Shown: piece after piece, positions 1 through 64,000 of the stretch
How the letters are laid out: the number at the start of each line of letters is the position of its first letter
How positions within the stretch are numbered: position 1 is the stretch's first letter
Assembly: GCA_022827095.1 (NCBI GenBank)
Contig: JAJDTP010000005.1
Coordinates: forward strand, 124,001 to 188,000
DNA length: 64,000 nt
Reading direction: 5' to 3'
Source: Dehalococcoidia bacterium
Lineage (GTDB): Bacteria; Chloroflexota; Dehalococcoidia; Lucifugimonadales; UBA3495
The notes under the pieces: model-generated
What the model was told of the DNA's origin: nothing
The model's input: only the letters and a program-made list of their open reading frames with translations
Databases searched by the model: none
Made by a program: the position numbers and the translations under genes

Positions 1-584
1 AGGCGTTCATGGTTCCAAGATGTGATGCCATCAGTGGGCAAGTCATCAAGTACCAGCATCGGAGCGTCCCGTACCTGCTCGTACAGGTCCACCAAGGTTA
101 GCTCTTGGCGGTCATCAAATCCGCTCCGAAGATAATCTAGTAAATCCGCGACTGTGATGTATAATGCAGGTTCGCCTTGCTCTATTCTGCGGTTGGCGAT
201 AGCCGCGGCCAAAAAAGTTTTCCCGCTTCCGCTCGGACCAGCGAATGTGATCCATCCATGAGGAGATTCAGCGTATTCTTCCGCGGCGGTATGCGCGGCG
301 TTGAAAGCTTGTTGACTGGGAACGTCCTTAGCGAGACCATGGGGATTGGCCCTCTCAAATGTCGAGTTGCGCAAAGCGCCGAGGTTGCTATAACGTTCGA
401 GGGTTTCTACCCGTTGTCGCCTATCTTCGCCCGATTTTTGGCAACGGCAGGGCAGCACCTTCCCAAAGTCAGGATGTCCCACTGGTACACGTGATGTTAA
501 CCATCCGGAGCCTTCGCAAATGGGACAATCATTCGTTTTGCCCTGGGTCAGTTGCGTTATCGTGTTCCCAAGGTAATCTCCCAT
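1..584 (-). CDS. DnaC/IstB-like helicase loader ATPase, 3' end outside window
   Basis: Replicative-helicase-loader type AAA+ ATPase, expected to load DnaB during replication initiation or restart. The readable 194 residues start at ATG 582-584 and begin MGDYLGNT. A putative zinc-binding segment has Cys at about 20, 23, 46 and 48 (CPICEGSGW then CRC). Walker A is GPSGSGKT at about 116-123 and Walker B is LVLDDLP at about 177-183. The frame runs off the left edge, so sensor and arginine-finger regions are not visible. The start overlaps the end of the DnaD-like gene by 56 bases, and the whole set follows rplI and dnaB. An IstB transposition helper is possible by homology, but the operon argues for a housekeeping loader. 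Confidence 0.85.
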   Translation of the reverse strand, partial: MGDYLGNTITQLTQGKTNDCPICEGSGWLTSRVPVGHPDFGKVLPCRCQKSGEDRRQRVETLERYSNLGALRNSTFERANPHGLAKDVPSQQAFNAAHTAAEEYAESPHGWITFAGPSGSGKTFLAAAIANRRIEQGEPALYITVADLLDYLRSGFDDRQELTLVDLYEQVRDAPMLVLDDLPTDGITSWNHER

Positions 585-1323
585 GGCGTCGTCGGTAACT
601 GTCCAAGAATTCCGCGCGCCGATTCTCCTCAGGATCGCTCCAAGACTCTCCATGCTCATTCGATACCACCACCCGGTCGGGTAAACCTTCTCGTACCAAG
701 CGCTGCAACACAGAATTTACGAAATTCCAACTGCGCGCGTTGTTCCGAGACGCTAAAGCAAATGCGTACTCAATCCAAGCCGCCGGGTATTCTTCCTCAG
801 CAGCCTTCAGTTGCTCGGCCATGCTATGCCCATACGAACCTATGAGTTCCTCGTACAGGGAGAATATGTTAGCACGCTGGGGTTCCTGTGGCATCAGCGG
901 CAACGACCTACCCACCTGCTCCGGCGCGGCAGACTTGACGAGGTCGGAGGGTTCGAGAGATCTCAACCCCGCGCGTGTCATGTGTCGGATGGCCGCTTCA
1001 TCGTTCAGGAATACGCAGACCTCGCCGCCGGACTGAACCGCCAGCAGTGTTCTCCGTGCGATGGCCGACGCCAATCCCTGCCGGATTGTGGTACCGTCCA
1101 TCCCTGCTTCCAGAAAGGGATCGTCCAGCAGTTCGTGGAGGCTGATGCCGGGCGGGACGGGTCCTCGGGCTCGCGTTTCGGACAGCAGGGCCAGCGTCCG
1201 CAGCGTCACCTTGAGCTCGACGATGTCGTCAATGTCGGCCAGCCATCGCGCCATGGCCGCCGCCGGTATCGGGATCCGGCGTGCGTTGGCCGGCAGAGTC
1301 GCTTTGCCAGCGACATCGTCCAT
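529..1323 (-). CDS. DnaD domain-containing replication initiation protein
   Basis: 264-residue protein of the DnaD/DnaB2 class, which in Firmicutes helps remodel DNA and recruit the helicase-loader complex. The DnaD domain is recognisable near residues 155-220, with the family's YxxAWIEYAFALAxxNNARSWNFVNSVLQRL-type helix, the equivalent of the usual YxxxILxxW pattern. The N-terminal about 120 residues look like a winged-helix region. The C-terminus is acidic and basic mixed and probably disordered. It starts directly after the dnaB stop and its end overlaps the DnaC-like gene. Function is inferred from the domain and the operon with dnaB. Confidence 0.82.
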   Translation of the reverse strand: MDDVAGKATLPANARRIPIPAAAMARWLADIDDIVELKVTLRTLALLSETRARGPVPPGISLHELLDDPFLEAGMDGTTIRQGLASAIARRTLLAVQSGGEVCVFLNDEAAIRHMTRAGLRSLEPSDLVKSAAPEQVGRSLPLMPQEPQRANIFSLYEELIGSYGHSMAEQLKAAEEEYPAAWIEYAFALASRNNARSWNFVNSVLQRLVREGLPDRVVVSNEHGESWSDPEENRRAEFLDSYRRRHGRLPWEHDNATDPGQNE

Positions 1324-2709
1324 CTAGGCTACGGACTCCTCGTAGCGCGCCAGCTCGTCGAACCGCATCAGGTTGTCACGGAAGTAGAGGTGGAAACTCC
1401 CGGTGGGTCCGTGCCGATGCTTGGCCACGATTAGTTCCACCAGGTTACGTGGGTAAGGTCGGCCGGGGGCGTGCTGCTCCCATTCCTCCTCGGTGAAGTT
1501 GCGGTCCTCACGGTAGAGGAAGGTCACCACGTCGGCGTCCTGCTCAATGCTGCCGCTGTCGCGCAGGTCGGAGAGCTGTGGGCGATGGCCGGGCCGGTTT
1601 TCCACCACCCGGCTGAGCTGCGAGCAGGTGAACACCGGCACGTTCAGGTCCCGGGCCATGCCCTTGAGGGACCGGGAGATTTCGCTGATTTCCTGCACCC
1701 GGTTCTCGCCATACCCCTGCCGCCGGCCGCCGCCCTGGATCAGTTGGAGGTAGTCGACCACCAGGAAATCCAACCCGTGTTCCAACTGCAATCGTTGCGC
1801 TTTGCTCCGCATGTCCATGGTGGTCTGGAACGGCGTATCGTCGATGAAGATCGGAAGGCCCGAAAGCAGGCCCACGGCGTCAGATATCACGTTCTGCTCG
1901 GCTTCCGACAGCAGGCCGAGCCTGAGCCGGTGCGAGTCGACGCCCGACTCCGCGACGAGCATGCGCATGGCCACCTGCTCGCGGCTCATCTCCAGGCTGA
2001 AGATGCCGCAGGTCTGTCCGGCCTTTGCGGCATTTGTGCAAATATTGAGGGCCAGGCTGCTCTTGCCCAGGCCGGGGCGCGCCCCGACGATCAGCAGGTC
2101 GGACCGCTGCATCCCGCCCAGCAGGCTGTCCAAGTCGCTGTACCCGCTCTGCAACGGGGGTTCGTCGGTCAGCGAAACGTCGCCGATGTCGCCCTGCAGG
2201 TACACGTCCAGCACCGAGCTCAGTGGTATGAAGCCCCGGTCGTCGGCCGCGGGGCGCACTCCGAACAGGACCTCGACCGACTGGCGCATGGTCTCGTCCA
2301 CGTCCGAGCTCTCGTCGAACCCCAGCTCGGCAATGCGGTTTCCCGCTTGGATGATCCGCCGCTTGGCTGCGGTCTCGGCGACGATGGCGGCGTAGTGCTC
2401 GACGTTGACCGAGGTGGGAGTTCCGGCGATTAATTGTCCCAGGTAGGGCAGCCCGCCCACCTGCTCCAAGCGTCCCTGGGTTTGCAGCTCCCGGGCGACG
2501 GTGATCTGGTCGATGGCCTCCTGGCGGGAGAAAACCGCCAGGCAGGCGGCAAAGCAGAACTGGTGCCGGGCCCGGTGAAAGTCCTCGGGCTTGATCACCG
2601 GGGTGACGCGATGCAAGGCGTCGCCGTCAATGAGCAATGCTCCCAGCACTGCCGCCTCGGCCTCGAGGTCGTGGGGTAATTGCCGTTCACTGTACGGGTC
2701 GGCAACCAC
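1324..2709 (-). CDS. dnaB: Replicative DNA helicase DnaB
   Basis: 461-residue hexameric replication-fork helicase, normal length for the family. The N-terminal DnaB domain begins LPHDLEAEAAVLGALL. The RecA-like C-terminal domain carries Walker A GARPGLGKSS near residue 210, Walker B FLVVDYLQL, and the conserved SDLRDSGSIEQDAD segment with the arginine finger region near residue 390. No intein or insertion is visible. It lies 68 bases downstream of rplI, and its stop abuts the start of the DnaD-like gene, so the four replication/ribosome genes probably form one transcript. Confidence 0.97.
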   Translation of the reverse strand: MVADPYSERQLPHDLEAEAAVLGALLIDGDALHRVTPVIKPEDFHRARHQFCFAACLAVFSRQEAIDQITVARELQTQGRLEQVGGLPYLGQLIAGTPTSVNVEHYAAIVAETAAKRRIIQAGNRIAELGFDESSDVDETMRQSVEVLFGVRPAADDRGFIPLSSVLDVYLQGDIGDVSLTDEPPLQSGYSDLDSLLGGMQRSDLLIVGARPGLGKSSLALNICTNAAKAGQTCGIFSLEMSREQVAMRMLVAESGVDSHRLRLGLLSEAEQNVISDAVGLLSGLPIFIDDTPFQTTMDMRSKAQRLQLEHGLDFLVVDYLQLIQGGGRRQGYGENRVQEISEISRSLKGMARDLNVPVFTCSQLSRVVENRPGHRPQLSDLRDSGSIEQDADVVTFLYREDRNFTEEEWEQHAPGRPYPRNLVELIVAKHRHGPTGSFHLYFRDNLMRFDELARYEESVA

Positions 2710-2777
2710 GGCGTACCGGTCCTTTTTCAGATAGCCGCAGCCAAATGCGCTGCGACGAGTTGGCGGCGACTAGCGAA

Positions 2778-3227
2778 TTACTCTTCCACCGCCGCGATGA
2801 CGTTGATGGTCGCGCGGATCTCGCTGGACAGGTTCAGCACGACCTCGTACTCGCCGGGCTCACGGATTGGCTCGACATTGTTGGTGATGCGGCGGTCGAT
2901 GTCGCGCTCCAGCGTTTCGCCGACGGCGTCCGCGATCCTGGCCCCGCTGATGGCTCCGTAATAGCGGCCGGTAGGGGTGATCCTGCCCGGGATGGTGACC
3001 GTGAGGTTGTCCAACGCCTCGGCCAGTTCTTCCACGACCTGCGTTTCCCGCGCCCGCTGCTGGTCGCCTTCGACTTTGATCTTGTCCAGGCGCTTCATCG
3101 TCTCGTCGGTGGCGATTTCGGCCAGACCCTTGGGCAGCAGGTAGTTGCGGGCGTAGCCACGCGAGACACGCTTTACCTCGCCGGCCCTCGCCTGGTCGGG
3201 AACGTCGTGCAGGAACAGCATCATCAT
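2778..3227 (-). CDS. rplI: 50S ribosomal protein L9
   Basis: 149-residue ribosomal protein binding 23S rRNA near the L1 stalk. The signature near the N-terminus is GEVKRVSRGYARNYLLPKGLA-like and is diagnostic. The C-terminal L9 domain follows a charged helix (about residues 40-80). Three consecutive ATG codons occur at 3219-3227; GAGAGG lies about 8 bases before the first, but the family pattern (M-x-L-F-L-x-D-V) fits the second equally well. This is the first gene of the dnaB operon. rpsF, ssb and rpsR, which often precede rplI, are not here; tenA is divergent instead. Confidence 0.96.
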   Translation of the reverse strand: MMMLFLHDVPDQARAGEVKRVSRGYARNYLLPKGLAEIATDETMKRLDKIKVEGDQQRARETQVVEELAEALDNLTVTIPGRITPTGRYYGAISGARIADAVGETLERDIDRRITNNVEPIREPGEYEVVLNLSSEIRATINVIAAVEE

Positions 3228-3320
3228 GGGGAGGGCCTCTCTATACTTACGTCAGCCGGCAGCAGTTCGTTTGTCCTCGCCGGCATTCGCGATCTGTCTG
3301 GATCCGATTGTAGACCCAAC

Positions 3321-3326
3321 ATTATA
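3321..3326 (-). promoter_or_regulatory. -10 element of the rplI-dnaB operon
   Basis: Perfect TATAAT on the minus strand, about 95 bases upstream of rplI. No good -35 hexamer is seen at 16-18 bases. Position and consensus match make it the best promoter candidate for the replication operon. Confidence 0.5.
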
Positions 3327-3456
3327 GACCATCCGAGTTCCTGGCGGCACGGGCTGTTGTCACCGGAGATGCCGATGTGGTGCCGCGATCTCGTGGAGGC
3401 GCCCGGTGCGTTAGAATGGGCCGAAATCAACACCACGCCAATCCGGGAGGAATCCC

Positions 3457-4122
3457 ATGTCTTTCTGTGACGAGATCGAACTAGAGTCCCAGCAACAACG
3501 CGACGCCATGGCGTTCCATCCGTTCGTGCAGGGCATCGGCGATGGCACCCTCCCCTTGGACCGGTTCAAGCACTTTATCACCCAGGACTACGTCTATCTC
3601 ATCGATTTCGCCCGCGTTCTCGCCCTCGCCGCAGCCAAGGCTCCGGACCTGCCGGCCATGTCCTGGTTCGCCCGCGCCGTGGACTACATCCTCAACACCG
3701 AGATGGACCTGCACCGTTCGTACTGCGCCCAATTCGGCATCACCGAGGCGGAGCTGGACGCGACCCGGCACGCGCCGACGTGTTACTCGTACACCAGCTA
3801 CCTGCTTCGCGTCGCCCACCAGGGTACGTTTGGTGAAGTGGTGGCGGCCGTGCTGCCCTGCATCTGGGGATACTGGCGCGTGGGCGAACGGTTGGCCGAC
3901 CAGGGGCTCCCGGACCACGCCGGCTACGCCCAGTGGATCGAGATGTACGCCGCCGCCGAGCAGCAGTCGGTTGCGGAAGAATGCCGCGCCATCTGCGACC
4001 GCATCGCCGCCACGGCCGGGTCGGCTGAGATCGCCGCCATGAAAGAGGCCTACATCACCTGCACCCGCTACGAGCAGGCTTTCTGGGAGATGGGCTGGAC
4101 GCTCGAGGACTGGCCGGTCTAA
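3457..4122 (+). CDS. tenA: TenA family aminopyrimidine aminohydrolase (thiaminase II)
   Basis: 221-residue TenA/PqqC-fold protein that salvages thiamin pyrimidines by hydrolysing 4-amino-5-aminomethyl-2-methylpyrimidine, or cleaves thiamin. Catalytic residues are at the positions known for Bacillus TenA: Asp44 (ITQDY), Cys135 (AVLPCIWGYW) and Glu206 in the C-terminal RYEQAFWEMGW helix. Length is typical. GGGAGGAA sits 5 bases before the ATG. No other thiamin gene lies nearby; it is divergent from rplI and convergent with the tRNA cluster. A TenA_E subclass without the Cys is ruled out by Cys135. Confidence 0.9.
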   Translation: MSFCDEIELESQQQRDAMAFHPFVQGIGDGTLPLDRFKHFITQDYVYLIDFARVLALAAAKAPDLPAMSWFARAVDYILNTEMDLHRSYCAQFGITEAELDATRHAPTCYSYTSYLLRVAHQGTFGEVVAAVLPCIWGYWRVGERLADQGLPDHAGYAQWIEMYAAAEQQSVAEECRAICDRIAATAGSAEIAAMKEAYITCTRYEQAFWEMGWTLEDWPV

Positions 4123-4166
4123 TCGCTGGAATGGTTCGACCTGGTCCGCCGGCGTTGCGGGTTACC

Positions 4167-4241
4167 TGGTCGGGGTGGGCAGATTCGAACTGCCGATCTC
4201 CTGCTCCCAAAGCAGGCGCCTTGCCGCTAGGCCACACCCCG
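4167..4241 (-). tRNA. tRNA-Pro(TGG)
   Basis: Complete cloverleaf on the minus strand: acceptor CGGGGTG/CACCCCG, D arm GCCT...AGGC, anticodon stem CCTGC/GCAGG around loop TTTGGGA (anticodon TGG, G37 as usual for tRNA-Pro), and T arm GGCAG-TTCGAAT-CTGCC. The 3' CCA is encoded (4167-4169). Last of three tRNA genes in the same orientation. Confidence 0.95.
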
Positions 4242-4279
4242 ATGCTCGTTTCCCTGATCGGCCCGGCGATCCCACAAAG

Positions 4280-4351
4280 TACCCCCGCGGAGACTCGAAC
4301 TCCGGTCTCTGGCTCCGGAGGCCAGCACTCTATCCACTGAGCTACGGGGGC
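4280..4351 (-). tRNA. tRNA-Arg(CCG)
   Basis: Cloverleaf with acceptor GCCCCCG/CGGGGGT (first pair G-T), anticodon stem CTGGC/GCCAG, loop CTCCGGA (anticodon CCG, reads CGG), and T loop TTCGAGT. CCA is not encoded (CT follows the discriminator A). It lies 38 bases upstream of tRNA-Pro. Confidence 0.94.
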
Positions 4352-4510
4352 ACTTTCGATTTTAGCACAACTGCCCGGCGCGGCAATTCGCGTTGCCGGA
4401 TCGGTGATCATGCCGGCCGTATGCGAACCCTCCCGGGAATCCGGCCGGCCAGGCTGGTGAGCCGGTCAGCAAAAACGGCCCACCAACGTGAGCCGTTTCA
4501 GGAATTTCAG

Positions 4511-4586
4511 TGGCGACCCGGAGCGGATTCGAACCGCCGATCTCTGCCTTGACAGGGCAGTATGTTAACCGCTACACCACCGGGCC
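4511..4586 (-). tRNA. tRNA-Asp(GTC)
   Basis: Cloverleaf with acceptor GGCCCGG/CCGGGTC, anticodon stem CTGCC/GGCAG, loop CTGTCAA (anticodon GTC), discriminator G and encoded CCA. First gene of the Asp-Arg-Pro cluster, downstream of a good promoter at 4619-4648. Confidence 0.96.
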
Positions 4587-4618
4587 ACATGACACGCGAG
4601 ATCCTCGCGCGGTGAATT

Positions 4619-4648
4619 ATTGTAGTCAGCACCCCTTGGTGTTGTCAA
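4619..4648 (-). promoter_or_regulatory. Promoter of the tRNA-Asp/Arg/Pro cluster
   Basis: Minus-strand -35 TTGACA (4643-4648), 18-base spacer, -10 TACAAT (4619-4624). Transcription would start about 25 bases before tRNA-Asp. Near-consensus housekeeping promoter. Confidence 0.8.
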
Positions 4649-4688
4649 ACAGAGTTCGATTCTGCAGCTGTTCAGACTTGCGGGCAAA

Positions 4689-4798
4689 TGTCATTGCGAG
4701 CGCAGCGCGGCAATCTCGTTGATGCTGGGGAGTCCGTTGGGCCAGACGTTGCTGCTACGGCGTCGAGATTGCCACGACGCGAGCGTCTCGCAATGACA
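4689..4798. repeat. MITE-like palindromic repeat, TGTCATTGCGAG family, copy 1
   Basis: About 110 bp with imperfect inverted ends: TGTCATTGCGAG at the left and CTCGCAATGACA at the right, each followed inward by GGCAATCTCG / CGAGATTGCC. The centre is not conserved with the other copies (39946-40055, 55499-55595). It has no coding capacity and fills most of the 323-base gap between tRNA-Asp and the carbonic anhydrase gene; the rest of that gap holds the tRNA promoter and the promoter of the next gene. Confidence 0.85.
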
Positions 4799-4871
4799 AC
4801 CGCCTGGATTATGAACACTTACTCGATCCTTGTGGATATGCCGCAGCCAATCGACCGCCGTGATTGCCGGC

Positions 4872-4877
4872 TATAAT
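4872..4877 (+). promoter_or_regulatory. -10 element of the gamma carbonic anhydrase gene
   Basis: TATAAT 32 bases before the TTG start at 4910, giving a leader of about 26 bases that contains the AGGAGG ribosome site. No clear -35. Confidence 0.5.
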
Positions 4878-4909
4878 TGCCGGAACCGATAACCAACAGG
4901 AGGAACCCC

Positions 4910-5434
4910 TTGATTCGCAGTATTGACGGCAAGTCGCCGCAAATCCACCCCAGCGTGTTCGTCAGCGAGGCCGCCTATATCGTCGGCGACGTGATAATCG
5001 GCGAGGGGACCAGCATCTGGCCGGGCGCGGTGATACGGGCCGACTACGGGCAGATCGTCATTGGCAAGAACTGCTCCATACAGGACAACTGCGTCCTGCA
5101 CACCGACGACTACCTGGAACTGGGCGACAACGTGTTGATGACCCACGGCGCGGTAATCCACGGCGGCATCGTCGGCAACAACGTGATGGTCGGGGTCAAC
5201 GCCGTTTGCCTGGAGGACTGCAAGGTCGGCGACTACGTGCTCATCGGTGCCGGCGCCATCGTCACGGGAACGCCCATCCCCAACGAATCACTGGTTGTCG
5301 GCGTGCCCGGCCGGATCCGGGAATTGCCCGAGGTTCACCGCAAGCGGCTGGAGAACCCGACCGCGCGCTACCAGGAAAACGGCCGGCGCTTCATCGCCGC
5401 CGGTCTGGGTCTGCAAATTCCCGAATCAGACTGA
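4910..5434 (+). CDS. Gamma carbonic anhydrase family protein
   Basis: 174-residue left-handed beta-helix (hexapeptide-repeat) protein of the gamma carbonic anhydrase/YrdA/PaaY group, a trimeric metal enzyme hydrating CO2. All three candidate metal-ligand histidines are present: CVLHTDD, LMTHGAV and VIHGG. The TTG at 4910 is chosen as start because AGGAGG lies 7 bases before it; an in-frame TTG at 4877 overlaps the -10 box and cannot be the start. Convergent with dnaE. Some members of this group lack measurable anhydrase activity, so the exact substrate is not assured. Confidence 0.85.
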   Translation: MIRSIDGKSPQIHPSVFVSEAAYIVGDVIIGEGTSIWPGAVIRADYGQIVIGKNCSIQDNCVLHTDDYLELGDNVLMTHGAVIHGGIVGNNVMVGVNAVCLEDCKVGDYVLIGAGAIVTGTPIPNESLVVGVPGRIRELPEVHRKRLENPTARYQENGRRFIAAGLGLQIPESD

Positions 5435-5471
5435 GCCTCTGCCTATGGCGAGGGCAGGCGAATGCCGAGTC

Positions 5472-8400
5472 TTACGCGGCTTTCTCCGGGTACTCCGTGC
5501 AGGTTTCGTCCTGAAGCAGCAGGTCCTGGACGCGCTGTTGCAGTTCGTCGCATACCGCGGTTGACACGGTGGGGATCTCCATCAGGACCTTGCGCCCTTC
5601 CTTGAGGTTGAGCTCCAGGTAAACCTTGTCCTCGCCCGTGTACTCCAGCATGACCCGGATAGCCTGACGCAGTCGGTACCGGTCCTCGTCCGGCTGGTCA
5701 GTCTCCACCATCCGGATCAGCACCCCCGCTTCCCGGTGGCCGTTGGTCGGAGCGGGCGCCTCCGGGGGAGGAGTCGGTCGGTTCCCGTTGTACCGAGCTG
5801 GCTTGGGCGGAGCGCTCGGGCCCGCCGGCGCCGGCTTGCTGGCGGGTTTCGGCTCAGGCTCAGCCGCGGGTGCCATCGGGGCGTTCTCTGGAAGCTGGAA
5901 CTCCTGGGCTTCGTAGCACGCGATGGAGAAGTCGTCCCCGCGAATCTGGAGCCGGCCCGTGACCCGCGCCACCCGGCCCGTTTGCCAGACGTGCGCCGTC
6001 TTCTCCAGCGAATCGGGCCAGACCATCGCTTCAACCTGACCGCCCACCATCGCCAGATCGACCCGCAGGAACTTCCGGTTGTCGCGCGTGTAGCGTTCGG
6101 TGACACCGGCGATGTGCCCCAGCAACGTCACCGTGCTGCTGATCATCTCCTCGTCCAGTTGGTCCACCAGGGTGTAGGCGTCCCCGGGGTTGATCGCGGC
6201 CAGCGACAGCAGCGGGTTGTAGGACAGCGCGACTCCCAGGTACTCCTTTTCCAGGTTGGCCTTTTCCTGGGGGGTATAGTCCGCGTACGATGTGTCCAGT
6301 TCCAGCAATGTGCCGCCGGCCCCGCTGTCCATCTCTTCTCCGAACATGCCGAATTGTCCGGAGTTGCGGTTCCGCGTTTCCTGCTGTGCCAGGGCCCAGA
6401 TGCGGTCCAGGTTTCCAATCACTGTCGCCCGCGGCGCTAACGAATCGAACGCCCCGGCCTTGGCCAGTCCTTCCAGCGTGCGCCGGTTCAGACCCGAAAC
6501 GTCCACGCGCCGGCAGAAGTCGGTGATCGACGCGTACGGGCCCTTGGACACCCGCTCGGTCACGATGGGCGTGATTGCCGCCTCGCCGACTGTTTTGATC
6601 GCGGCCAGGCCGATCCGCACTTTGCCGCTTTGAGTGCGGTCGGTTGGTGTGTCGATGGTGTAGTGGATGCCGGATCGGTTTACGTCGGGCAGTTCGATCC
6701 CGATGCCCATGCGCGTGCACTCGTTGATCGACGCGACGTAGCGGTCGCCGTGGTCCAGGCGGCAGTTGAGCACCGAGGCCATGTACTCCAGGGGGTAGTG
6801 GGTCTTGAAATAGGCGGTCCAGTAGGAGATCAGGCCGTAGCTCACGCTGTGGGCCTTGTTGAAGGCGTATCCGGCGAAGGGCTCGATCAGATTGAAGATC
6901 TCCGTGCCCATCTGTGCGCTGTACCCCTGCTGAATCGCGCCGGACACGAAGCGTTCGCGTTCCTCGGCCATCAGCTCGGGTATCTTCTTGCCCATAGCCT
7001 TGCGCACCGTGTCCGCTTCGCCCAGGGAATAACCGGCGAAGTTCTGCAGCACGTGCAGAACCTGGTCCTGGTACACGATGACGCCGTAGGTCTCGTCCAG
7101 CAGTTCCTTCATGCTGGGATGTGGATAGGTCACCTGCTCGCGGCCGTGCTTGGAACGGATGAAGCGGTCGATGTGCTCCATCGGACCCGGGCGATACAGC
7201 GCGATCATCGCCGCAATGTCGCCCAGGTCGGAGGGCTTCAATTCCTTGATGTACCGCTGCATGCCGGCGCTTTCCAGTTGGAACAGGTCCGTGGTGTTGC
7301 CGGTGCCCAGCAGATCGTAGGTGGCCTCGTCGTCCAGCGTCAGCCGGCTCAAGTCGATGCGAATGCCCCGTTCCTCGTCCAGCAGCTTGATGGTCCGGTC
7401 CAGGATGGTGAGGTTAGTCAGGCCCAGGAAGTCCATCTTGAGCAGCCCCAGCTTGGCCACTGGGTCCATGGAATACTGGGTCATCATCACCGGGCTGTTC
7501 TCGTCTCCCCGGGATGGACGCTGCAGCGGGACGGTTTCAGTCAGCGGCTCATCCGCGATCAGGACGCCTGCGGCGTGGGTACTCACGTGGTGGACGATAC
7601 CCTCCAGGGCCTGGGCGTTGTCCACCAGCTCGCGGATCGTCGCGTCGCGGACGTAGGTGTCGGCCATCTCCTGGTTGGCCGTCATGGCGTCCGAAATGGT
7701 TCGCGACTTGAACGGGACCATCCTCGCGATGCGGTCGACGTCGCCGTAGCTCATGCCCAGCCCGCGGCCCACGTCACGCAACGCGGCTTTGGGACCCAGG
7801 GTTCCGAAGGTGATGATCTGCGCCACCCGGTCGCTGCCGTACCGGTCGATGACGTAGCGCAGCACCTCGTCCCGCCGGTCGTCCTGGAAGTCCATGTCGA
7901 TGTCCGGCATTTCCTTTCGTTCGAAGTTCAGGAACCGCTCGAACACCAGATTGTACCGCATCGGGTCTATGTCGGTGATTCCCAGGCAGTACAGCACCAC
8001 GCTGGCGGCGGCGCTCCCTCGTACGCCGAAGAGGATCTGCCGCTTGCGAACGAAGGAGATGATGTCCCATACAACCAGGAAGTAGTTGGCGAAACTGGTC
8101 TGCCGTACGACCTCCAGCTCGTACTCCATTCGCGCGCGGGCGGCATCGTTTTTGACCCCGTAGCGCTGGTTGAACCCTTCCCAGCAGATCCGCTCCAGGT
8201 AGGAGTCGGCGTCCTCGTCGTTGGGCGTCGGATAACGGGGCAGATGCATCTGCCCGAACCCAAGGGAAACGTTGCACTGTTGTGCTACCTCGCCCGTGAT
8301 GTCGACGGCCTGCGGGAAATCGTGGAACAGCGTGGCCATTTCGGCGGCCGATCTGATGTAATAGGAGTTGTCCTCCATTCGCAGCCGCTTGTCGTCCATG

Positions 8401-9080
8401 ACGTTGGTGCCGGTCTGGATGCAGATGTACACGTCCTGGTACTGGTAGTCCGACTGCCGGACGTAATGGGCGTCGTTGGTGACCAGCAGCGGTATGCCCG
8501 TGACCCGGTTCAGGCGAACCAGACCATCGTTGATCCGGGGCAACTGCTCGATATGCTCGTGGCGCTGCAGTTCTAGGAAGTAGTTCTCGCCGAACAGCTC
8601 GCGATACCAGCCGGCCATCTGCTTGGCGTCCTGGTAATTGCCGTCAGCCAGCAGGATGGGCACCTCGGCCGACGGACACCCCGACAGGCAAATCAACCCG
8701 CTGCGGTAACGATCAATCAACTCCTTATCAATGCGCGGCCGGTAGTGGAAACCTTCCAGATGGGAGAGGGTCACCAGTTGCAGCAGGTTGCGGTAGCCGG
8801 TGTTGTCCTTGGCGATGAGCACCAGGTGGTTGGCGGTGCGCTCGTTGGGCGTGCGATCGTGTCGGCTGCCGTGAGCCACGTAGAATTCGCAGCCAATGAT
8901 CGGCTTGATGCCGGCGTCCTTGCACTCCGAGTAGAAATCGACGACGCCGTACATCGATCCGTGATCGGTGATGCTCATGGCGTCCATGCCCAACTCGCGG
9001 GTCCGGCTCACCAGGTCCGGTATGCGGCTGATGCCGTCGAGCATGCTGTATTCGGTGTGAGTATGCAGGTGAGTGAACAC
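5472..9080 (-). CDS. dnaE: DNA polymerase III alpha subunit
   Basis: 1202-residue replicative polymerase. The N-terminal PHP domain starts LHTHTEYSMLDG and carries further metal-site motifs (SITDHGSMYG). Palm-domain catalytic aspartates are in PDIDMDFQD (about residue 393) and LLKMDFLGLTNL (about 545). A helix-hairpin-helix region (about 830-880) is followed by an OB fold (about 985-1070, VTLLGHIAGV). The last 130 residues comprise a proline/alanine-rich linker and a small beta-rich tail domain, longer than in compact DnaE proteins. No proofreading exonuclease insertion, so this is DnaE1-type. Convergent with the carbonic anhydrase gene. Confidence 0.97.
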   Translation of the reverse strand: MFTHLHTHTEYSMLDGISRIPDLVSRTRELGMDAMSITDHGSMYGVVDFYSECKDAGIKPIIGCEFYVAHGSRHDRTPNERTANHLVLIAKDNTGYRNLLQLVTLSHLEGFHYRPRIDKELIDRYRSGLICLSGCPSAEVPILLADGNYQDAKQMAGWYRELFGENYFLELQRHEHIEQLPRINDGLVRLNRVTGIPLLVTNDAHYVRQSDYQYQDVYICIQTGTNVMDDKRLRMEDNSYYIRSAAEMATLFHDFPQAVDITGEVAQQCNVSLGFGQMHLPRYPTPNDEDADSYLERICWEGFNQRYGVKNDAARARMEYELEVVRQTSFANYFLVVWDIISFVRKRQILFGVRGSAAASVVLYCLGITDIDPMRYNLVFERFLNFERKEMPDIDMDFQDDRRDEVLRYVIDRYGSDRVAQIITFGTLGPKAALRDVGRGLGMSYGDVDRIARMVPFKSRTISDAMTANQEMADTYVRDATIRELVDNAQALEGIVHHVSTHAAGVLIADEPLTETVPLQRPSRGDENSPVMMTQYSMDPVAKLGLLKMDFLGLTNLTILDRTIKLLDEERGIRIDLSRLTLDDEATYDLLGTGNTTDLFQLESAGMQRYIKELKPSDLGDIAAMIALYRPGPMEHIDRFIRSKHGREQVTYPHPSMKELLDETYGVIVYQDQVLHVLQNFAGYSLGEADTVRKAMGKKIPELMAEERERFVSGAIQQGYSAQMGTEIFNLIEPFAGYAFNKAHSVSYGLISYWTAYFKTHYPLEYMASVLNCRLDHGDRYVASINECTRMGIGIELPDVNRSGIHYTIDTPTDRTQSGKVRIGLAAIKTVGEAAITPIVTERVSKGPYASITDFCRRVDVSGLNRRTLEGLAKAGAFDSLAPRATVIGNLDRIWALAQQETRNRNSGQFGMFGEEMDSGAGGTLLELDTSYADYTPQEKANLEKEYLGVALSYNPLLSLAAINPGDAYTLVDQLDEEMISSTVTLLGHIAGVTERYTRDNRKFLRVDLAMVGGQVEAMVWPDSLEKTAHVWQTGRVARVTGRLQIRGDDFSIACYEAQEFQLPENAPMAPAAEPEPKPASKPAPAGPSAPPKPARYNGNRPTPPPEAPAPTNGHREAGVLIRMVETDQPDEDRYRLRQAIRVMLEYTGEDKVYLELNLKEGRKVLMEIPTVSTAVCDELQQRVQDLLLQDETCTEYPEKAA

Positions 9081-9130
9081 GATCAGCGAACCTGTTATTG
9101 ATTAGGAATTGAAAATATGGCAATTGGGAA

Positions 9131-9136
9131 ATGATA
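9131..9136 (-). promoter_or_regulatory. Extended -10 promoter element of dnaE
   Basis: TGCTATCAT on the minus strand (TATCAT at 9131-9136), about 50 bases before the dnaE ATG. It matches the TGCTAnnnT pattern seen before several other genes in this window. Confidence 0.55.
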
Positions 9137-9267
9137 GCAGCGGGCTGCCCGCCGTGCCATTGCCCGGGGCAATTTTTGCCGCTCCGCAGGGTCGACAGCC
9201 CTTACCGAAGTGTGGCCCGCCGCCGGGTGACGGAACGGGCCACTATACGGCAGAAGCGCCGGGCGGG

Positions 9268-9708
9268 CTACCCCGGAGTTTGCCGGACGAGGTCGGCAAC
9301 GCGGGCTACGGTGGAGAGGGGTGGAATAACGCCGGGCGGCGTTGGCGTGTTGGCAACCCGGAGCAGCTCTGCTATCGGGATGCGGAGGTGCCGGTGCAGG
9401 GTCTCCGCCATCGCCAGCGTCATCTCCTGTTCGCCGGCCAGCAATTCTTCAATGTCGCCCGGGTCGCCCAACAGTTGATTTATAGCCTGCACCGTCCAGC
9501 CCTTTTCCTCAACCCAGAACCTGATGAGCGCCCTGCCTTCGGGGACAGGCATCGGTATGTTGCGGTATTCGTAGAGCAAAACCAGATCAACCAGAAGGTC
9601 AATCTCTTCATCCTCCGGGGTATCAGGCTCCGCGTCCATCAGAATTTCAATGCGAGCCAAAGCCGCTTCATATTCCTCTTCGGTCCGGACTGGCTTGATA
9701 TTACCCAT
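9268..9708 (-). CDS. HigA-like antitoxin / XRE-type transcriptional regulator
   Basis: 146-residue protein. Residues 10-55 match the acidic HigA N-terminal pattern EYEAALARIEILMDAEPDTP...EIDLLVDLVLLYE. A helix-turn-helix region follows near 65-110 (WTVQAINQLLGDPGDIEELLAGEQEMT). The start is ATG 9706-9708, because the longer in-frame extension is only a shadow of the upstream gene, whose stop lies 8 bases before it. No HigB toxin is adjacent, so it may be a solitary regulator. It is the last gene of the minus-strand group that includes the selenoprotein. Confidence 0.72.
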   Translation of the reverse strand: MGNIKPVRTEEEYEAALARIEILMDAEPDTPEDEEIDLLVDLVLLYEYRNIPMPVPEGRALIRFWVEEKGWTVQAINQLLGDPGDIEELLAGEQEMTLAMAETLHRHLRIPIAELLRVANTPTPPGVIPPLSTVARVADLVRQTPG

Positions 9709-9716
9709 TTGCGCGA

Positions 9717-10790
9717 TCACCCCGGAATCTCTATCTTCTCCGTCACCACCCGAGTCACTCCCCAGCCGGCCAGCCAGGCGGAGTGGCGTCCGTCGCCCCC
9801 GGCCACAACCACCACGATGTCGTCGGCCTGGAGCGAGATCGGCACCATGGTATTCGGATCCTCGTCGTTGACCCAATCCGGGTAGTTTCGGTTGCCCCAA
9901 TGTCCCAGCCCGGACAGGTCGGCGATTGACATGCGCGCGTTGGCGAACACGTACTCCCGGACATCCTGCTTGGTGAACCCATCCGCCGCCATTTCTGCCG
10001 CGTGCTCGGGGCTGATCACCAGCGTCACCTGCGCCCCCGTCCCGATCTGGTAGAAATTGGAGAAACCCGTGGCCCGGGTCGCCTGCACCAGCGTGTTGAG
10101 CACGTCCGTGCCCCGGGACACCGTGGTTTCCATGACCGGGTAGAAGGCCCGGATGGCGTGCAGAGTCACCATGCTGTCTTCCGGGTCCAACCCCAGCTCC
10201 ACGTGCCTCGGCTCCCACGGGCTCCGCGCCTCGTTCTCGGCGAAGCAGAAGGAATAGCGGCCCGGCATCGCCAGAGTAGCCTTGTCCATGTCGCCGATGA
10301 TCAGCCCGGCCACGTTGCGGACGAACAGGCGCAGCGCCCGGCCGATAGTCGCATTAGCCCGGTAACCGGGACCGAACGCGCCCGAGTCGCCGTTGATGCC
10401 CAACCGTTCCGCAATGGGCCCGTTGACGATTACCACCGGAGCGGCGCCGCCCGTGGTGGCCTGGCACCCGGCCAGGTTGAATGACGTCTGCAGGACTGCT
10501 TTCACGCAGGCCACCACCACCGGAAAGTACTCCGGTCGACAGCCGGCCATCACCGCGTTGATCGCGACCTTCTCGATGGTGACTTCCGAGTTGGAAGGCT
10601 GGGCTATGCCCAGGGACAGCGAGGGGTCTTCGCCCCACGGGCCGAGCATCCGTTGCACGGCATCCTCCGTGGCCGGAACGACGGGCATCCCGTCGGTCCA
10701 TCCCTGTTCTTCGTAGTAGTCCTGGATCGCGTCGTAGGTGTCAGGCACGGTGATCCGGCGCGAGTTCAAGGCTCGACTGTTGGTTGTCAT
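9717..10790 (-). CDS. Conserved protein with GWTDGxPVVPxT motif
   Basis: 357-residue protein of a conserved family of unknown function that I recognise by its N-terminal GWTDGMPVVPATEDAV and the central NGPIAERLGINGDSGAFGPG and GRALRLFVRNVAG blocks. Cysteines sit in two conserved contexts (VMAGCRPEYFP and NLAGCQATTGG) and could be functional. No signal peptide or membrane segment is visible. The start is ATG 10788-10790; an upstream in-frame start would lie inside the neighbouring gene. It overlaps the end of the phosphatase-like gene by 50 bases and precedes the HigA-like gene by 8. It is two genes downstream of the UGSC selenoprotein. Function unknown. Confidence 0.75.
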   Translation of the reverse strand: MTTNSRALNSRRITVPDTYDAIQDYYEEQGWTDGMPVVPATEDAVQRMLGPWGEDPSLSLGIAQPSNSEVTIEKVAINAVMAGCRPEYFPVVVACVKAVLQTSFNLAGCQATTGGAAPVVIVNGPIAERLGINGDSGAFGPGYRANATIGRALRLFVRNVAGLIIGDMDKATLAMPGRYSFCFAENEARSPWEPRHVELGLDPEDSMVTLHAIRAFYPVMETTVSRGTDVLNTLVQATRATGFSNFYQIGTGAQVTLVISPEHAAEMAADGFTKQDVREYVFANARMSIADLSGLGHWGNRNYPDWVNDEDPNTMVPISLQADDIVVVVAGGDGRHSAWLAGWGVTRVVTEKIEIPG

Positions 10791-11559
10791 AAAGTTCACT
10801 CTTCTGCGGTGGATTTTGCGGCGGGTCGCCGGTGGACAGATCGGCGAGGACGCCGAAATGGTCGGACAGGCGCCGTTCTCCGTCCATATTGTCAATCGTG
10901 GTCAGGGATGCAGCGGATAGTTCTCCGCTGATGGCGATATGGTCAATGGCGCGCCGGCCCCGCAAACCAAGTCCGGCGGTCGCGATGGTCAAGCCTGGCG
11001 TTGGCCCGGCAAGCATGGTTTCCTGCAATTGGGCACGCGCCGGACGAGAAAGCGGCGGGTAAGGCCTTCGGCGTTGCCCAATTTGCTGGTTGAAGTCGCC
11101 CATCAGGATGAGCGGACCGGGTGCCTGACGTTCCAGGATTGCAGCGAGGCCACCGAGATACGTGGAGTGGTCTTCCCACGGTTCTTTGTTCTTGGCGCCG
11201 ACGTTCACATTGGCGTTGTGATAGGGGATACAAACGCCAATCACTGTTACCTCGCCCGCCGACGTTTGCGTGGTGCCGGCGATGAAACGTCCCTTGGGTA
11301 AAGCCTCGCATCCAACATCATCAACATCAGTCCACCCGCAACGCGACCAAAGGAGCACTTTCTGTTGATTGCTCCCGGCTGACGGACTCCAACGATCCCG
11401 GGGAGAGATCAAGTGCCCGTCCCACTCCGACAACAGCCTTGCGTCTGTCTCCGTGAGGCAGATGATGTCCGGACAGTGCTCGGTAAGGCGGTCCAAAATG
11501 TAAGGGCTACGCGCTGCAGCGGGCGTAGCCCATTCGACATTCCAGTTGACCACTTTCAT
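10741..11559 (-). CDS. Endonuclease/exonuclease/phosphatase family protein
   Basis: 272-residue EEP-fold hydrolase, probably a metal-dependent phosphodiesterase or nuclease. Fold signatures: N-terminal VVNWNVEWA (metal-binding Asn), CLTETDARLL (metal Glu), LILMGDFNQQIG (catalytic Asp/Asn), IDHIAISG and the C-terminal LSDHFGVL (catalytic Asp-His). The substrate cannot be told. The C-terminal 30 residues past the catalytic His are low-complexity. No signal peptide. It lies 28 bases downstream of the selenoprotein gene on the same strand. Confidence 0.82.
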   Translation of the reverse strand: MKVVNWNVEWATPAAARSPYILDRLTEHCPDIICLTETDARLLSEWDGHLISPRDRWSPSAGSNQQKVLLWSRCGWTDVDDVGCEALPKGRFIAGTTQTSAGEVTVIGVCIPYHNANVNVGAKNKEPWEDHSTYLGGLAAILERQAPGPLILMGDFNQQIGQRRRPYPPLSRPARAQLQETMLAGPTPGLTIATAGLGLRGRRAIDHIAISGELSAASLTTIDNMDGERRLSDHFGVLADLSTGDPPQNPPQKSELYDNQQSSLELAPDHRA

Positions 11560-11587
11560 GGCGAAAGCGGCACGTCGGCCGGAGTGA

Positions 11588-12127
11588 TTACTTCCCGTTG
11601 GTCAGCATCTCGGCGATCTGGCCGGCGTACTCGTGCGCCAAATGCTGCACTTCCGGTATCGACCGGGAGGCCAGGGGACTGGGCAACGCCAGGATTTGTA
11701 CGCCGGGCATTCCCAGCGAGGAGGCGCGGGCGTGCGCGGCCCGGGTGAAACTCTCGGTGATGACGCTAACGGATGGAATCCCGCGGGTTTCGGTAACTAC
11801 TGTGTCGTGGAGACCCCACGCCGTGCAGCTCCCTCAATCCGCGATGCCGTGCACCACCGCATCGCATTGCTCGATTAGCTCGTCAATGGTCTCGTCTGAG
11901 CAGGGGGCGCTGAAACTGAACTTCCGAAGGTAGACCACCTTCTCGACGGCGTACTCCTCCTCCAGGATTACCTGGAGTTCCTGCAGGAAGTTGTCGGAGT
12001 GGTACTTGCGGTTTTCCAGCAGACCGATGGTCTTGCCCGCCAGGCCGGGCAAGCGGCCCGCGGCATCCCGCTCCTCGGTCTTTTGCTCTGGACGCGGGTC
12101 CAGGATCTGGATGGTTGCGGTCGTCAT
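11588..12127 (-). CDS. UGSC-family selenoprotein (in-frame TGA read as selenocysteine)
   Basis: 179-residue protein if TGA 11834-11836 is decoded as selenocysteine at position 98. The N-terminal part (97 residues) contains GLAGKTIGLLENRKYHSDNFLQ and ends CDAVVHGIAD. Then follow TGA and GSCTAWGLHDTVVTETRGIP, giving the U-G-S-C motif of the family of that name, with Cys101 a likely redox partner of Sec98. The frame stays open for 81 codons to TAA 11588-11590 and keeps a Rossmann-like pattern (IPSVSVITESF). A hairpin with a GGTCT loop begins 13 bases after the TGA. The biochemical role of the family is not known to me. It is preceded by guaB3 and followed by the EEP protein. An automatic caller would truncate it at 97 residues. 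Confidence 0.88.
11806..11836 (-). promoter_or_regulatory. Bacterial SECIS element with its UGA codon
   Basis: TGA (11834-11836) is followed 13 bases later by a perfect 5-bp stem CGTGG/CCACG closing a GGTCT loop at 11811-11815. The loop starts 18 bases after the TGA, within the distance used by bacterial SECIS elements. As I recall, the GGUCU loop sequence also occurs in the E. coli fdhF SECIS. Expected to bind SelB in the mRNA. Confidence 0.78.
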
Positions 12128-12148
12128 GGTTCCTCCGTTTGCTATTCA

Positions 12149-12178
12149 ACCGTCATTCCCGTGAAATCGGGAATCCAG
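12149..12178. repeat. dRS3-like dispersed repeat
   Basis: CGTCATTCCCGTGAAATCGG and onward: the core is ATTCCC, 8 bases, GGGAAT, the same architecture as the neisserial dRS3 repeat. It lies in the 54-base gap between guaB3 and the selenoprotein gene and could also weaken readthrough as a hairpin. A diverged copy is at 20370-20400. Confidence 0.65.
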
Positions 12179-12181
12179 CGT

Positions 12182-13318
12182 TTATCCCAGCATCTGGTAG
12201 TGCTTGCCCTCGGTCTTGATCGCCGGGGCGATGACCATTTCAGTTTTGTGGAAATCGCGCACGGTGTACGCGCCACACATGCCCATGGCCACGCGCAACG
12301 CGCCGACGAGGTTCTGCGTGCCGTTGGTCACGCTGGACGGCCCATGCATCAGTTGCCTCAGAGATCCCTTGGTGCCGACGTTGATCCGGGTTCCCCGAGG
12401 CAGTTCGGGATGGGCGTTAGCCATGCCCCAGTTGTAACCCCGTCCCGGCGCCTCGGCCGCCTGGGCAAATGGCGTGCCCAGCATGACGCCGTCGGCTCCG
12501 CTGGCCATGGCCTTGCATACGTCGCCGCCCGTCCGCAGCCCTCCATCGGTGATCACGCTGACGTACCGGCCCGTGCGCTGGAAATAGTCCTCGCGAGCAG
12601 CCGCGCACTCCAGGGTCGCAGTCACCTGCGGCACGCCAACCCCGGTCACCTCGCGGGTGGTGCAGGCCGCGCCAGGGCCAACCCCGACGAGTATGGCGTC
12701 GATCCCGGTTTCCATCAGTTCGCTGGCGACGGCGTAGCTGACGCAGTTGCCCACCACCACGGGTACGTTCAGCGATTCGATCAACTCGGAAAAGATGAGA
12801 CCCCGGTAACTGCGGGACATGTGCCGCGCCGTGGTAACCGTCGACTGCACCACGATGATGTCGGCGCCGGCCTCCACCGCCATCGGGCTGAGCCGCTTGG
12901 TGGTCTGGGGGGTGAACGCGATGGCGGCTATGGACCCCGACTGCTTGATCTCCTGGACGCGCTCGCCGATCAGGTGATCCTGCACCGGCTGGCTGTAAAC
13001 CTCTTGTAGGTACTCCGTGACCTCCGCCTGGTCCATCGAGATGATTTCTTCCAGCACCGAGTAGGGGTCTTCGTACCGGGTGTAGAGGCCCTCGCCATTC
13101 AGCACGCCGAGACCGCCCATCTCGTGCATCAGTGTCGCGAATCGAGGCGACACCGAACCGTCCATCGCAGAGGCCATTACCGGGGATTCGAACGAGTACT
13201 GGCCAATGCTCATCTGAGTGGATGTCATTTCCGGGTTGATCGTGACTTCGCCGGGGACGATTGCGACTTCGTCAAAACCGTAGGACCGTTCCAATTCTTT
13301 GAGCAAACGCCTGGCCAT
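12182..13318 (-). CDS. GuaB3-type IMP dehydrogenase-related protein
   Basis: 378-residue TIM-barrel protein of the IMPDH/GMP reductase superfamily, closest in length and motifs to the GuaB3 group. The catalytic Cys loop is [20 protein letters not shown] near residue 225, the phosphate-binding region is [20 protein letters not shown] near 275, followed by [12 protein letters not shown]. No CBS domains, unlike classical GuaB. In actinobacteria and relatives such proteins accompany a separate true IMPDH; the exact reaction is uncertain. GAGGTGAC lies just upstream of the start. It is the first gene of the minus-strand group containing the selenoprotein and has its own consensus promoter. Confidence 0.85.
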
Positions 13319-13353
13319 TGTGTCACCTCACAGCCTGCCGTGAAGAATGCCGA

Positions 13354-13383
13354 ACTATAGTAGGAGACTGAAATAACCGTCAA
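13354..13383 (-). promoter_or_regulatory. Promoter of guaB3 and the selenoprotein gene group
   Basis: Minus-strand -35 TTGACG (13378-13383), 18-base spacer, -10 TATAGT (13354-13359), 36 bases upstream of the guaB3 ATG. Confidence 0.75.
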
Positions 13384-13446
13384 CCCAGACGGGGATTGGA
13401 GACTGGATTCAGTGACTGGGCTCGCTCCAATCGACCCGTAAATTGT

Positions 13447-13485
13447 AGCATTCGGGGGCGCCTATTTCTGGGCGCCCCCGATGCT
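13447..13485 (-). terminator. Strong hairpin after clpC
   Basis: AGCAT(T/C)CGGGGGCGCC stem with complementary CGCCCCCGATGCT arm and a short A/T-rich loop; about 15 pairs, 22 bases after the clpC stop. The following tract is only weakly T-rich, so this is a probable rather than classical terminator. Confidence 0.65.
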
Positions 13486-13506
13486 CGTTCGTCGGTAAAT
13501 CTCGTG

Positions 13507-15981
13507 CTAGGCCACAGGCAAGGCGGCCATTTCTCCTTTCCGCACCTTGATGCAGATCTTGCCGTCTTCGTCCATGTCGACGATCGCAGTGTCCCCTTCC
13601 TCGAACTTGCCTCCGAGGAGTTCGTCAGACAGCCGGTCTTCGACCTCGTTCTGGATCAAGCGGCGCAGCGGGCGCGCTCCCAGCACCGGATCGAAACCAT
13701 TTGCCCCCAGGTACTCGCGAGCCGGCTCGGTGAGCTCGATGCTGATCTCGCGTTCGCTCAGCTCTTCGCGGACCATGTTCATCATCAGGTCCACGATCTG
13801 GTGGATCTCTTCCCTGCTCAGGGCATGGAACACGATGGTGGCATCCAAACGGTTGAGGAATTCGGGACGGAAGAAGCGCTTGACTTCGTCCATAACCTTG
13901 TCCTTCATCCGCTCATAGGCCTGGTGGTCCGTCTGCGACTGTTCGGACTTCACGGCGAACCCCAACGAGGTGTCGCGCTTGATCAGGTCCGACCCGAGGT
14001 TACTGGTCATCACGATGATCGAGTTGCGGAAGTCCACGCGGCGGCCCCGGGCGTCGGTCAACTGGCCGGCGTCGAAGATCTGCAACAGGATGTTGAATAT
14101 CTCAGGGTGCGCCTTTTCGATCTCATCCAGGAGGATGGCGCAGTAGTTCTTCTTGCGCACGCCCTCGGTGAGCTGGCCGCCCTCGTCGTAGCCGACGTAG
14201 CCCGGAGGCGCGCCGATGAGGCGGGCGGTGGTGTGGCGCTCCTGGAATTCCGACATGTCCAGGCGGATCATGTTGTCCTCATGCCCGAACAGGAACTCCG
14301 CCATGGCGCGCACCAGCTCGGTCTTGCCCACGCCGGTGGGGCCGAGGAACAAGAATACGCCGATGGGATGGCGCGGATCCTTGAGGCCGGCCCGGGCGCG
14401 GCGCACCGCCTTGGAGATGCCCACGATGGCTTCGTCCTGGCCGATGATCCGCTTGTGCAGTTCCTCCTCCATGCGGAGCAACCGCTCGGTCTCTTCCTGC
14501 GCCAGTCGGGTTACCGGTATGCCGGTCCACATGCTGACCACCTCGGCGATATCTTCCTCGGTAACCTGCGTGCGTTCCTTGTTGCGGTCCGCTTTCCACT
14601 CGCGCTCCATGTCGCCCACGTTCTCGGTCAGGTGGAGTTCTCGGTCGCGGAGCTCGGCGGCAACTTCGTATTGTTGCGAAGCAATGGCCTCGTCCTTTTC
14701 CTTGCGCACCCGCTCCAGGACTTCCATCGCGTCTTTGACTTCCTGGGGAGCGTGGCTACCGCGCAGGCGGACGCGCGAACCCGCTTCGTCCAGCAGGTCG
14801 ATAGCTTTGTCGGGCAGGAAGCGGTCGGGAATGTACCGGGTCGACAGCGTGGCCGCCGCCCGCACCGCGTCCTCGGTGATTTCAACGTTGTGGTGGTCCT
14901 CGTACTGGATCTTGACGCCGCGCAGGATGTCCACGGTCATCTCGGCGTCGGGCTCCTCCACCCGCACTGGCTGGAGCCGTCGCTCGAGGGCCGGGTCGCG
15001 CTCCACGTACTTGCGGTAGTCGTCCAGCGTGGTCGCGCCGATGCACTGGATCTCGCCGCGGGCCAGGGACGGCTTCAGGATATTGGAAGCGTCCACGGCG
15101 CCTTCCGCGGCTCCGGCTCCGACCAGGGTATGGATTTCGTCGATGAAGAGCACGCAGTTACCGGAGGTCTTGATCTCCTCGATCACCTTCTTCAACCGCT
15201 CTTCGAACTCACCGCGGTATTTGGTGCCGGCGACCAGGGCGCCCATGTCCAGTGTGACCAAGCGCTTGCCCTGCAGAGTGTCCGGGACGTCGCCCGAGGA
15301 GATCTGCTGAGCCATCGCTTCCACGATGGCGGTCTTGCCGACGCCGGGCTCTCCCACCAGGACCGGGTTGTTCTTGGTCCGGCGGCTGAGGATCTGGGTC
15401 ACGCGCTCAATCTCAGTGTCCCGGCCGATCACCGGGTCCAGCTTGCCGCCCATGGCCGCGTTGGTAAGGTCGACGCCCAACTGGTCCAGGGTGGGAGTAC
15501 GCGTGGACGAACTCCGGCTGGTGGAACTCCCTGTGCCCGAGTTGCTGAGGATCCGGTGGGTCTCGGCGCGAACCTTCTCCAAGTTGACGCCCAAGCTCTC
15601 CAGAACGCCGGCGGCGACGCCTTCTCCTTCTCGAAGCAGGCCGATCAGCAAGTGCTCCGTTCCGATGTAGGTGTGGTTCATCCTGCGGGCCTCGTCGACG
15701 GCCAGTTCCACGACCTTCTTGGCCCTGGGGGTGAGGCCGATCTCGCCCTGCGCCGGGCGCTCGCCGCGTCCGATGATGAACTCTACGGCCGAGCGCACCT
15801 TGGTCAGGTCGACGCTCAGCCCCGACAGCACTCGAGCGGCTACGCCCTCGGTCTCCCGTACCAGGCCAAGCAGGATGTGCTCGGTCCCGATGTAGTTGTG
15901 GTTAAACCGTTGCGCTTCTTCCTGGGCCAGGGACAAAACCCGCCGTGCCCGCTCTGAAAACTTCTCGAATCTGCTGCCCAT
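13507..15981 (-). CDS. clpC: ATP-dependent Clp protease ATP-binding subunit ClpC
   Basis: 824-residue class I Clp/Hsp100 unfoldase that feeds substrates to ClpP. Two N-terminal Clp repeats (about 1-145, [14 protein letters not shown] and [14 protein letters not shown]). AAA1 has Walker [10 protein letters not shown] near 215 and Walker B LFIDEIH. A UVR-like segment sits in the middle domain ([13 protein letters not shown] near 435), which identifies ClpC rather than ClpA or ClpB. AAA2 has GPTGVGKTE near 555. Full length, no damage. clpP is not in the window. The -10 candidate TAAAAT (16032-16037) lies 50 bases upstream, next to the 5S terminator. Confidence 0.97.
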
Positions 15982-16049
15982 GAGACTCTCCTGGGTTGAG
16001 GTCGGGCCAACTGATGCATGCTGGCGGCGCTATTTTACCGCATTCGGGC

Positions 16050-16095
16050 AAAAATAAAAGCGGCCGTGCCACCGAAACGTAACAGTGAAGCCGCT
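16050..16095 (-). terminator. Rho-independent terminator of the 5S rRNA gene
   Basis: Minus strand: AGCGGC, a 25-base loop region, GCCGCT, then TTTATTTTTG. It lies about 100 bases past the 3' end of 5S. No gene is visible between 5S and this hairpin. Confidence 0.7.
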
Positions 16096-16194
16096 CGGTT
16101 GATGTATCAACCTATCGCGTTACGTGCCCTACAGCTGCTTGCGATTCCTTGGTGCGCCATCACGCCCGCCCCGACTATCCTTTGAGTTTTGGTA

Positions 16195-16316
16195 CTTTCC
16201 GGCGGTGACCTATTTTCCCACTCCGTTACCAGAGCAGTATCGTCGGCGCTGGGGCGTTTCACTTCCGTGTTCGGGATGGGTACGGGTGGGGCCACCCCGC
16301 TTGAACCACCAGAAAG
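16195..16316 (-). rRNA. rrf: 5S ribosomal RNA
   Basis: 122-base 5S rRNA on the minus strand. Diagnostic core CCCATCCCGAACACGGAAGT, followed by GCGCCGACGATACTGC and ending GGTCACCGCCGGAAAG. The two ends pair over about 12 positions (CTTTCTGGTGGT with ACCGCCGGAAAG), which fixes the boundaries. No 16S or 23S gene is next to it: upstream is a divergent tRNA-Lys and then protein genes. It has its own promoter and terminator. Confidence 0.96.
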
Positions 16317-16326
16317 TAACGTGGCA

Positions 16327-16355
16327 ATTATGCCTCATATCCTGAGACTTGGCAA
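16327..16355 (-). promoter_or_regulatory. Promoter of the solitary 5S rRNA gene
   Basis: Minus-strand -35 TTGCCA (16350-16355), 17-base spacer, -10 CATAAT (16327-16332); predicted start about 4 bases before the mature 5S 5' end. Confidence 0.75.
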
Positions 16356-16409
16356 GGGTAAAGCCACCCGAAATTATCCAGTGATTTCAGGGCTAAACCG
16401 CCCCTATGC

Positions 16410-16415
16410 TATACT
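16410..16415 (+). promoter_or_regulatory. Extended -10 promoter element of tRNA-Lys
   Basis: TGCTATACT with TATACT at 16410-16415, about 31 bases before the tRNA. The same nine bases occur in the hisF promoter. Confidence 0.65.
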
Positions 16416-16445
16416 AGGCTACGACCCGCGGAGCGCCGCGCGAAG

Positions 16446-16521
16446 GGGCCGTTAGCTCAGCTGGCAGAGCACCGGACTTTTAATCCGGGTGTCGTGGGTT
16501 CGATCCCCACACGGCCCACCA
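16446..16521 (+). tRNA. tRNA-Lys(TTT)
   Basis: Cloverleaf with acceptor GGGCCGT/ACGGCCC, D arm GCTC...GAGC, anticodon stem CCGGA/TCCGG with loop CTTTTAA (anticodon TTT), T arm GTGGG-TTCGATC-CCCAC, and CCA encoded. Divergent from the 5S gene. Confidence 0.97.
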
Positions 16522-16658
16522 TGGCTCCCCATTTCCCTCGATTTGCGATTGAACTTGCCGCGTGCGCCACGCCCGCAGCCGAGTAATGGCCGCGGTAGCA
16601 GCGCCGTGCCGAAGCGCAAGGGTTACCGGCCGGTGTAACGCGAACCGGAGTGAACGTC

Positions 16659-17129
16659 ATGGCCGATAAGGTTCCGTCGAGGCCGCGCAAGGCCACAACC
16701 CAACCCGCCGACAATTCCACCGGCGAGGTCCGGCTCCTCTCCGGAGGCAACCCGCAGATCGCCAAGGCGGACGGCGACGCCCTGGTGCAGGCGTACATCG
16801 CGGCCATGCCCGAGTGGAAAAGCGATGTCGGCCGCCGCCTCGACGAGCTAATCGTGCGCACCGTGCCAGAGATACGCAAGGCGGTGCGGTGGAACTCGCC
16901 CTTCTACGGGGTCGACGGCCGGGGCTGGTTCCTCAGCTACCACGTTTTCACCCGTTACGTGAAGGTCACCTTCCTTAACGGGGGTTCCCTGGATCCCCTT
17001 CCCCCGGTGGAATCCAGGGACAAGGACACCCGGTACTACCATATATACGAGGACGGCGCGATCGAGGAGGAACTGGTCGCAAGTTGGATCCGGCAGGCCG
17101 CTGCGATTCCTGGTTGGCACGGGTTCTGA
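16659..17129 (+). CDS. DUF1801 domain-containing protein
   Basis: 156-residue cytoplasmic protein with a DUF1801 (YdhG-like) domain covering about 45-150: DALVQAYIAAMPEWKSDVG, VRTVPEIRKAVRWNSPFYG and the aromatic WFLSYHVFTRYVKVTFL. The N-terminal about 40 residues are basic and Pro/Thr-rich. ATG 16659 is preferred over the in-frame GTG at 16650 because GGAG lies 8 bases before it. The biochemical role of this family is not established. It is the first of a run of small plus-strand genes. Confidence 0.78.
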   Translation: MADKVPSRPRKATTQPADNSTGEVRLLSGGNPQIAKADGDALVQAYIAAMPEWKSDVGRRLDELIVRTVPEIRKAVRWNSPFYGVDGRGWFLSYHVFTRYVKVTFLNGGSLDPLPPVESRDKDTRYYHIYEDGAIEEELVASWIRQAAAIPGWHGF

Positions 17130-17201
17130 CGAACCGTCATGTCGGTTCATGGGGCAGCGTGCTGACGCTGTCGCAGCCGTACCGGAAAAGGAGATTCTCT
17201 G

Positions 17202-17621
17202 ATGCGCGTGATGGTGTTGGTGAAAGCAACCGAGGACAGCGAGGCCGGAGCCATGCCCTCGACGGAGCTTATCGAGGCGATGTTTGCATTCAACGAGGAA
17301 CTCGTGAATGCCGGTGTAATGCAGTCCGGCGACGGTCTGCGACCTTCCTCGCAAGGTAAGCGCGTCGCCTTCACCGGAACCGAACGCACGGTGATCGATG
17401 GCCCGTTCCCCGCAGTCGGCGAACTGGTAGCCGGGTTCTGGATCTGGGAAGTTGAGAGCATGGATGAAGCGATCGAGTGGGTGAGGAAGTGCCCCAATCC
17501 CATGCCCGGTCCCAGCGAGATCGAAATCCGTCCGCTCTACGAGTTGGAGGATTTTGGGGAAGCAATGACTCCCGAACTTCAGGAGCAGGAGGAGCGCCGG
17601 CGTGAACGCGCCGACGGCTGA
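17202..17621 (+). CDS. YCII-related/DGPF domain protein
   Basis: 139-residue protein of the YciI-like DGPF family (dimeric ferredoxin-like alpha/beta barrel). Family signature DGPFPAVGELVAGFWIWEV near residues 65-85, with RVMVLVKATEDSEAG at the N-terminus and FEIRPL-type EIRPLYELEDFG toward the C-terminus. A charged, probably helical tail (LQEQEERRRERAD) ends the protein. Members are often encoded beside sigma factors, but none is seen here. AAAAGGAGA precedes the ATG. Confidence 0.87.
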   Translation: MRVMVLVKATEDSEAGAMPSTELIEAMFAFNEELVNAGVMQSGDGLRPSSQGKRVAFTGTERTVIDGPFPAVGELVAGFWIWEVESMDEAIEWVRKCPNPMPGPSEIEIRPLYELEDFGEAMTPELQEQEERRRERADG

Positions 17622-17683
17622 TGCATGTATCCCGAATGTCCCGTAGGCGGCCGTATCAGTGCCTGCTTCATGCTGGTGATCCG

Positions 17684-18127
17684 ATGACTACTGTCCGGCT
17701 GGCAACGAGCGCAGATCGAGACGCGGCCATAGACCTGGTGCGCCGCCTCCTCACCGAATTGGGCGGTACACCGGCGCCGGCGGAGGCGATGGCGCCGGTG
17801 TTTGAGTCGTTTGCTGACGACGGCCCGGCCGGGTTCGTGGTCCTGGGGGAAAATGGAAACCAATTTGTCGCGGTGTGCACGGTTTCCTTTGTCGAAGCCC
17901 TGCGCACCGCGGGCCGTTATGCCATCATCCAGGAGATGTATGTCGACCCCAGCGTGCGCAGTTCGGGTGTCGGCATGGAAGTCCTTCAGTTTGCCCTTGA
18001 CCATGTAATCTCGCGCGGCTGCGTCATGGTCGAGTTGGGGACCCCATTCCATGGCGACCGGCAGATCCAGTTCTACCAGCGGGCCGGTTTCACCAACGTT
18101 GGCGCCCGCCTGCGCTGGCGTCCGTAG
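17684..18127 (+). CDS. GNAT family N-acetyltransferase
   Basis: 147-residue GCN5-related acetyltransferase. Acetyl-CoA-binding motif A is IIQEMYVDPSVRSSGVGMEVLQFA near residues 80-105 in degenerate R-x-x-G-x-G form; motif B follows (GCVMVELGTPFHGDRQIQFYQRAGF). ATG 17684 begins MTTVRLATSADRDAAIDLV, a typical GNAT start; the in-frame upstream extension lacks family similarity. Substrate unknown. Confidence 0.85.
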   Translation: MTTVRLATSADRDAAIDLVRRLLTELGGTPAPAEAMAPVFESFADDGPAGFVVLGENGNQFVAVCTVSFVEALRTAGRYAIIQEMYVDPSVRSSGVGMEVLQFALDHVISRGCVMVELGTPFHGDRQIQFYQRAGFTNVGARLRWRP

Positions 18128-18135
18128 CCGCGAGC

Positions 18136-18693
18136 GTGTCCAGCCTAATCCTCGTCCGGCACTGCCAGGCGGCGGGCCAGGAACCAGAGGCGCCGCTCAC
18201 CGCCGTCGGTCAGCGACAGGTCCGTGACTTGGCCCAATTCCTGTCCGCATATCCGGTCGACGTGATCGTCGCCAGCGCCTACCTGCGGGCCCAGCAGACC
18301 GCCCGACCGCTCGCTGACCGTTTGCATCTCAGCGTTGAAGTCGATCCCCGGTTGAACGAACGCACGCTGTCACCACGCCCCATCGACAACTGGCATGAAG
18401 TGGTGCGCGATTCCTTCGATGATCCCGACCTACGAGCGCCGGGCGGAGAATCGGCAAATGACGTGCTGCAGCGCGCATGGTCTGCCTTGAACGACTTGCT
18501 GATTGGTTCGGCGCTACAGCCGGTGGTTGTCACCCACGGCAACCTGCTGGCCCTGGCGCTTCACTCAATCGATCCGTGTTTCGGCTACCTCGGATGGGAA
18601 AACCTGTCCAACCCCGACGTATACCGGGTGGAGATCGACGGAGTTGGCGGGATGAGTTTCCGACGCCTGTGGAACCCGTCCCACATTCGCTGA
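18136..18693 (+). CDS. Histidine phosphatase family protein (phosphoglycerate mutase-like)
   Basis: 185-residue histidine phosphatase. The phospho-acceptor motif is LVRHCQA (usual form RHG, so Gly is replaced by Cys next to the catalytic His), then SAYLRAQQTARPLAD, the catalytic acid region (LNERTLSPRP) and the second His in VVVTHGNLLAL. GTG start 18136, 8 bases after the acetyltransferase stop, so probably cotranscribed. Specific substrate cannot be told. Confidence 0.86.
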   Translation: MSSLILVRHCQAAGQEPEAPLTAVGQRQVRDLAQFLSAYPVDVIVASAYLRAQQTARPLADRLHLSVEVDPRLNERTLSPRPIDNWHEVVRDSFDDPDLRAPGGESANDVLQRAWSALNDLLIGSALQPVVVTHGNLLALALHSIDPCFGYLGWENLSNPDVYRVEIDGVGGMSFRRLWNPSHIR

Positions 18694-18783
18694 TCGTTCG
18701 GTTGCGCCCGATTGCCAAGCAATATAAAGTTGCCGCAACCTGATAATCCGAGCATCCAAGACCCAGGAACAGGAGGCATCACC

Positions 18784-19539
18784 ATGGCCAGATTGGAAGG
18801 CAAAGTGGCGCTCATCAGCGGAGGCGCGCGTGGTCAGGGCGCAGTCGAGGCCCGCATGTTCGCTGAAGAAGGCGCAAGCGTAGTCATCGGCGACATTCTC
18901 GACGATCAGGGTCGCCAGACCGAAGCCGAACTGCAGGAACTCGGCTACAACGTCACCTACGTTCACCTCGACGTCACCAGCGAGTCCGATTGGGAGGCGG
19001 CGGTCCAGGCCGCGGTCGACACCTACGGCAAGCTCGACGTCCTGCTGAACAACGCGGGCATCCTCATCCGCAAGAACATCGAGGAGACCACTGAGGATGA
19101 CTGGGACCGCATCTTCGCCGTCAACGCCAAGGGCGTTTTCCTCGGCACCAAGGCGGCAATCCCCGCCATGCGCGACGCCGGCGGCGGTTCGATCATCAAC
19201 ATCTCCTCCACCGCCGGTCTGGTGGGCAGCCCCAACGGCTCGGCCAGCTACACCGCCACCAAGGGCGCGGTGCGCCTGTTTACCAAGTCAACCGCCATCC
19301 AGCATGCGAGAGAGGGCATCCGTTGCAATTCCATCCACCCCGGCCCGATTGAAACCGATATGATCGCGGATACCCTCAACGACCCTGCCAACATGGCCTT
19401 GCGCATGCAGCGGCTCCCGTTGGGTCGGGTCGGGAAGCCCAGCGAGATCGCCTACGGCGCGATCTATCTGGCCTCTGACGAATCGTCCTTCGTCACCGGT
19501 TCCGAGGTGGTGATCGACGGCGGGACCACCGCTGCCTAG
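18784..19539 (+). CDS. SDR family oxidoreductase
   Basis: 251-residue classical short-chain dehydrogenase/reductase using NAD(P)H. Nucleotide loop SGGARGQGA at 12-20, an Asp after beta-2 (GDILDD) favouring NAD, NNAG at 89-92, and catalytic Ser141/142, Tyr156 and Lys160 (YTATK) with Asn114. The C-terminal LASDESSFVTGSEVVIDGG is typical of 3-oxoacyl-ACP-reductase/glucose-dehydrogenase-like members. Start ATG 18784 follows AGGAGG. An amidohydrolase gene follows after 12 bases, suggesting a catabolic pair. Confidence 0.93.
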   Translation: MARLEGKVALISGGARGQGAVEARMFAEEGASVVIGDILDDQGRQTEAELQELGYNVTYVHLDVTSESDWEAAVQAAVDTYGKLDVLLNNAGILIRKNIEETTEDDWDRIFAVNAKGVFLGTKAAIPAMRDAGGGSIINISSTAGLVGSPNGSASYTATKGAVRLFTKSTAIQHAREGIRCNSIHPGPIETDMIADTLNDPANMALRMQRLPLGRVGKPSEIAYGAIYLASDESSFVTGSEVVIDGGTTAA

Positions 19540-19551
19540 GGAGAGGATGCC

Positions 19552-20361
19552 ATGGCTACCGTTATCGACACCCATTGCCACGCCTCGCCCTACTGGTTCG
19601 AACCGGTCGAAATCCTCCTCGATGAGATGGAGCGGGCCGGCGTCGACCAGGCCGTCCTGACCCAGTTCTTCGGCGTCTTCGACAACACCTACCTGATCGA
19701 AGCGGTCAAACGTTTCCCCGGTCGGTTCGCCGTCATCGCCATCGTCGACCACACCCAGCCCGATGCGGTCGACCGCGTCGCCGAACTCAAGGATCAGGGC
19801 GCGGACGGCTTGCGTTTCCAGTGCTCGTGGAGGTCTCCTGGCGACGACCCTCTGGCCCTCTGGCGCAAGTGTGCCGAACTGGGCGTCGTCGCCAGCGTGA
19901 TGGGTCCCGCAGAACACTACGCCGCGCCGGAATTCGAGGAGATCATCCGCGAGTTCCCCAACCTGTCCATCGTGATCGAGCACTTGGCCGGCGTCGGCGC
20001 GTTCTGGGGCCCGGGCCGCGCGGATACGGAAATCCCAATGGACACCTACCGGAAAACCCTCGAGCTTGCCAGGTATCCCAACGTGTACATGAAGATACCC
20101 GGCTTGGGTGAGTTCTGCCCGCGGCCCCAACCCTTCCGCCAGCCGATACCTTTCGACAACATCCCGCCGCTGATCGAAATGGCGGTCGAGGCTTTCGGCG
20201 GTGACCGCCTTATGTGGGGCAGTGACTTTCCGCCCTCGGCCAACCGGGAGGGCTACCGCAACACCCTGCGTTTCCCCATGGAGCTGATCGACTACCCGAG
20301 CACGGAGGCGCGGGACATGGTCTTCGGCGGCACCGCGGCCAATCTCTGGGAATTTCGTTAA
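19552..20361 (+). CDS. Amidohydrolase-2 family protein
   Basis: 269-residue TIM-barrel metal-dependent hydrolase or decarboxylase of the amidohydrolase-2 group (as in ACMS decarboxylase-like proteins). N-terminal metal motif DTHCHASPYWF, a His in IVIEHLAGVG near residue 144, and the C-terminal Asp in LMWGSDFPPS near 225. Full length. It begins 12 bases after the SDR stop with GGGAGAGG before the ATG; the two probably act in one degradation pathway, but the substrate is unknown. Confidence 0.88.
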   Translation: MATVIDTHCHASPYWFEPVEILLDEMERAGVDQAVLTQFFGVFDNTYLIEAVKRFPGRFAVIAIVDHTQPDAVDRVAELKDQGADGLRFQCSWRSPGDDPLALWRKCAELGVVASVMGPAEHYAAPEFEEIIREFPNLSIVIEHLAGVGAFWGPGRADTEIPMDTYRKTLELARYPNVYMKIPGLGEFCPRPQPFRQPIPFDNIPPLIEMAVEAFGGDRLMWGSDFPPSANREGYRNTLRFPMELIDYPSTEARDMVFGGTAANLWEFR

Positions 20362-20369
20362 ATTCCCGC

Positions 20370-20400
20370 CCGTCATTCCGGCGGAAGCCGGAATCCATCG
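20370..20400. repeat. dRS3-like dispersed repeat, diverged copy
   Basis: CCGTCATTCCGGCGGAAGCC followed by GGAATCCA: the core is ATTCCG, 8 bases, CGGAAT, parallel to the repeat at 12149-12178. It follows the amidohydrolase stop by 9 bases. Confidence 0.55.
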
Positions 20401-20461
20401 GGCTTTTCTGGACTCCGGCATCCGTGGGAGTGGCGGAGTGTCAACGACAGGAGGTTTCACG

Positions 20462-20983
20462 ATGCCAAGATTTGCAGTTGACCTGAACACCGCAGACGGC
20501 CGCGCCAAGGTTGGCGGACAACCCTGGCGGGTCGCTCCCGGCCTCGTGCCCGGCGAACCCAACGAAGGCTTGACTGCTCAGTTGCTGGACACGCCGGCCC
20601 GCCTGGCCGACTACGACGACTCCGGATGGGACATCTGCGACAACGTGCGGCAGAGCCTGTCCGTCGGTTTTACCTTCGCTTGGTACCGCATCGCCGTCAC
20701 CCTGCCCGAAACCATCGACGGGGCCAGCGTCGCCGGTTCGCGTGTCTGGTTCGAGACCAACTTCGACAACTACGGCGAAGTCTGGGTCAACGGCGAAATC
20801 GACCGCGCCTACGGCAGCATCGTCGGCCTGAACACTCCGCACCGGGTTGAGATCGCCGAGGTCGGCGAACCCGGCTCTCAATATGTCATCGCGTGCCTCT
20901 GCCTCAACGGGCCGCTGGCCGCCCCGCGCGGCGGCATCTTCATGCGCTTCGCTACCCTGGCCTTCGAGTCAACGGACAACTAA
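20462..20983 (+). CDS. Uncharacterised protein with galactose-binding-like jelly-roll pattern
   Basis: 173-residue protein. The central part (LADYDDSGWDIC, TFAWYRIAVTLPE, VWFETNFDNYGEVWVNGEID) resembles the sugar-binding jelly-roll domain at the N-terminus of family 2 glycoside hydrolases, in which a DDSxW motif precedes aromatic strands and xVWVNG. No catalytic domain, signal peptide or membrane segment is present. GGAGG lies 8 bases before the ATG. It probably belongs with the upstream SDR/amidohydrolase genes. A carbohydrate-binding role is an inference only. Confidence 0.65.
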   Translation: MPRFAVDLNTADGRAKVGGQPWRVAPGLVPGEPNEGLTAQLLDTPARLADYDDSGWDICDNVRQSLSVGFTFAWYRIAVTLPETIDGASVAGSRVWFETNFDNYGEVWVNGEIDRAYGSIVGLNTPHRVEIAEVGEPGSQYVIACLCLNGPLAAPRGGIFMRFATLAFESTDN

Positions 20984-21009
20984 AGCCGCCGCGCGTTGTG
21001 CTACGATGA

Positions 21010-21036
21010 CAGGGGCGGGCGCAACACCCGCCCCTG
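21010..21036 (+). other. GC-rich hairpin upstream of the DUF433 gene
   Basis: Perfect 10-bp stem CAGGGGCGGG/CCCGCCCCTG with a 7-base loop, just downstream of a TGCTACGAT extended -10 element (20999-21007). No T-tract. It resembles the hairpin at 21887-21909, so similar structures flank the DUF433/PIN-like pair. Confidence 0.55.
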
Positions 21037-21064
21037 CTGATTACGTGTACAGGGAGGCCCCACG

Positions 21065-21583
21065 ATGGCGAACTGGCAGCACTGCCCGGCGGTGGAACGG
21101 CATGCGCAGCGGAACGGCGGACTGTGGGTTTTCACAGGAACCGACGTGCCACTGTACCGGCTGTACGAGTCGCTGGCGTCGGGGATGACGGTGAGGGATT
21201 TCGCGGAGCGGTTCGGGGTAGGGATTGTGCAGGCCGCAGCGGCGTTGCAATACCGAGCGGACGAATTGCACGATTACCGCCTGGATTATCCGGGCCCGGT
21301 GCCCTACGCGCGCAATCCCCGTAGCGAAAATGCTGCCCCGGATGACGCTATATGGAGGAACTGCTCCCTTGTTGAACAAGCCGCGGGACGGCTCGGCGGG
21401 GCTTGGGTGTTCAAACACACTAGACTGGCATTGTACGTTTTGTACTACCACCTCGCCGGAGGATCAACGGTTGAGGAGTTTGACGAGTGGTTCGGTATGA
21501 ATCCGCGCAACGTAGCGGCTGTGCTGGAACACGAAGCGAAAGAGTTGCGAGAGGCGTGGTCAGCATATGCTGATATTGTTTGA
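21065..21583 (+). CDS. DUF433 antitoxin-like protein with two DUF433 repeats
   Basis: 172-residue protein made of two related segments (about 1-75 and 95-165), each with the DUF433 pattern of hydrophobic helix, GG-x-WVF, and a helix-turn-helix-like V-x-x-F-x-x-x-F/WG motif (TVRDFAERFGV and TVEEFDEWFGM). DUF433 proteins commonly act as antitoxins paired with PIN-like toxins. The next gene overlaps its end by 17 bases and encodes such a protein. AGGGAGG lies before the ATG. Confidence 0.8.
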   Translation: MANWQHCPAVERHAQRNGGLWVFTGTDVPLYRLYESLASGMTVRDFAERFGVGIVQAAAALQYRADELHDYRLDYPGPVPYARNPRSENAAPDDAIWRNCSLVEQAAGRLGGAWVFKHTRLALYVLYYHLAGGSTVEEFDEWFGMNPRNVAAVLEHEAKELREAWSAYADIV

Positions 21584-21887
21584 CCATGGAACTCCTCGGC
21601 CGCTGCGTCGCCATCTGTCGGGACATACGATCCATAGGGTCCTTAACTTGGGATGGGACAGAGTGGCCAATGGTCTCCTGATAGCACGGGCAGAGCAGGC
21701 TGGCTACGAGCTACTCATCACCACCGACCAAAACGTCCGGTATCAGCAAAATCTCGCCATTCGGAAAATCGCCATCTTGGTATTGGTTGACCATAATTGG
21801 CCATACAGTCAAGCCGGCATCAACGCCATCGTATCCGCCGCTGGAGAGATGGGTCCGGGTGATTACCGGGAAGTCACCATCATTTAG
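21567..21887 (+). CDS. DUF5615-type PIN-like toxin
   Basis: 106-residue PIN-like protein, probable ribonuclease toxin of a type II toxin-antitoxin pair. The N-terminal ILFDHGTPRPLRRHL carries the first acidic residue, and LLITTDQNVRYQQNL near residue 55 the second acidic site, both hallmarks of this family; IRKIAILVL follows as a core strand. ATG 21567 overlaps the DUF433 gene by 17 bases, indicating translational coupling. It ends at the hairpin at 21887. Confidence 0.85.
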   Translation: MLILFDHGTPRPLRRHLSGHTIHRVLNLGWDRVANGLLIARAEQAGYELLITTDQNVRYQQNLAIRKIAILVLVDHNWPYSQAGINAIVSAAGEMGPGDYREVTII

Positions 21888-21909
21888 GGGCGGGTCATTG
21901 ACCCGCCCC
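21887..21909. terminator. GC-rich bidirectional hairpin
   Basis: Perfect 10-bp stem GGGGCGGGTC/GACCCGCCCC with an ATT loop, between the convergent toxin and dienelactone hydrolase genes. Only short A/T tracts flank it. Confidence 0.55.
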
Positions 21910-21939
21910 ATTTCGTAGGCCCGCGTGCGACCGGTTCGC

Positions 21940-22686
21940 TTACGACAGGTGCTGCCCGTAGAACCCGAAGATGCGCGGCCAGGCGGCGTTGGAAGCTTCC
22001 ACCGCGTAGCTGGGCCGGTCGACCGCGACGAACCCGTGGCCGGCGTTGGAGTAGATCTCATACTCCCAGGACTTGCCGGCGGCCTGGATGGCGGCGTCGG
22101 TGGCTTTTACCTCGTCCACCGAAGGTCGCGCGTCGTCCTCGCCGAATATTCCCAGCAGCGGGCACGACAGGTCGTTGACGAACTCGATGGGCGCGTGTGG
22201 CATGGCTGCCGTGGGAGGCTCGCTGTCCCGCGGGGTCACGCCGCCGCCCCAGCAGTCCACCGCCGCGCTGAGGCCCTTGAGCTTGCACGCGGCCAGGAAC
22301 ACCTGCCGTCCGCCGGAGCAGAACCCGATGATGCCAACCTTGCCGTTGTAGTTGGACAGATGGCGCAGGTAGCTGATGGCGCCCTCGGCGTCGCCCAGTG
22401 TGCGATCGTCGGGCATCCCGCCCGCCTCGCGGATACTGTTGCTGTTGGCGACCGGGTCGTCGTGGCCCTGTCGGTAGTGCAGGTTCGGCATGATGGCGAT
22501 ATAGCCGTTGTGCGCGAATTTGCGGGCCATTTCCTTGCTGGCCTCATCCCAGCCGGGCATGTGGTGGAACAGCATCACCGCCCCAAACGGGCCTGCTCCC
22601 AGCGGACGCGCCAGGTAAGCGTTGATTGCGTCGCCGTTGTGTCCTTCCACCCAGATGTGCTCTGCCGTCATTCCTTGGTAAGCCAT
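21940..22686 (-). CDS. Dienelactone hydrolase family protein
   Basis: 248-residue alpha/beta hydrolase of the dienelactone hydrolase group, which opens lactones in aromatic degradation or acts as a carboxyl-esterase. Catalytic triad: Cys123 in IIGFCSGGRQ, Asp185 in FGEDDARPS and His217 in SNAGHGFV. Length matches the family. Its ATG follows GGAGGTAACAT-type spacing. Neighbours do not form an aromatic pathway, so the physiological substrate is unknown. Confidence 0.9.
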   Translation of the reverse strand: MAYQGMTAEHIWVEGHNGDAINAYLARPLGAGPFGAVMLFHHMPGWDEASKEMARKFAHNGYIAIMPNLHYRQGHDDPVANSNSIREAGGMPDDRTLGDAEGAISYLRHLSNYNGKVGIIGFCSGGRQVFLAACKLKGLSAAVDCWGGGVTPRDSEPPTAAMPHAPIEFVNDLSCPLLGIFGEDDARPSVDEVKATDAAIQAAGKSWEYEIYSNAGHGFVAVDRPSYAVEASNAAWPRIFGFYGQHLS

Positions 22687-22848
22687 GCTATGTTACCTCC
22701 GAAGTTAAATTGGTTTTCTTGGTTCATCGTGCGGTTCGGGTCCCTGACGCGTTGCGCAACTGCCCGATTACGCACGAACGAAGGTTACTATCCGCCCGGT
22801 TGCAAGTCAAACGAGAAACGCATAGTTCCTGCCCCGTTTGCGGGGCTG

Positions 22849-23625
22849 CTAACCCAAGCCCGCCTGAACCAGCAGCGCTCTCAGCATCCGTCCCATCTGC
22901 GCTTCGTGGTATCGCGCGAAAGCGATGAATTCGCGCAGGTTGCGTGCCGCCTCTTCCTCGCGATCAAACCGGTCGCCCATCAGTTCGTAGTCGCCGGCAA
23001 GTTCGCGGTTCCAAACGCGCAACTCGTCCAGCGTCAGTTGCGGCTCGAACTGAAACCCGTAAGATGGCCCGTAGCGGAAGGCCATGGGGAAGCGAACGTA
23101 GCCGCCGTCCCGCCGCAGCATCGTGCCCTCCGCCAGCAGCGTCCCGCCCGCGGGCACGGTGAACTGCTCGCCGTGCAAAGTGGGCACCAGCGGGATGTTG
23201 ATCTCGCCGAAGGCTGGGTCGGTGCGACCGGCTTCGGTAACGTCGATCTTGCGCAGCCCGAACTGGTAGCCTCCGGTGGGCGCAACCGCTCCGCCCAACG
23301 CCCGCGACAGCAGCTGTGCGCCCAGGCAGATGCCTACCACTGGGGTCACCGGTTGATTGCCCACGTCCCCGGTGGCGGCGGCGCGAAGGTAGGCCATCTC
23401 TTGTACCAGTGCCGGGTAGTTGTCGTTCGCCGACATCGGCCCGCCCAGCGCCATCACGAGGTCAACCTGGGACAGGTCCGGCGCGTCGAACTCTGCGAAG
23501 TCCGGTGCGCCGTCGCACACCCGCACGTGGTGCAGCTCGAAACCCGCTTGCTGCAGTATCCCGGTGAAGTTGCCGCCCAGCGTCTCCACCGGGTTATGCT
23601 GAATGATGACCGCGCTTTTCCCCAT
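22849..23625 (-). CDS. Class I glutamine amidotransferase-like protein lacking catalytic His/Glu
   Basis: 258-residue class I GATase-fold protein. The nucleophile elbow is intact (VVGICLGAQLL, Cys100) and LHGEQF at 150-155 corresponds to the usual WHGD segment. The block that normally reads GxQFHPE is YGFQFEPQL at 189-197, so the catalytic His and Glu are replaced by Glu194 and Gln196. It may be inactive as a glutaminase or use another residue. Its start overlaps the Nudix stop by one base (TGATG), indicating coupling. Confidence 0.82.
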   Translation of the reverse strand: MGKSAVIIQHNPVETLGGNFTGILQQAGFELHHVRVCDGAPDFAEFDAPDLSQVDLVMALGGPMSANDNYPALVQEMAYLRAAATGDVGNQPVTPVVGICLGAQLLSRALGGAVAPTGGYQFGLRKIDVTEAGRTDPAFGEINIPLVPTLHGEQFTVPAGGTLLAEGTMLRRDGGYVRFPMAFRYGPSYGFQFEPQLTLDELRVWNRELAGDYELMGDRFDREEEAARNLREFIAFARYHEAQMGRMLRALLVQAGLG

Positions 23626-24149
23626 CAGGCGGTAGCCCGATTACTGGCCAGGTCCGCCAGCACCAGCCGGTCCGTCGGGAAGGCCAGCGGCTCCGGCGGG
23701 GCCGACGGCGCAAACCAGCCCACACGATCCAAGTCATCCGACGCTGACGCCATGCCGCCGGCAATGGTCGCGTAGAACCACACCCCCACCGTCAGCGAGG
23801 CCGGATTATGAAAGTTGGAATGCACTGCGCACACGTCCCCGATCTGGACGTCCAACCCCGTTTCCTCAGAGAATTCCCGCCGCGCTGCCTCTCGAATGTC
23901 CTCCCCCCACTCTACATAACCGCAAGGGATGCACCACTCTCCCACGTTGCCGCCGGCCGACCGCCGGCCCAGCAGAACCCTGCCATCTTCGTCCATCACG
24001 ACCACCGCAACTCCAACGGCCGGATTGCGGAAATGCACAAACCCGCACGACCCGCATGAAGGTCGAGGCAGCCCGCCGCTAACCCTGGTACCCAACGGGT
24101 CGCCGCAACGGGGACAAAATTGGTAGTCTGGGGAAACCGAGTCCGCCAT
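23625..24149 (-). CDS. Nudix hydrolase with N-terminal zinc ribbon
   Basis: 174-residue Nudix protein. A zinc-ribbon-like start has CPRC and CGSC pairs at about 12-15 and 32-35. A perfect Nudix box GX5EX7REUXEEXGU lies at about 77-99 (GYVEWGEDIREAARREFSEE then TGL). The zinc ribbon resembles that of NADH pyrophosphatase NudC, but the NudC SQPWPFPxS motif is absent. It likely hydrolyses a nucleoside diphosphate derivative. It lies 9 bases after the D-aminoacylase stop and is coupled to the downstream amidotransferase-like gene. Confidence 0.9.
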   Translation of the reverse strand: MADSVSPDYQFCPRCGDPLGTRVSGGLPRPSCGSCGFVHFRNPAVGVAVVVMDEDGRVLLGRRSAGGNVGEWCIPCGYVEWGEDIREAARREFSEETGLDVQIGDVCAVHSNFHNPASLTVGVWFYATIAGGMASASDDLDRVGWFAPSAPPEPLAFPTDRLVLADLASNRATA

Positions 24150-24158
24150 GGGTGCCGG

Positions 24159-25739
24159 TTACGTCGCCGCCCGGCCCCGACGCAGCCCCCGACCCGGTAG
24201 CGCCCCGGTGTTCTCGCCCTGCTGTATCACCACCTGCCCGTTGACGATGACGTACTCGATGCCGACTGGGTACTGCTTGGGGTTCTCTTTCGTCGCCAGT
24301 GCCTTCACCGTGTCCGGGTTGAACACCACGATGTCCGCCTTGAACCCGTCGCGCAGCAGACCCCGGTCGGGGATGCCCAACCGCTGTGCCGGGAATGACG
24401 TCATCTTGCGGATGGCCTCGGGCAATCGCAGGTGTTTTTCCGCGCGCACGAACTCGGCCAGCACGATGGGAAAGCACCCGTAGGTGCGTGGGTTGGGGTA
24501 CTCGCCGAACAGTATCGCGTCCGACGCGATCATCCCGTAAGGGTGGGACACGAAGGCGTACAGCGTCTGCGCGTTGGTTCCCAGCCCGACCGTGCTGATG
24601 CCCAGGTTCTCATCCAGGAGCAGGTCGAACAGCGAGTCCGCCGGGTCCTGTCCGCGCATCTCCGCGATATCGGTGATGAGGCGCCCGTCGTAAATTTGGT
24701 TCTCCGGCTTGATGAAGTTGGTCAGCCAGTTGTTCTCCAGCCGGCTCGGCGTGATTTCCCGCTTCATGCGGGCCCGGTCGTCGGCGTCCTGTAGCGCCGC
24801 AATGAGACGCTCCGGCCCACCGTCCTTGGCCCAGTGCGGCAGCCCGATGGTGGGCGTCGTGCCGGAGTAGGGATAGGTGTAGCAGTCGAAAGTGCAGTCA
24901 ATCCCTTCGGCCCTGGCGTCTTCCACCAGGCCCAGGTGACCCAGGTGGCTGCCCACTCCCGAAACCGACTGCCGGTAGTGGGTAAGATGGACCGGAATGC
25001 CGCTCCTGCGGCCAATCTCAACCGCCTCGTGCCACGGGGCTAGGTATCCCTGGCTAAGCAGGCTGGCCCGAGTGTGTGTGTGATAGATGCCTCCCAACGA
25101 AGTCGCCGTCTCCGACAGCGCGACCAGCTCGTCGGTGTCTGCGTAAGCGCCCGGCGGGTAGTCCAGGCCGGTGGATAGGCCCCAGGCGCCTTCCTCCATG
25201 GCCTCGCGCACCACCGACCGCATGTCGGCTATCTCCCCCTCGGTCGCTTCCCGTTGTTCCCAGCCTACGCTCCAGATGCGCACCGGCGAGTTGCCCAGGA
25301 TGTAGGCCATGTTGATCGCCACGGTGTTGTCGTACTTACCTAGCATGTCGGCGACCGTCAGCCAGTCCGCCGGCATCGGCGGGTAGCCGTTCAGCCCCGC
25401 GTCCAGCCAGATGTACCGGTGCAATTCCTCCTGAGTCTTGAACGGCGCATGGGAGATCCCGTCGATGCCCACCAGCTCCGTGGTCACCCCCTGGCGTACC
25501 TTCGGATCGTGGTGGGGCTCGCCCAGAATGGTCAGGCCGGCGTGGGAGTGCAGGTCGACGAACCCCGGACACACCACATGGCCGGTGGCGTCAATCACTC
25601 GCGCGGCGTTCTCGCGCAGGTCCTCGTCGTCGCCCCGGTGTACCGTTACCGCGTCGCCCGATATCGCCACCGCCGCATGGAACCCGGGGCTTCCGGAACC
25701 GTCAATTACCAGCCCGTTGGAAATCAGTAGGTCTATCAT
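24159..25739 (-). CDS. N-acyl-D-amino-acid deacylase family amidohydrolase
   Basis: 526-residue zinc amidohydrolase of the D-aminoacylase/dihydroorotase-like group. N-terminal small beta domain (LLISNGLVIDGSGSPG), metal motif CPGFVDLHSHAGL near residue 70, GLSTGLDYPPGAYADT near 200, a His in GIYHTHTR near 220, and C-terminal VVFNPDTVK with VIVNGQVV of the beta sandwich. The start is ATG 25737-25739; upstream in-frame codons run through the promoter. The -10 box lies only 6 bases upstream, so the transcript may be leaderless. First gene of a three-gene operon with Nudix and GATase-like proteins. Confidence 0.9.
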   Translation of the reverse strand: MIDLLISNGLVIDGSGSPGFHAAVAISGDAVTVHRGDDEDLRENAARVIDATGHVVCPGFVDLHSHAGLTILGEPHHDPKVRQGVTTELVGIDGISHAPFKTQEELHRYIWLDAGLNGYPPMPADWLTVADMLGKYDNTVAINMAYILGNSPVRIWSVGWEQREATEGEIADMRSVVREAMEEGAWGLSTGLDYPPGAYADTDELVALSETATSLGGIYHTHTRASLLSQGYLAPWHEAVEIGRRSGIPVHLTHYRQSVSGVGSHLGHLGLVEDARAEGIDCTFDCYTYPYSGTTPTIGLPHWAKDGGPERLIAALQDADDRARMKREITPSRLENNWLTNFIKPENQIYDGRLITDIAEMRGQDPADSLFDLLLDENLGISTVGLGTNAQTLYAFVSHPYGMIASDAILFGEYPNPRTYGCFPIVLAEFVRAEKHLRLPEAIRKMTSFPAQRLGIPDRGLLRDGFKADIVVFNPDTVKALATKENPKQYPVGIEYVIVNGQVVIQQGENTGALPGRGLRRGRAAT

Positions 25740-25744
25740 GGCTG

Positions 25745-25750
25745 GATGAT
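25745..25750 (-). promoter_or_regulatory. Extended -10 element placed for a leaderless transcript
   Basis: TGCTATCAT on the minus strand, then six bases, then the ATG of the D-aminoacylase gene. Transcription would begin at or next to the start codon. The same nine bases occur before dnaE. Confidence 0.55.
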
Positions 25751-25776
25751 AGCATGTGCATTGAGGAACGGAAGCC

Positions 25777-26622
25777 ATGCTTAATCTGTTTTCTCGGTTC
25801 TTCGGAAAGCTGTCCGCCGGCGCCGCACGGAGGCAGGATGTTCCGGGATACAGCGTCCATCCGCCCGGCTTGACATTCCTGACCGACGTCACCCCCGGAC
25901 GTTGGGCCGAGGCAAGGCTGACCGGGCCCCCCGAATCCATGAGTAGGCTGGTCCCAGAGGGCTACGCGGCCTACGCTCGCGTCTTGCACCCCGCGCGGGA
26001 CGCAACCGACCGGCTGGTTCGTTGGTCAACGGTGGCGGCATGGTCCGGTCGAACATACCACCCGCTGATGTCTTTCAAGTGCATTAGTTCGCCCGTCCTT
26101 GGCCATCGCCTGGGGTCACGACCTTGGGACCGGGATCCCCCCAACTACGGCAGGCTGGATGAGGAGGTGGTAACCGAATTGTCCACTTTGCTGGCCCAAT
26201 TCACCGACACACCCGCGAAGTCTTATTTCGGAGTTTGGGAAGGCTACGGCCAATACTCAGACGGTAGCATCATTGTAATGACCGCCGACAGCCGGGGAAG
26301 ACCCCGGCGTGCGCCCCACGATGTAAAGAGGGCCCAAAGGGTCAGGTGCATGGGTTAGAACTATCTCCTCTACGAGGGCAGTTTGCAGGATCTCACTGGG
26401 TTTTACGACAATTTCCTCTCCCAACCGCCCAACATCTGGTGGCCGGCTGACCGAGCCTGGTTCGTCGCTACCACTATCGACCTTGATTCAACATACATCG
26501 GGGCGAGCCAGGAATGCATCGATGCTCTACTCGGCCATCCCGCGCTGGAGGTCGTGCCCGCCGAATACCTCGCTTCGATGGCCATAACGGCCGACACCAT
26601 CAACCTGGGCGATCCAATCTAA
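25777..26622 (+). pseudogene. Conserved hypothetical gene interrupted by an in-frame TAG
   Basis: One reading frame of 282 codons is continuous except for TAG at 26356-26358. Upstream, 193 codons include SYFGVWEGYGQYSDGS; downstream the same frame continues NYLLYEGSLQDLTGFYDNF, PNIWWPADRAWFVATTIDL and ends LGDPI. The flanking pieces look like one family protein in which xYLLYEG follows directly on the preceding segment, so the stop replaces a single sense codon. Causes could be a real nonsense mutation or an assembly error. Function of the intact protein is unknown. Confidence 0.7.
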
Positions 26623-26658
26623 ATGCGGCCGGGCCAATCGAGCGCCGCCGCCACTGGT

Positions 26659-27066
26659 TCAAACTTGGCATAGCGCCAACCTGCTCCGCGGGAAATCGTA
26701 CTCCATGCGCATTTGGTTCAGCAGGTCGCGGCCCAGCAGAGAATCCAAGCCGTCGGTAAGGGGATCAGGTTTGGCGATGGAAATGTCGCTCTCAAACTCC
26801 CGGGTGCCGCCGTCGCTATCGTTGAAGGAAAGCACGGCCGGCTCCATGTAATAGAGCAAAGCGCCACCTGCGCTGATGAACTCGGCGGGGTTGTCCAGCA
26901 GGTCGAACGGGCAATCCAGGTCTGCCGCTGCCTCAGGGTGCAGGATGGTAGTGTCCGTGCCGGTATCAACTAGGAAGGTGACTTGTCCTATCAAGCCGAA
27001 CCGCGGCAGGAACACGTTGCATTCGATGACAGGCAGCCCGTCGTCAGTGAACTGACCAGCAATCAT
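26659..27066 (-). CDS. Retropepsin-like aspartic protease
   Basis: 135-residue single-domain aspartic-protease fold. Active-site FLVDTGTDTTILHP near residues 31-44 and the second-half signature SLLGRDLLNQM near 108 (G-R-D in the flap/psi-loop position). Such short bacterial retropepsins should dimerise to form the active site. Its ATG overlaps the stop of the upstream DUF5678-like gene by four bases (ATGA), so both are translated together. No membrane anchor is visible. Substrate unknown. Confidence 0.83.
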   Translation of the reverse strand: MIAGQFTDDGLPVIECNVFLPRFGLIGQVTFLVDTGTDTTILHPEAAADLDCPFDLLDNPAEFISAGGALLYYMEPAVLSFNDSDGGTREFESDISIAKPDPLTDGLDSLLGRDLLNQMRMEYDFPRSRLALCQV

Positions 27067-27395
27067 CGAGACCGCTTCCGCCAGACGGTCGGGATACGCC
27101 GGGGCGGGTTGGTCTCTAGGCGTCGCACCACCGAGTGAGGCGAATACCCTCCCGTTTCCTTCAATTTTTGCAGAACTTCCTCGTGGGTTGCGGCCGCCAC
27201 GATTTTCCAGTTATCGCCGAAAGCGATCCACTGGTCAGGGTACCTGGCAAGCAACTCTTTATGGTTGTCGATCAGGATTTTCGAGCGCGCCGAGTAGTCT
27301 CGCAGTCCCAGCTTGGCATCTTCTTTGCTCTCCGTCGGCCGTTGCGGTACGACCGGTTCGCGTGGTGTGATGGTTTCCAGTGTGATGGTTGTCAT
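27063..27395 (-). CDS. DUF5678-like small protein
   Basis: 110-residue protein. Residues about 45-90 carry the DUF5678-like pattern HKELLARYPDQWIAFGDNWK then IVAAATHEEVLQKLKETG. The N-terminus is Thr/Pro/Glu-rich and likely flexible; the C-terminus is basic (RRIPTVWRKRSR). Start ATG 27393-27395 follows AAAAGGAAA. It forms a tight pair with the retropepsin gene, and may be its partner or substrate, which is speculation. Confidence 0.68.
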   Translation of the reverse strand: MTTITLETITPREPVVPQRPTESKEDAKLGLRDYSARSKILIDNHKELLARYPDQWIAFGDNWKIVAAATHEEVLQKLKETGGYSPHSVVRRLETNPPRRIPTVWRKRSR

Positions 27396-27433
27396 GGTTG
27401 GTTTCCTTTTCGGGCCGGCGAGATTCCCGGCCC

Positions 27434-27439
27434 ACTCTA
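27434..27439 (-). promoter_or_regulatory. Extended -10 element of the DUF5678/retropepsin pair
   Basis: TGCTAGAGT on the minus strand, about 39 bases before the start; the leader holds a GGGCCGGG...CCGGCCC hairpin. Confidence 0.5.
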
Positions 27440-27496
27440 GCATCGGGGCGTCACCGGCGCCAATGCACCGCGTGTTAGCAGCCCCCCGCCTTCTGC

Positions 27497-27502
27497 TACA
27501 CT
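27497..27502 (+). promoter_or_regulatory. Extended -10 element of the carboxymuconolactone decarboxylase gene
   Basis: TGCTACACT, 40 bases before the ATG at 27542; divergent from the element at 27434-27439. Confidence 0.5.
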
Positions 27503-27541
27503 TCCGCTGACCCAACGGCCAAACCCTATTGGAGGCATCAC

Positions 27542-28327
27542 ATGACTGAACTCGATGACCGCTACGAACGCGGGCAGGAAACACGGCGCATGTTCGGCGG
27601 CGGGCAGATCACCGGCGGTTCGTCCCCCGGCGCGTGGGACATCGCTCCCGACCTGGAACGGATTTTGGGCGAGGCGCTGTTTGGCACCATCTGGAAGCGG
27701 CCCGCGCTATCTCCGGCGCAGCGTGAGATGATTACCCTGTCCTGCCTGATCGTGCTGAACCGCGAGGTCCAGCTCAAGCGGCACCTGGGCAACGCCTTGA
27801 ACATCGGCCTGACCCCCGAGCAGGTCGTGGAGCTGATCATCCACGACACCTGGTACGGCGGCGCGCCGGCCGGCATCCAGGCCCTGACCCTGTGCAAGGA
27901 AGTCTTCGAGGAACGCGGCATCGACTTCACGCCGGCCCGCATCCACGACTCCAACGAGGACCCCGACAGCCTGTTCCAGCGAGGTGACGAGTATCGTCGC
28001 AACTACATGGGTGGAGGAGGAGGCGCCCGTCCGGCTCCTCCGACCGAGGCAGAAAGCGAACTCGGTCGCGTCACCGGCGAGTACTACTGGGGCGCGACAT
28101 GGACGCGACCGGGCCTCGACCTGCCCAGCCGCAGCCTGTGTACCATCACCTGCCTCGCCGCCCTCGGCCGCGAGGGGCCGCTGCGCAGCCACATCCGCGG
28201 CGCCCTCAACATCGGCTTCACCCGGGACCAGATCATCGAGATCTTCGGGCACATGACGCTCTACGCGGGCATCCCCTTCGCCCGCGGCGCCATGGACATT
28301 GCCAACGACGTCTTCAATAACGGCTGA
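27542..28327 (+). CDS. Carboxymuconolactone decarboxylase family protein, two CMD domains
   Basis: 261-residue protein with two CMD/AhpD-like domains (about 35-120 and 165-255), each with the pattern RxMITLSCLxxLxREVQLKxHxxNAL (second copy RSLCTITCLAALGREGPLRSH). GLTPEQVVELIIHDTWYGG and GFTRDQIIEIFGHMTLYAG are the matching C-terminal helices. Neither copy has the CxxC of AhpD, so a decarboxylase or lactone-type role is more likely than peroxide reduction. GGAGG lies before the ATG. A good terminator follows. Confidence 0.88.
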   Translation: MTELDDRYERGQETRRMFGGGQITGGSSPGAWDIAPDLERILGEALFGTIWKRPALSPAQREMITLSCLIVLNREVQLKRHLGNALNIGLTPEQVVELIIHDTWYGGAPAGIQALTLCKEVFEERGIDFTPARIHDSNEDPDSLFQRGDEYRRNYMGGGGGARPAPPTEAESELGRVTGEYYWGATWTRPGLDLPSRSLCTITCLAALGREGPLRSHIRGALNIGFTRDQIIEIFGHMTLYAGIPFARGAMDIANDVFNNG

Positions 28328-28355
28328 TTTGCCGTTACCAGACCCGTACACAGTT

Positions 28356-28391
28356 GCCGGGACGAGTGATCATTCGCCCCGGCCTGTTTTT
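28356..28391 (+). terminator. Rho-independent terminator of the CMD gene
   Basis: GCCGGG and CCCGGC arms with a self-complementary centre (CGAGTGATCATTCG), then CTGTTTTT; starts 29 bases after the stop. Confidence 0.8.
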
Positions 28392-28406
28392 CGGATGGGA
28401 CGGCCC

Positions 28407-29905
<1,499 letters not shown>

Positions 29906-29909
<4 letters not shown>

Positions 29910-30823
29910 CGCGAACCTGCCTCGCGGACGGCATGCCCTCCGAACTGGTTCCGCAGGGCCGCCAGCAGGCGCGCGCCGAATGGCTCTTCCTGGCGTGACC
30001 GGAACCGCTGGTACAGCGCGGCCGTGATGGCCGGCGTAGGCACCGCCAGTTCAACCGACTCGTTCACCGTCCAGCGCCCCTCGCCGGAATCGTCCACGTA
30101 CGCCGCCAGGCTCTCCAGGCCCGGATCCTCTTCCAGCGCGCGCACGGCCAGGTCCAGCAGCCAGGAGCGCACGACGCTGCCGTGCTGCCAGGTCCTGGCA
30201 ATAGCGGTCAGGTCTAGGTCGAACTCCTCCTGCTTGGCCTGTAGCAACTCGAACCCTTCAGCGTAGGACTGCATCAGCGCGTACTCGACGCCGTTGTGCA
30301 CCATCTTGGTGAAGTGACCGGCCCCGGTGGGCCCGACGTGGGCATAACCTTTGTCTTCACCGGGCGCCAAAGCCTGAAAGATCGGTTCCAGCCGCTGGTA
30401 GGTGTCCGTGTCGCCGCCGACCATCAACGAGTAGCCTTCGGCCAATCCCCAGATGCCGCCGCTGGTTCCCGCGTCCATCAAGTGGATGCCGCGCTGCGCA
30501 AGCATTTCGCCTCGGCGCAGCGTGTCCTTGTAGTTGGCGTTGCCGCCGTCTATCACCGCGTCGCCCGGGCCCAGCAGCCCCGCCAGCTCATCGATTACCG
30601 CGTCCGTTACCCCGCCCGCTGGGAGCATGATCCACACGGCGCGCGGCGCGGCCAGCTTGTCGACCAGGTCGGCCAACGACGCGGCCGCAATCGCTCCGCC
30701 GGCTCCGCTGGCCTCCACGGCTTCCAGGTTCTGATCGTAGACAACGATGCTATGCCCGGCCAGCAGCAGGCGTTGTGTCATGTTGGCGCCCATCCGCCCC
30801 AGTCCGATCATCCCAAGTTCCAA
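29906..30823 (-). CDS. gnd: 6-phosphogluconate dehydrogenase, short (NAD-type) form
   Basis: 305-residue decarboxylating dehydrogenase, the short GndA-like form rather than the 470-residue NADP form. Rossmann motif GLGRMGANM at 7-15; Asp follows beta-2 (VVYDQN), consistent with NAD preference; substrate site DAGTSGGIWGL near 117; catalytic Lys in HFTKMVHNGVEY near 168. It lies downstream of pgi and overlaps zwf by ATGA. The pgi-gnd gap holds a palindromic repeat. Confidence 0.93.
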
Positions 30824-30860
30824 GATTCTCTACTCCTTAGTTCTTACCGGCAGCAATCAA

Positions 30861-30964
30861 TCGTCAGAATCAGGATTTAGGGATTGTTAGGATTGAGTAG
30901 ATGGTGCTGAGTAATGACCACAATCGCGAAAATCCCATAATCCTGTGAATCCTGATTCTGACGA
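30861..30964. repeat. 104-bp palindromic element with perfect 17-bp inverted ends
   Basis: Left end TCGTCAGAATCAGGATT (30861-30877) and right end AATCCTGATTCTGACGA (30948-30964) are exact inverted copies; the inner sequence holds further GGATT/AATCC elements. It has no coding capacity and lies between pgi and gnd. Looks like a small non-autonomous mobile repeat. Confidence 0.8.
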
Positions 30965-30985
30965 TGAATTCAGAAATGCCCCGGG

Positions 30986-32626
30986 TCACAGACCGTCTGC
31001 AATACGTTTAATGCCTGCGGCGGGATCGTTGCCCAGGTGAACCGACACGGTGCGCCGGCCAAGATCGTCCAGGGCCTGCAGATCCCCGAGGGCCTGGGCG
31101 TCGGCCAGCACGCCGAAGCTGAGATCCCACCCGGGTATCGTGATGTCCGACCGGTGGTCCTGGGTAAGTTGCAGGAAGATGCCGGACCCCGGTCCTCCCT
31201 TGTGCAACTGCCCGGTAGAGTGGAGGAACCGCGGCCCGTATCCCATGGTGGTCGCAATTCGGTATTTCGCCATGACCCTTTGGCGCAGCCGGTTGACGGT
31301 TTCGCGTATCGCATACGTGTCCGGCAGATACGCCATGATCGCCAGGTAGTCCCCGGACTGGCTGGCTTCCAGCAGCCGTGCCAGTGCGGCGCCGTCATCC
31401 GAGCGCGCCGATGGCAACTTTCCGTCCTGTTGCCACTGTTCCAGCACGCTTACGGTGCGGTCCTTGGCTCCCTGCACGTCCGGCTGATCGAAGGGGTGGA
31501 TGCCCAGCAAGTGCCCGGCGACGGCGGTGGCATACTCCCAGCGATAGAATTCCGCACCGAGGTCGTATTCGTCTGCCAACTCCAGGATGGCTACCGGATG
31601 ACCCGCCGATTTCAGTTGTTCCACCGCGGCGTCAGGTACCGCGTTGTCGTCGTTGGCCAGCTTCAGCTGCACAAAGAAACGGTCATCTCCGTAGCACCCG
31701 GCTACATCGTCCGGCAGCGGTTCCGCCGCCACCGGGATCACTCCGGTACTGTTCTTCCCGGTGCTCTCCGCCAGCAGTTGCTCCACCCAGAGCCCAAAGG
31801 GAGCTAGGCTGTCGGTGGAGATCAGCGTGAGCTTGTCCCTCCCCTGCTTGACCATCGTCCCGATCACGGCTCCCAGCCACCCGCCCGGGTTTTCGGAAGC
31901 CGGCGAGTCGTCCAAACACCGCGCTTGCATCCGCTCGGCTGATGCCAGTAGTCGATCGAGATTCATCCCGGTAAGCGCAGCCGGCACGAGGCCGAACAAG
32001 GACAGCACCGAATAACGGCCGCCGATGTCCGGGTTGTTCAGAAACGCGCGACGAAAGTTCTCTGATTCAGCCCGCTGCGCCAACGGGGTGCCGGGATCGG
32101 TGACGGCGATGAAGTTATCACCGGCAGCTTCCATTCCCAGCGCGGCTTCTACCAGGCCACGGAAGTACGCGTAGAAAGTCAGCGGCTCGGTGGTCGTCCC
32201 CGACTTCGATGACACCGCGAACAGGGTGCGCTCCGCGTCGACCTGCTCCGTTGCGGCGGCCACCCAATCCGGGACAGTGCTGTCCAGGGTCAGCATCCGG
32301 GGGTATGCGCCGTCAGCCATAGTGGAGCCAATCACCTGCCGGATCACCTCCGGGCCCAGGCTGCTGCCTCCCATTCCCAAAAGCGTGACATGGCGGTATC
32401 CGGCCGAGCGGACTGCGTTGGCGAATTCGTACAACCCGGGCAGCGACGACCGCATATCGGTCGGGAGCGTGAGCCATGCCAAGCGGTCTGATATCTCCGC
32501 CGGATCATCGCTCCACAGGGTGTGATCGTGGTCGCGGAGCCGCGCCGGAACGCGGTCGGAATCCAGCTTGGCCGCAGCCTGCGCCACCAATTGGGAATAG
32601 TCGCCGAGGTGATAACGGTCGGTCAT
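30986..32626 (-). CDS. pgi: Glucose-6-phosphate isomerase
   Basis: 546-residue isomerase interconverting glucose 6-phosphate and fructose 6-phosphate. Phosphate-binding VTLLGMGGSSLGPEVI near residue 80, FAVSSKSGTTTEPL near 135, and the C-terminal TGQLHKGGPGSGIFLQL, all typical of the isomerase half found in bifunctional transaldolase/isomerase proteins. The transaldolase half is absent here. ATG 32626 follows GGGAG, preferred over the upstream in-frame ATGs inside the promoter. It feeds the gnd-zwf branch next door. Confidence 0.93.
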   Translation of the reverse strand: MTDRYHLGDYSQLVAQAAAKLDSDRVPARLRDHDHTLWSDDPAEISDRLAWLTLPTDMRSSLPGLYEFANAVRSAGYRHVTLLGMGGSSLGPEVIRQVIGSTMADGAYPRMLTLDSTVPDWVAAATEQVDAERTLFAVSSKSGTTTEPLTFYAYFRGLVEAALGMEAAGDNFIAVTDPGTPLAQRAESENFRRAFLNNPDIGGRYSVLSLFGLVPAALTGMNLDRLLASAERMQARCLDDSPASENPGGWLGAVIGTMVKQGRDKLTLISTDSLAPFGLWVEQLLAESTGKNSTGVIPVAAEPLPDDVAGCYGDDRFFVQLKLANDDNAVPDAAVEQLKSAGHPVAILELADEYDLGAEFYRWEYATAVAGHLLGIHPFDQPDVQGAKDRTVSVLEQWQQDGKLPSARSDDGAALARLLEASQSGDYLAIMAYLPDTYAIRETVNRLRQRVMAKYRIATTMGYGPRFLHSTGQLHKGGPGSGIFLQLTQDHRSDITIPGWDLSFGVLADAQALGDLQALDDLGRRTVSVHLGNDPAAGIKRIADGL

Positions 32627-32664
32627 GGCAACTCCCTCGCCCGGCGTCTGGACGCTGTGCCGCG

Positions 32665-32670
32665 ATTTTA
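32665..32670 (-). promoter_or_regulatory. Extended -10 element of pgi
   Basis: TGCTAAAAT on the minus strand, 38 bases before the pgi ATG; divergent from TATAAT at 32720-32725, which serves the hydrolase gene. Confidence 0.55.
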
Positions 32671-32719
32671 GCATACCCAATTTTTGCTCTTGCCTTCGCT
32701 AACAGAACCGATCCCGGCG

Positions 32720-32725
32720 TATAAT
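32720..32725 (+). promoter_or_regulatory. -10 element of the alpha/beta hydrolase gene
   Basis: TATAAT 31 bases before the ATG at 32757. No clear -35 hexamer. Confidence 0.45.
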
Positions 32726-32756
32726 CGCCGCCAAATTTGGGAGCCAATGTGTCGAT

Positions 32757-33641
32757 ATGCCTGACTCACAGTCGCTTCGCAGTGACAACTCTCCGCGCCC
32801 CTCTGTCGCCTCCATGGGCGAACTGGACGTGCACTACCTGGATTGGGGAGGCCCGAACGAGCCGCTCCTTGCCCTTCACGGGCTGGCCTCGTCCGGTCAT
32901 TGGTATCGTCGCCTCGCCCCGTTCCTTTCCGATCGGTACCGGGTCATCGCCCCCGACCAGCGGGGACACGGCGCGACCACCCAGGCGCCCGGCGGCTACG
33001 ACTGGCAGACACTGGCGGAGGATGCCATCCGTTTGCTGGACCACTTCGGCATCTCCCGCGCCCCGGTGTTGGGCCACTCTTGGGGCGGACACGTGGCCAG
33101 CAACCTGGCGATGCGCTTCCCGGACCGCGTCAGCCGTGTCGTGATGATCGACGGCGGTTTCCAGGACGGCGGCCTGTTGCCGAACCCCACTTGGGAGGCG
33201 TTCCGGCAGCGGCTGGCCCCGCGCCTGGTGGCCGGTACCCGCGACGAGTATCTCGAGCGCCTGGCCGCCAATCTCTCCTTTTGCTGGGGAGACGACCTGG
33301 CGGAAATCGCGCTCACCATGGTCTACGAAGGCGAAGATGGCCAGATGTACGACAACCTGCGCCCTGATAACCACGCCCAAGTACTGGAGACCATGTGGAA
33401 CGAACCGCCGTCGGTGGTGCTTCCACGCATCACCATACCTGCGTTGGTCGTCGCCGCCGGGCCGCGCGCCGACCGGGCCAATTCCCAGTTTTCGCGCCAG
33501 CGGGAGGTGATGGTCGCCGCCGCCGAGGCCGCCCTGCCCAACGGCCGTGTCCACTGGATCGCGGACACCATTCACGACATCGGGTACCACAAGCCCGAGG
33601 AATTGGCGTCGGTGATCCGTGATTTCCTGGCCGGGAATTAG
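32757..33641 (+). CDS. Alpha/beta fold hydrolase
   Basis: 294-residue alpha/beta hydrolase. Oxyanion region LALHGLASSGHWY at about 38-50, nucleophile elbow VLGHSWGGH with Ser108, acid after VVAAGPRAD near 240, and the catalytic His in IADTIHDIGYH near 273. ATG 32757 gives an unconserved 20-residue leader; MGELDVHYLDWG (Met20) is an alternative start without an obvious ribosome site. Could be an esterase, epoxide hydrolase or C-C hydrolase; not decidable. Confidence 0.87.
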   Translation: MPDSQSLRSDNSPRPSVASMGELDVHYLDWGGPNEPLLALHGLASSGHWYRRLAPFLSDRYRVIAPDQRGHGATTQAPGGYDWQTLAEDAIRLLDHFGISRAPVLGHSWGGHVASNLAMRFPDRVSRVVMIDGGFQDGGLLPNPTWEAFRQRLAPRLVAGTRDEYLERLAANLSFCWGDDLAEIALTMVYEGEDGQMYDNLRPDNHAQVLETMWNEPPSVVLPRITIPALVVAAGPRADRANSQFSRQREVMVAAAEAALPNGRVHWIADTIHDIGYHKPEELASVIRDFLAGN

Positions 33642-33653
33642 ACCAGCGAGGCG

Positions 33654-33680
33654 CAAAAAGAGCGGCCATTGCGGCCGCTC
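33654..33680 (-). terminator. Rho-independent terminator of the ABC exporter operon
   Basis: 8-bp stem GAGCGGCC/GGCCGCTC with 5-base loop, followed on the minus strand by TTTTT; 24 bases after the stop of the 641-residue ABC protein. Confidence 0.8.
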
Positions 33681-33704
33681 CAACGAGGCGCGGTTCGGCG
33701 TCGA

Positions 33705-35630
33705 TCAGTCAGCCGCCGCCGGGGACAATCCGTCCGCTCCGATGACCTCGCCCCCAACCGGCGCGACGTCGACGCTTGGCCCGGACAACCCGTAGTTGAT
33801 GGCGTACAGCTGGGCGTACACGCCGCCGGCTTCCAGCAACTCGTCATGCGAGCCTACCTCGGCGACGCGCCCCCGGTCCAGCACCACGATCTTGTCAGCG
33901 TTGCGTATCGTGGACAGGCGGTGTGCGATAACGATCGAGGTTCGGTCCTTGAGAATCCGGTTCAAGGCTTGCTGGATCAGCAGTTCCGTATGGGTATCGA
34001 TGTTGGCCGTCGCCTCGTCCAGCACCAGTATCCGCGGATTCCCGACAATCGCCCGGGCGAAGCTGATCAACTGCCGCTGCCCGATGCTCAGGTTGACCCC
34101 GCGTTCCGCCAGTTCCGCGTCGTAACCGCCGTCCATTTCCATTATGAAGTCATGGGCGCCCACGGCTTTGGAGGCGGCGATCATTTCCTCTTCGGTAGCG
34201 TCCCCATTTTGATACCGGATGTTCTCGCTAACCGTGCCGGAGAACAGGTAAGGCTCCTGCAATACCATGCTCATCTGGTGCACCAGCGATTTTCGGGTCA
34301 CGTCCCGCAGATCGTATCCGTCGACGGTGATCGACCCGCCCGTAACGTCCGCTGACCGGTGCAGCAGATTCACCAGGGTGCTTTTGCCCGCGCCGGTCGA
34401 TCCCACCAGCGCAACGTTCTCACCGGCCTTGATGTGCAGGTTGATGTTCTTGAGAACGTCGGTCCCCGGCAGATAGTGGAAGGTCACGTCGTTGTACCGG
34501 ATCTCGCCCTTGACCTCCGGCAGCTGTTGGGCGTCCGGTTTGTCCAGGATGTCCGGATCAAGGTCCAGAACCTCAAAGATTCTCACGCCGGCCGCCATCG
34601 CCCGCTGCAACTGGCTGTACTGCATGGTGAGCTGGCGTATCGGCTCGAAGAACCTCTGGATCCACAGCGCGAATGCGGCCAGCGTGCCCACCTCCAGCGC
34701 GTCCCGTTGCAACAGGAACCCGCCAAACAGCACCACGCCGATACCGATACCCAGACCGATGAGCAACTCCACCAGTGGTTGCAGCATTCCCGAATACCGC
34801 GCCGCTTCCAGGTTTGCGTCCAGGTATTCCTGGTTCAGCGTCCGGAAATGCGCCAGGTTCTCGTCCTGGCGGTTCAGGCTCTGCACCACGCGCACGCCGG
34901 TGATGTTCTGGTTGTACTCGCCGTTGACCATGGCGATGGCCCGGCGGATGCGCATGAACGAATGCCGCGCGAACCGCTGCCAGTACATCATGATCACCGT
35001 GAGAATGGGCACCACGAGCATGCACACCAGGGCCAATTGCCAGTCGATCACCAACATCAGGATGATGATCGCGCCCACCGTCACCAACTCGGCTAGCGCC
35101 AGAGCCAGCAGCTCGAAGGTTTCCTGCAATTGCAGCACGTCCGACTGCATGCGGGACATGATGCGGCCGATCGGCGTCCGGTGGTAGAACGCGTTGGACT
35201 GGTTCTGCAGGTGGCTGAACATCCCGGACCGCAGGTCGTACAGGATGTGTTGCCCCGTCAACGATATGAAAATGAATTGCAGGCGGTTGGACAGGAAATG
35301 GATCACGGTGATGACCATGAACGCGGCGCCAATGACGTGGACCCGGTTTACGCTTCCTTCAGCAATGGCCCAGTCAATGCCGTATTTGATCAGCAACGGT
35401 ATCGCCGCGTTAACCGCCGCGTAGGTCAGCAACGAAGCCAGGGCGATGAGCGCGAACTTGCGGTAGGGCTTGATGTAGGTCATAAAACGCGCCACGACCC
35501 GGTTGTCGTAAACGCGCCCGACCACGTCCTCGTCCGTCAGGTTGTCGTTGGTGGGGGCGAACATGCTGTCGGCGGAGGTGCCACGCATCCCCCCCATCAT
35601 GCCGCCGCCCATGCCGCCGCCGCGCATCAT
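33705..35630 (-). CDS. ABC exporter subunit, permease-ATPase fusion with intact catalytic Glu
   Basis: 641-residue half-transporter of the type IV (MsbA-like) exporter fold. The N-terminus is unusual: MMRGGGMGGGMMGGMRG. Six membrane segments span about 55-330, and the nucleotide-binding domain about 385-610: Walker A GSTGAGKST, signature NLSIGQRQ (second Gly replaced by Ile), Walker B LVLDEAT with the catalytic Glu, and H-loop IAHRLST. It overlaps the upstream ABC gene by four bases, so the two likely form one heterodimer. Substrate unknown; multidrug or lipid export is possible. Confidence 0.92.
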   Translation of the reverse strand: MMRGGGMGGGMMGGMRGTSADSMFAPTNDNLTDEDVVGRVYDNRVVARFMTYIKPYRKFALIALASLLTYAAVNAAIPLLIKYGIDWAIAEGSVNRVHVIGAAFMVITVIHFLSNRLQFIFISLTGQHILYDLRSGMFSHLQNQSNAFYHRTPIGRIMSRMQSDVLQLQETFELLALALAELVTVGAIIILMLVIDWQLALVCMLVVPILTVIMMYWQRFARHSFMRIRRAIAMVNGEYNQNITGVRVVQSLNRQDENLAHFRTLNQEYLDANLEAARYSGMLQPLVELLIGLGIGIGVVLFGGFLLQRDALEVGTLAAFALWIQRFFEPIRQLTMQYSQLQRAMAAGVRIFEVLDLDPDILDKPDAQQLPEVKGEIRYNDVTFHYLPGTDVLKNINLHIKAGENVALVGSTGAGKSTLVNLLHRSADVTGGSITVDGYDLRDVTRKSLVHQMSMVLQEPYLFSGTVSENIRYQNGDATEEEMIAASKAVGAHDFIMEMDGGYDAELAERGVNLSIGQRQLISFARAIVGNPRILVLDEATANIDTHTELLIQQALNRILKDRTSIVIAHRLSTIRNADKIVVLDRGRVAEVGSHDELLEAGGVYAQLYAINYGLSGPSVDVAPVGGEVIGADGLSPAAAD

Positions 35631-37435
35631 AGGGCAGCCCTCCCGTAGGCCGGCACTGCTGCCTCCAGCAACACTTCTTCCTGCGGCCGCAGTTGCAGTT
35701 CGTAGATGCTCTGGTATATGCCGTCATTGCGCACCAGCTCATCGTGCGAGCCTCGTTCCGCAATGACGCCCTTGTCCAGGACCAGGATCTGGTCCGCTTC
35801 CCGCACGGTGCTGAGGCGATGAGCGATAACGAAGGTGGTCCTGCCTTTCATGACCTCGGTCATCGCGCGGTGAATTTGCCGTTCCGTCTCGACGTCGACG
35901 CTCGATGTGGAGTCGTCCAGGATCAACACCGGCGGGTCGATCAGTATCGTCCGCGCAATGGACAGTCGCTGCCGCTGTCCTCCCGATAACGTAGTTCCGC
36001 GCTCACCGACCCACGTGTCGTAACCGCCGGGCAACGACATGATCTGGTCATGCAGTTGGGCCACCTTGGCCGCGCGTTCCACGTCCTGCTGGGTGGCGCC
36101 CACCACGCCGTATGCGATGTTGTCGCGAATGCTCGCGCTGAACAGGTACACGTCCTGGTGCACTATGCCCACGTTGTGGCGCAAGGACTGCAACGTGAAA
36201 TCCCGAATGTCCATGCCATCGATGGTGATCTCGCCCGAGGTCACGTCGTAGAAGCGAGGCAACAGGCTGACCACGGTGGTCTTTCCGCTGCCTGGCGCGC
36301 CCAGGATCGCCGTTACCTGTCCTGGTTTGGCGTCCAGGTCCACTTGCCGCAGCGCCGGCGCCCGGTCCTCATAGGCGAACGCGACATTATCGAAGCGAAC
36401 GTGACCGTTGGCGCGACCCATGTCCTTTGCGTGGACACGTTCCGTGACCGGTGACACCGTGTCCAGCACGTTGAACAACCGCTGGCCCGATGAGATCGCC
36501 CTGGAGAAGGTGTTGATGATTTGGGCAGAGGCCCGAATGGGGAAAGTCAGCTGGTTGAGGTACAGGAAGAACATCGCAAGCTGGCCCGGCGTCAGGTCGC
36601 CACGCACCACCAGCCAGCCACCGATCCAGAGGATGACGCCCAGCGCGAAGGTGAAGTAAAGCGTCATCCACGCACTGTTGGTGCCCTGCATCCGCTCGGC
36701 GTCGTAGTACTCGACACGCAGTTCCTCGGCCTTTCGGTTGTACTTGGAACGCTCGTAGTCCTCGGAGGCAAATGCCTTGACCACGTGCATCCCGGCCAGG
36801 TTTTCCTGCAGGACCGTCACCGACTGGCCCATCACTTCCTGCACGTGCAGCCACTTGCGCCGCAGCGCGCGCATGACGAAAGAGGAGCGCAGGACGATGG
36901 CCGGCACGAAGATCATGCTCAGCAGCGCCAACTGCCAGTTCACCACGAACAATATGATCGGGATCGCAAGGATCCGCACCACTACGTCCAGCGAGCGGAT
37001 CATGCCCATGTTCACGAAGCGGCGCATGGCCTCCACGTCGGCCGTCGCCCGGGACATGAGATCCCCGGTGTGCTCCTTGTCGTGGAAGGCGAAGCTCACA
37101 TTCTGGAGCTTGTCGTACAGCAGGTTTCTGCAGTCAAAGGCGACCTTCTGGGAAAGGGATTCCGTCGTGTAGGTGCGACCGAAGTCACAGAAGCCACGCC
37201 CCAGGCTCACCCCAAGGATGCCGAGGCCAAACATCACCAAGGCGGTCAGCGTGAAGTCCTTCCTGAAGAACCCCTTGCTCACCGGGTCCTGCCCCACCAT
37301 CAGGTCAATGGCGCTGCCGAACAGCCACGGCAGAGCCAGGGAGAACCCAATCGACACCAGGGCGGTTATGTAGGCGAGGGAAAGCCGAGTCGGGTAGTTG
37401 CCGGCCATGCCGATGATGCGCCAGAGGATGCCCAT
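35627..37435 (-). CDS. ABC exporter subunit with degenerate Walker B
   Basis: 602-residue half-transporter with six membrane segments (about 15-310) and a nucleotide-binding domain (about 345-580): Walker A GAPGSGKTT, canonical signature TLSGGQRQ, Walker B LILDDST in which the catalytic Glu is Asp, and IAHRLST. Together with the downstream partner this gives one degenerate and one active ATP site, as in TM287/288-type heterodimers. It is the first gene of the pair; ATG 37435. Confidence 0.92.
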   Translation of the reverse strand: MGILWRIIGMAGNYPTRLSLAYITALVSIGFSLALPWLFGSAIDLMVGQDPVSKGFFRKDFTLTALVMFGLGILGVSLGRGFCDFGRTYTTESLSQKVAFDCRNLLYDKLQNVSFAFHDKEHTGDLMSRATADVEAMRRFVNMGMIRSLDVVVRILAIPIILFVVNWQLALLSMIFVPAIVLRSSFVMRALRRKWLHVQEVMGQSVTVLQENLAGMHVVKAFASEDYERSKYNRKAEELRVEYYDAERMQGTNSAWMTLYFTFALGVILWIGGWLVVRGDLTPGQLAMFFLYLNQLTFPIRASAQIINTFSRAISSGQRLFNVLDTVSPVTERVHAKDMGRANGHVRFDNVAFAYEDRAPALRQVDLDAKPGQVTAILGAPGSGKTTVVSLLPRFYDVTSGEITIDGMDIRDFTLQSLRHNVGIVHQDVYLFSASIRDNIAYGVVGATQQDVERAAKVAQLHDQIMSLPGGYDTWVGERGTTLSGGQRQRLSIARTILIDPPVLILDDSTSSVDVETERQIHRAMTEVMKGRTTFVIAHRLSTVREADQILVLDKGVIAERGSHDELVRNDGIYQSIYELQLRPQEEVLLEAAVPAYGRAAL

Positions 37436-37628
37436 TATCGACCTTTGCCTGCCGCGCGACCGCCCGTATTTCTGCTCAGAGTGTTACAGACCGAGCTACG
37501 AGAATCGCAAGGGCACACGGCATCCGCTACGAACCCGGATGCGATTATGAAATCGGATAGCATAGGCCCTGCAATATACACCCGACGGCAGTACAGGGCA
37601 AGTTATACGGCTGCAATTATTACCGAAT

Positions 37629-38012
37629 TCAGCCGAATACCCTGACCAGCGTCACCATTACCGCCACCGTCATGCCGGCGAAGCCCAGCAACATCGCCGC
37701 AACCAGTCCGACCACCCATTTGACGATGCTGGTCTTGAAGTCCGCAATGCTGACCTTCAAGTCGGCGACCGTATTTTTAACCTCGGCGATTTCACCCTTG
37801 ACCTCGGCGATTTCGCCCCTGACCTCGGCGATTTCACCCTTGACTTCAGCGAACTTGTCCAGCATCTCGGTTCTGAGTTCGCGCAGGTCTTCCTTGGTCG
37901 CCAATTCGCCGGCTACGATGTTGGCGATGCCCTCGGTGACGGCATCAGCCTGCTCCTCGGGAAAGCCGGCTTCCCGCATACGCCGCCGCATCTGCAAAGT
38001 GTCCAACAACAT
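37629..38012 (-). CDS. DUF1640-like coiled-coil protein with C-terminal membrane anchor
   Basis: 127-residue protein. The N-terminal helix is AGFPEEQADAVTEGIANIV, then ATKEDLRELRTEML, a seven-residue repeat EVKGEIA/EVRGEIA (about 57-80) forming a coiled coil, and a C-terminal membrane helix (about 100-124, VGLVAAMLLGFAGMTVAVMV). This matches the layout of DUF1640/CCDC90-type proteins. Role unknown. Tandem 21-bp repeats encode the coiled coil. Confidence 0.8.
   Translation of the reverse strand: MLLDTLQMRRRMREAGFPEEQADAVTEGIANIVAGELATKEDLRELRTEMLDKFAEVKGEIAEVRGEIAEVKGEIAEVKNTVADLKVSIADFKTSIVKWVVGLVAAMLLGFAGMTVAVMVTLVRVFG
37780..37842. repeat. Three tandem 21-bp units encoding heptad repeats
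   Basis: Units at 37780-37800, 37801-37821 and 37822-37842; units 1 and 3 are identical and unit 2 differs at two bases. Each encodes one heptad of the coiled coil. Confidence 0.9.
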
Positions 38013-38143
38013 CGTGAAATCTCCCGGTCATCCGGCACGACGTACCGCAGTGATTATTGCCGCCGTCGCCATTGAAGCGCAGGTCAAAATCGCGGCCTCA
38101 GCTAAGGCAATCATACCCTTCTGCGGCCGCCTGATTACCATTG

Positions 38144-39844
38144 TCATCGCTCCATGCGATCTGGCGCGGACATGCCCATCAGCGTCAGGGTCCGCCGGAA
38201 CACGACCTGCGCGGCGGCAACCAGTTTGAGCCGTGCCAGCGTCACCTCATTGTCCTCCGGGTTGGCTGAGATGACCCGGCAATTTTCGTAGAAATGGTGG
38301 AATGCGGTCGCCAATTCCATGGCGTAGTGGGGCAGGTGGTGTGGCTCCAGGTTTTCCGCTATCTGTACGATCAACTCGGACAACCGCAACATGGTGCGGA
38401 TCAGCGCCAGCTCATTGGGGTGGGTGAGCAGCGAAACATCTCCACCGGAAAAGTCGATGCCGCGCTCGCCGGACAGGTTCAGGATGCTGGCGTTCCGGGC
38501 GTGGGCATATTGCACGTAGTACACCGGGTTTTCCGACGATTCGCGCGTGGCCAGTTCCAGGTCGAATTCCATCTGCGTGGACGCCGCCCGTGCCAGGAAA
38601 AAGTACCGGCACGCATCCATGCCCACCTCGTCCACCAACTCCCGCAACGTGACGAAATCGCCGGTCCGCTTGGAGGCGCGCACGGTTTCATCCCCGCGTT
38701 TCAGCGTCACCATCTGGGAGATCAGCACGGTGAGGTTTTCCGGCTCCACGCCAAGCGCAGATACTGCCGCCTTCATCCTGGGCACGTGGCCCTGGTGGTC
38801 TGCGCCCCAGATATCGATCACTCGGTCAAACCCGCGCCCGCTGAACTTGTTGTAGTGATAGGCGATGTCCGAGGCAAAATAGGTCGGTTCGCCCGACGAA
38901 CGCACCACCACGTTGTCCCGTTCGTCCCCGAGAGCCGCGGAATTGAACCAGAGTGCTCCGCTCCGTTCGGCGAGATGACCGCCCGACCGCAGCAGGGCCA
39001 TGGCCCGGTCGTAGTCGCTGGTGGGAGTCGCTTCGTTCTGGAACAGCCAGCGCTCACTGAACCAGTTGTCGAAATTCACGCCAATGGCGCCCAGATCATC
39101 GCGGATGAGCGCGACCATCTTCTCCCGAGCGATGTCTCCGATCCGGCGGATGGCTGCGGGTTCCGCTAGTTCCAGCAGGCCCGGGCCCTCGGTCTCGATG
39201 ATCTCCCCGGCGATGTCGGCAATGTAGTCTCCCTGGTATCCGTTTTCCGGCATCTGCGCGTCCCGGCCCAGTGCCTGTTGGTAGCGGGTCCAGACTGAGC
39301 GATAAAACGCTTCCATCTGGGAACCGGCGTCGTTGATGTAGTACTCCCGGGTGACATCGTACCCGGCCGCCTGCATGGTGTTCGCCAGGGCACTGCCCAG
39401 CACCGCGCCCCGGGTGTGGCCCACGTGGACCGGGCCCGTCGGGTTCACGCTCACGAATTCGACCATCACCTTGCGCCCGGCGCCCGCTTCAGCCGACCCG
39501 AAACCTTCGCCGGCGGCGATGACGGTCTCCACCTGCTGCTGCAGCCAGGTGTCGCTGAGTTGGAAATTGATGAACCCGGGAGGCGCCGGCTCGACGCTGG
39601 CGATCTCGGGACCCGATTGGATCCGATCCGCAATCAGTTGCGCCAACTGCATCGGGTTCGCCCGCGCCGCCCGCGCCAGGCGCAATGGCAGGTTGGTGGC
39701 GAAATCCCCGTGCTCCGGATTATTTGGCCGCTCAATCTCGATGTCCGGCGCGGTGTCCACGCTGATTGCCCCATCCCGGTTGGCCTGCTTCAGGGCGGCG
39801 GCGACAATTGCGGCTACGGTGTCTTTCACAAGCATGATGGTCAT
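38144..39844 (-). CDS. argS: Arginyl-tRNA synthetase
   Basis: 566-residue class I synthetase charging tRNA-Arg. The N-terminal additional domain is PNNPEHGDFATNLPL; the HIGH motif is GPVHVGHTRGAVLG near residue 125; the KMSK-equivalent is RASKRTGDF near 370; the C-terminal anticodon-binding DALR domain contains the YVQYAHARNASIL segment and ends MGMSAPDRM. Two in-frame ATG codons (39844 and 39835) are possible starts. The window also encodes tRNA-Arg(CCG). Confidence 0.96.
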   Translation of the reverse strand: MTIMLVKDTVAAIVAAALKQANRDGAISVDTAPDIEIERPNNPEHGDFATNLPLRLARAARANPMQLAQLIADRIQSGPEIASVEPAPPGFINFQLSDTWLQQQVETVIAAGEGFGSAEAGAGRKVMVEFVSVNPTGPVHVGHTRGAVLGSALANTMQAAGYDVTREYYINDAGSQMEAFYRSVWTRYQQALGRDAQMPENGYQGDYIADIAGEIIETEGPGLLELAEPAAIRRIGDIAREKMVALIRDDLGAIGVNFDNWFSERWLFQNEATPTSDYDRAMALLRSGGHLAERSGALWFNSAALGDERDNVVVRSSGEPTYFASDIAYHYNKFSGRGFDRVIDIWGADHQGHVPRMKAAVSALGVEPENLTVLISQMVTLKRGDETVRASKRTGDFVTLRELVDEVGMDACRYFFLARAASTQMEFDLELATRESSENPVYYVQYAHARNASILNLSGERGIDFSGGDVSLLTHPNELALIRTMLRLSELIVQIAENLEPHHLPHYAMELATAFHHFYENCRVISANPEDNEVTLARLKLVAAAQVVFRRTLTLMGMSAPDRMER

Positions 39845-39875
39845 CCAACTGGGAAAAGATTGGGCCGGGCTTTAC

Positions 39876-39881
39876 ATGGTA
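39876..39881 (-). promoter_or_regulatory. Extended -10 element of argS
   Basis: TGCTACCAT on the minus strand, about 31 bases before the first argS ATG; TGCTAnnnT type. Confidence 0.5.
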
Positions 39882-39945
39882 GCATCCGAGCGTATTTCGC
39901 GTCCCGGCGACAGTCACCGCGGTAACTGTTCAGAATTCAGGAGGT

Positions 39946-40055
39946 TGTCATTGCGAGGCGCTTGCGCCGTGGCAATCTCGACCCCTTAGCAGCGCCGTCT
40001 GTTCGGAAGGACTCCCTTGCGCCAACAGGATTGCCGCGCTTCGCTCGCAATAACA
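39946..40055. repeat. MITE-like palindromic repeat, TGTCATTGCGAG family, copy 2
   Basis: About 110 bp. Left TGTCATTGCGAG then GTGGCAATCTCG; right AGGATTGCC then CGCTCGCAATAACA (one base changed from the consensus end). It lies between argS and the VOC gene; no coding capacity. Confidence 0.82.
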
Positions 40056-40063
40056 CTTTCCGG

Positions 40064-40465
40064 CTACCCTTCGGCGATTTGGAACGGGTAGCCCAACGCG
40101 CTGGCGGCGGCGATGTTGGCGGTCATGTATCCCTCCGCGCTGCGGGACATGCCGTTTTCGCCGCGCATCTCGTTTCCCTTGCCGGAAAGGGCCGCGGCCT
40201 TGTCGGCGATGTCGGACACGCCGAACGCCAGGTGATACGGGCCCGGCCCGAATGTCTTCAGATATTCCCCCATGGCCGAATTCGGATCCAACGGCTCGGT
40301 GAATTCCACGTTGGTCTGGCCCACCTTGTACACGGCGTTTTTCATGCCCCGGGCCGGAAACACCTCGATCTTCACCGGTGTTATGCCGAAGTTCTCCTCG
40401 ATGTATGCGGCCATGGCATCGGCGTCGTGGACAAGGATTCGGACGTGATGTATAAACTCGAACAT
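40064..40465 (-). CDS. VOC family protein (glyoxalase/bleomycin resistance fold)
   Basis: 133-residue vicinal-oxygen-chelate protein. N-terminal FIHHVRILVHDADAMAAYIEENFGI places the first metal-type His; YHLAFGVSDIADKAAALSGKG is the second-half equivalent, and a Glu in NVEFTEPL is another ligand candidate. One module pair, as in methylmalonyl-CoA epimerase-like proteins. ATG 40465 is chosen because the upstream extension lacks similarity. Divergent from the S51 peptidase-like gene. Confidence 0.85.
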   Translation of the reverse strand: MFEFIHHVRILVHDADAMAAYIEENFGITPVKIEVFPARGMKNAVYKVGQTNVEFTEPLDPNSAMGEYLKTFGPGPYHLAFGVSDIADKAAALSGKGNEMRGENGMSRSAEGYMTANIAAASALGYPFQIAEG

Positions 40466-40515
40466 CGCCGGTTCTCCTGTGGCATGGAATAGGTTGGAAA
40501 CGGAGGCGCGCAAAA

Positions 40516-41226
40516 GTGGCGAAGCGGATCCTGTTGGTCGGGGGTGACGAGTTTCGGGCGTCCTGCGCCGGCATGGATCGTCACGTTCTTGAGGCGACCG
40601 GAGCGGCGAACCCCCGTGTCGCCATCGTACCAACGGCCGCTGCCTTTGAAAACCCTAGTCTCGCCGCGAGCAACGGCGTGCGCCACTTCACCGGCCTGGG
40701 CGCATCGGCATACGGCCTGGATGTTGTCCGCCGCGAAGATGCCGAGAATCCCCGCATCGTGGCGCAGCTGGACGGCGCCCATGTCATCTACTTCACCGGC
40801 GGCAGTCCCGATCACCTGCATTCCGTGCTCGCAGGGTCACCTCTGTTCGACGCGGTCAAATCAGCGTGCGACGCCGGCGCGATATGGGCTGGCTCCAGCG
40901 CCGGAGCGATGGTATTGGGTTCCGTGATGCGCCGTCCGTCGTCCGGCTCGCCCGTGTCCCCGGCGTTGGACATCGTGCCCAACGTGATGGTCCTCCCCCA
41001 CCACGAGCGCAGCGACCCAAACGCCGTTGCTGAACAACTGTCCGGCTCCGCAACCTTCGGGATGACGGTTTTGGGCATCGATGGCGGTTCGGGAGTGCTC
41101 CTCGACGCCGACGCCACAATTGTCCTGGGGTCCGGCAACGTGACCGTCTACCGGTCCGGCCAGTGGCGTCGTTACGCCGCCGGAGAGACGGTGTCCGGAT
41201 TGACGGTCAACGGCCCGGCGTCCTAG
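40516..41226 (+). CDS. Peptidase S51/cyanophycinase-like protein
   Basis: 236-residue class I GATase-like serine hydrolase of the S51 (dipeptidase E/cyanophycinase) group. Nucleophile elbow IWAGSSAGAMVLG near residue 128 with Ser; VIYFTGGSPDHL near 90; DIVPNVMVLPHHERSD near 155 supplies a catalytic His candidate. GTG 40516 is the start, with GGAGG 9 bases upstream. No cyanophycin synthetase is nearby, so a peptidase acting on short acidic peptides is also possible. Confidence 0.85.
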   Translation: MAKRILLVGGDEFRASCAGMDRHVLEATGAANPRVAIVPTAAAFENPSLAASNGVRHFTGLGASAYGLDVVRREDAENPRIVAQLDGAHVIYFTGGSPDHLHSVLAGSPLFDAVKSACDAGAIWAGSSAGAMVLGSVMRRPSSGSPVSPALDIVPNVMVLPHHERSDPNAVAEQLSGSATFGMTVLGIDGGSGVLLDADATIVLGSGNVTVYRSGQWRRYAAGETVSGLTVNGPAS

Positions 41227-41849
41227 CCTCGCCGGGACCGCAATTCTTCCCACACTGCCTTGGGCGACACGCCCGCGGACGCCATAAGCGTCAGCGTGTG
41301 GTACAGCAGGTCCGCTATCTCCCCAGGCAGGTTTTCCGTTTCGCCGGTCGCTGCTGCCAGGGCGGCCTCCCCGGCTTCTTCGATGACCTTCTGCCCTACC
41401 CGGCTGGTTCCCTCTGCCAAAAGGCTGGCGGTGTAGCTGCCTTCGGGCATTTCACGCTGCCGGTCCTTGATCACCGCGAACAACTCGTCAAGCACCCTCG
41501 GTCCGCCGTCGCTGCTCGTATAGTCATCGGGCAGGCCGTCCATCTGGGTGTAGAAGCAGGACACTTCCCCGGTGTGGCACGCCGGGCCGTCGGGTTCCAC
41601 CTTGAGCAGGATAGTGTCTCCGTCGCAGTCGACATACCACTCGCGCAGGTTCAGGTAGTTGCCGGACACCTCGCCCTTGTGCCACAGGTCTTCTTGGCTG
41701 CGGCTGTAGAACCATACCTGAGTGCCTTCCACCGTCCGCTTGAGCGAGCCGGGATTCATGTACCCCAGCATCAGCACCTGGCCGGTGTTGATGTCCTGCG
41801 CGATGGCAGGTACCAACCCTTTGTCGTCCAGTTTCACTTCGCTCATCAT
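41223..41849 (-). CDS. hisIE: Bifunctional phosphoribosyl-AMP cyclohydrolase/phosphoribosyl-ATP pyrophosphatase
   Basis: 208-residue histidine-biosynthesis enzyme for steps 2 and 3. The HisI half (about 1-110) includes NTGQVLMLGYMN, VDCDGDTILLKV and GPACHTGEVSCFY (zinc/metal Cys-His). The HisE half (about 118-208) has VIKDRQREMPEGSYTASLL and KVIEEAGEAALAAA. It lies in the same strand order as hisF and an intervening HAD gene: hisF, HAD, hisIE. The stop overlaps the convergent S51 gene end. Confidence 0.95.
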   Translation of the reverse strand: MMSEVKLDDKGLVPAIAQDINTGQVLMLGYMNPGSLKRTVEGTQVWFYSRSQEDLWHKGEVSGNYLNLREWYVDCDGDTILLKVEPDGPACHTGEVSCFYTQMDGLPDDYTSSDGGPRVLDELFAVIKDRQREMPEGSYTASLLAEGTSRVGQKVIEEAGEAALAAATGETENLPGEIADLLYHTLTLMASAGVSPKAVWEELRSRRG

Positions 41850-41868
41850 GTCCTCCGTTGGGTAACGG

Positions 41869-42570
41869 CTACCGCAGTTTGGCCAGGACGTCGGGCAACT
41901 CCAGCAGGCCGTGGATCTCGGCGTCCGGGGTGGGCAGGGTCGCGTCTGCCGGATGCCTGGATCTGTTGATCCATATCGCCTTCATGCCCACGGTCCGGGA
42001 ACCCATGACATCCTCGAATTGCCGGTCGCCCACGTACGCGCACTCTGAAGGATGCACCCCGAGTTCTGCCACAGCCGCGTCGAACAGGCGACGGTCGGGT
42101 TTGTAGCACCGAACGGCCTCCGACGATATGACAGCCTCCAGCTTGGCTGGTATGCGGGCCACAACGGGGTCGAGGTAAGCGTCGTCGGCGTTGGAGATCA
42201 CGGCCAGCCGGTGGGTTTGCCCCAGAATCGACAGCGCCTCGGCAGAATCCGGGAATAACGGCCGCGTGCCCAGATCGTCAATCGATTTTTGGGAGGCCGC
42301 CATGGCATCCCCGGTCAAATTCAACTCGTTGAACGCCTCTGCAAAGGCGTGAGCCCACCCGTCCAGGTAAGAGGTGAACGGGGCTCCCGGAGCGGTTCGC
42401 CGGTCCCGAAAATTCCCGGCGCCGTAGTCCCATGCGTGCCGCAGCTCTCCCGGAGTGGTTTCCAGCCCTTGCTCCGCGATGATTGCCTCGAAAGTCTGCC
42501 GCCATAGGTCGTGACCGTCCTGCGCTATCGTGTTGAACATGTCGAAGATTACGGTGGTGATAGCGCTCAT
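41869..42570 (-). CDS. HAD family hydrolase
   Basis: 233-residue haloacid-dehalogenase-type phosphatase. Motif I VIFDMFNTI (nucleophile Asp10), motif II in LAVISNADD near 130, motif III Lys in CYKPDRRLFD near 162, motif IV YVGDRQFEDVMG near 185. An alpha-helical cap follows motif I. Being between hisF and hisIE it could serve as the histidinol-phosphate phosphatase, a role HAD enzymes fill in some bacteria; this is inferred from context only. Confidence 0.85.
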   Translation of the reverse strand: MSAITTVIFDMFNTIAQDGHDLWRQTFEAIIAEQGLETTPGELRHAWDYGAGNFRDRRTAPGAPFTSYLDGWAHAFAEAFNELNLTGDAMAASQKSIDDLGTRPLFPDSAEALSILGQTHRLAVISNADDAYLDPVVARIPAKLEAVISSEAVRCYKPDRRLFDAAVAELGVHPSECAYVGDRQFEDVMGSRTVGMKAIWINRSRHPADATLPTPDAEIHGLLELPDVLAKLR

Positions 42571-42601
42571 CAGGTTCCTTGCCGTTGGTGCTAGTCTGCG
42601 G

Positions 42602-43411
42602 TCAGATTCTCATGGGAACGCCTCGGGCGTCCAGGTATTCCTTGGCCTGCGCGATGGAATATGTGCCGAAGTGGAATATGCTGGCTGCCAGCACCGCATC
42701 GGCCTCGCCGTCGGTGAAGGCGTCGTGCAGGTGTTCCAGGGTGCCGGCGCCCCCGCTGGCGATCACCGGAACCGGCACCGCCCGGGATATGGCGCGGGTC
42801 AGCGGCAGGTCGTAACCGTCCTGCTGCCCGTCTTCGTCCATGCTGGTCAGCAGGATTTCGCCCGAGCCCAGGGCAACGGTTCGCTCCGCCCACTTGACCG
42901 CGTCCAGTCCGGTGGGGTTCCGCCCGCCGTGGGTGAAGACCTGCCACCCGGAGTCGGCGTCCACCGCTAGAGAAGGATCTCGCGGAGCCGGGAATTCTTC
43001 TCCGTGCACCACCCGTCGGGCGTCGATGGCCGTAACGATGCACTGGCTGCCGAACTGCGCCGCGCCTTCGGACACCAACTCGGGCGCGTTGATCGCCGCG
43101 GTATTCACCGAAACTTTGTCGGCCCCGGCGTTCAGCATCCGTCGCACGTCGTCGATGGACCGGATCCCGCCGCCCACGGTCAGCGGTATGAAGACCTGCT
43201 CGGACACGCTGCGCACCACGTCCACCATGGTGTCACGGGAGTCGCTACTGGCTGTGATGTCCAGAAAGACCAGTTCGTCCGCGCCTTCCTCATCGTAGCG
43301 CGCGGCCAACTCTGCCGGGTCGCCCGCGTCCCGGAGGTTCACGAAACTGGTGCCTTTAACGACGCGGCCGGCGTCAACGTCCAGGCAGGGTATGATGCGG
43401 CGGGTCAGCAC
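42602..43411 (-). CDS. hisF: Imidazole glycerol phosphate synthase cyclase subunit
   Basis: 269-residue TIM barrel that uses ammonia from HisH to form IGP and AICAR. Catalytic Asp in [28 protein letters not shown], the second catalytic Asp in [10 protein letters not shown], and [13 protein letters not shown] at the C-terminus. A segment after [13 protein letters not shown] lengthens the protein slightly beyond the usual 255 or so. The GTG at 43409-43411 is the start, because the extended -10 box lies at 43448-43453 and upstream in-frame codons would not be transcribed. hisH is not in the window. Confidence 0.93.
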
Positions 43412-43447
43412 AGCAGGGTCAAAGTTTACGCGACGAATTGCTCGGAC

Positions 43448-43453
43448 AGTATA
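43448..43453 (-). promoter_or_regulatory. Extended -10 promoter element of hisF
   Basis: TGCTATACT on the minus strand, placing the start about 30 bases before the hisF GTG. Identical to the tRNA-Lys element. Confidence 0.65.
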
Positions 43454-43498
43454 GCATCCGCCGCTACTGCGACCGATTTGCGCACTTGATCGAAATTG

Positions 43499-43527
43499 TT
43501 GCCGGGCACACGTCGGGCATCTATGAT
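43499..43527 (+). promoter_or_regulatory. Promoter of the HbpS-like gene
   Basis: -35 TTGCCG (43499-43504), 17-base spacer, -10 TATGAT (43522-43527), 48 bases before the ATG. Confidence 0.65.
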
Positions 43528-43575
43528 GTTGCACTGATCAACGGCCCCAGGCCGATTGCACACAGGAGGCAAAAC

Positions 43576-43971
43576 ATGGCAATCTCACTCGCAGACAGCA
43601 ACCGGATCATGGCGGCGGCCATCGCCCAGGCAAACGAACTCAACATCAAGATCAGCGTCGCCGTGGTGGACGCCGGCGGTCGGCTCATCGGCGTGCAGCG
43701 CATGGACGGAGCGATCTGGGCGTCGGCCTATGGCTGCCAGGGCAAAGCGGTCGCGTCGGCCGCCTTCGGACGACCCAGCGGCGAGATGCAGGACCGGGCC
43801 ACGGCCCCCACGCCGGCCGGCATCCGGGAGCGCTCCGGGTCTGAGATGATCTTCGGCCAGGGCGCGGTGCCCATCGTGCAGGACGGCGCTGTAGTCGGAG
43901 CCTGCGGTGTCGGAGGCGGCACCAGCGAGGAAGATGAGCAATGCGCAGCCGCCGGAGCCGCGGCGTTGTGA
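43576..43971 (+). CDS. GlcG/HbpS family heme-binding-like protein
   Basis: 131-residue protein of the GlcG/HbpS group. Signature ISVAVVDAGGRLIGVQRMDGA near residues 27-47, GKAVASAAFGRPSGEM near 55, and the C-terminal GACGVGGGTSEEDEQCAAAG. AGGAGG lies 6 bases before ATG 43576; the longer upstream frame crosses the promoter. Members bind heme or corrinoids, or are of unknown role in glycolate and diol operons; none is evident here. Confidence 0.88.
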   Translation: MAISLADSNRIMAAAIAQANELNIKISVAVVDAGGRLIGVQRMDGAIWASAYGCQGKAVASAAFGRPSGEMQDRATAPTPAGIRERSGSEMIFGQGAVPIVQDGAVVGACGVGGGTSEEDEQCAAAGAAAL

Positions 43972-44000
43972 TTCCTGACCCTGCCTAGTAATCCCTTGGT

Positions 44001-44053
44001 CCGCCGGCGGACCGGGCATGGAGATACATGCTCGGGCCGTCGGCGGGTTTTTT
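44001..44053 (+). terminator. Rho-independent terminator of the HbpS-like gene
   Basis: Long stem pairing 17 of 20 positions between CCGCCGGCGGACCGGGCATG and CATGCTCGGGCCGTCGGCGG, then TTTTTT. Confidence 0.85.
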
Positions 44054-44768
44054 AGGGCACCAGCGCCAATACGCAAGCCGGGCTACCGCTGCCGCCCACC
44101 AAAGGCAGGCGCCCGATGACCAGTGTCGCCCCGGTGGCCGGCAATCGGTCCAAATTGTTCAGGCACTCCAGTACCAGGGCGGGTTTGCTCAGCGCCGCCC
44201 TGCTCGCCTCGAGATCGGGGTCTCGCCCGGCATCGACGCCGTGGGTGTCGGTCCCGATGCCGGTTGCGCCTCGTTCGTCGAATACGAACGACACCGCCTC
44301 TGGCGCGAACCCGGGGGTGTGCATCAGGCCGTCGTCGCCCAGGTTGATGAACCGTTCCGGTTCGTCCCAATATCGGCGCCAGCCGGTCAGCAATAATACC
44401 GTTGAACCCGCTGCGATCTTGCCGTGCCTTCGCTCCCAATCGGCGATCTCCGCCACCGTCAGCACATGGTCCGGATCTATCCCCGCGCTGGTGCGACAAT
44501 CGATCACCGCGGCCGGCGTAATCAGGGTTTCAGGCGAGATGCTGTCCGGCCCCGAGCCCCGATCGAAAATCGCTGATGGCGTCGAAATGTGCGTGCCGCT
44601 GTGCTCCCCCATGCTGAACCGTCGCAGGAAATAACCTTCGGCTGCGAGGCTGGCCGTCGTTTCGAATTGCACCGGTGGGTCTCCCGGCCAGAGGGGAATG
44701 CCCGGCTTGATCGGATGTGTCAGGTCGACCACCCGGCGAAAGGAAATAGTCCTCTTCGATTGCTCCAT
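44052..44768 (-). CDS. Cyclase family protein (kynurenine formamidase-like)
   Basis: 238-residue metal-dependent hydrolase of the cyclase/kynurenine formamidase fold. RVVDLTHPIKPGIPLWPGDPP at the N-terminus and GEHSGTHISTPSAIF near residue 55 (HxGTHxDxP motif with Asp changed to Ser) are diagnostic; the C-terminal part has IGTDTHGVDAG near 170. Start ATG 44768 chosen over an upstream in-frame codon for similarity. Substrate unknown; the S for D change at a metal-ligand position is worth noting. It follows a small unknown gene by 16 bases. Confidence 0.83.
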   Translation of the reverse strand: MEQSKRTISFRRVVDLTHPIKPGIPLWPGDPPVQFETTASLAAEGYFLRRFSMGEHSGTHISTPSAIFDRGSGPDSISPETLITPAAVIDCRTSAGIDPDHVLTVAEIADWERRHGKIAAGSTVLLLTGWRRYWDEPERFINLGDDGLMHTPGFAPEAVSFVFDERGATGIGTDTHGVDAGRDPDLEASRAALSKPALVLECLNNLDRLPATGATLVIGRLPLVGGSGSPACVLALVP

Positions 44769-44784
44769 GGTTGCCAACGGTTGC

Positions 44785-45093
44785 TCAGGCCGCGGCCCGC
44801 AACGTGCGGCGCGCCGGCGGTGGCTCACCGCCTCGCATCATCGCCGGAATCATTCCCCGCATGTTCTCCAGGTGCTTGTCGACCCAGACCATGGCATCGG
44901 GAAAGCTGCGAGTTGCGCCGAGCTCGGTCAGCTGGCCGAACCCGTTGCGGCCGTAGATCACGTAGCAAATCGACGGGACCTCTCCGTGGATGAGGTATCC
45001 CCGGTAGGATATTCGCCGTCCGCCCGCCGGGATGCGGGAAGTGGCTACGGCGTGGGTGGCGTCGATGATGCCGTTGCGGGTGTCGGTGCTCAT
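44785..45093 (-). CDS. Hypothetical protein
   Basis: 102-residue protein, not recognised. A central beta-rich stretch (RRISYRGYLIHGEVPSICYVIY) is followed by a helix (SFPDAMVWVDKHLENMRGMI) and an Ala/Arg/Pro-rich tail. No signal peptide or membrane segment. ATG 45093 has AGGAG about 7 bases upstream and a consensus-like promoter at 45140-45167, which supports it as a real gene. It ends 16 bases before the cyclase gene. Confidence 0.65.
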   Translation of the reverse strand: MSTDTRNGIIDATHAVATSRIPAGGRRISYRGYLIHGEVPSICYVIYGRNGFGQLTELGATRSFPDAMVWVDKHLENMRGMIPAMMRGGEPPPARRTLRAAA

Positions 45094-45139
45094 TTCTACT
45101 CCTGCCGCGCTGGTTGCAGCGCATTTGTGTTGAGCGCAT

Positions 45140-45167
45140 GTTCTAACAAACACCTGTTCTATGTCAA
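45140..45167 (-). promoter_or_regulatory. Promoter with a LexA-like palindrome in the spacer
   Basis: Minus-strand -35 TTGACA (45162-45167), 16-base spacer, -10 TAGAAC (45140-45145). The spacer contains GAAC-AGGT-GTTT (one base off a GAAC-N4-GTTC operator). Serves the hypothetical gene at 44785-45093. Confidence 0.5.
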
Positions 45168-45224
45168 CAACCGGGCTGTCGGATTTTCGGATTTTTGTTC
45201 CAATTGTTTCCCCTGTTGGCAATA

Positions 45225-45249
45225 CAAAAGGCCGGCGATGTCGCCGGCC
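45225..45249 (-). terminator. Rho-independent terminator of hisS
   Basis: 9-bp stem GGCCGGCGA/TCGCCGGCC with a two-base centre, followed on the minus strand by TTTTGTATT; 28 bases past the hisS stop. Confidence 0.85.
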
Positions 45250-45277
45250 CAATTTTCGTTCGGGTGAACCCACTGCC

Positions 45278-46537
45278 TTATCCCACGCTGGCCTGCTGCA
45301 GGAACCGCTCGACCGATACGGTTTCCTGGCTGGAGGTTCCCATGTCCCGAACGACCACGGTCGAGTCCCGGACCTCATCATCGCCGATGATCACAGTCGC
45401 CTCAACGCCCAATGCGTTGGCCTGGCGCATCTGCCCACGCAAGGCGCGGCCGCCGTTGGCAAGGATCGCGCCGACCCCGGCGTTGCGCATCCGGCTGGCG
45501 AGCCGAACGCCCTCGACCCGGGCGTCCTCGCCGATCGTCGCAATCAGGTAGCGCGGGGAGGGCTCATCAGGAACCGGGGTTTCGGCCCGCCGCAGGTTGA
45601 GCGCCAGTCGCTCGATGCCGCTGCCGAATCCGATTCCGGGCGTGGGCCGGCCACCCAACTGTTCGATGAGCCCGTCATACCGCCCGCCGCCGCAGATCGT
45701 GGACTGCGCGCCTTCCACTGCCGGCTGGATCTCGAACACCGTGCGCGTGTAATAGTCCAGGCCCCTGACCAGCCGGTGGTCCACCCGGTAGGGTATGCCC
45801 GTCGCGTCCAGATACGAGCGCACCCGGTCCCAGTGGGTCTGGCAATCGGCGCTGAGGCACTCCACTGACTTCGGAGCCTCCTCGCCCAGCCCCCGGCACG
45901 TCTCTACCTTGCAGTCCAGCAGTCTCAGGGGGTTGCGCTCCAGCCGCTGCCGGCAGTCCGGGCAAAGGTTGCTGGTGTGCTTCTGGTAGTAGGACTTGAG
46001 GGCGCGAATGTACTCCGGGCGACTCTGCGCGTCGCCGATGCTGTTGATCAGCAGTGTGATGTCCGACAGGCCGATGTCGTGCACGAACGTCCAAGCAAGC
46101 TCGATGACCTCCGCGTCTACGGACGGGTCGCCGTCGCCGATGGCCTCCACTCCAAACTGGTGGTGCTGCCGGAACCGCCCCGCCTGGGGTCGCTCGTAGC
46201 GAAACACCGGGCACAGGTAGTACATCCGTACCGGCTGCGCCTGGTTGTGCATCCCGTGTTCCAGGTAGGCGCGGCACACCGGTGCCGTTCCCTCCGCCCG
46301 GAGGGTCAAGTGGTCGCCGCCCCGGTCCTCGAAGACGTACATCTCCTTTTCTACAATGTCCGTTCCCTCGCCCACGCCTCGCATGAACAGGCCGGCGTCC
46401 TCGAACATCGGGCTGTCGATCCGGCCGTAGCCAAACCGCCGCGCCACGTCCGTCGCATGACCCTCGATGTAACGCCAATACTTTTGCTCTGTGGGCAGTC
46501 GGTCGGCGGTGCCCCGCGGGGCTTGAAAGGTTGGCAT
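45278..46537 (-). CDS. hisS: Histidyl-tRNA synthetase
   Basis: 419-residue class II synthetase. Motif 1 region near FQAPRGTADRLP, motif 2 LRAEGTAPVCRAYLEHG and YYLCPVFRYERPQAGRFRQHHQFGVE, the histidine-A motif LVRGLDYYTRTVFEI near 255, motif 3 GIGFGSGIERLALNL near 300, and the C-terminal anticodon-binding domain. Full length. A small membrane-protein gene lies 48 bases upstream on the same strand. Confidence 0.96.
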   Translation of the reverse strand: MPTFQAPRGTADRLPTEQKYWRYIEGHATDVARRFGYGRIDSPMFEDAGLFMRGVGEGTDIVEKEMYVFEDRGGDHLTLRAEGTAPVCRAYLEHGMHNQAQPVRMYYLCPVFRYERPQAGRFRQHHQFGVEAIGDGDPSVDAEVIELAWTFVHDIGLSDITLLINSIGDAQSRPEYIRALKSYYQKHTSNLCPDCRQRLERNPLRLLDCKVETCRGLGEEAPKSVECLSADCQTHWDRVRSYLDATGIPYRVDHRLVRGLDYYTRTVFEIQPAVEGAQSTICGGGRYDGLIEQLGGRPTPGIGFGSGIERLALNLRRAETPVPDEPSPRYLIATIGEDARVEGVRLASRMRNAGVGAILANGGRALRGQMRQANALGVEATVIIGDDEVRDSTVVVRDMGTSSQETVSVERFLQQASVG

Positions 46538-46585
46538 GGCGTAGTCAGCGCTCCATTGGTGTCGCTTGGTAGATGGCCCACTGGA

Positions 46586-46966
46586 TCAAGAGTGATCGTT
46601 GGTTTCGCCAAACAGGACCTTTTCGGCTTCCGGTGACAGGGTCACGCCCTTTTCGGCAAGCTCCCGTTTTATGCGATCTCGTTCAGCCTGCCGGCCTTCT
46701 TCAAGCAGTTCTTGTTGCCAGGCTTCTCGCCATCTCTTGTATTCCTTGTAAGCCGAGAAAACCATCTTGATCCCCGAGTAGAAAACCAGCGCCGTGGGAA
46801 ACAGCAGGGCCATCCCCGCTATTATCACCCCGTTTTCCTGTTCGGTCAGCCCTTTGAAAAATCCAACTACCGGCCAGCCGCCGCGGTGGTCGCAACGAGC
46901 AATGGCGGACGCCATTATGATGCTTGCGCTGACCGATATTGACCCCTCAACGAACGGCCACGGCAC
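46586..46966 (-). CDS. Small membrane protein with cytoplasmic coiled coil
   Basis: 126-residue protein, not recognised. One strongly hydrophobic segment (about 46-66, VIIAGMALLFPTALVFYSGI), then a basic/charged helix (YKEYKRWREAWQQELLEEGR) running to the C-terminus. The GTG at 46964-46966 is a plausible start: GGAG lies 9 bases upstream and TGATATACT (-10 at 46986-46991) shortly before. Internal ATG codons are alternatives. Location upstream of hisS suggests cotranscription. Confidence 0.62.
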   Translation of the reverse strand: MPWPFVEGSISVSASIIMASAIARCDHRGGWPVVGFFKGLTEQENGVIIAGMALLFPTALVFYSGIKMVFSAYKEYKRWREAWQQELLEEGRQAERDRIKRELAEKGVTLSPEAEKVLFGETNDHS

Positions 46967-47037
46967 GCCGCCGGGCTCCTTTCGCAGTATATCACCCGAC
47001 GATCCTCTGCGATTTCCGGGTCTTCGCTAGTCCCGCC

Positions 47038-48288
47038 TCATGCCTTGCCTTCGGCTTCCAGCTGAGCCAGTTCATCCGGCGTCAGCCCGCCGATGCTGCA
47101 AAGCACGTCTCGATTATGCTGGCCCAGCGTCGGCGGCGGATTCACGGGCGTGCCCACGCATCCAGTTAGCTGCACGGGCGTGTTCACCGTCCGGAAGGAG
47201 CCCCCGTAGGTGTCCCCGCTGTCCACGAACATGTTCCGCGTTTCCAGGTGCGGGCAGCTGTCCAGATCGGCGGCATCTTGGACAATGCCCATGGAAAACC
47301 CGCAGCCCAGCAGGTGCTGGTTCAACTCCCGCTTCGGGATGTGCTGGGACCATTCCTCGATGGCCGGCACGATGTGGCTGGAGAAAAACGGGCCGGTGAC
47401 GCCCCGTCCCAGGTAGCGCGGGTCATCCGCCAGTTCGGGACGCCCCACCAAATCCCACATCGCCCGCCACTTGTCGTCGGCATCGCCGGCGCCGGCCAAT
47501 ACCACGTACCCGTCTGACGCCCGCAGCGTGAGTTGCGCTGAGAACATGTTCTCGCGGGCCGTGGTGGTCACCTGCCCGGTGGATTGGAACAACGGCATGC
47601 TGCTGGTGGTGTGAGCCGCCATGCAGTCGTACATCGACATGTCCACGTGCTGCCCGCGGCCGGTCTTGCGCCGCGACTCCAACGCCAGCATCACGCCCAG
47701 CGCGGCCCATACCGCCGGCACAGAATCGCCCATGTTGTCGCCCACCATTTGGGGCCCGCTCTCCGGCGTCCCTGTTGTCACCATCCAGCCGCCCATCCCC
47801 TGTACGCACGGGTTGTTGGCCGGCCAATTGGAGTAGGGTCCGCGTAATCCGTCGCTGTCCCCGTAGCCCGATATGCTCGCGTACACCAGCCCGGGGTTGA
47901 TCTCGCTGAGCCGCTCGTAGTTGAAACCAAGACGTCCCATGGCGCCCGGCCCCCAGTTGTCCAGTAGCACGTCTGATACCCGGAGCATGTTTTCGAAAGC
48001 GCGTTTGCCGACCGGGTCTCTCAGGTCCAGGGATACGCTTTTCTTGTTGCGGTTGACCCCAAGGTAGCGCGCGCTGATCTGCGAGCCGTCCGGACCCTCC
48101 ACGAAAGGCTCGTTCCTGCGCGCCTGGTCTCCGGAGCCCGGCCGTTCGATCTTGATCACCTCCGCTCCCATGTCCGCCAGGATCATGGAGCAGAACGGCC
48201 CGGCTACGATGTGCGTTGCATCGAGCACGCGCAGGCCTTCCAGTGGCAGCGGTTGCAGGTTTGGTCCAGCGTTGGCAGATGAGGTCAT
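47038..48288 (-). CDS. CoA transferase family III (CaiB/BaiF)
   Basis: 416-residue family III CoA transferase, which moves CoA between carboxylic acids through an aspartyl intermediate. N-terminal LEGLRVLDATHIVAGPFCSMILADMGAEVIKIE-type block near residues 16-48, SVSLDLRDPVGKRAF near 84, and the candidate catalytic Asp in VGDNMGDSVPA near 184 with GQHVDMSMYD downstream. ATG 48288 is chosen. No obvious partner enzyme is adjacent, so the acid substrate is unknown. Confidence 0.9.
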   Translation of the reverse strand: MTSSANAGPNLQPLPLEGLRVLDATHIVAGPFCSMILADMGAEVIKIERPGSGDQARRNEPFVEGPDGSQISARYLGVNRNKKSVSLDLRDPVGKRAFENMLRVSDVLLDNWGPGAMGRLGFNYERLSEINPGLVYASISGYGDSDGLRGPYSNWPANNPCVQGMGGWMVTTGTPESGPQMVGDNMGDSVPAVWAALGVMLALESRRKTGRGQHVDMSMYDCMAAHTTSSMPLFQSTGQVTTTARENMFSAQLTLRASDGYVVLAGAGDADDKWRAMWDLVGRPELADDPRYLGRGVTGPFFSSHIVPAIEEWSQHIPKRELNQHLLGCGFSMGIVQDAADLDSCPHLETRNMFVDSGDTYGGSFRTVNTPVQLTGCVGTPVNPPPTLGQHNRDVLCSIGGLTPDELAQLEAEGKA

Positions 48289-48458
48289 GATCTTGCTCCG
48301 TCCCCGTTCAAGGCATGAAACAGCGCCACGTTGATGCGCTCGCCGCAACTATAAGCCATCAACCGCTCGCGCGCACCGTGACGGTGTCCAGCCTTGGGAC
48401 CTTGGAGTGTCGCCGCCCGTGCTGACGCCGGCCGCCGCCGGCTCCGCGTCTCGCGTGG

Positions 48459-49457
48459 CTAGCGCGACCTCTCGCGGATATAGTCGACCATTTCCAGTAG
48501 CGAGCGTCGCGGAGCACAGTCCGGCAGGTCGTCCAGGGCGGCAGCGGCTTGAGCGCAGTAGTCACGGATCACCGCGAAGCAATCGGGCACGATGCTGGAA
48601 CCATCTATCATGTCCAGCGAGTTCTGCAACAAGCCGTCAACGTCCGAGCCCCCGTTGGTGATGGACGCGAATAGCCGGTCTATCGGGTGGTCGTTGGGAA
48701 ATCGTTCCATCAGCATGATGGTGGGCAGCGTCAGCACCCCTTGCAGCAGGTCGTTGCCCACGGGTTTGCCGATTTCGCTGGCATCGCCCTGGATGTCCAG
48801 CAGGTCGTCGACGATCTGGAACGCCATGCCCACGTTGTATCCATAGCGGCGCAGTGACTGCACCTGGTTCTCCGGCGCACCGCTGAGGACCGCGCCGGTT
48901 TCGGCGGAGGTGCAGAACAACGATGCCGTTTTGCGGTAGATGCGCTCATCGTACAGGCGGCGGGCTTTGGACGGGTCGAAGGTGGTGAAAAACTCGATGA
49001 GTTGCCCGCTGGCCAGTTCCATGATTGTTTCCGAAAACCGGCGAATGACCCGCACCACTCCCGTATCGCACACGAACGTAGCGGACGTGGCGAACAGGTA
49101 GTCCCCCAGCAGCACCGCGACGTGATTGCCGTACATCTTGTTGATGGTCGGCTTGCCTCGCCGCAGGCCAGCGTTGTCCACGGTGTCGTCGTGGATCAGG
49201 GTCGCCAGATGCAGCAACTCCACTGCCGCCGCCATGATCAGCGACCGTTTCCGCTCGTGCTCGTGGAATTCCGCCGCCAGCAGAGTCAGCGCCGGGCGTA
49301 CCCTCTTGCCTCCCGAACGCAGGGCGTAGTCCAGGAGTGGGTCCAGGTCGGCGATGTCGGTTTGGCAGAGCTCGTGCAGCTGCTCTTCGACCTGGGCCAG
49401 CTGGTCGACTACCGGAGCGTAGATCGATACGGTTTGCAGGTCCAGCCCGGTCTGCAC
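48459..49457 (-). CDS. Polyprenyl diphosphate synthase
   Basis: 332-residue trans-isoprenyl diphosphate synthase extending prenyl chains with IPP. First Asp-rich motif in LIHDDTVDNAGLRRGKPT near residue 90, second in FQIVDDLLDIQGD near 215, with GGKRVRPALTLLAAE near 50. Probably makes the quinone side chain or the undecaprenyl-type precursor; chain length cannot be read from sequence. GTG 49457 with GGAG upstream is chosen as start; the longer frame overlaps metG. It follows metG by 26 bases. Confidence 0.9.
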   Translation of the reverse strand: MQTGLDLQTVSIYAPVVDQLAQVEEQLHELCQTDIADLDPLLDYALRSGGKRVRPALTLLAAEFHEHERKRSLIMAAAVELLHLATLIHDDTVDNAGLRRGKPTINKMYGNHVAVLLGDYLFATSATFVCDTGVVRVIRRFSETIMELASGQLIEFFTTFDPSKARRLYDERIYRKTASLFCTSAETGAVLSGAPENQVQSLRRYGYNVGMAFQIVDDLLDIQGDASEIGKPVGNDLLQGVLTLPTIMLMERFPNDHPIDRLFASITNGGSDVDGLLQNSLDMIDGSSIVPDCFAVIRDYCAQAAAALDDLPDCAPRRSLLEMVDYIRERSR

Positions 49458-49483
49458 GGTGGATCGCTCCGGAACCGGCGGGA

Positions 49484-51169
49484 TCAGGCGGAGACGCCCA
49501 ACTGGCCGGCTTCCTGCTCGGCCACCGCGTCGTCCAGCTTGGTGTAGAGGTTCGACGGGTTCCGGAGCATGGCTCCCGGCTTGATAGCTCCGACCAGCGC
49601 GTCGAAGTCCCATGGATCGTCGGTGACGTCACCGTCAAATCCGAGGAACCCGTGCAGCTTCTGGCTGGTGAACGGGAGATACGGCGCCAGCATCACTTTC
49701 AGGCAGTTGAGCACCTGAATGGTCGTGCCGAGCGAGCGGGCGGCATGCGCGCGGTCTTCCTTGATCGCCTGCCATGGGGCCCTGGCGTCGAGATACCGGT
49801 TGCACTCCTGCGCTAGACCGAAGGCCTGGCTGATTCCCGCACGGAACCGTGTGTGCGCCAGGCTATCGTCAACCGCTGTCATCGCCTCACGGGCCGTGCT
49901 CAGCAGCCGGAGTTCCATGTCATCGGGAGCCGCCGCTTCCAGGGGCACCTGGCCGTCGAAATTGCGGTAGGTGAAACGCAGCACCCGATTCACCAGGTTG
50001 CCGTAGGTGGCCACCAGTTCGTCGTTGTTGCGTCGTACAAACTCGCTCCAGGTGAAGTCGGTGTCCCCGCTCTCCGGCATGTTGATCGACAGCAGGTAAC
50101 GCAGCGGATCGGGGTCGTACCGGTCCAGGTAGTCCGGCACCCACACCGCCCAGTTCTGGCTCGTGGAAAACTTGAGGCCTTCCAAGCTCAGGAACTCGTT
50201 GGCCGGCACGTCGTAGGGCAGGTTCAGGCCACCGTACCCCATCAGCATGGCCGGCCAGATGATGCTGTGAAAGGGTATGTTGTCCTTGCCGATGAAGTAA
50301 TAGGACCGCGCCTCGCCGTTCTTCCAGTAGTCCTGCCACCCGTCGGCGTGCTCGTTTTGGGAAGCCCATTCCACGGCCGCCGAAAGGTATCCGATCACGG
50401 CCTCGAACCACACGTAGATGCGCTTTTCCTCGTAGCCTTCCATAGGCAACGGAACGCCCCAGGTCAAATCACGGGTGATCGCCCGGTCTTTCAGCCCGCC
50501 CTGCAGGAAACTCCGCGTCCCGTTGGCCACGTTGGGACGCCAGTGATGTTGCTGGTTGATCCACTCCAGCAACGGCTCCTGGAAGGCGGAAAGCTTGAGG
50601 AAGAAGTGCTCCGAATCCCGAAACGCGGGCGTGTCACCGCAGATGCTGCAATACGGCTTCACCAGATCGATCGGGTCCAGCGTATGACCGCAGTTGTCGC
50701 ACTGGTCTCCTCGAGCCCGCACGTTGCCGCAGTGTGGACACGTTCCCTCCACGTACCGGTCCGGCAGGAAGCGGTCGCATCCCGAGCAGTGGGCCAGAAG
50801 CATTGTGTCGGGGTAGATGTAGCCCTTTTCCTTCAGCCTCAGGAAAAAGTCCTGCACCACCTCCTGATGGTTTTCGGTGTGCGTGGAGGTGAACAGGTCG
50901 AAGGAAATGCCAAGCCGTTCCCACGTATCAAGGAATTGTGCGTGGTAACGTTCCAGCACTTCCTGCGGTTCCACGCCCTCCTGGTCGGCACGGATGGTTA
51001 TGGGCGTGCCGTGGGCGTCGGAGCCGGATACCATCAGCACATCGTTGCCCTTCATGCGGTGATAGCGGGCAAAAATATCGGCGGCGAGGTAGCAGCCGGC
51101 GACGTGTCCCATGTGTAGCGGGCCGTTGGCGTACGGCCACGCGACACCTATCAAGATGCGCTCGGGCAC
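49484..51169 (-). CDS. metG: Methionyl-tRNA synthetase
   Basis: 561-residue class I synthetase. HIGH motif YANGPLHMGHVAG at about 13-25. A zinc domain with two CxxC knuckle pairs (CSGC...CPHC, CDNC...CSIC) near 125-180. KMSKS-equivalent GLKFSTSQNWAV near 320, the variant loop seen in archaeal-like enzymes. Helical anticodon-binding domain at the C-terminus; the tRNA-binding domain of the longest MetG forms is absent. Upstream is an extended -10 element. Confidence 0.96.
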   Translation of the reverse strand: MPERILIGVAWPYANGPLHMGHVAGCYLAADIFARYHRMKGNDVLMVSGSDAHGTPITIRADQEGVEPQEVLERYHAQFLDTWERLGISFDLFTSTHTENHQEVVQDFFLRLKEKGYIYPDTMLLAHCSGCDRFLPDRYVEGTCPHCGNVRARGDQCDNCGHTLDPIDLVKPYCSICGDTPAFRDSEHFFLKLSAFQEPLLEWINQQHHWRPNVANGTRSFLQGGLKDRAITRDLTWGVPLPMEGYEEKRIYVWFEAVIGYLSAAVEWASQNEHADGWQDYWKNGEARSYYFIGKDNIPFHSIIWPAMLMGYGGLNLPYDVPANEFLSLEGLKFSTSQNWAVWVPDYLDRYDPDPLRYLLSINMPESGDTDFTWSEFVRRNNDELVATYGNLVNRVLRFTYRNFDGQVPLEAAAPDDMELRLLSTAREAMTAVDDSLAHTRFRAGISQAFGLAQECNRYLDARAPWQAIKEDRAHAARSLGTTIQVLNCLKVMLAPYLPFTSQKLHGFLGFDGDVTDDPWDFDALVGAIKPGAMLRNPSNLYTKLDDAVAEQEAGQLGVSA

Positions 51170-51208
51170 GGTTACCCTCCATGTTCCGATGAGTGAAATC
51201 GCAACCCA

Positions 51209-51214
51209 ATTCTA
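51209..51214 (-). promoter_or_regulatory. Extended -10 element of metG
   Basis: TGCTAGAAT on the minus strand, 39 bases before the metG ATG. No clear -35. Confidence 0.55.
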
Positions 51215-51403
51215 GCATAACGCGTGCTTGGCCTACGTGGGGATGATGCGCTCCGGGTGGCGTTATTCTGCGAGTCGGCGGCGAGGTGTTGTCCGGCCCG
51301 TTCCAAGGGGGCGGCGCATGCTGGTTTGCCGCCGTCGATGCGGTAAAATACGGGCCATCCCTTCACCTTGCGTTACGTTCGCCTGACGCAGGCAGGACTG
51401 CCC

Positions 51404-53473
51404 ATGACTGAACCCATCGGCCCAGACCTCTTCCGTCACCTGAAAAGCGTGGGAGACCCTGCGGTCTCTCCCGACGGTGGCCGGTGCGCCTACGTGCTCT
51501 CTTGGATCGATGAAGAAACCTCTGAACCCCGGGCGCGCATCTACCAGGCCGTCCTGGACTTCGATGGCGCAGAATTGTCGCCCCGCCCATTCACCCAGGG
51601 CAACAACGACGGGCATCCTCGCTATTCCCCCGACGGCACAACTTTGGCGTTCCTGCGGGCGGGGTCCAAAGACGGTGACTCAACCCGCCAGGTCTGGCTA
51701 ATGCCGGCCACAGGCGGAGAGGCTGCCCAGCTGACGAAGTTGCTTGGCGGTGTCCGGGAGTTCGCCTGGTCGCCCGACTCGACGCGGTTGGCCCTGGTGT
51801 CCGACGTCGAGCCAACCGAGCGGCCCAGAGAGCCGGACCAGCCGGCGGCCAGGGAAGTCCACCGGATCCGTTACCGCCACGACGCCATCGGTTGGCGCGG
51901 CGACAGCCATTTTCACCTCTTCATAGTGGACGTCGCTACTAGCGAGCCATGTCAGCTAACCTCCGGAGATTGGGACGACATGGCGCCCGCATGGTCGCCG
52001 GACGGACGCCGCATCGCGTTCATATCGGGTCGATCCCACGGTCGGGACGTCACCGCCACCAACGAGGTATACGTTCTGGACGTCGCCGACGGGGCCGTCA
52101 CGGACGCCGAGCCTCCGGAACCGGATCTGTGGTCCCAGGGTCTTGCCGACGCTGCCGCCGTTTCCTGGTCGCCTGACGGCAAACGGCTTCTCGCCGTCGG
52201 GGGAACCGGGGACGGGCTCATGGTGTTGTGGCAGGCGTACTTGTACGTGCTTGAGCCGGGTCGGCCTCCCCAGCAAATTACCAACGATAGCCTGCGCCCT
52301 TGCCTCGGGTACCCTGGCATCTATCCGCCCCTTGAGTTGCGTTGGCTACCAGGCGATGGGGACGGCGGTCGCGTTGTGTTCCTGGGCGATTCCCACGGGG
52401 AAACCCGGATCTATGATGCGGCGGTGGCGTCATGCGGAGGCTCGGTTCCAGAGGCGTTGACCGGCGGCGGCGAACTCCTATCGGGTTTCGCCATGGACGA
52501 CCGGGCGCGGCGGCTCGTCGTCACCGGCTCAGACCCGGCAAGCCCGTCGGATGCCTACGTGATGGACATTGTGGGGAAGTCGGATGAACCAAAACGCCGT
52601 CGGATCACTGCTCACAACGACCCTTGGCTCTCCCAACACGTTCCCGCTCCCATGGAGAAGTTCCTGCTGGAGCGGGAAGACTGGGACATAGAATGCCGCC
52701 TGTACCATCCGCCCAACTTTGATCCCACCCAGCGCTATCCGCTGGTGCTGGAGATTCACGGCGGCCCCAACGGGGCCTTCTACGACTCTTTCGTGCCGTG
52801 GCACCAGGTGTTGGCCGGTGCCGGCTACCTGACCCTCGCGGTCAATCCACGCGGCTCGTCCACCTACGGAGAGGAGTTCGTCGACGCCGTCCTCGGAGAT
52901 TGGGGCGGCGACGACTACCGCGATCTCATGGCCGCCGTGGATCTGGTGTGCCAGCGCGACTACGTGGATACCGACCGCCTGGGAGTCCATGGGTACAGTT
53001 ACGGTGGATACATGACCACCTGGATGATCGGCCACACCGACCGGTTCCGCGCGGCCGTGGCCGGCGCGCCGTGCATCGACCTGTGGACGATGTACGGTAC
53101 CTCGGACATCGCCACCAGCTTTGGTGAAACACAGTGGGCCATCCGCCTCGCCGGTGGCATGCCGGTCAGCCGTCCATTCGTTAGCGAACTGGCCGAAGGC
53201 GTCGATACCCTGGCTTTCCGATTGCTGCAACGGTCGCCCATCAAGTTCGCGCCGCAAGTCGAAACGCCCGTCCTGCTGCTTCACGGAGAATCCGACGCCC
53301 GTTGCCCGATCGGGCAGAGCGAACAGTACTTCCAGGTGATGAAGCGGTTGGATAAAGAGGTGGAAATGGTGCGGTTCCCCGGCTGCGGCCACGGGTTCCT
53401 CCGCACCGGACACGTCGCGTTGCGCCAGGAATACCTGGAGCGGATGCTGGACTGGTTCCAGCGTTGGCTCTGA
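51404..53473 (+). CDS. S9 family peptidase (prolyl oligopeptidase-type)
   Basis: 689-residue serine peptidase. The N-terminal beta-propeller (about 1-430) shows WD40/TolB-like strands such as WSPDGKRLL and YSPDGTTLAFL. The catalytic domain holds Ser in GVHGYSYGGYMT near 540, Asp in HGESDARCP near 630 and His in GCGHGFL near 665. No signal peptide, so probably cytosolic and acting on short peptides or acyl-peptides. ATG 51404 is preferred over the upstream in-frame start. Confidence 0.92.
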   Translation: MTEPIGPDLFRHLKSVGDPAVSPDGGRCAYVLSWIDEETSEPRARIYQAVLDFDGAELSPRPFTQGNNDGHPRYSPDGTTLAFLRAGSKDGDSTRQVWLMPATGGEAAQLTKLLGGVREFAWSPDSTRLALVSDVEPTERPREPDQPAAREVHRIRYRHDAIGWRGDSHFHLFIVDVATSEPCQLTSGDWDDMAPAWSPDGRRIAFISGRSHGRDVTATNEVYVLDVADGAVTDAEPPEPDLWSQGLADAAAVSWSPDGKRLLAVGGTGDGLMVLWQAYLYVLEPGRPPQQITNDSLRPCLGYPGIYPPLELRWLPGDGDGGRVVFLGDSHGETRIYDAAVASCGGSVPEALTGGGELLSGFAMDDRARRLVVTGSDPASPSDAYVMDIVGKSDEPKRRRITAHNDPWLSQHVPAPMEKFLLEREDWDIECRLYHPPNFDPTQRYPLVLEIHGGPNGAFYDSFVPWHQVLAGAGYLTLAVNPRGSSTYGEEFVDAVLGDWGGDDYRDLMAAVDLVCQRDYVDTDRLGVHGYSYGGYMTTWMIGHTDRFRAAVAGAPCIDLWTMYGTSDIATSFGETQWAIRLAGGMPVSRPFVSELAEGVDTLAFRLLQRSPIKFAPQVETPVLLLHGESDARCPIGQSEQYFQVMKRLDKEVEMVRFPGCGHGFLRTGHVALRQEYLERMLDWFQRWL

Positions 53474-53520
53474 AATCGATGTTAGTGGGAATCTCGTATT
53501 GCCTTTCAAGGACAAACTCC

Positions 53521-53742
53521 ATGAATCTTACAGAAGCAGCGGAAAAGCTCCGCGAAATGTACGAAACCGCGCCCGATGGCGAAAAGGCGGTTAGGATTCA
53601 CCTGTTCGGCATCAAATACGCGGGCGAACTGGCCGGGCTTAATCTTGCGACTGTTGCCGAACGTGCAGGAATTTCACGTTCCTACGGAACTGAAATCAAC
53701 AAAGGTCGGAATTTGGCACGCTACGTGGAATTGAAGCAGTAG
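53521..53742 (+). CDS. Small HTH-like domain protein
   Basis: 73-residue protein. IHLFGIKYAGELAG followed by LATVAERAGISRSYGTEINKGRNLARYV is a helix-turn-helix-like pattern of a small widespread family that I recognise only by this motif. Possibly DNA-binding. ATG 53521 with AAGGA upstream. It ends 10 bases before the GatC-like gene. Confidence 0.72.
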   Translation: MNLTEAAEKLREMYETAPDGEKAVRIHLFGIKYAGELAGLNLATVAERAGISRSYGTEINKGRNLARYVELKQ

Positions 53743-53752
53743 GAGATATCCC

Positions 53753-53947
53753 ATGTCCAATGCAGATTTGTCACAGGAACAGGTTCGCAAGATGGCGGAC
53801 CTGGTCGGCATACCTATCGATGATTCCGAGCTGCCCGAGGTAGCCAACCGGTTCGCCAGCCTGATGCAGGAACTCGACCGCCTGCGTGATCTTGATCTGG
53901 AAGGCATCGAACCCGTCGCCATCTTCCCCGATGCGGACGCCGGCTGA
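53753..53947 (+). CDS. GatC-like small protein
   Basis: 64-residue protein resembling the C subunit of Asp/Glu-tRNA amidotransferase: LVGIPIDDSELPEVANRFASLMQELDRL then LDLEGIEPVAIFP, the shortened GatC N-terminal helix pair. Full GatC is around 95 residues, so this is a short variant. It precedes an amidase gene by 82 bases, with no GatB in the window. It may partner this amidase specifically rather than form GatCAB. Confidence 0.72.
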   Translation: MSNADLSQEQVRKMADLVGIPIDDSELPEVANRFASLMQELDRLRDLDLEGIEPVAIFPDADAG

Positions 53948-54029
53948 AGCCGCCAGTTCCAGCGTTCCAGGCAATCATTGCCGAACTTTACGCCCTCATT
54001 CAGCCGAGCCAAACCGTCGGAGCTTCTCA

Positions 54030-55469
54030 ATGACCTCTTCCAGCGCCCAAGACGACATCGTCTTTCTCTCTGCCGAAGCCACTTCTACTTCAATTCGCAA
54101 CGGCGATTTCACCGCCACCGATGCGGTCAACGCCTACCTCCGGCGTATCGACGCCGTCGATGGCGACATCAAGTCCTACATCACCGTGTGCCGTGAGGAG
54201 GCTTTGGGCGCTGCCGCCGATGTCGACGAAGCTGTGCGCCAGGGGAATGACTCGGTCATCGGCAGCCCCCTGTTCGGCGTTCCCATGGCCATCAAGGACC
54301 AGTTCAACACCGAGGGCATCCTCACCAGCAACGGATCGCGCGCCTACTCAGACAATGTTCCGACCGAGGACGCGACGGTGGTTACCCGTCTCAAGTCTGC
54401 CGGCGCCATCCTGTTGGGCAAGCTCAACCTCAGCGAGTTGGCCATGGGCGGCACTGCGGACCCGCCCTACGGTACCCCCGATAACCCCTGGCGTCACGGT
54501 CACACCCCCGGCGAGTCCAGCAGCGGGTCCGGCGCGGCGCTGGCGGCGCATCTCTGCGCGGCGTCCGTCGGTGAGGACACCGGCGGTAGCGGACGCGGTC
54601 CGGCGTCCTACTGTAACGCGGTGGGCCTCCGTTCTACCTTCACGCGCATCAGCCGGCATGGCATCACGCCGATGTGCTGGTTCATGGACGCCGCGTCTCC
54701 CATGACCAAAACCGTTGAGGACTGTGCGCTGGTCCTGGGCGCCGTGGCCGGGTACGACCCCATGGATCCGACGACCAGCCGCCGACCGGTTCCCGACTAT
54801 CGGGCCATGCTCGACGGCGATATCCGCGGCATGAAGATTGGCCGCATGACCGAGCTATGCGACGCTCCCGAAATGCACGCGGACGTGCGTCGCGCCACCG
54901 ACGCCGTCCTGGACACCCTGGCCGGTTTGGGAGCCGACGTGATCGACGTTTCCCTGCCTCTGACGGAGATCGCCGGCGCCATCTTCGTGGGCATCGCCGA
55001 TACGGAGGGCGCCGGCGCTCGCGACGGGCTCATGCGTCGAGCGCCCGAGTTGTTGGATCGCGCTTCCCGCACCCGGCTGCAGAGCGCCTCCCTTGTGCCG
55101 GCCAAGATCCAGAACCGGGCCATGAAAGCCCGCGTGTTGCTCCGGCGCCAGTTCGAGGAGGCGTTCCGGCAGGTGGATGTCCTCGTGTCCCCCACCGCTC
55201 CGTATCCCGCTCCCCGGCATGACGCGCTGACCGCGCCTTTTGAATCGGCCGACGACGTGCGCCAGCGGTTTTTCTTCCGTCGCTCGTACACCGGTTGCTA
55301 CCCTCTGGCCGGAATGCCCGCCGTGTCGATCCCCGGTGGGTTCACTGAGGACGGACTTCCCATCGGCGTCCAACTGGGTGGCGGCCCCTTCGCCGAAGGA
55401 ACCATACTGCGGGCTGCCTACGCTTACCAGGAAGCCACTGACTGGCACACCCGTCGCGCGCCGGTTTAG
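54030..55469 (+). CDS. Amidase signature family protein
   Basis: 479-residue amidase. The catalytic triad of the family is recognisable: Lys in PMAIKDQFNTEG near 84, the cis-Ser in GESSSGSGAALAA near 158 (usual GGSSGGS) and the nucleophilic Ser in GEDTGGSGRGPASY near 182. The Arg of the usual GGSIRxPA is retained after a Gly (GSGRGPA). Length fits GatA or aryl amidases. ATG 54030 chosen. Could be a metabolic amidase with a GatC-like helper rather than true GatA. Confidence 0.87.
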   Translation: MTSSSAQDDIVFLSAEATSTSIRNGDFTATDAVNAYLRRIDAVDGDIKSYITVCREEALGAAADVDEAVRQGNDSVIGSPLFGVPMAIKDQFNTEGILTSNGSRAYSDNVPTEDATVVTRLKSAGAILLGKLNLSELAMGGTADPPYGTPDNPWRHGHTPGESSSGSGAALAAHLCAASVGEDTGGSGRGPASYCNAVGLRSTFTRISRHGITPMCWFMDAASPMTKTVEDCALVLGAVAGYDPMDPTTSRRPVPDYRAMLDGDIRGMKIGRMTELCDAPEMHADVRRATDAVLDTLAGLGADVIDVSLPLTEIAGAIFVGIADTEGAGARDGLMRRAPELLDRASRTRLQSASLVPAKIQNRAMKARVLLRRQFEEAFRQVDVLVSPTAPYPAPRHDALTAPFESADDVRQRFFFRRSYTGCYPLAGMPAVSIPGGFTEDGLPIGVQLGGGPFAEGTILRAAYAYQEATDWHTRRAPV

Positions 55470-55498
55470 CCGATTTGGCCTTCAGGCCGGGTCTTGCA

Positions 55499-55595
55499 TT
55501 TGTCATTACGAGGAGCGAAGCGACGTGGCAATCCCGTTGGTGTAGCGACGATCCTGGCCGCAACGAGATTGCCACGCTGCGCTCGCAATGACAAA
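55499..55595. repeat. MITE-like palindromic repeat, TGTCATTGCGAG family, copy 3
   Basis: About 97 bp. Left TTTGTCATTACGAG then ACGTGGCAATCCCG; right GAGATTGCCACG then CGCTCGCAATGACAAA. It occupies most of the gap between the amidase and PIG-L genes. Confidence 0.85.
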
Positions 55596-55627
55596 ACTGA
55601 AAGACCTTGGGTCTCCCGAGTCACGGG

Positions 55628-56359
55628 CTAGGTGCGGAAGGTCACCCTCCGGAACGCCTCGGCCAGCGTCAGGCCGCTGAAATCCTCGTCAGGGTATTCG
55701 TTGCCGGTGGCGGCGGCCTCTTGGGCCCGGGCGCGCACGAACCCTTCCAACTCTTCCCTGGTGCGCTGGCGGGCCTGCGTGCGGTGCGCCATCACCGCGT
55801 CCATCTTGGAATCGAAGTCGTCGGCTATGTCCACGAAGGTGTTGGGGTTTTCCGATCCCCAGAACATGATCGCGGCGGTTTTGTGGGGTTCGATTCCTTC
55901 GTCGGCGAACAGCTCTCCGAAGTGCAGGTGGTCCCGAGCGTAGGGGAACACCGCGTCCAGCGCCACCTGCCCCGCGATGCGGTGGTCCCGGTGCCATTGC
56001 ATGTTTCGGCGGTAGGGCTCGCTGGTCAGCACCACGTCCGGTTGGACAATGCGAATTTGGCGAACCAGGTCCCTGCGAAAGTCCGACGTGTCTTCGAGTT
56101 CGCCGTCGGGCCGGCCCAGCAACACCACGTTCTTGATGCCCAGGATGTCAGCGGCGGCCAGTTGCTCCCGGCTGCGAGTGGCGGCCAGTTCCGTCGGATC
56201 GATCTCGGGATCATCCGTGCCCTTGCTGCCATCGGTGCATAGCACGTAATGGACTTCAGAACCCCCGCGCACCCAGCGGGCTATGGTGCCGCCCGCCCAC
56301 ACCTCGGCGTCGTCGGGATGTGGAATGACCACCAGGGCGCGTTCGGGTGTGTAATCCAT
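55628..56359 (-). CDS. PIG-L family deacetylase
   Basis: 243-residue zinc-dependent deacetylase of the LmbE/PIG-L/MshB group, typically removing acetyl from N-acetylglucosaminyl compounds. Zinc motif VIPHPDDAEVWAGG at 12-25 (His14, Asp17) and the third ligand in MQWHRDHRIAGQ near 120. The MshA-like glycosyltransferase nearby makes a thiol-cofactor type pathway conceivable but not shown. Followed at the left by the repeat at 55499-55595. Confidence 0.9.
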   Translation of the reverse strand: MDYTPERALVVIPHPDDAEVWAGGTIARWVRGGSEVHYVLCTDGSKGTDDPEIDPTELAATRSREQLAAADILGIKNVVLLGRPDGELEDTSDFRRDLVRQIRIVQPDVVLTSEPYRRNMQWHRDHRIAGQVALDAVFPYARDHLHFGELFADEGIEPHKTAAIMFWGSENPNTFVDIADDFDSKMDAVMAHRTQARQRTREELEGFVRARAQEAAATGNEYPDEDFSGLTLAEAFRRVTFRT

Positions 56360-56440
56360 GGGCTGGTCCTCCTGGGATATGATGCTTGGAGCGGTGAAAG
56401 AATTCTGCGAAAAATGCCCAGCAAGCGCATGGAGAAAACG

Positions 56441-57295
56441 CTAATCCTGGGTTTCCATAATTGTGGGGACCAAGTCCGGCGCCGGGCTTGGCCAAGAGGG
56501 AGGAGGCGCGGAAAGAACGTTGGTGTCACTGCCCCAGAGCCAGTGGTAAGTCGGGGACAACGCCTCACTGCCATTAATGACCACGCGGTCAGAGAAAACG
56601 GCTCCGGCTAGGATGCCACCCGAAATGATGATGCGCATCGCCTCATCCACCGTGATGTCCGTCGGCGTCACCTTGCTCGATGCCACGACTACCAGGTAGC
56701 CGGAAGAGGGTACGGGCGTGGTGGGGACGTAAATGGACAGGTATTCCTCCACGCCGTCCAGTTTGCCTAGGTTGGACGTGATCAGGCCGATGGACAGCAC
56801 GCCCATGCGGGGAAACTCGATCAGCACTACCCCGCGGTATTGCTGTTCCTGCGTGTCGGACAGGAAATCTATGCCCACCCGCGTCGTGTTGTACACCGCG
56901 CCGATCACTGGAATCCGACCGATCAGATCATGGATCTGGTTGATCAAAAATTTTGCCACCGCCCAACTGATGAGCAGTCCGACGATGTAGATCACCACCA
57001 GTACTGCGGCTACGCCAACCACGTCGGTCCAGTCGAACCCTCCTGCCTTGGGAATGTTCAGCCAGCGTACGAACGGCTCCAACAGCGAAGCCAGCACATC
57101 ATAGAAAAACTTGAAGACGAAATAGGTCACCAACACCGGCAGGAACACCAGCAGGCCGGCCACCATCCGTCTTTCCAGGTGACGCAGCGCGGATGCGAAC
57201 GGCCGGCGGGGGCGCTGGCGACTCCGCTCGCCGTACCCCGGGTAATTCGGGAACCCGAATTCATTCGGTGGCAGTGGGTTGCCACGCGGCTGCAT
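56441..57295 (-). CDS. DUF502 family membrane protein
   Basis: 284-residue membrane protein. A Pro/Arg-rich N-terminus is followed by two membrane segments (about 44-66, VAGLLVFLPVLVTYFVFKFF, and 90-115, VVGVAAVLVVIYIVGLLISW). The conserved DUF502 block is IPVIGAVYNTTRVGIDFLSD near 140, then FPRMGVLSIGLIT and PTTPVPSSGYLVVV. Function not established. Its ATG overlaps the glycosyltransferase stop by one base (TGATG). Confidence 0.88.
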   Translation of the reverse strand: MQPRGNPLPPNEFGFPNYPGYGERSRQRPRRPFASALRHLERRMVAGLLVFLPVLVTYFVFKFFYDVLASLLEPFVRWLNIPKAGGFDWTDVVGVAAVLVVIYIVGLLISWAVAKFLINQIHDLIGRIPVIGAVYNTTRVGIDFLSDTQEQQYRGVVLIEFPRMGVLSIGLITSNLGKLDGVEEYLSIYVPTTPVPSSGYLVVVASSKVTPTDITVDEAMRIIISGGILAGAVFSDRVVINGSEALSPTYHWLWGSDTNVLSAPPPSWPSPAPDLVPTIMETQD

Positions 57296-58533
57296 CAGCG
57301 GACCGTCTCCTGATCCGCTCCGGCCGATCCCAGGCGTTCGTATAGTGCCAGCAAACGGCCCGCCACCTGGTCCCAGCTCAAAGCCTCTGCACGGTTGCGA
57401 GCTGCCCGCCCCATGCTGTCCCGCAGGTCCTCGTTGGCCATGATCATCTCCAGCGACTGCGCGAAGGCTTCGGGGCAACGCCAGGATTTCAAGTACCCGG
57501 TCCGGCCGTGCTGGACGATTGTCGAAAGCCCGCCCACCCGGGACGCGACCACCGGGGTCCCGCAGGCCATGCTTTCCAGCGCGGCCAGGCCGAAGCTCTC
57601 GTAGAACGATGGGACGACGCACACGTCCGCCGCCGAGTAGTAAAGCGCCAACCGGTCCTGTGGAACGCGGCCCACGAATTCCACCGCGTCTCCCAGTTGC
57701 AAGTCGTCCGACAGTTGGTGCAGCCGCTCGATCTCGCCGCTTCCCTCGGCATCGGATCCCACCACCAGCACCTGGACGCCCTCCTCGGACTCCAGCGACG
57801 CAGCAGCATGGAGCAGCAGGTCGGCGCCCTTGAGCGGCTCGATGCGACCCACGTACAGCATCACCTTGTGCCCGTTCAGACCCAGTTCCCGGCGCGCGGC
57901 CGTCCGGCCAATGGGCTTAAACCGATTCAGGTCGACGCCGCACGGTATCAACTCCACGCGGTTTCCGTCGGCCCCATACAGCCGCACCATGGCGTCCCGC
58001 TCGTGAGGGCTGAACGCCACCACGCAGTCGGCCTCCGCGATGATCCGCTCCTCGGTTTCCTGCCTCACCTCCGGCTCTTGCTCCCCGGAACGTGACTGCA
58101 ACTTGATGCGCGATAGCGTGTGGAAGGTCACAACCTGGGGCGTACCGGTCCCGGCGGCCACCTGCGAGCCGGCCTGGCCGCTCAACCAGTAGTGCGAATG
58201 GATTGCCAGGTATCGGACGTTGTGGCGTTGCCGGTATTCCCCCACTCCGGCGGCAAACTCATCCAGGTAGTTGGGCAGATCCCCCAGCGGCGCATCGGGA
58301 GGCCCGGCCGGTACGTGGACGTAGTTGACCCCGTCGCTGCCCGCTTCGCCCCCGGCACATTGGTAATCATGCTCCCGCGTGAACACATCGACCATCACCC
58401 CCCGGTTCGCTATTGCCTTGGCAAGTTCGCGCACGTGCACGTTCATCCCTCCCGCCTTCCCTTGCCCCGGCGCAGCCAGAGGGCAGGTGTGGTAGGAGAT
58501 CAGAGCGACCCGGGATGTACAGTCGGATATCAA
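57295..58533 (-). CDS. Glycosyltransferase family 4, MshA-like
   Basis: 412-residue GT-B retaining glycosyltransferase. N-terminal GKAGGMNVHVRELAKAI is the MshA/sucrose-phosphate-synthase-like donor region; the C-terminal GT4 block is VVPSFYESFGLAALESMACGTPVVAS, with the two Glu of the EX7E motif, then GG-x-x-x-I. R and K of the diphosphate pocket appear in GRIEPLKGADLLL. Acceptor unknown; a role in glycan or glycolipid synthesis is also possible. Coupled to the DUF502 gene downstream. Confidence 0.92.
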   Translation of the reverse strand: MISDCTSRVALISYHTCPLAAPGQGKAGGMNVHVRELAKAIANRGVMVDVFTREHDYQCAGGEAGSDGVNYVHVPAGPPDAPLGDLPNYLDEFAAGVGEYRQRHNVRYLAIHSHYWLSGQAGSQVAAGTGTPQVVTFHTLSRIKLQSRSGEQEPEVRQETEERIIAEADCVVAFSPHERDAMVRLYGADGNRVELIPCGVDLNRFKPIGRTAARRELGLNGHKVMLYVGRIEPLKGADLLLHAAASLESEEGVQVLVVGSDAEGSGEIERLHQLSDDLQLGDAVEFVGRVPQDRLALYYSAADVCVVPSFYESFGLAALESMACGTPVVASRVGGLSTIVQHGRTGYLKSWRCPEAFAQSLEMIMANEDLRDSMGRAARNRAEALSWDQVAGRLLALYERLGSAGADQETVR

Positions 58534-58629
58534 GGCAAGACGCTCCTGCGGCGGTCGACACGCACCGACATGAAAGGCGCAATCAGCATGGTTCGAATTT
58601 TAGCGGTGAAGTGTTTCTTTTCCGTGTCG

Positions 58630-59646
58630 TCAGCCGCTGCTGCCGCTGAGCGCGTCGGTGCGTTGGAGCGTTATGCGGTAAAGATGATGGTCCCGACCGC
58701 CGAGCCGGTATTTGTAGGGTTCGTTCCCGCGCAGAAAGTCAAAGTATCGATAGCCGCGTTCCAGCGCATCGCGCAGGCACAGCGCATGCAGCAACAGTCC
58801 GACGCTGTAGTAGCGGTAATCCGTGTCGTGTCCGCTGTTGTACAGCATACGCACACCGTCGTAATCCAGGCATAGCGAGGCGGCCACCGGCTTGTCGTCC
58901 ATCTCCATGAAGAAGAGCCGTAGCACTCCCTCCTCCGCCGTTGCGGCGATCAGTTTGCGGAAAAAATCCTCGCGGTCAGAAGTGAGAAACTCGGCTTTCG
59001 CCGGATCGCTGTTCCGCATGAGACTCAAAAACGTGTCCGCTCGTTCGGTGGCCTCGCCCGGATCCGAGACGCAGTGCCAGCGCCAGTTCTCGTGGCCTTC
59101 CAGCCGGCGCAGCTTCCGGCGCAGTTCGTGCCGGTCCTTTTTGCTCAGTCCGGCCAGGTAGTCATCCCATGTGGGTGGCAAGTCGATGCGCGGCGCAACG
59201 TCTTCTTCGGCGATGTCAACCGCATATCCCCGCTCGCGCGCCAAGTCGGGCAGCATTGTCAGCGTTGGGGAATCTTCGCCTACGGAATAGAGGTCCAGTT
59301 GTTGCCCTCCGCCGGAGTCGATTTCATCCAGCAGGGCCGGGAAGAACGCCGGCTCCGTGCCGCGGGCGATGACGAAGTCGTTGTAGTCGAAGGTGTCGCT
59401 GTTGCCAACGAAGGAAAAATTGTCGCCCCAGCGCGATAGCGACGCCAGGCCTGTCAGTTGCCCGGCGGCGTCGGTCAGGTAAAACCCGGCCAGTGAGCGC
59501 CCGTTGTGGAAGGCGCCCCACCACAGTTCCTGCCACATGGGAGTGATGTACAGGTTGTTGACCCCCGACCGCCCGAGCAGTTCCTGCCATTGCTGGCGGA
59601 CTTCCTCAAACGAAGTGATTGGCGTTACTGGGGTTGCGGATGTCAT
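58630..59646 (-). CDS. BioF2-type GNAT acetyltransferase (FemAB-like)
   Basis: 338-residue protein with the BioF2-like acetyltransferase fold (two GNAT halves). The signature LSKKDRHELRRKLRRLE lies near residue 168, followed by DRYFxLxRDAxERGY-like ALCLRDALERGYRYFDFLRG near 295 with YKYRLGG. Such proteins act in polysaccharide or peptidoglycan-related acylation. Starts 1 base from the folE stop. Substrate unknown. Confidence 0.85.
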   Translation of the reverse strand: MTSATPVTPITSFEEVRQQWQELLGRSGVNNLYITPMWQELWWGAFHNGRSLAGFYLTDAAGQLTGLASLSRWGDNFSFVGNSDTFDYNDFVIARGTEPAFFPALLDEIDSGGGQQLDLYSVGEDSPTLTMLPDLARERGYAVDIAEEDVAPRIDLPPTWDDYLAGLSKKDRHELRRKLRRLEGHENWRWHCVSDPGEATERADTFLSLMRNSDPAKAEFLTSDREDFFRKLIAATAEEGVLRLFFMEMDDKPVAASLCLDYDGVRMLYNSGHDTDYRYYSVGLLLHALCLRDALERGYRYFDFLRGNEPYKYRLGGRDHHLYRITLQRTDALSGSSG

Positions 59647-59647
59647 G

Positions 59648-60262
59648 TCACGGCGCCGGCTGCACCCGGCCGTCCAGAAGGCTCAGCAGTTCACTTGCGG
59701 AATACGATGGCCCTGACCCGTTGTCCCCGCCGGATTGCCCGTGTCGTATTGCGGTCGTAACGACGCGATGGCCCGGTTTTTGGACTCCTCGCATCGACAT
59801 GCACAGGTGCTCAGCCTCCACGCGACACGCCACGGCCAGCGGCTGCACTCCCGACATGACCGCGTCTGCGAGTTGGGCGGTGATCCGTTCCTGTACCTGC
59901 AAGCGCCGGGTCGTAGTGTCGAGCGCGCGGGCAATTTTGCTGATCCCCGCGATGTGCTGGTCGGGTACGTACACCAGGCTGGCCCGCCCGAAAAAGGGCA
60001 GCAAATGGTGTTCGCACATCGAGTAGAAGGGCAGGTCTGTCACCAGGACCGGATCGTGGGTTACGCCATCGGAAAAGATCGCGTCTATCTCCGCCGCCGG
60101 ATCCGTCCCCACGCCCGAAAACAACTCGGTGTACATTTCCGCGACGCGTTCCGGCGTTCGCCATAGCCCTTCGCGCCCGCTGTCCTCGTCAATGTACTTG
60201 AGGATGGTACCCACCGCGACCTCAACGGCCGCCAGGTTCATTTTAGGTCCGGCGGCGGTCAT
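59648..60262 (-). CDS. folE: GTP cyclohydrolase I
   Basis: 204-residue enzyme making 7,8-dihydroneopterin triphosphate from GTP for folate or pterin synthesis. Zinc ligands Cys83 and His86 (FYSMCEHHLLPF) and Cys154 (EHLCMSMRGV) are present, as are GISKIARALD and QERITAQLADAV. It is the classical, not the FolE2, form. Its ATG overlaps the thrC stop by four bases, so they are translationally coupled although unrelated in pathway. Confidence 0.96.
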   Translation of the reverse strand: MTAAGPKMNLAAVEVAVGTILKYIDEDSGREGLWRTPERVAEMYTELFSGVGTDPAAEIDAIFSDGVTHDPVLVTDLPFYSMCEHHLLPFFGRASLVYVPDQHIAGISKIARALDTTTRRLQVQERITAQLADAVMSGVQPLAVACRVEAEHLCMSMRGVQKPGHRVVTTAIRHGQSGGDNGSGPSYSASELLSLLDGRVQPAP

Positions 60263-61326
60263 CTGGCGGGCAGCGTCTCCATGATGGCGTTTTCGATGGC
60301 CTCCAGGTTGGGCTGTACCTCTACCGTGTCCGCCTGGGCGCTGCTCACTGCCATGTCCGGGTCCTTGAGGCCGCTACCGGTGATGATGCACACCACCCGC
60401 TTCCCGGCCAGGTCCAGGCCGTCGCGTTTCATCTTCAACAGGCCGGCAACCGAGGCGGCGGAAGCCGGTTCGCCGAATATCCCCTCTCGCGACGCCAACA
60501 GCCGATACGCCTCAAGGATCTCATCGTCGCTCACTGCGTCGATGACGCCTCCCGATTGGTCCCGCGCGCGTTCGGCAAACTTCCAGCTCGCCGGGTTCCC
60601 GATGCGAATCGCCGACGCTATGGTCTGCGGAAACGGCACCGGCTCGCCGCGAACGATGGGAGCCGCGCCTTCCGCCTGGAAACCCATCATCCTGGGCAGG
60701 ACTTCGTTGCGTCCCAACTGGTGGTACTCGACGAACCCGCGCCAGTACGCCGTGATGTTGCCCGCGTTTCCCACCGGGATGAACAGGTAGTCCGGCGCGT
60801 CTTCCAGCACGTCGGATATCTCGAAAGCGGCGGTTTTCTGCCCTTCGATCCGGTGCTGATTGACCGAGTTCACCAGCGTGATGGGGTTGGTCTGGGTAAA
60901 CTCGCGGACCAATGCCAGCGCCGCGTCAAAGTTGCCATCCACCAGCAGGATCCGCGCGCCGTACGCCATGGCCTGCGCCAGCTTGCCCAGCGCCACTTCG
61001 CCCTTAGGGATCAAGACCCACGCCGCAAGGTTGCAATAGGCGGCGTAGGCTGCCGCCGACGCGCTGGTGTTGCCTGTGGAGGCGCACATCACTCCGACGC
61101 TGCGCTCTTCGAGGGCCTTGGCCATGGCTACCACCATGCCCCGGTCCTTGAAGGACCCGGTGGGGTTGCAGCCTTCCAGCTTGAAGTACAGGTTGGGGCA
61201 ACCGAGTTCAGGACCCAGTTGTCGGGACCGGACCAGGGGCGTGTCCCCCTCGCCCATCGAGAAAATGGGTGTCTCTTCGTTGACCGGCAGCAGATCCCGG
61301 TACTGTTGTAATACGCCTACGCCCAT
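60259..61326 (-). CDS. thrC: Threonine synthase
   Basis: 355-residue PLP-dependent enzyme converting O-phosphohomoserine to threonine. PLP Lys60 in NPTGSFKDRGMV, substrate loop CASTGNTSASAAAYAAY near 85, and the phosphate-binding GNAGNITAY near 190. The short N-terminus (no extended plant/yeast domain) matches the bacterial class. Follows hom by 81 bases; the hom-thrC order is a threonine operon. Confidence 0.95.
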   Translation of the reverse strand: MGVGVLQQYRDLLPVNEETPIFSMGEGDTPLVRSRQLGPELGCPNLYFKLEGCNPTGSFKDRGMVVAMAKALEERSVGVMCASTGNTSASAAAYAAYCNLAAWVLIPKGEVALGKLAQAMAYGARILLVDGNFDAALALVREFTQTNPITLVNSVNQHRIEGQKTAAFEISDVLEDAPDYLFIPVGNAGNITAYWRGFVEYHQLGRNEVLPRMMGFQAEGAAPIVRGEPVPFPQTIASAIRIGNPASWKFAERARDQSGGVIDAVSDDEILEAYRLLASREGIFGEPASAASVAGLLKMKRDGLDLAGKRVVCIITGSGLKDPDMAVSSAQADTVEVQPNLEAIENAIMETLPAR

Positions 61327-61407
61327 GTTCTACCGGGTTTGGCCGGCTGGTGCCACGGTGTTGCCTGGTTTTGCCATCGGTGGGCCGGGGTTCGATTCGC
61401 GGTCGCT

Positions 61408-62727
61408 TTACTGTTCGATACGGATTAGATTGTCGACGCTGACCACGACTCCCAACTGAGCCACGGCCGCCAGTGCGGTCTGCACGTCGGCCTCCCGGGA
61501 GGGATACGTGGTGATTACCAGTTGGGCGGTGCCGCTGCCCGGATCGGTATCCTTCTGGATGACGGTGGCGATGGAGATATTGCCGTCGCCCAGCAGGCGC
61601 GCTATTTGGGCCAGCACTCCCGCCTGGTCGGCGCACGTCAATCGCATGTAGTACGCGCTGGAAAGTTCGTCGATGGGCCGGATGGAGTCGCCGGATGCTT
61701 GATCGCGCCCGTTGGAGACCGGCAGCAACGCCGGGGCTCCGCCGCTGTCGATGAACCTCACTACGTTCAGGATGTCGCCCATCACCGCGCTGGTAGTCGC
61801 GTCGCGCCCGGCTCCCTGGCCGTGCAGGATAATCTGACCACACAGGTCGCCGGTCACCTCGACGGCATTATACACGCCGTCAACTTTGGCCAGCAGGTGG
61901 TCTTCGGGAACCAGGGCGGGGTGAACGCGGGCCTGGATCGCGCCGCCCGGCTGCGCCTCGGCGATCGCCAGGGATTTTATGGCGTAACCCAGCTCGGCTG
62001 CGTACCGGAAATCCTCCGGACCCAGGCGGCCGATGCCCTCGGTATGGATCGCCCCGTGGGGTATCGATTGGTGAAATGCCAGGCTCCCCAGCACGGACAG
62101 CTTGTATGCAGCGTCAATGCCTTCGACATCGTTGGTGGGATCGGCCTCGGCATAGCCTCGGCTCTGAGCCTCGGCCAGGGCGTCGGTAAACGGGGTCTGG
62201 CTGCGCGCCATCCGCGTGAGGATGTAGTTGGTAGTCCCGTTGATGATCGAACGAATCGAGCGGATGTCGTTGGCCAGCAGCTGTGACATCAAGCAGCCGA
62301 CGATGGGTATTCCACCGCCGGCGGATGCCTCGAACAGCAGATTGACGCCTTGGGACTGCGCCAGCGCCAGGAGCGATGCGCCGCGTCTGGCCATCACCTC
62401 CTTGTTGGCGGTGACCACGTGCTTGCCGCCGGCCAGGGCCCGCTCCAGGTAGTCACCCGCCGGCGTGTCGCCCCCCATCACCTCGACCACCACGTGGATG
62501 TCGGGATCGGTGAGGATGTCTTCCGGATTGGTCGTCAGCACACCCGGCGGCGGAGAGGGCTCACGGGTCTTGGTCGCGTCGCGCACCAGGGCTCGCCGCA
62601 GTCGCACCGTGCGACCCGTCTTGCGCCGGATTTCATCTGCGTTGCCCGACAGAGCCGCAGCGACACCGCCCCCGACGGTCCCAAGACCCATCAGGCCGAT
62701 GTTGATTGCTTCATTTCTAGAGGGCAT
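61408..62727 (-). CDS. hom: Homoserine dehydrogenase
   Basis: 439-residue NAD(P)-dependent enzyme making homoserine from aspartate semialdehyde. Rossmann motif GLMGLGTVGGGVAAAL at 12-27, catalytic block ADPTNDVEGIDAAYKLSVL near 210 with the Lys of the active site, and a C-terminal ACT domain (YYMRLTCADQAGVLAQIA near 360) implying feedback regulation. Full length. Upstream is the PpiC-like membrane protein gene. Confidence 0.96.
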   Translation of the reverse strand: MPSRNEAINIGLMGLGTVGGGVAAALSGNADEIRRKTGRTVRLRRALVRDATKTREPSPPPGVLTTNPEDILTDPDIHVVVEVMGGDTPAGDYLERALAGGKHVVTANKEVMARRGASLLALAQSQGVNLLFEASAGGGIPIVGCLMSQLLANDIRSIRSIINGTTNYILTRMARSQTPFTDALAEAQSRGYAEADPTNDVEGIDAAYKLSVLGSLAFHQSIPHGAIHTEGIGRLGPEDFRYAAELGYAIKSLAIAEAQPGGAIQARVHPALVPEDHLLAKVDGVYNAVEVTGDLCGQIILHGQGAGRDATTSAVMGDILNVVRFIDSGGAPALLPVSNGRDQASGDSIRPIDELSSAYYMRLTCADQAGVLAQIARLLGDGNISIATVIQKDTDPGSGTAQLVITTYPSREADVQTALAAVAQLGVVVSVDNLIRIEQ

Positions 62728-62820
62728 CTGATAGCGCTGCGGTGGAGTTGATGCGAAGTTTCGCCGTCAGTCGTCAGGGTTTCGGAACGTGGCCGGAGTG
62801 TCCTGTGTTGTTCGTGGACC

Positions 62821-64000
62821 TTACTGTTGGGGCTGCGGGGTGACCCGCGGGGCGGTGAGCCGGACCTGGTCGGTCACCCACGCGTAACGATTGCTGTCGA
62901 AGTTGATCTTCACCCAGCCTTCCTCAGAGCCGCGAGCCAACTGGTCGTCTTTCCACTCTTCGACGCGCGCGCTGGCCATCTGGAAAAGCATCTGAGCTGC
63001 GACCTCGCGGGTCTCCGGGCCGGCAATTGCCTGGATGATGAAGATCGTTTCGTCATCGTATATCGGTGTCGATATCTCCCCGGGTTCCAAGGTGGGCGGT
63101 TTGCGCGTTTCGGTACCATCCTCGGCCACTTCGGTTTCGCCGAAAAGGTACCTGTCAAACTCGGGGAACGCTCCTTCAGGAACCCATCCGATGTATCCGT
63201 CGGAGCCGGAAATCTCGCGGGACACGGATCCGAAATCCTGGCCCAGGACCAGGCGTTCGCGTACCGCCTCCGGCGAGGCCGAGGAGTTCAGGCCCATCGC
63301 AATGGCCTGCAGTTCAATCTGCGGCGCCTCCTCCGGCAGGGAGCCCAGCATGATGGCGAACAGGGTGCTCTGATGCAGTCGCTCCTGCATGATCCGGCGG
63401 TAGGCGTCGTCGGTGAGGTTCACCTGGGTCAGGAAGTTCTTGTAGATGTTGTCGAACTCTGCGTCCAGTTGCGCTTCCAATTGCGGGTCGCCGGCTTCCT
63501 GGCCGGGTTCCGGCTCGGGACGGAACTGGTCCCGGATTGCCTCGTCAATCTGAGCATCGGTGACGTCGATGCCGAGCCCGGGCGCCGCCTGGCGCAGTAT
63601 CTCGGCGTGCAGCAGGTCGGTCAGCAACTGGAATGGGATCCGGCTGAAATCCACCTGCCCGCCCTGGTATCGGTTGATGCCCTGCAGCACACGGATGCGT
63701 TCCACCAGGTCGCCCATGGTGAAGCGAACCCCACGTACCTCACCGGCCATCACGCGCGGCGGCAGAATGAACTGTTGGTACACCCCGGCCAGCACCACGC
63801 CAACGATCACCAGGATCAGGGCGGCCCCAACTATAATCGCGATCCGTTGCCGGCGGGAATCCAAACGCCGGCGTGCGCGCGCAGCCTGGACGGCGTCCGC
63901 GCTGGTCGCGCCCAGCCGACGACTGCGGCCGGCGGCGCTTCTGGTGGGACGGCGCCTGGCCGGCTGCTCCGGGGCCTCCTCTGCCTCTGCGGCGCTGCGT
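62821..64000 (-). CDS. SurA/PpiC-like membrane-anchored protein, 5' end outside window
   Basis: At least 392 residues; the frame is open beyond the right edge. The visible N-terminus is Arg/Ala-rich and cytosolic (ends ARRRLDSRRQR), then one membrane helix (IIVGAALILVIVGVVLAGVY), then an extracytoplasmic SurA-N-like helical domain (about TMGDLVERIRVLQG to AIRDQFRPEPEPG) and a PpiC-like region (ASPEAVRERLVLGQDFGSV; GYIGWVPEGAFPEF; GEISTPIYDDETIFIIQ). A peptidyl-prolyl isomerase/chaperone role is likely from the layout. The TTG at 63862-63864 is not the true start, because coding continues upstream. Confidence 0.82.
   Translation of the reverse strand, partial: RSAAEAEEAPEQPARRRPTRSAAGRSRRLGATSADAVQAARARRRLDSRRQRIAIIVGAALILVIVGVVLAGVYQQFILPPRVMAGEVRGVRFTMGDLVERIRVLQGINRYQGGQVDFSRIPFQLLTDLLHAEILRQAAPGLGIDVTDAQIDEAIRDQFRPEPEPGQEAGDPQLEAQLDAEFDNIYKNFLTQVNLTDDAYRRIMQERLHQSTLFAIMLGSLPEEAPQIELQAIAMGLNSSASPEAVRERLVLGQDFGSVSREISGSDGYIGWVPEGAFPEFDRYLFGETEVAEDGTETRKPPTLEPGEISTPIYDDETIFIIQAIAGPETREVAAQMLFQMASARVEEWKDDQLARGSEEGWVKINFDSNRYAWVTDQVRLTAPRVTPQPQQ

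Follow-up and report, generated by a model that had tools for sequence, protein, structure and literature searches.

Results

A UGSC-family gene with an in-frame TGA

The window, a stretch of 64,000 nucleotides, belongs to the genome of a SAR202-type member of the Dehalococcoidia, phylum Chloroflexota. At 12127-11588 its minus strand carries a frame of 179 codons, in which 97 codons from an ATG at 12127 are followed by a TGA at 11836-11834 and then by another 81 codons up to a TAA at 11590-11588. A GGAGG at 12132-12136, read directly from the same strand, is a likely ribosome-binding site ahead of the ATG. An earlier note on this DNA, made from the letters alone, had proposed that the frame encodes a selenoprotein of the UGSC family, and had suggested a search of the 179-residue translation against family models. 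Its coordinates and frame, TGA and TAA included, were exact on re-reading, and two curated models match across the TGA: Pfam UGSC (PF24696) with E 1.1e-50 and 172.6 bits against a gathering cut-off of 25, over profile positions 1-171 of 172, and NCBIfam UGSC_fam (NF041046) with 131.3 bits against a cut-off of 125 (in a genome-wide search against NF041046 the same locus scored 123.9, slightly below the cut-off). The note had also allowed that homologues might fail to align across the TGA; homology does span it. The in-frame TGA is real, but the gene is less hidden by it than the note had held, because the NCBIfam model for UGSC (seleno)proteins serves annotation. The window gene is a new member of an already known family, published by 2008.

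Translation, family models and homologue alignment place the residue encoded by the TGA at position 98, in the motif D-U-G-S-C, so that the window gene has the U/C-G-S-C signature with a TGA-encoded U. Comparison of orthologue and paralogue codons indicates that this TGA (11834-11836, minus strand) is a selenocysteine (Sec) codon. It is kept in all 12 close orthologues (13 of 13 with the window gene), which share 86-94% identity and come from other Dehalococcoidia, SAR202 and Chloroflexota assemblies; since the same TGA stands in 12 other assemblies, a sequencing error is very unlikely. Distant homologues carry a cysteine codon at this place, TGT in one sequence from Archaeoglobi and TGC in four from sphingomonads, and 46 aligned homologues show no variation at positions 99 and 101 and only U or C at position 98. 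This genome contains seven UGSC genes, all of them with the TGA. Some members of the class (G027, G028) have at least eleven copies, which suggests substrate diversification.

The simplest alternative is that the TGA, a normal stop codon, is here a genuine stop that ends a 97-residue fragment or a pseudogene. The length of the open frame beyond it, to which the earlier note had drawn attention, carries little weight by itself in GC-rich DNA and was rejected as evidence for readthrough: at 36 places in the window a TGA-ended frame of at least 90 codons stays open in the same frame for about 80 codons or more. What lifts the UGSC frame above such chance cases is the homology across the TGA, the retention of the TGA in 13 orthologues under low dN/dS (0.064 before it and 0.088 after it, so that purifying selection persists past the codon), and a constraint on the RNA immediately after it.

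A SECIS-type hairpin and the selenocysteine machinery

Comparative analysis identified a bacterial SECIS-type hairpin, CGUGG-GGUCU-CCACG, at 11806-11820 on the minus strand, spanning nucleotides 17-31 counted from the U of the UGA, with G23-U24 in its loop. Across 54 Sec genes the stem (17-21 with 27-31), the five-base loop and the position after the TGA are constant; no gene lacks pair 21-27, which is G-C in 26 and C-G in 28, and G23 is present in 52 and U24 in 53. Among 10 Cys genes, by comparison, none has G23-U24 and one keeps all five pairs. By simple counting the alternation at pair 21-27 seems very strong evidence, but it is supportive rather than decisive, as on the tree the pair switched only 2 times independently, both sides each time, which is too few events for a test. 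Among the 13 orthologues, dS is 0.078 in codons 99-112, the 14 codons after the TGA, versus 0.677 in codons 113-175, a roughly ninefold reduction of synonymous change over the hairpin, and conserved degenerate codons are invariant at 10 of 12 sites over the hairpin region versus 22 of 114 elsewhere (Fisher p 1.5e-5). The fold energy of the single sequence was not significant (z -1.6), and comparative evidence is therefore used for the element. The loop, GGUCU at nucleotides 22-26, has the same sequence as in the SECIS of Escherichia coli fdhF. Downstream of its UGA the window gene also shows the conserved apical-loop G described for bacterial SECIS elements (PMC4607533).

The earlier note had predicted that the machinery for selenocysteine would be encoded elsewhere in the genome, and the assembly indeed contains tRNA-Sec (anticodon UCA, 66.4 bits), selA (541 bits), selB (355 bits) and selD (376 bits); none of the outcomes that the note had named as refuting was encountered. 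These sequence data support decoding of UGA98 as selenocysteine, with SelA, SelB, SelD and tRNA-Sec all encoded in the genome. With a conserved hairpin and the full machinery added to an invariant TGA, to selection that continues beyond it and to cysteine at the same position in distant homologues, we consider a genuine stop at this codon extremely improbable.

Other genes of this genome and class also contain in-frame TGAs. The selD gene (L021, G000:C20:25694-26614, minus strand) has one in its N-terminal motif, so that the selenophosphate synthetase, too, probably contains selenocysteine. A PrdB-like gene at 1232-2431 on the minus strand of another contig (L109, G000:C35) can be read through a TGA into a C-terminal extension, its product matching TIGR04483 with E 1.2e-46, below the cut-off. 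The short PF07355 matches found in the class (L099-L108 and others) all end, where inspected, at a TGA beyond which the frame stays open and encodes x-x-C; many PrdB-like selenoproteins of the class may therefore be cut short by automatic annotation.

An uncatalogued partner protein

At 9717-10790 on the minus strand lies a gene for a protein of 357 residues that belongs to no Pfam or NCBIfam family; a Pfam scan of 39 of its homologues likewise found a family in none. Homologue comparison gives invariant residues that include C84, D33, N78 and E185. A homologue of this partner was near or fused to UGSC in 54 of the 59 UGSC copies examined, all seven of this genome included, and among 294 genomes of the class 88 have both proteins, 6 UGSC alone, 1 the partner alone and 199 neither (p 1.7e-66, with relatedness ignored). 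On annotated plasmids of haloarchaea, Arthrobacter and Roseovarius the partner appears as a 'hypothetical protein' adjoining a 'UGSC family (seleno)protein'. In Roseovarius sp. THAF8 a Cys homologue of UGSC (WP_152498375.1) is paired with the partner WP_152498376.1. Judged from these sequence comparisons, the partner proteins form a candidate new family entry with a near-obligate link to UGSC across bacteria and archaea.

Two other genes flank or interrupt the pair. Upstream, at 12182-13318 on the minus strand, is a GuaB3-type gene related to IMP dehydrogenase, whose synteny is conserved but which stands outside the system. Between UGSC and partner lies an ORF of the Exo_endo_phos family (10741-11559, minus strand). 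It evolves fast, being found at 36-71% identity in 11 of 12 close relatives and not found in the remaining one (L066), and because of this variability and absence it is unlikely to be part of the system.

Such an unrelated ORF between the two genes could be taken to mean that UGSC, as a relative of the reductase proteins GrdB and PrdB, works alone, the partner being co-inherited in the same catabolic operon for a separate step. The 5 of 59 UGSC copies with no partner close by, and the 6 of 94 UGSC-containing genomes without a detected partner, point the same way. This arrangement is nevertheless unlikely, though far from negligible, in view of the near-perfect co-occurrence, the equal copy numbers in this genome (seven and seven), the occurrence of both gene orders, and the UGSC-partner fusions found in several lineages.

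The predicted structure of the partner (pLDDT 90.3) has no clear structural relative. A fold search gave weak partial matches of fumarase- or chorismate-mutase-like type, which were not used to assign function. The alpha subunit of class I fumarase in its two-subunit form (PDB 7xky) shows a weak fold likeness (Foldseek E 5.1e-4, probability 0.95), but the TM-score is low (0.31) and the partner has a single invariant cysteine, C84, making the likeness unusable as an assignment. Kinship with GrdE was rejected (hhalign 0.0%). The Global Ocean Sampling (GOS) survey reports UGSC fused with a conserved domain, 'Unknown_1' (PMC2398784), possibly the same protein as this partner.

Several unusual arrangements were seen among distant relatives. 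UGSC-partner fusions in Sporomusa (L147:4374-6095) and Vibrio (L154:4707-6389), each near genes for aconitase X and DUF126, have lost both redox residues and read D-M-G-T-S at the motif; they are apparently non-redox members, so that the superfamily is not uniform in function. A NifU-like domain with a marginal Pfam score is fused to UGSC in Arthrobacter (L149:6024-6836), and a small ORF of similar look (L068:5691-5927) stands ahead of a sphingomonad fusion, arrangements that may point to an Fe-S connection. On plasmid pFER4 of Paracoccus ferrooxidans (L152), selB is about 3 kb away from a partner homologue, which has genes for cysteine desulfurase and DsrE/TusA-type proteins on its other side.

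Fold and kinship of UGSC

The GOS survey calls the UGSC family likely thioredoxin-like (PMC2398784), and the literature describes a thioredoxin-fold thiol/disulfide oxidoreductase that would act on proteins or peroxides through a UxxC redox motif. The spacing of the motif is indeed that of thioredoxin, and trxA or trxB adjoins some homologues. An AlphaFold2 model built from the 46-sequence alignment (pLDDT 94.8), however, has five alternating strand-helix units, and U98 is predicted to lie after strand 3, between it and the next helix. Its best structure matches are flavodoxin-like and Rossmann-like domains; thioredoxin is absent among the matches listed, although absence from such a list is not proof. 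The model thus favors a flavodoxin/Rossmann-like fold over the published thioredoxin-like one.

Profile comparison points in the same direction. In hhalign, UGSC aligns with GrdB/PrdB, represented by 14 sequences themselves read through TGA, at scores of 57-66 and probabilities of 93-96% with Sec placed on Sec, while 120 reversed, shuffled or block-shuffled decoy profiles score at most 28 and thioredoxins from this and related genomes reach only 0.9%. One Cys-UGSC weakly matches the gly_red_sel_B model directly (E 0.0098). Because the profile match exceeds the decoys and a Cys-UGSC touches gly_red_sel_B, kinship with GrdB/PrdB is well supported. The 179-residue protein gave no match to PF07355 or the GrdB/PrdB models, its own kinship being seen by profile-profile comparison alone, and UGSC would be a distant relative of GrdB/PrdB rather than a family member. 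Searches of PDB sequences with the UGSC, partner and GrdB/PrdB profiles returned nothing meaningful. On balance a thioredoxin-fold oxidoreductase is an improbable description of this protein.

Thioredoxin genes and putatively catabolic surroundings

Thioredoxin genes accompany some of the pairs. The order is trxB-trxA-partner-UGSC in Arthrobacter and partner-UGSC-trxB in Roseovarius; trxB also lies near the pair in Variovorax SRS16, and a weaker TrxB-like enzyme is encoded near the fusion of Variovorax boronicumulans. A clear trxB was seen in only 3 annotated plasmid neighborhoods, and no trxB was recognized beside the seven pairs of this genome. The neighbors of its other UGSC pairs (SDR, luciferase-like, FMN dehydrogenase, HpcH aldolase and AXE1 esterase) point to catabolism and to no single substrate, and the transporters (TRAP and TTT types among them), CoA-transferases, lyases and dehydrogenases found near UGSC pairs suggest organic-acid catabolism.

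Discussion

The best explanation of these observations, to which we give roughly even credence, is that a Sec-decoded UGSC protein related to GrdB/PrdB forms, with the 357-residue partner, one thioredoxin-reduced enzyme acting on small organic acids. UGA98 would be decoded by SelA, SelB, SelD and tRNA-Sec with the help of the hairpin at nucleotides 17-31, and UGSC and partner would assemble into a single two-part enzyme. The partner may bind and position a small carboxylated substrate, on which U98, placed at a helix N-terminus, could act through its selenolate in a nucleophilic or reductive step. A selenenylsulfide between U98 and C101 would then arise, to be re-reduced by thioredoxin and thioredoxin reductase. 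The proposed attack of U98 on a partner-bound substrate is modeled on GrdB-type proteins, where Sec has been suggested to attack a polar C-X bond as a nucleophile (PMC10838667). The genome contains no homologue of GrdE (PF09338, GrdE/PrdA-type) and the partner is not GrdE-like, so that glycine reductase chemistry cannot be assumed; the Sporomusa and Vibrio fusions lack the redox residues, and therefore some relatives do without them. The seven pairs of this genome would probably differ in substrate.

More broadly, we tentatively suggest, with the balance leaning somewhat against so far-reaching a claim, that UGSC and its uncatalogued partner represent a new class of two-subunit, thioredoxin-driven Sec (or Cys) enzyme, a counterpart of protein B of glycine and proline reductase with an unrelated substrate-binding subunit. 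The class would be expanded in SAR202-type Chloroflexota, would occur also in haloarchaea, actinobacteria and proteobacteria, and might act on small organic acids by reductive cleavage of their C-X bonds. In the open-licence literature we found no biochemistry of any UGSC protein and no mention of SAR202 together with UGSC or selenoproteins. Kinship with GrdB/PrdB, a near-obligate uncatalogued partner and a link to thioredoxin are added here to the known family, turning a functionally unexplained group into a defined protein pair with a concrete, testable type of reaction.

Comparison with known systems

The window gene agrees with the published UGSC-containing selenoprotein (PF24696, NF041046, PMC2398784) in family, motif, in-frame UGA, SECIS and occurrence in aquatic bacteria. 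The present account departs from it in finding the thioredoxin-like fold unsupported and in describing a near-universal linkage to the partner, which the passages of the survey on this family do not mention. Compared with GrdB/PrdB (PF07355), the selenoprotein B of glycine, sarcosine, betaine and D-proline reductase, UGSC has no counterpart of GrdB's N-terminal half, and its partner is unrelated to GrdE, yet the two share a Sec-x-x-Cys motif following a beta strand, multiple paralogues per genome, and thioredoxin genes in some of their operons.

Follow-up and report, generated by a model that had tools for sequence, protein, structure and literature searches.

An open frame of 179 codons on the minus strand of the window (the whole stretch of 64,000 nucleotides analysed) contains one in-frame TGA, closely followed by a short hairpin. 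Is this TGA read as selenocysteine (Sec), and is the hairpin the bacterial SECIS element behind such a reading? The initial annotation had favoured SelB-dependent decoding over a chance open frame, and this view is upheld here by covariation, a synonymous null model, Cys-containing homologues as a control and the Sec machinery genes of the genome. On this comparative sequence evidence, the hairpin is almost certainly a bacterial SECIS within the coding region of a UGSC selenoprotein gene, recoding UGA as Sec. The features concerned are as follows.

11588–12127, minus strand: UGSC-family selenoprotein gene, recognised by PF24696 and NF041046 matches and a frame spanning the TGA
11837–11839, minus strand: codon −1, GAT, strongly preferred before the Sec UGA
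11834–11836, minus strand: TGA, predicted to be read as selenocysteine; kept in orthologues, with Cys at the same place elsewhere
11816–11820, minus strand: predicted SECIS 5′ arm CGUGG, pairing with 11806–11810; the pairing is kept by two-sided changes across relatives
11811–11815, minus strand: predicted SECIS apical loop GGUCU; G 11814 and U 11813 correspond to G23 and U24 of fdhF, and this GU is conserved
11806–11810, minus strand: predicted SECIS 3′ arm CCACG, pairing with the 5′ arm, with covariation
9717–10745 (conserved part; gene 9717–10895), minus strand: partner protein, beside or fused to UGSC, with copies near every UGSC domain

The UGSC gene and the Sec machinery

The single TGA lies in the minus-strand context ...GCG GAT TGA GGG AGC TGC ACG GCG TGG GGT CTC CAC GAC ACA..., giving the motif HGIAD-U-GSCTAWGLHD with Sec as residue 98. 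With the TGA translated as Sec, the 179-residue product matches PF24696 (UGSC; E 1.1e-50, 172.6 bits, cut-off 25) and NF041046 (UGSC family (seleno)protein; E 2.7e-38, 131.3 bits, cut-off 125), and the segment after the TGA still matches the family by itself (E 1.2e-21). This downstream frame is conserved as protein in 50 genomes. The protein is matched in all 50 genomes of its taxonomic family, the listed matches each having one TGA, and the TGA is kept in 57 of 57 orthologues (about 40–99% protein identity to the window protein). In 18 homologous genes from other bacteria, the Sec site is Cys (TGC/TGT). The window gene and its 57 orthologues read TGA-GSC; the Cys homologues read C-GSC, once C-GAC.

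UGSC-containing selenoproteins are listed as a family in a study of the marine metagenome selenoproteome (PMC2398784, 2008) and again in a review (PMC13188914). Family members have a profile score above the curated cut-off and Sec or Cys followed by Gly-Ser-Cys, and the window gene has both. It shares with the family (PF24696/NF041046) the profile match, the Sec-Gly-Ser-Cys motif and the replacement of Sec by Cys in some bacteria, with no difference of substance. The gene is thus an ordinary and well-supported case, a further member of an already described family, and the hairpin mechanism is likewise known. The case for TGA recoding is strong, and the gene should be annotated as one full-length selenoprotein, not as two fragments.

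The genome (3.79 Mb, 97.65% complete) encodes tRNA-Sec with anticodon TCA, SelB (355.5 bits), SelA (540.9 bits) and SelD (376 bits). SelD itself has one in-frame TGA (L114, G000:C20:25694-26614, HCAGUAAKL). Seven UGSC genes are present in this genome, each with exactly one TGA; UGSC genes occur in 50 of 50 genomes of the taxonomic family, with up to 13 copies in relatives. A search of the available literature for UGSC in SAR202 returned nothing.

Position, fold and likeness to known SECIS elements

Re-measurement reproduced the hairpin first described at this site in both coordinates and sequence: a CGTGG/CCACG stem and a GGTCT loop that starts 18 nt past the TGA (11836–11834). Folding energy by itself is uninformative. 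The minimum is −12.8 kcal/mol for a 42-nt segment and −5.8 for the 15-nt hairpin alone, and dinucleotide shuffles fold equally well in 41 of 200 cases (z = −0.77), so the hairpin is unremarkable against shuffles. Of the 1,620 TGAs that the window has on its two strands, 2 are followed by a 5-bp stem in precisely this register whose loop contains GT. The second, at 20090 on the plus strand, looks like chance, since no recognisable family appears in the translation around it. No Rfam SECIS model matches the hairpin at gathering or permissive thresholds; elements so short are rarely covered. What lifts the hairpin above chance is the comparative evidence: synonymous sites that hardly vary, compensatory changes in the stem, and loss of the hairpin in homologues with Cys.

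Resemblance to the E. coli fdhF element is limited to spacing and loop bases and does not extend to the full structure. The initial annotation had compared the hairpin with fdhF, giving the same loop at about the same distance, and rightly so: in E. coli K-12 the fdhF GGTC, when measured, also lies 18 nt after the TGA. The two elements share the loop GGUC(U) and the identical 18-nt offset, and equivalents of G23 and U24, the bases of fdhF that SelB contacts, are present in the window. The bulged U17 in the upper stem that marks the fdhF type is absent here, where a C paired with G stands instead and the stem runs through five uninterrupted pairs. Unlike in fdhF, the lower stem of the window hairpin is not conserved.

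Agreement with the general bacterial consensus is complete, with all features common and no difference seen. The consensus (PMC13188914, Fig. 2) describes a loop N1-G-U-N-N2 with N1 and N2 pairable, a stem of at least 4 pairs and a spacing of 16–37 nt; the bSECIS constraints (PMC13188914) specify a loop of 3–9 nt, an upper stem of 4 bp or more, G within the first two positions of the loop, a distance of 16–37 nt from the UGA and a minimum free energy of at most −7.5. The window hairpin has a 5-nt loop, 5 bp, GG and an 18-nt distance, with −12.8 kcal/mol for the 42-nt segment. Further bacterial SECIS features are found as well: compensatory conservation, absence where Cys replaces Sec, and SelA, SelB, tRNA-Sec and SelD in the genome.

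The SelB/SECIS mechanism (PMC13188914) is sufficient to explain the hairpin. SelB in its GTP form, with Sec-tRNA(Sec), would bind the apical loop of the mRNA at the G-U of loop positions 2–3; with the ribosome at the UGA, which precedes the loop by 18 nt, SelB would deliver Sec-tRNA in place of release. The product would be a 179-residue protein with the Sec-Gly-Ser-Cys motif at a helix start in an alpha/beta fold. SelB binding and actual Sec insertion are what we infer from established SelB/SECIS knowledge.

Conservation, covariation and competing readings

Synonymous choice in the hairpin is nearly frozen. Among the 57 orthologues, codon +5 (Ala/Ser/Thr) has G as its last base throughout, Gly +7 and His +9 are invariably GGT and CAC, while Leu +8 is CTC in 56 and Asp +10 is GAC in 55. 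Codon entropy at +5 and +7 to +10 is 0 to 0.22 bits, against about 0.5 to 2.3 at most flanking conserved codons; Trp +6 has one codon only and so falls outside the comparison. Of 60 conserved degenerate codons tested, seven lie below 0.25 bits: the five of the hairpin, codon −1 and codon +26. A TGA orthologue without a hairpin at this position, named at the outset as the finding that would speak against a SECIS, occurs in none of the 57.

The wider family was compared through 70 distinct Sec relatives, a set of related sequences whose counts are not independent events: the full stem is present in 62 and the loop GU in 64 (loop nucleotide 20 is G in 65, nucleotide 21 is U in 66). When codons are drawn anew according to the usage of these genes, with the protein sequences unchanged (2,000 runs), full stems average 8.3 (maximum 19) and loop GU averages 6 (maximum 17). 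Stem variants include CGTGG/CCACG, CGTGC/GCACG, CGGCC/GGCCG, CGAGC/GTTCG, CCCGC/GCGGG, CGCGC/GCGCG and CGTAC/GTACG. The compensatory-change test suggested in the initial annotation was thus run and came out in favour of the SECIS, with 62 of 70 full five-pair stems and two-sided changes in 4 of 5 stem pairs, the latter among 15 representatives. The covariation score of these representatives is 0.619, against 0.173 for shuffled data (0 of 500) and 0.03–0.18 for slid registers, in a set hand-picked for the main in-register hairpin types and omitting out-of-register sequences. Because of that omission, the count on all 70 is the fairer measure. In that set no more than 2 sequences keep a full stem once the partner arm is shifted by 1 to 3 columns; a shift of −4 columns leaves 25, which probably come from sequence self-similarity.

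The five pairs in this register are missing in 8 of the 70, all more distant family members: L013 and L124 have one mid-stem mismatch, L171 has a single basal mismatch, and L139, L153, L155, L156 and L168 diverge further. A USTC-motif branch (11 genes, L145 and 10 similar, with long frames of about 550–1000 codons) was left out of the 70; by eye, in the one member L145, its loop appears one nucleotide earlier, as GGTC closed by CGGC/GCCG.

The Cys homologues serve as a control for the encoded peptide. A scan of the genome collection gave 17 loci with 18 genes in which Cys replaces Sec in a nearly identical peptide; the full stem is present in 3 of these 18 and the loop GU in none. Where residue +7 is Ser, its codon is AGT, which supplies the loop U, in 79 of 79 Sec genes and in 0 of 18 Cys genes (Fisher p 6e-20). 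The Cys homologues come chiefly from actinobacteria and other phyla, several of them probably GC-rich, and codon bias may lie behind part of their AGC preference; yet AGT is scarce in the rest of the Sec genes too, at 25 of 389 Ser codons.

These data bear directly on the competing readings. The hairpin could be a by-product of the encoded Trp-Gly-Leu-His-Asp, with the TGA a true stop or the gene a pseudogene; part of both arms does come automatically from the Trp and His codons, and the energy is ordinary against shuffles. Coding alone, however, gives a mean of 8 full stems in 70 under synonymous reshuffling against the 62 observed, the Cys homologues with their near-same peptide drop the loop U and keep the full stem in just 3 of 18 genes, and the frame beyond the TGA is conserved as protein in 50 genomes. 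The comparative data refute this reading, whose probability is negligible. Equally improbable is that the TGA specifies another amino acid, for example Trp through a changed code or a suppressor, while the hairpin serves some other role such as slowing the ribosome. Both UGA reassignment and regulatory hairpins occur in bacteria, but this genome holds a complete Sec machinery, the site exchanges with Cys and not Trp in homologues, each UGSC gene has one TGA, and the register and loop bases of the hairpin equal those of fdhF.

A further reading accepts the SECIS and extends it, taking the hairpin as the top of a larger element in which a lower stem plays a role as well. The folding program does draw an extra lower helix for the window segment, but in orthologues this part is free at synonymous sites (codons +1, +2, +4 and +11 to +14). 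Because these sites vary freely, the lower helix is at most accessory, and the longer element is unlikely, though less remote than the two readings above. The short coding-region SECIS with its five-pair stem is the preferred reading.

Within the Sec genes, the residues at +6 and +9 change as couples: W/H, C/H, A/A, R/R and Y/Y (L117, L151, L170, L180 and others). The linkage follows from base pairing between these two codons within the SECIS stem. On these family-wide data, a coding SECIS steers protein evolution, and protein-coevolution methods could misread the +6/+9 coupling as a structural contact.

Protein fold, partner protein and codon −1

The UGSC structure, predicted with a pLDDT of 95, is an alpha/beta sandwich in which Sec 98 starts helix 99–114, just after strand 90–96. 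The UxxC at the helix start would probably form a selenol/thiol redox centre, a guess from the model. Fold searching gave generic alpha/beta matches alone (receiver domains, lumazine synthase, flavodoxin-like proteins and dehydrogenases; the highest Z, 11.9, was with a designed protein), too general to indicate a function. Glycine and proline reductase entries are absent from the listed fold matches, an absence that is not evidence of unrelatedness. A PDB sequence search for relatives of UGSC or of its partner protein found nothing convincing.

The side results on the partner family and on codon −1 matter more than the hairpin. The partner (9717–10745) has no Pfam-A or NCBIfam match, and its seven copies in the genome are each found 106–999 bp away from a UGSC domain, of which there are likewise seven. 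At locus L016, partner and UGSC are fused in one open frame of 590 residues. Among 400 genomes of the phylum, UGSC is found in 42, the partner in 44 and both in 41; of the three genomes with the partner and no UGSC, two have very weak matches. It is somewhat more likely than not, then, that UGSC and the partner make up one two-part selenoenzyme, encoded either by neighbouring genes or as one fused polypeptide. If so, the two-part UGSC system would be an undescribed redox system with seven or more versions in some bacteria. An endonuclease/exonuclease/phosphatase-family gene (10741–11559, minus strand) separates UGSC from its partner in the majority of genomes in the genus and was not detected beside orthologues of other genera; it overlaps the listed start of the partner frame.

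Codon −1 shows a strong bias. It is GAT in 57 of 57 orthologues, and across all Sec genes read there are 123 GAT and 13 GAC at this position, against 117 GAT and 247 GAC at nearby Asp codons. The Cys homologues have 3 GAT and 15 GAC. A 5′-context effect on recoding versus release is a possible explanation of the GAT preference.
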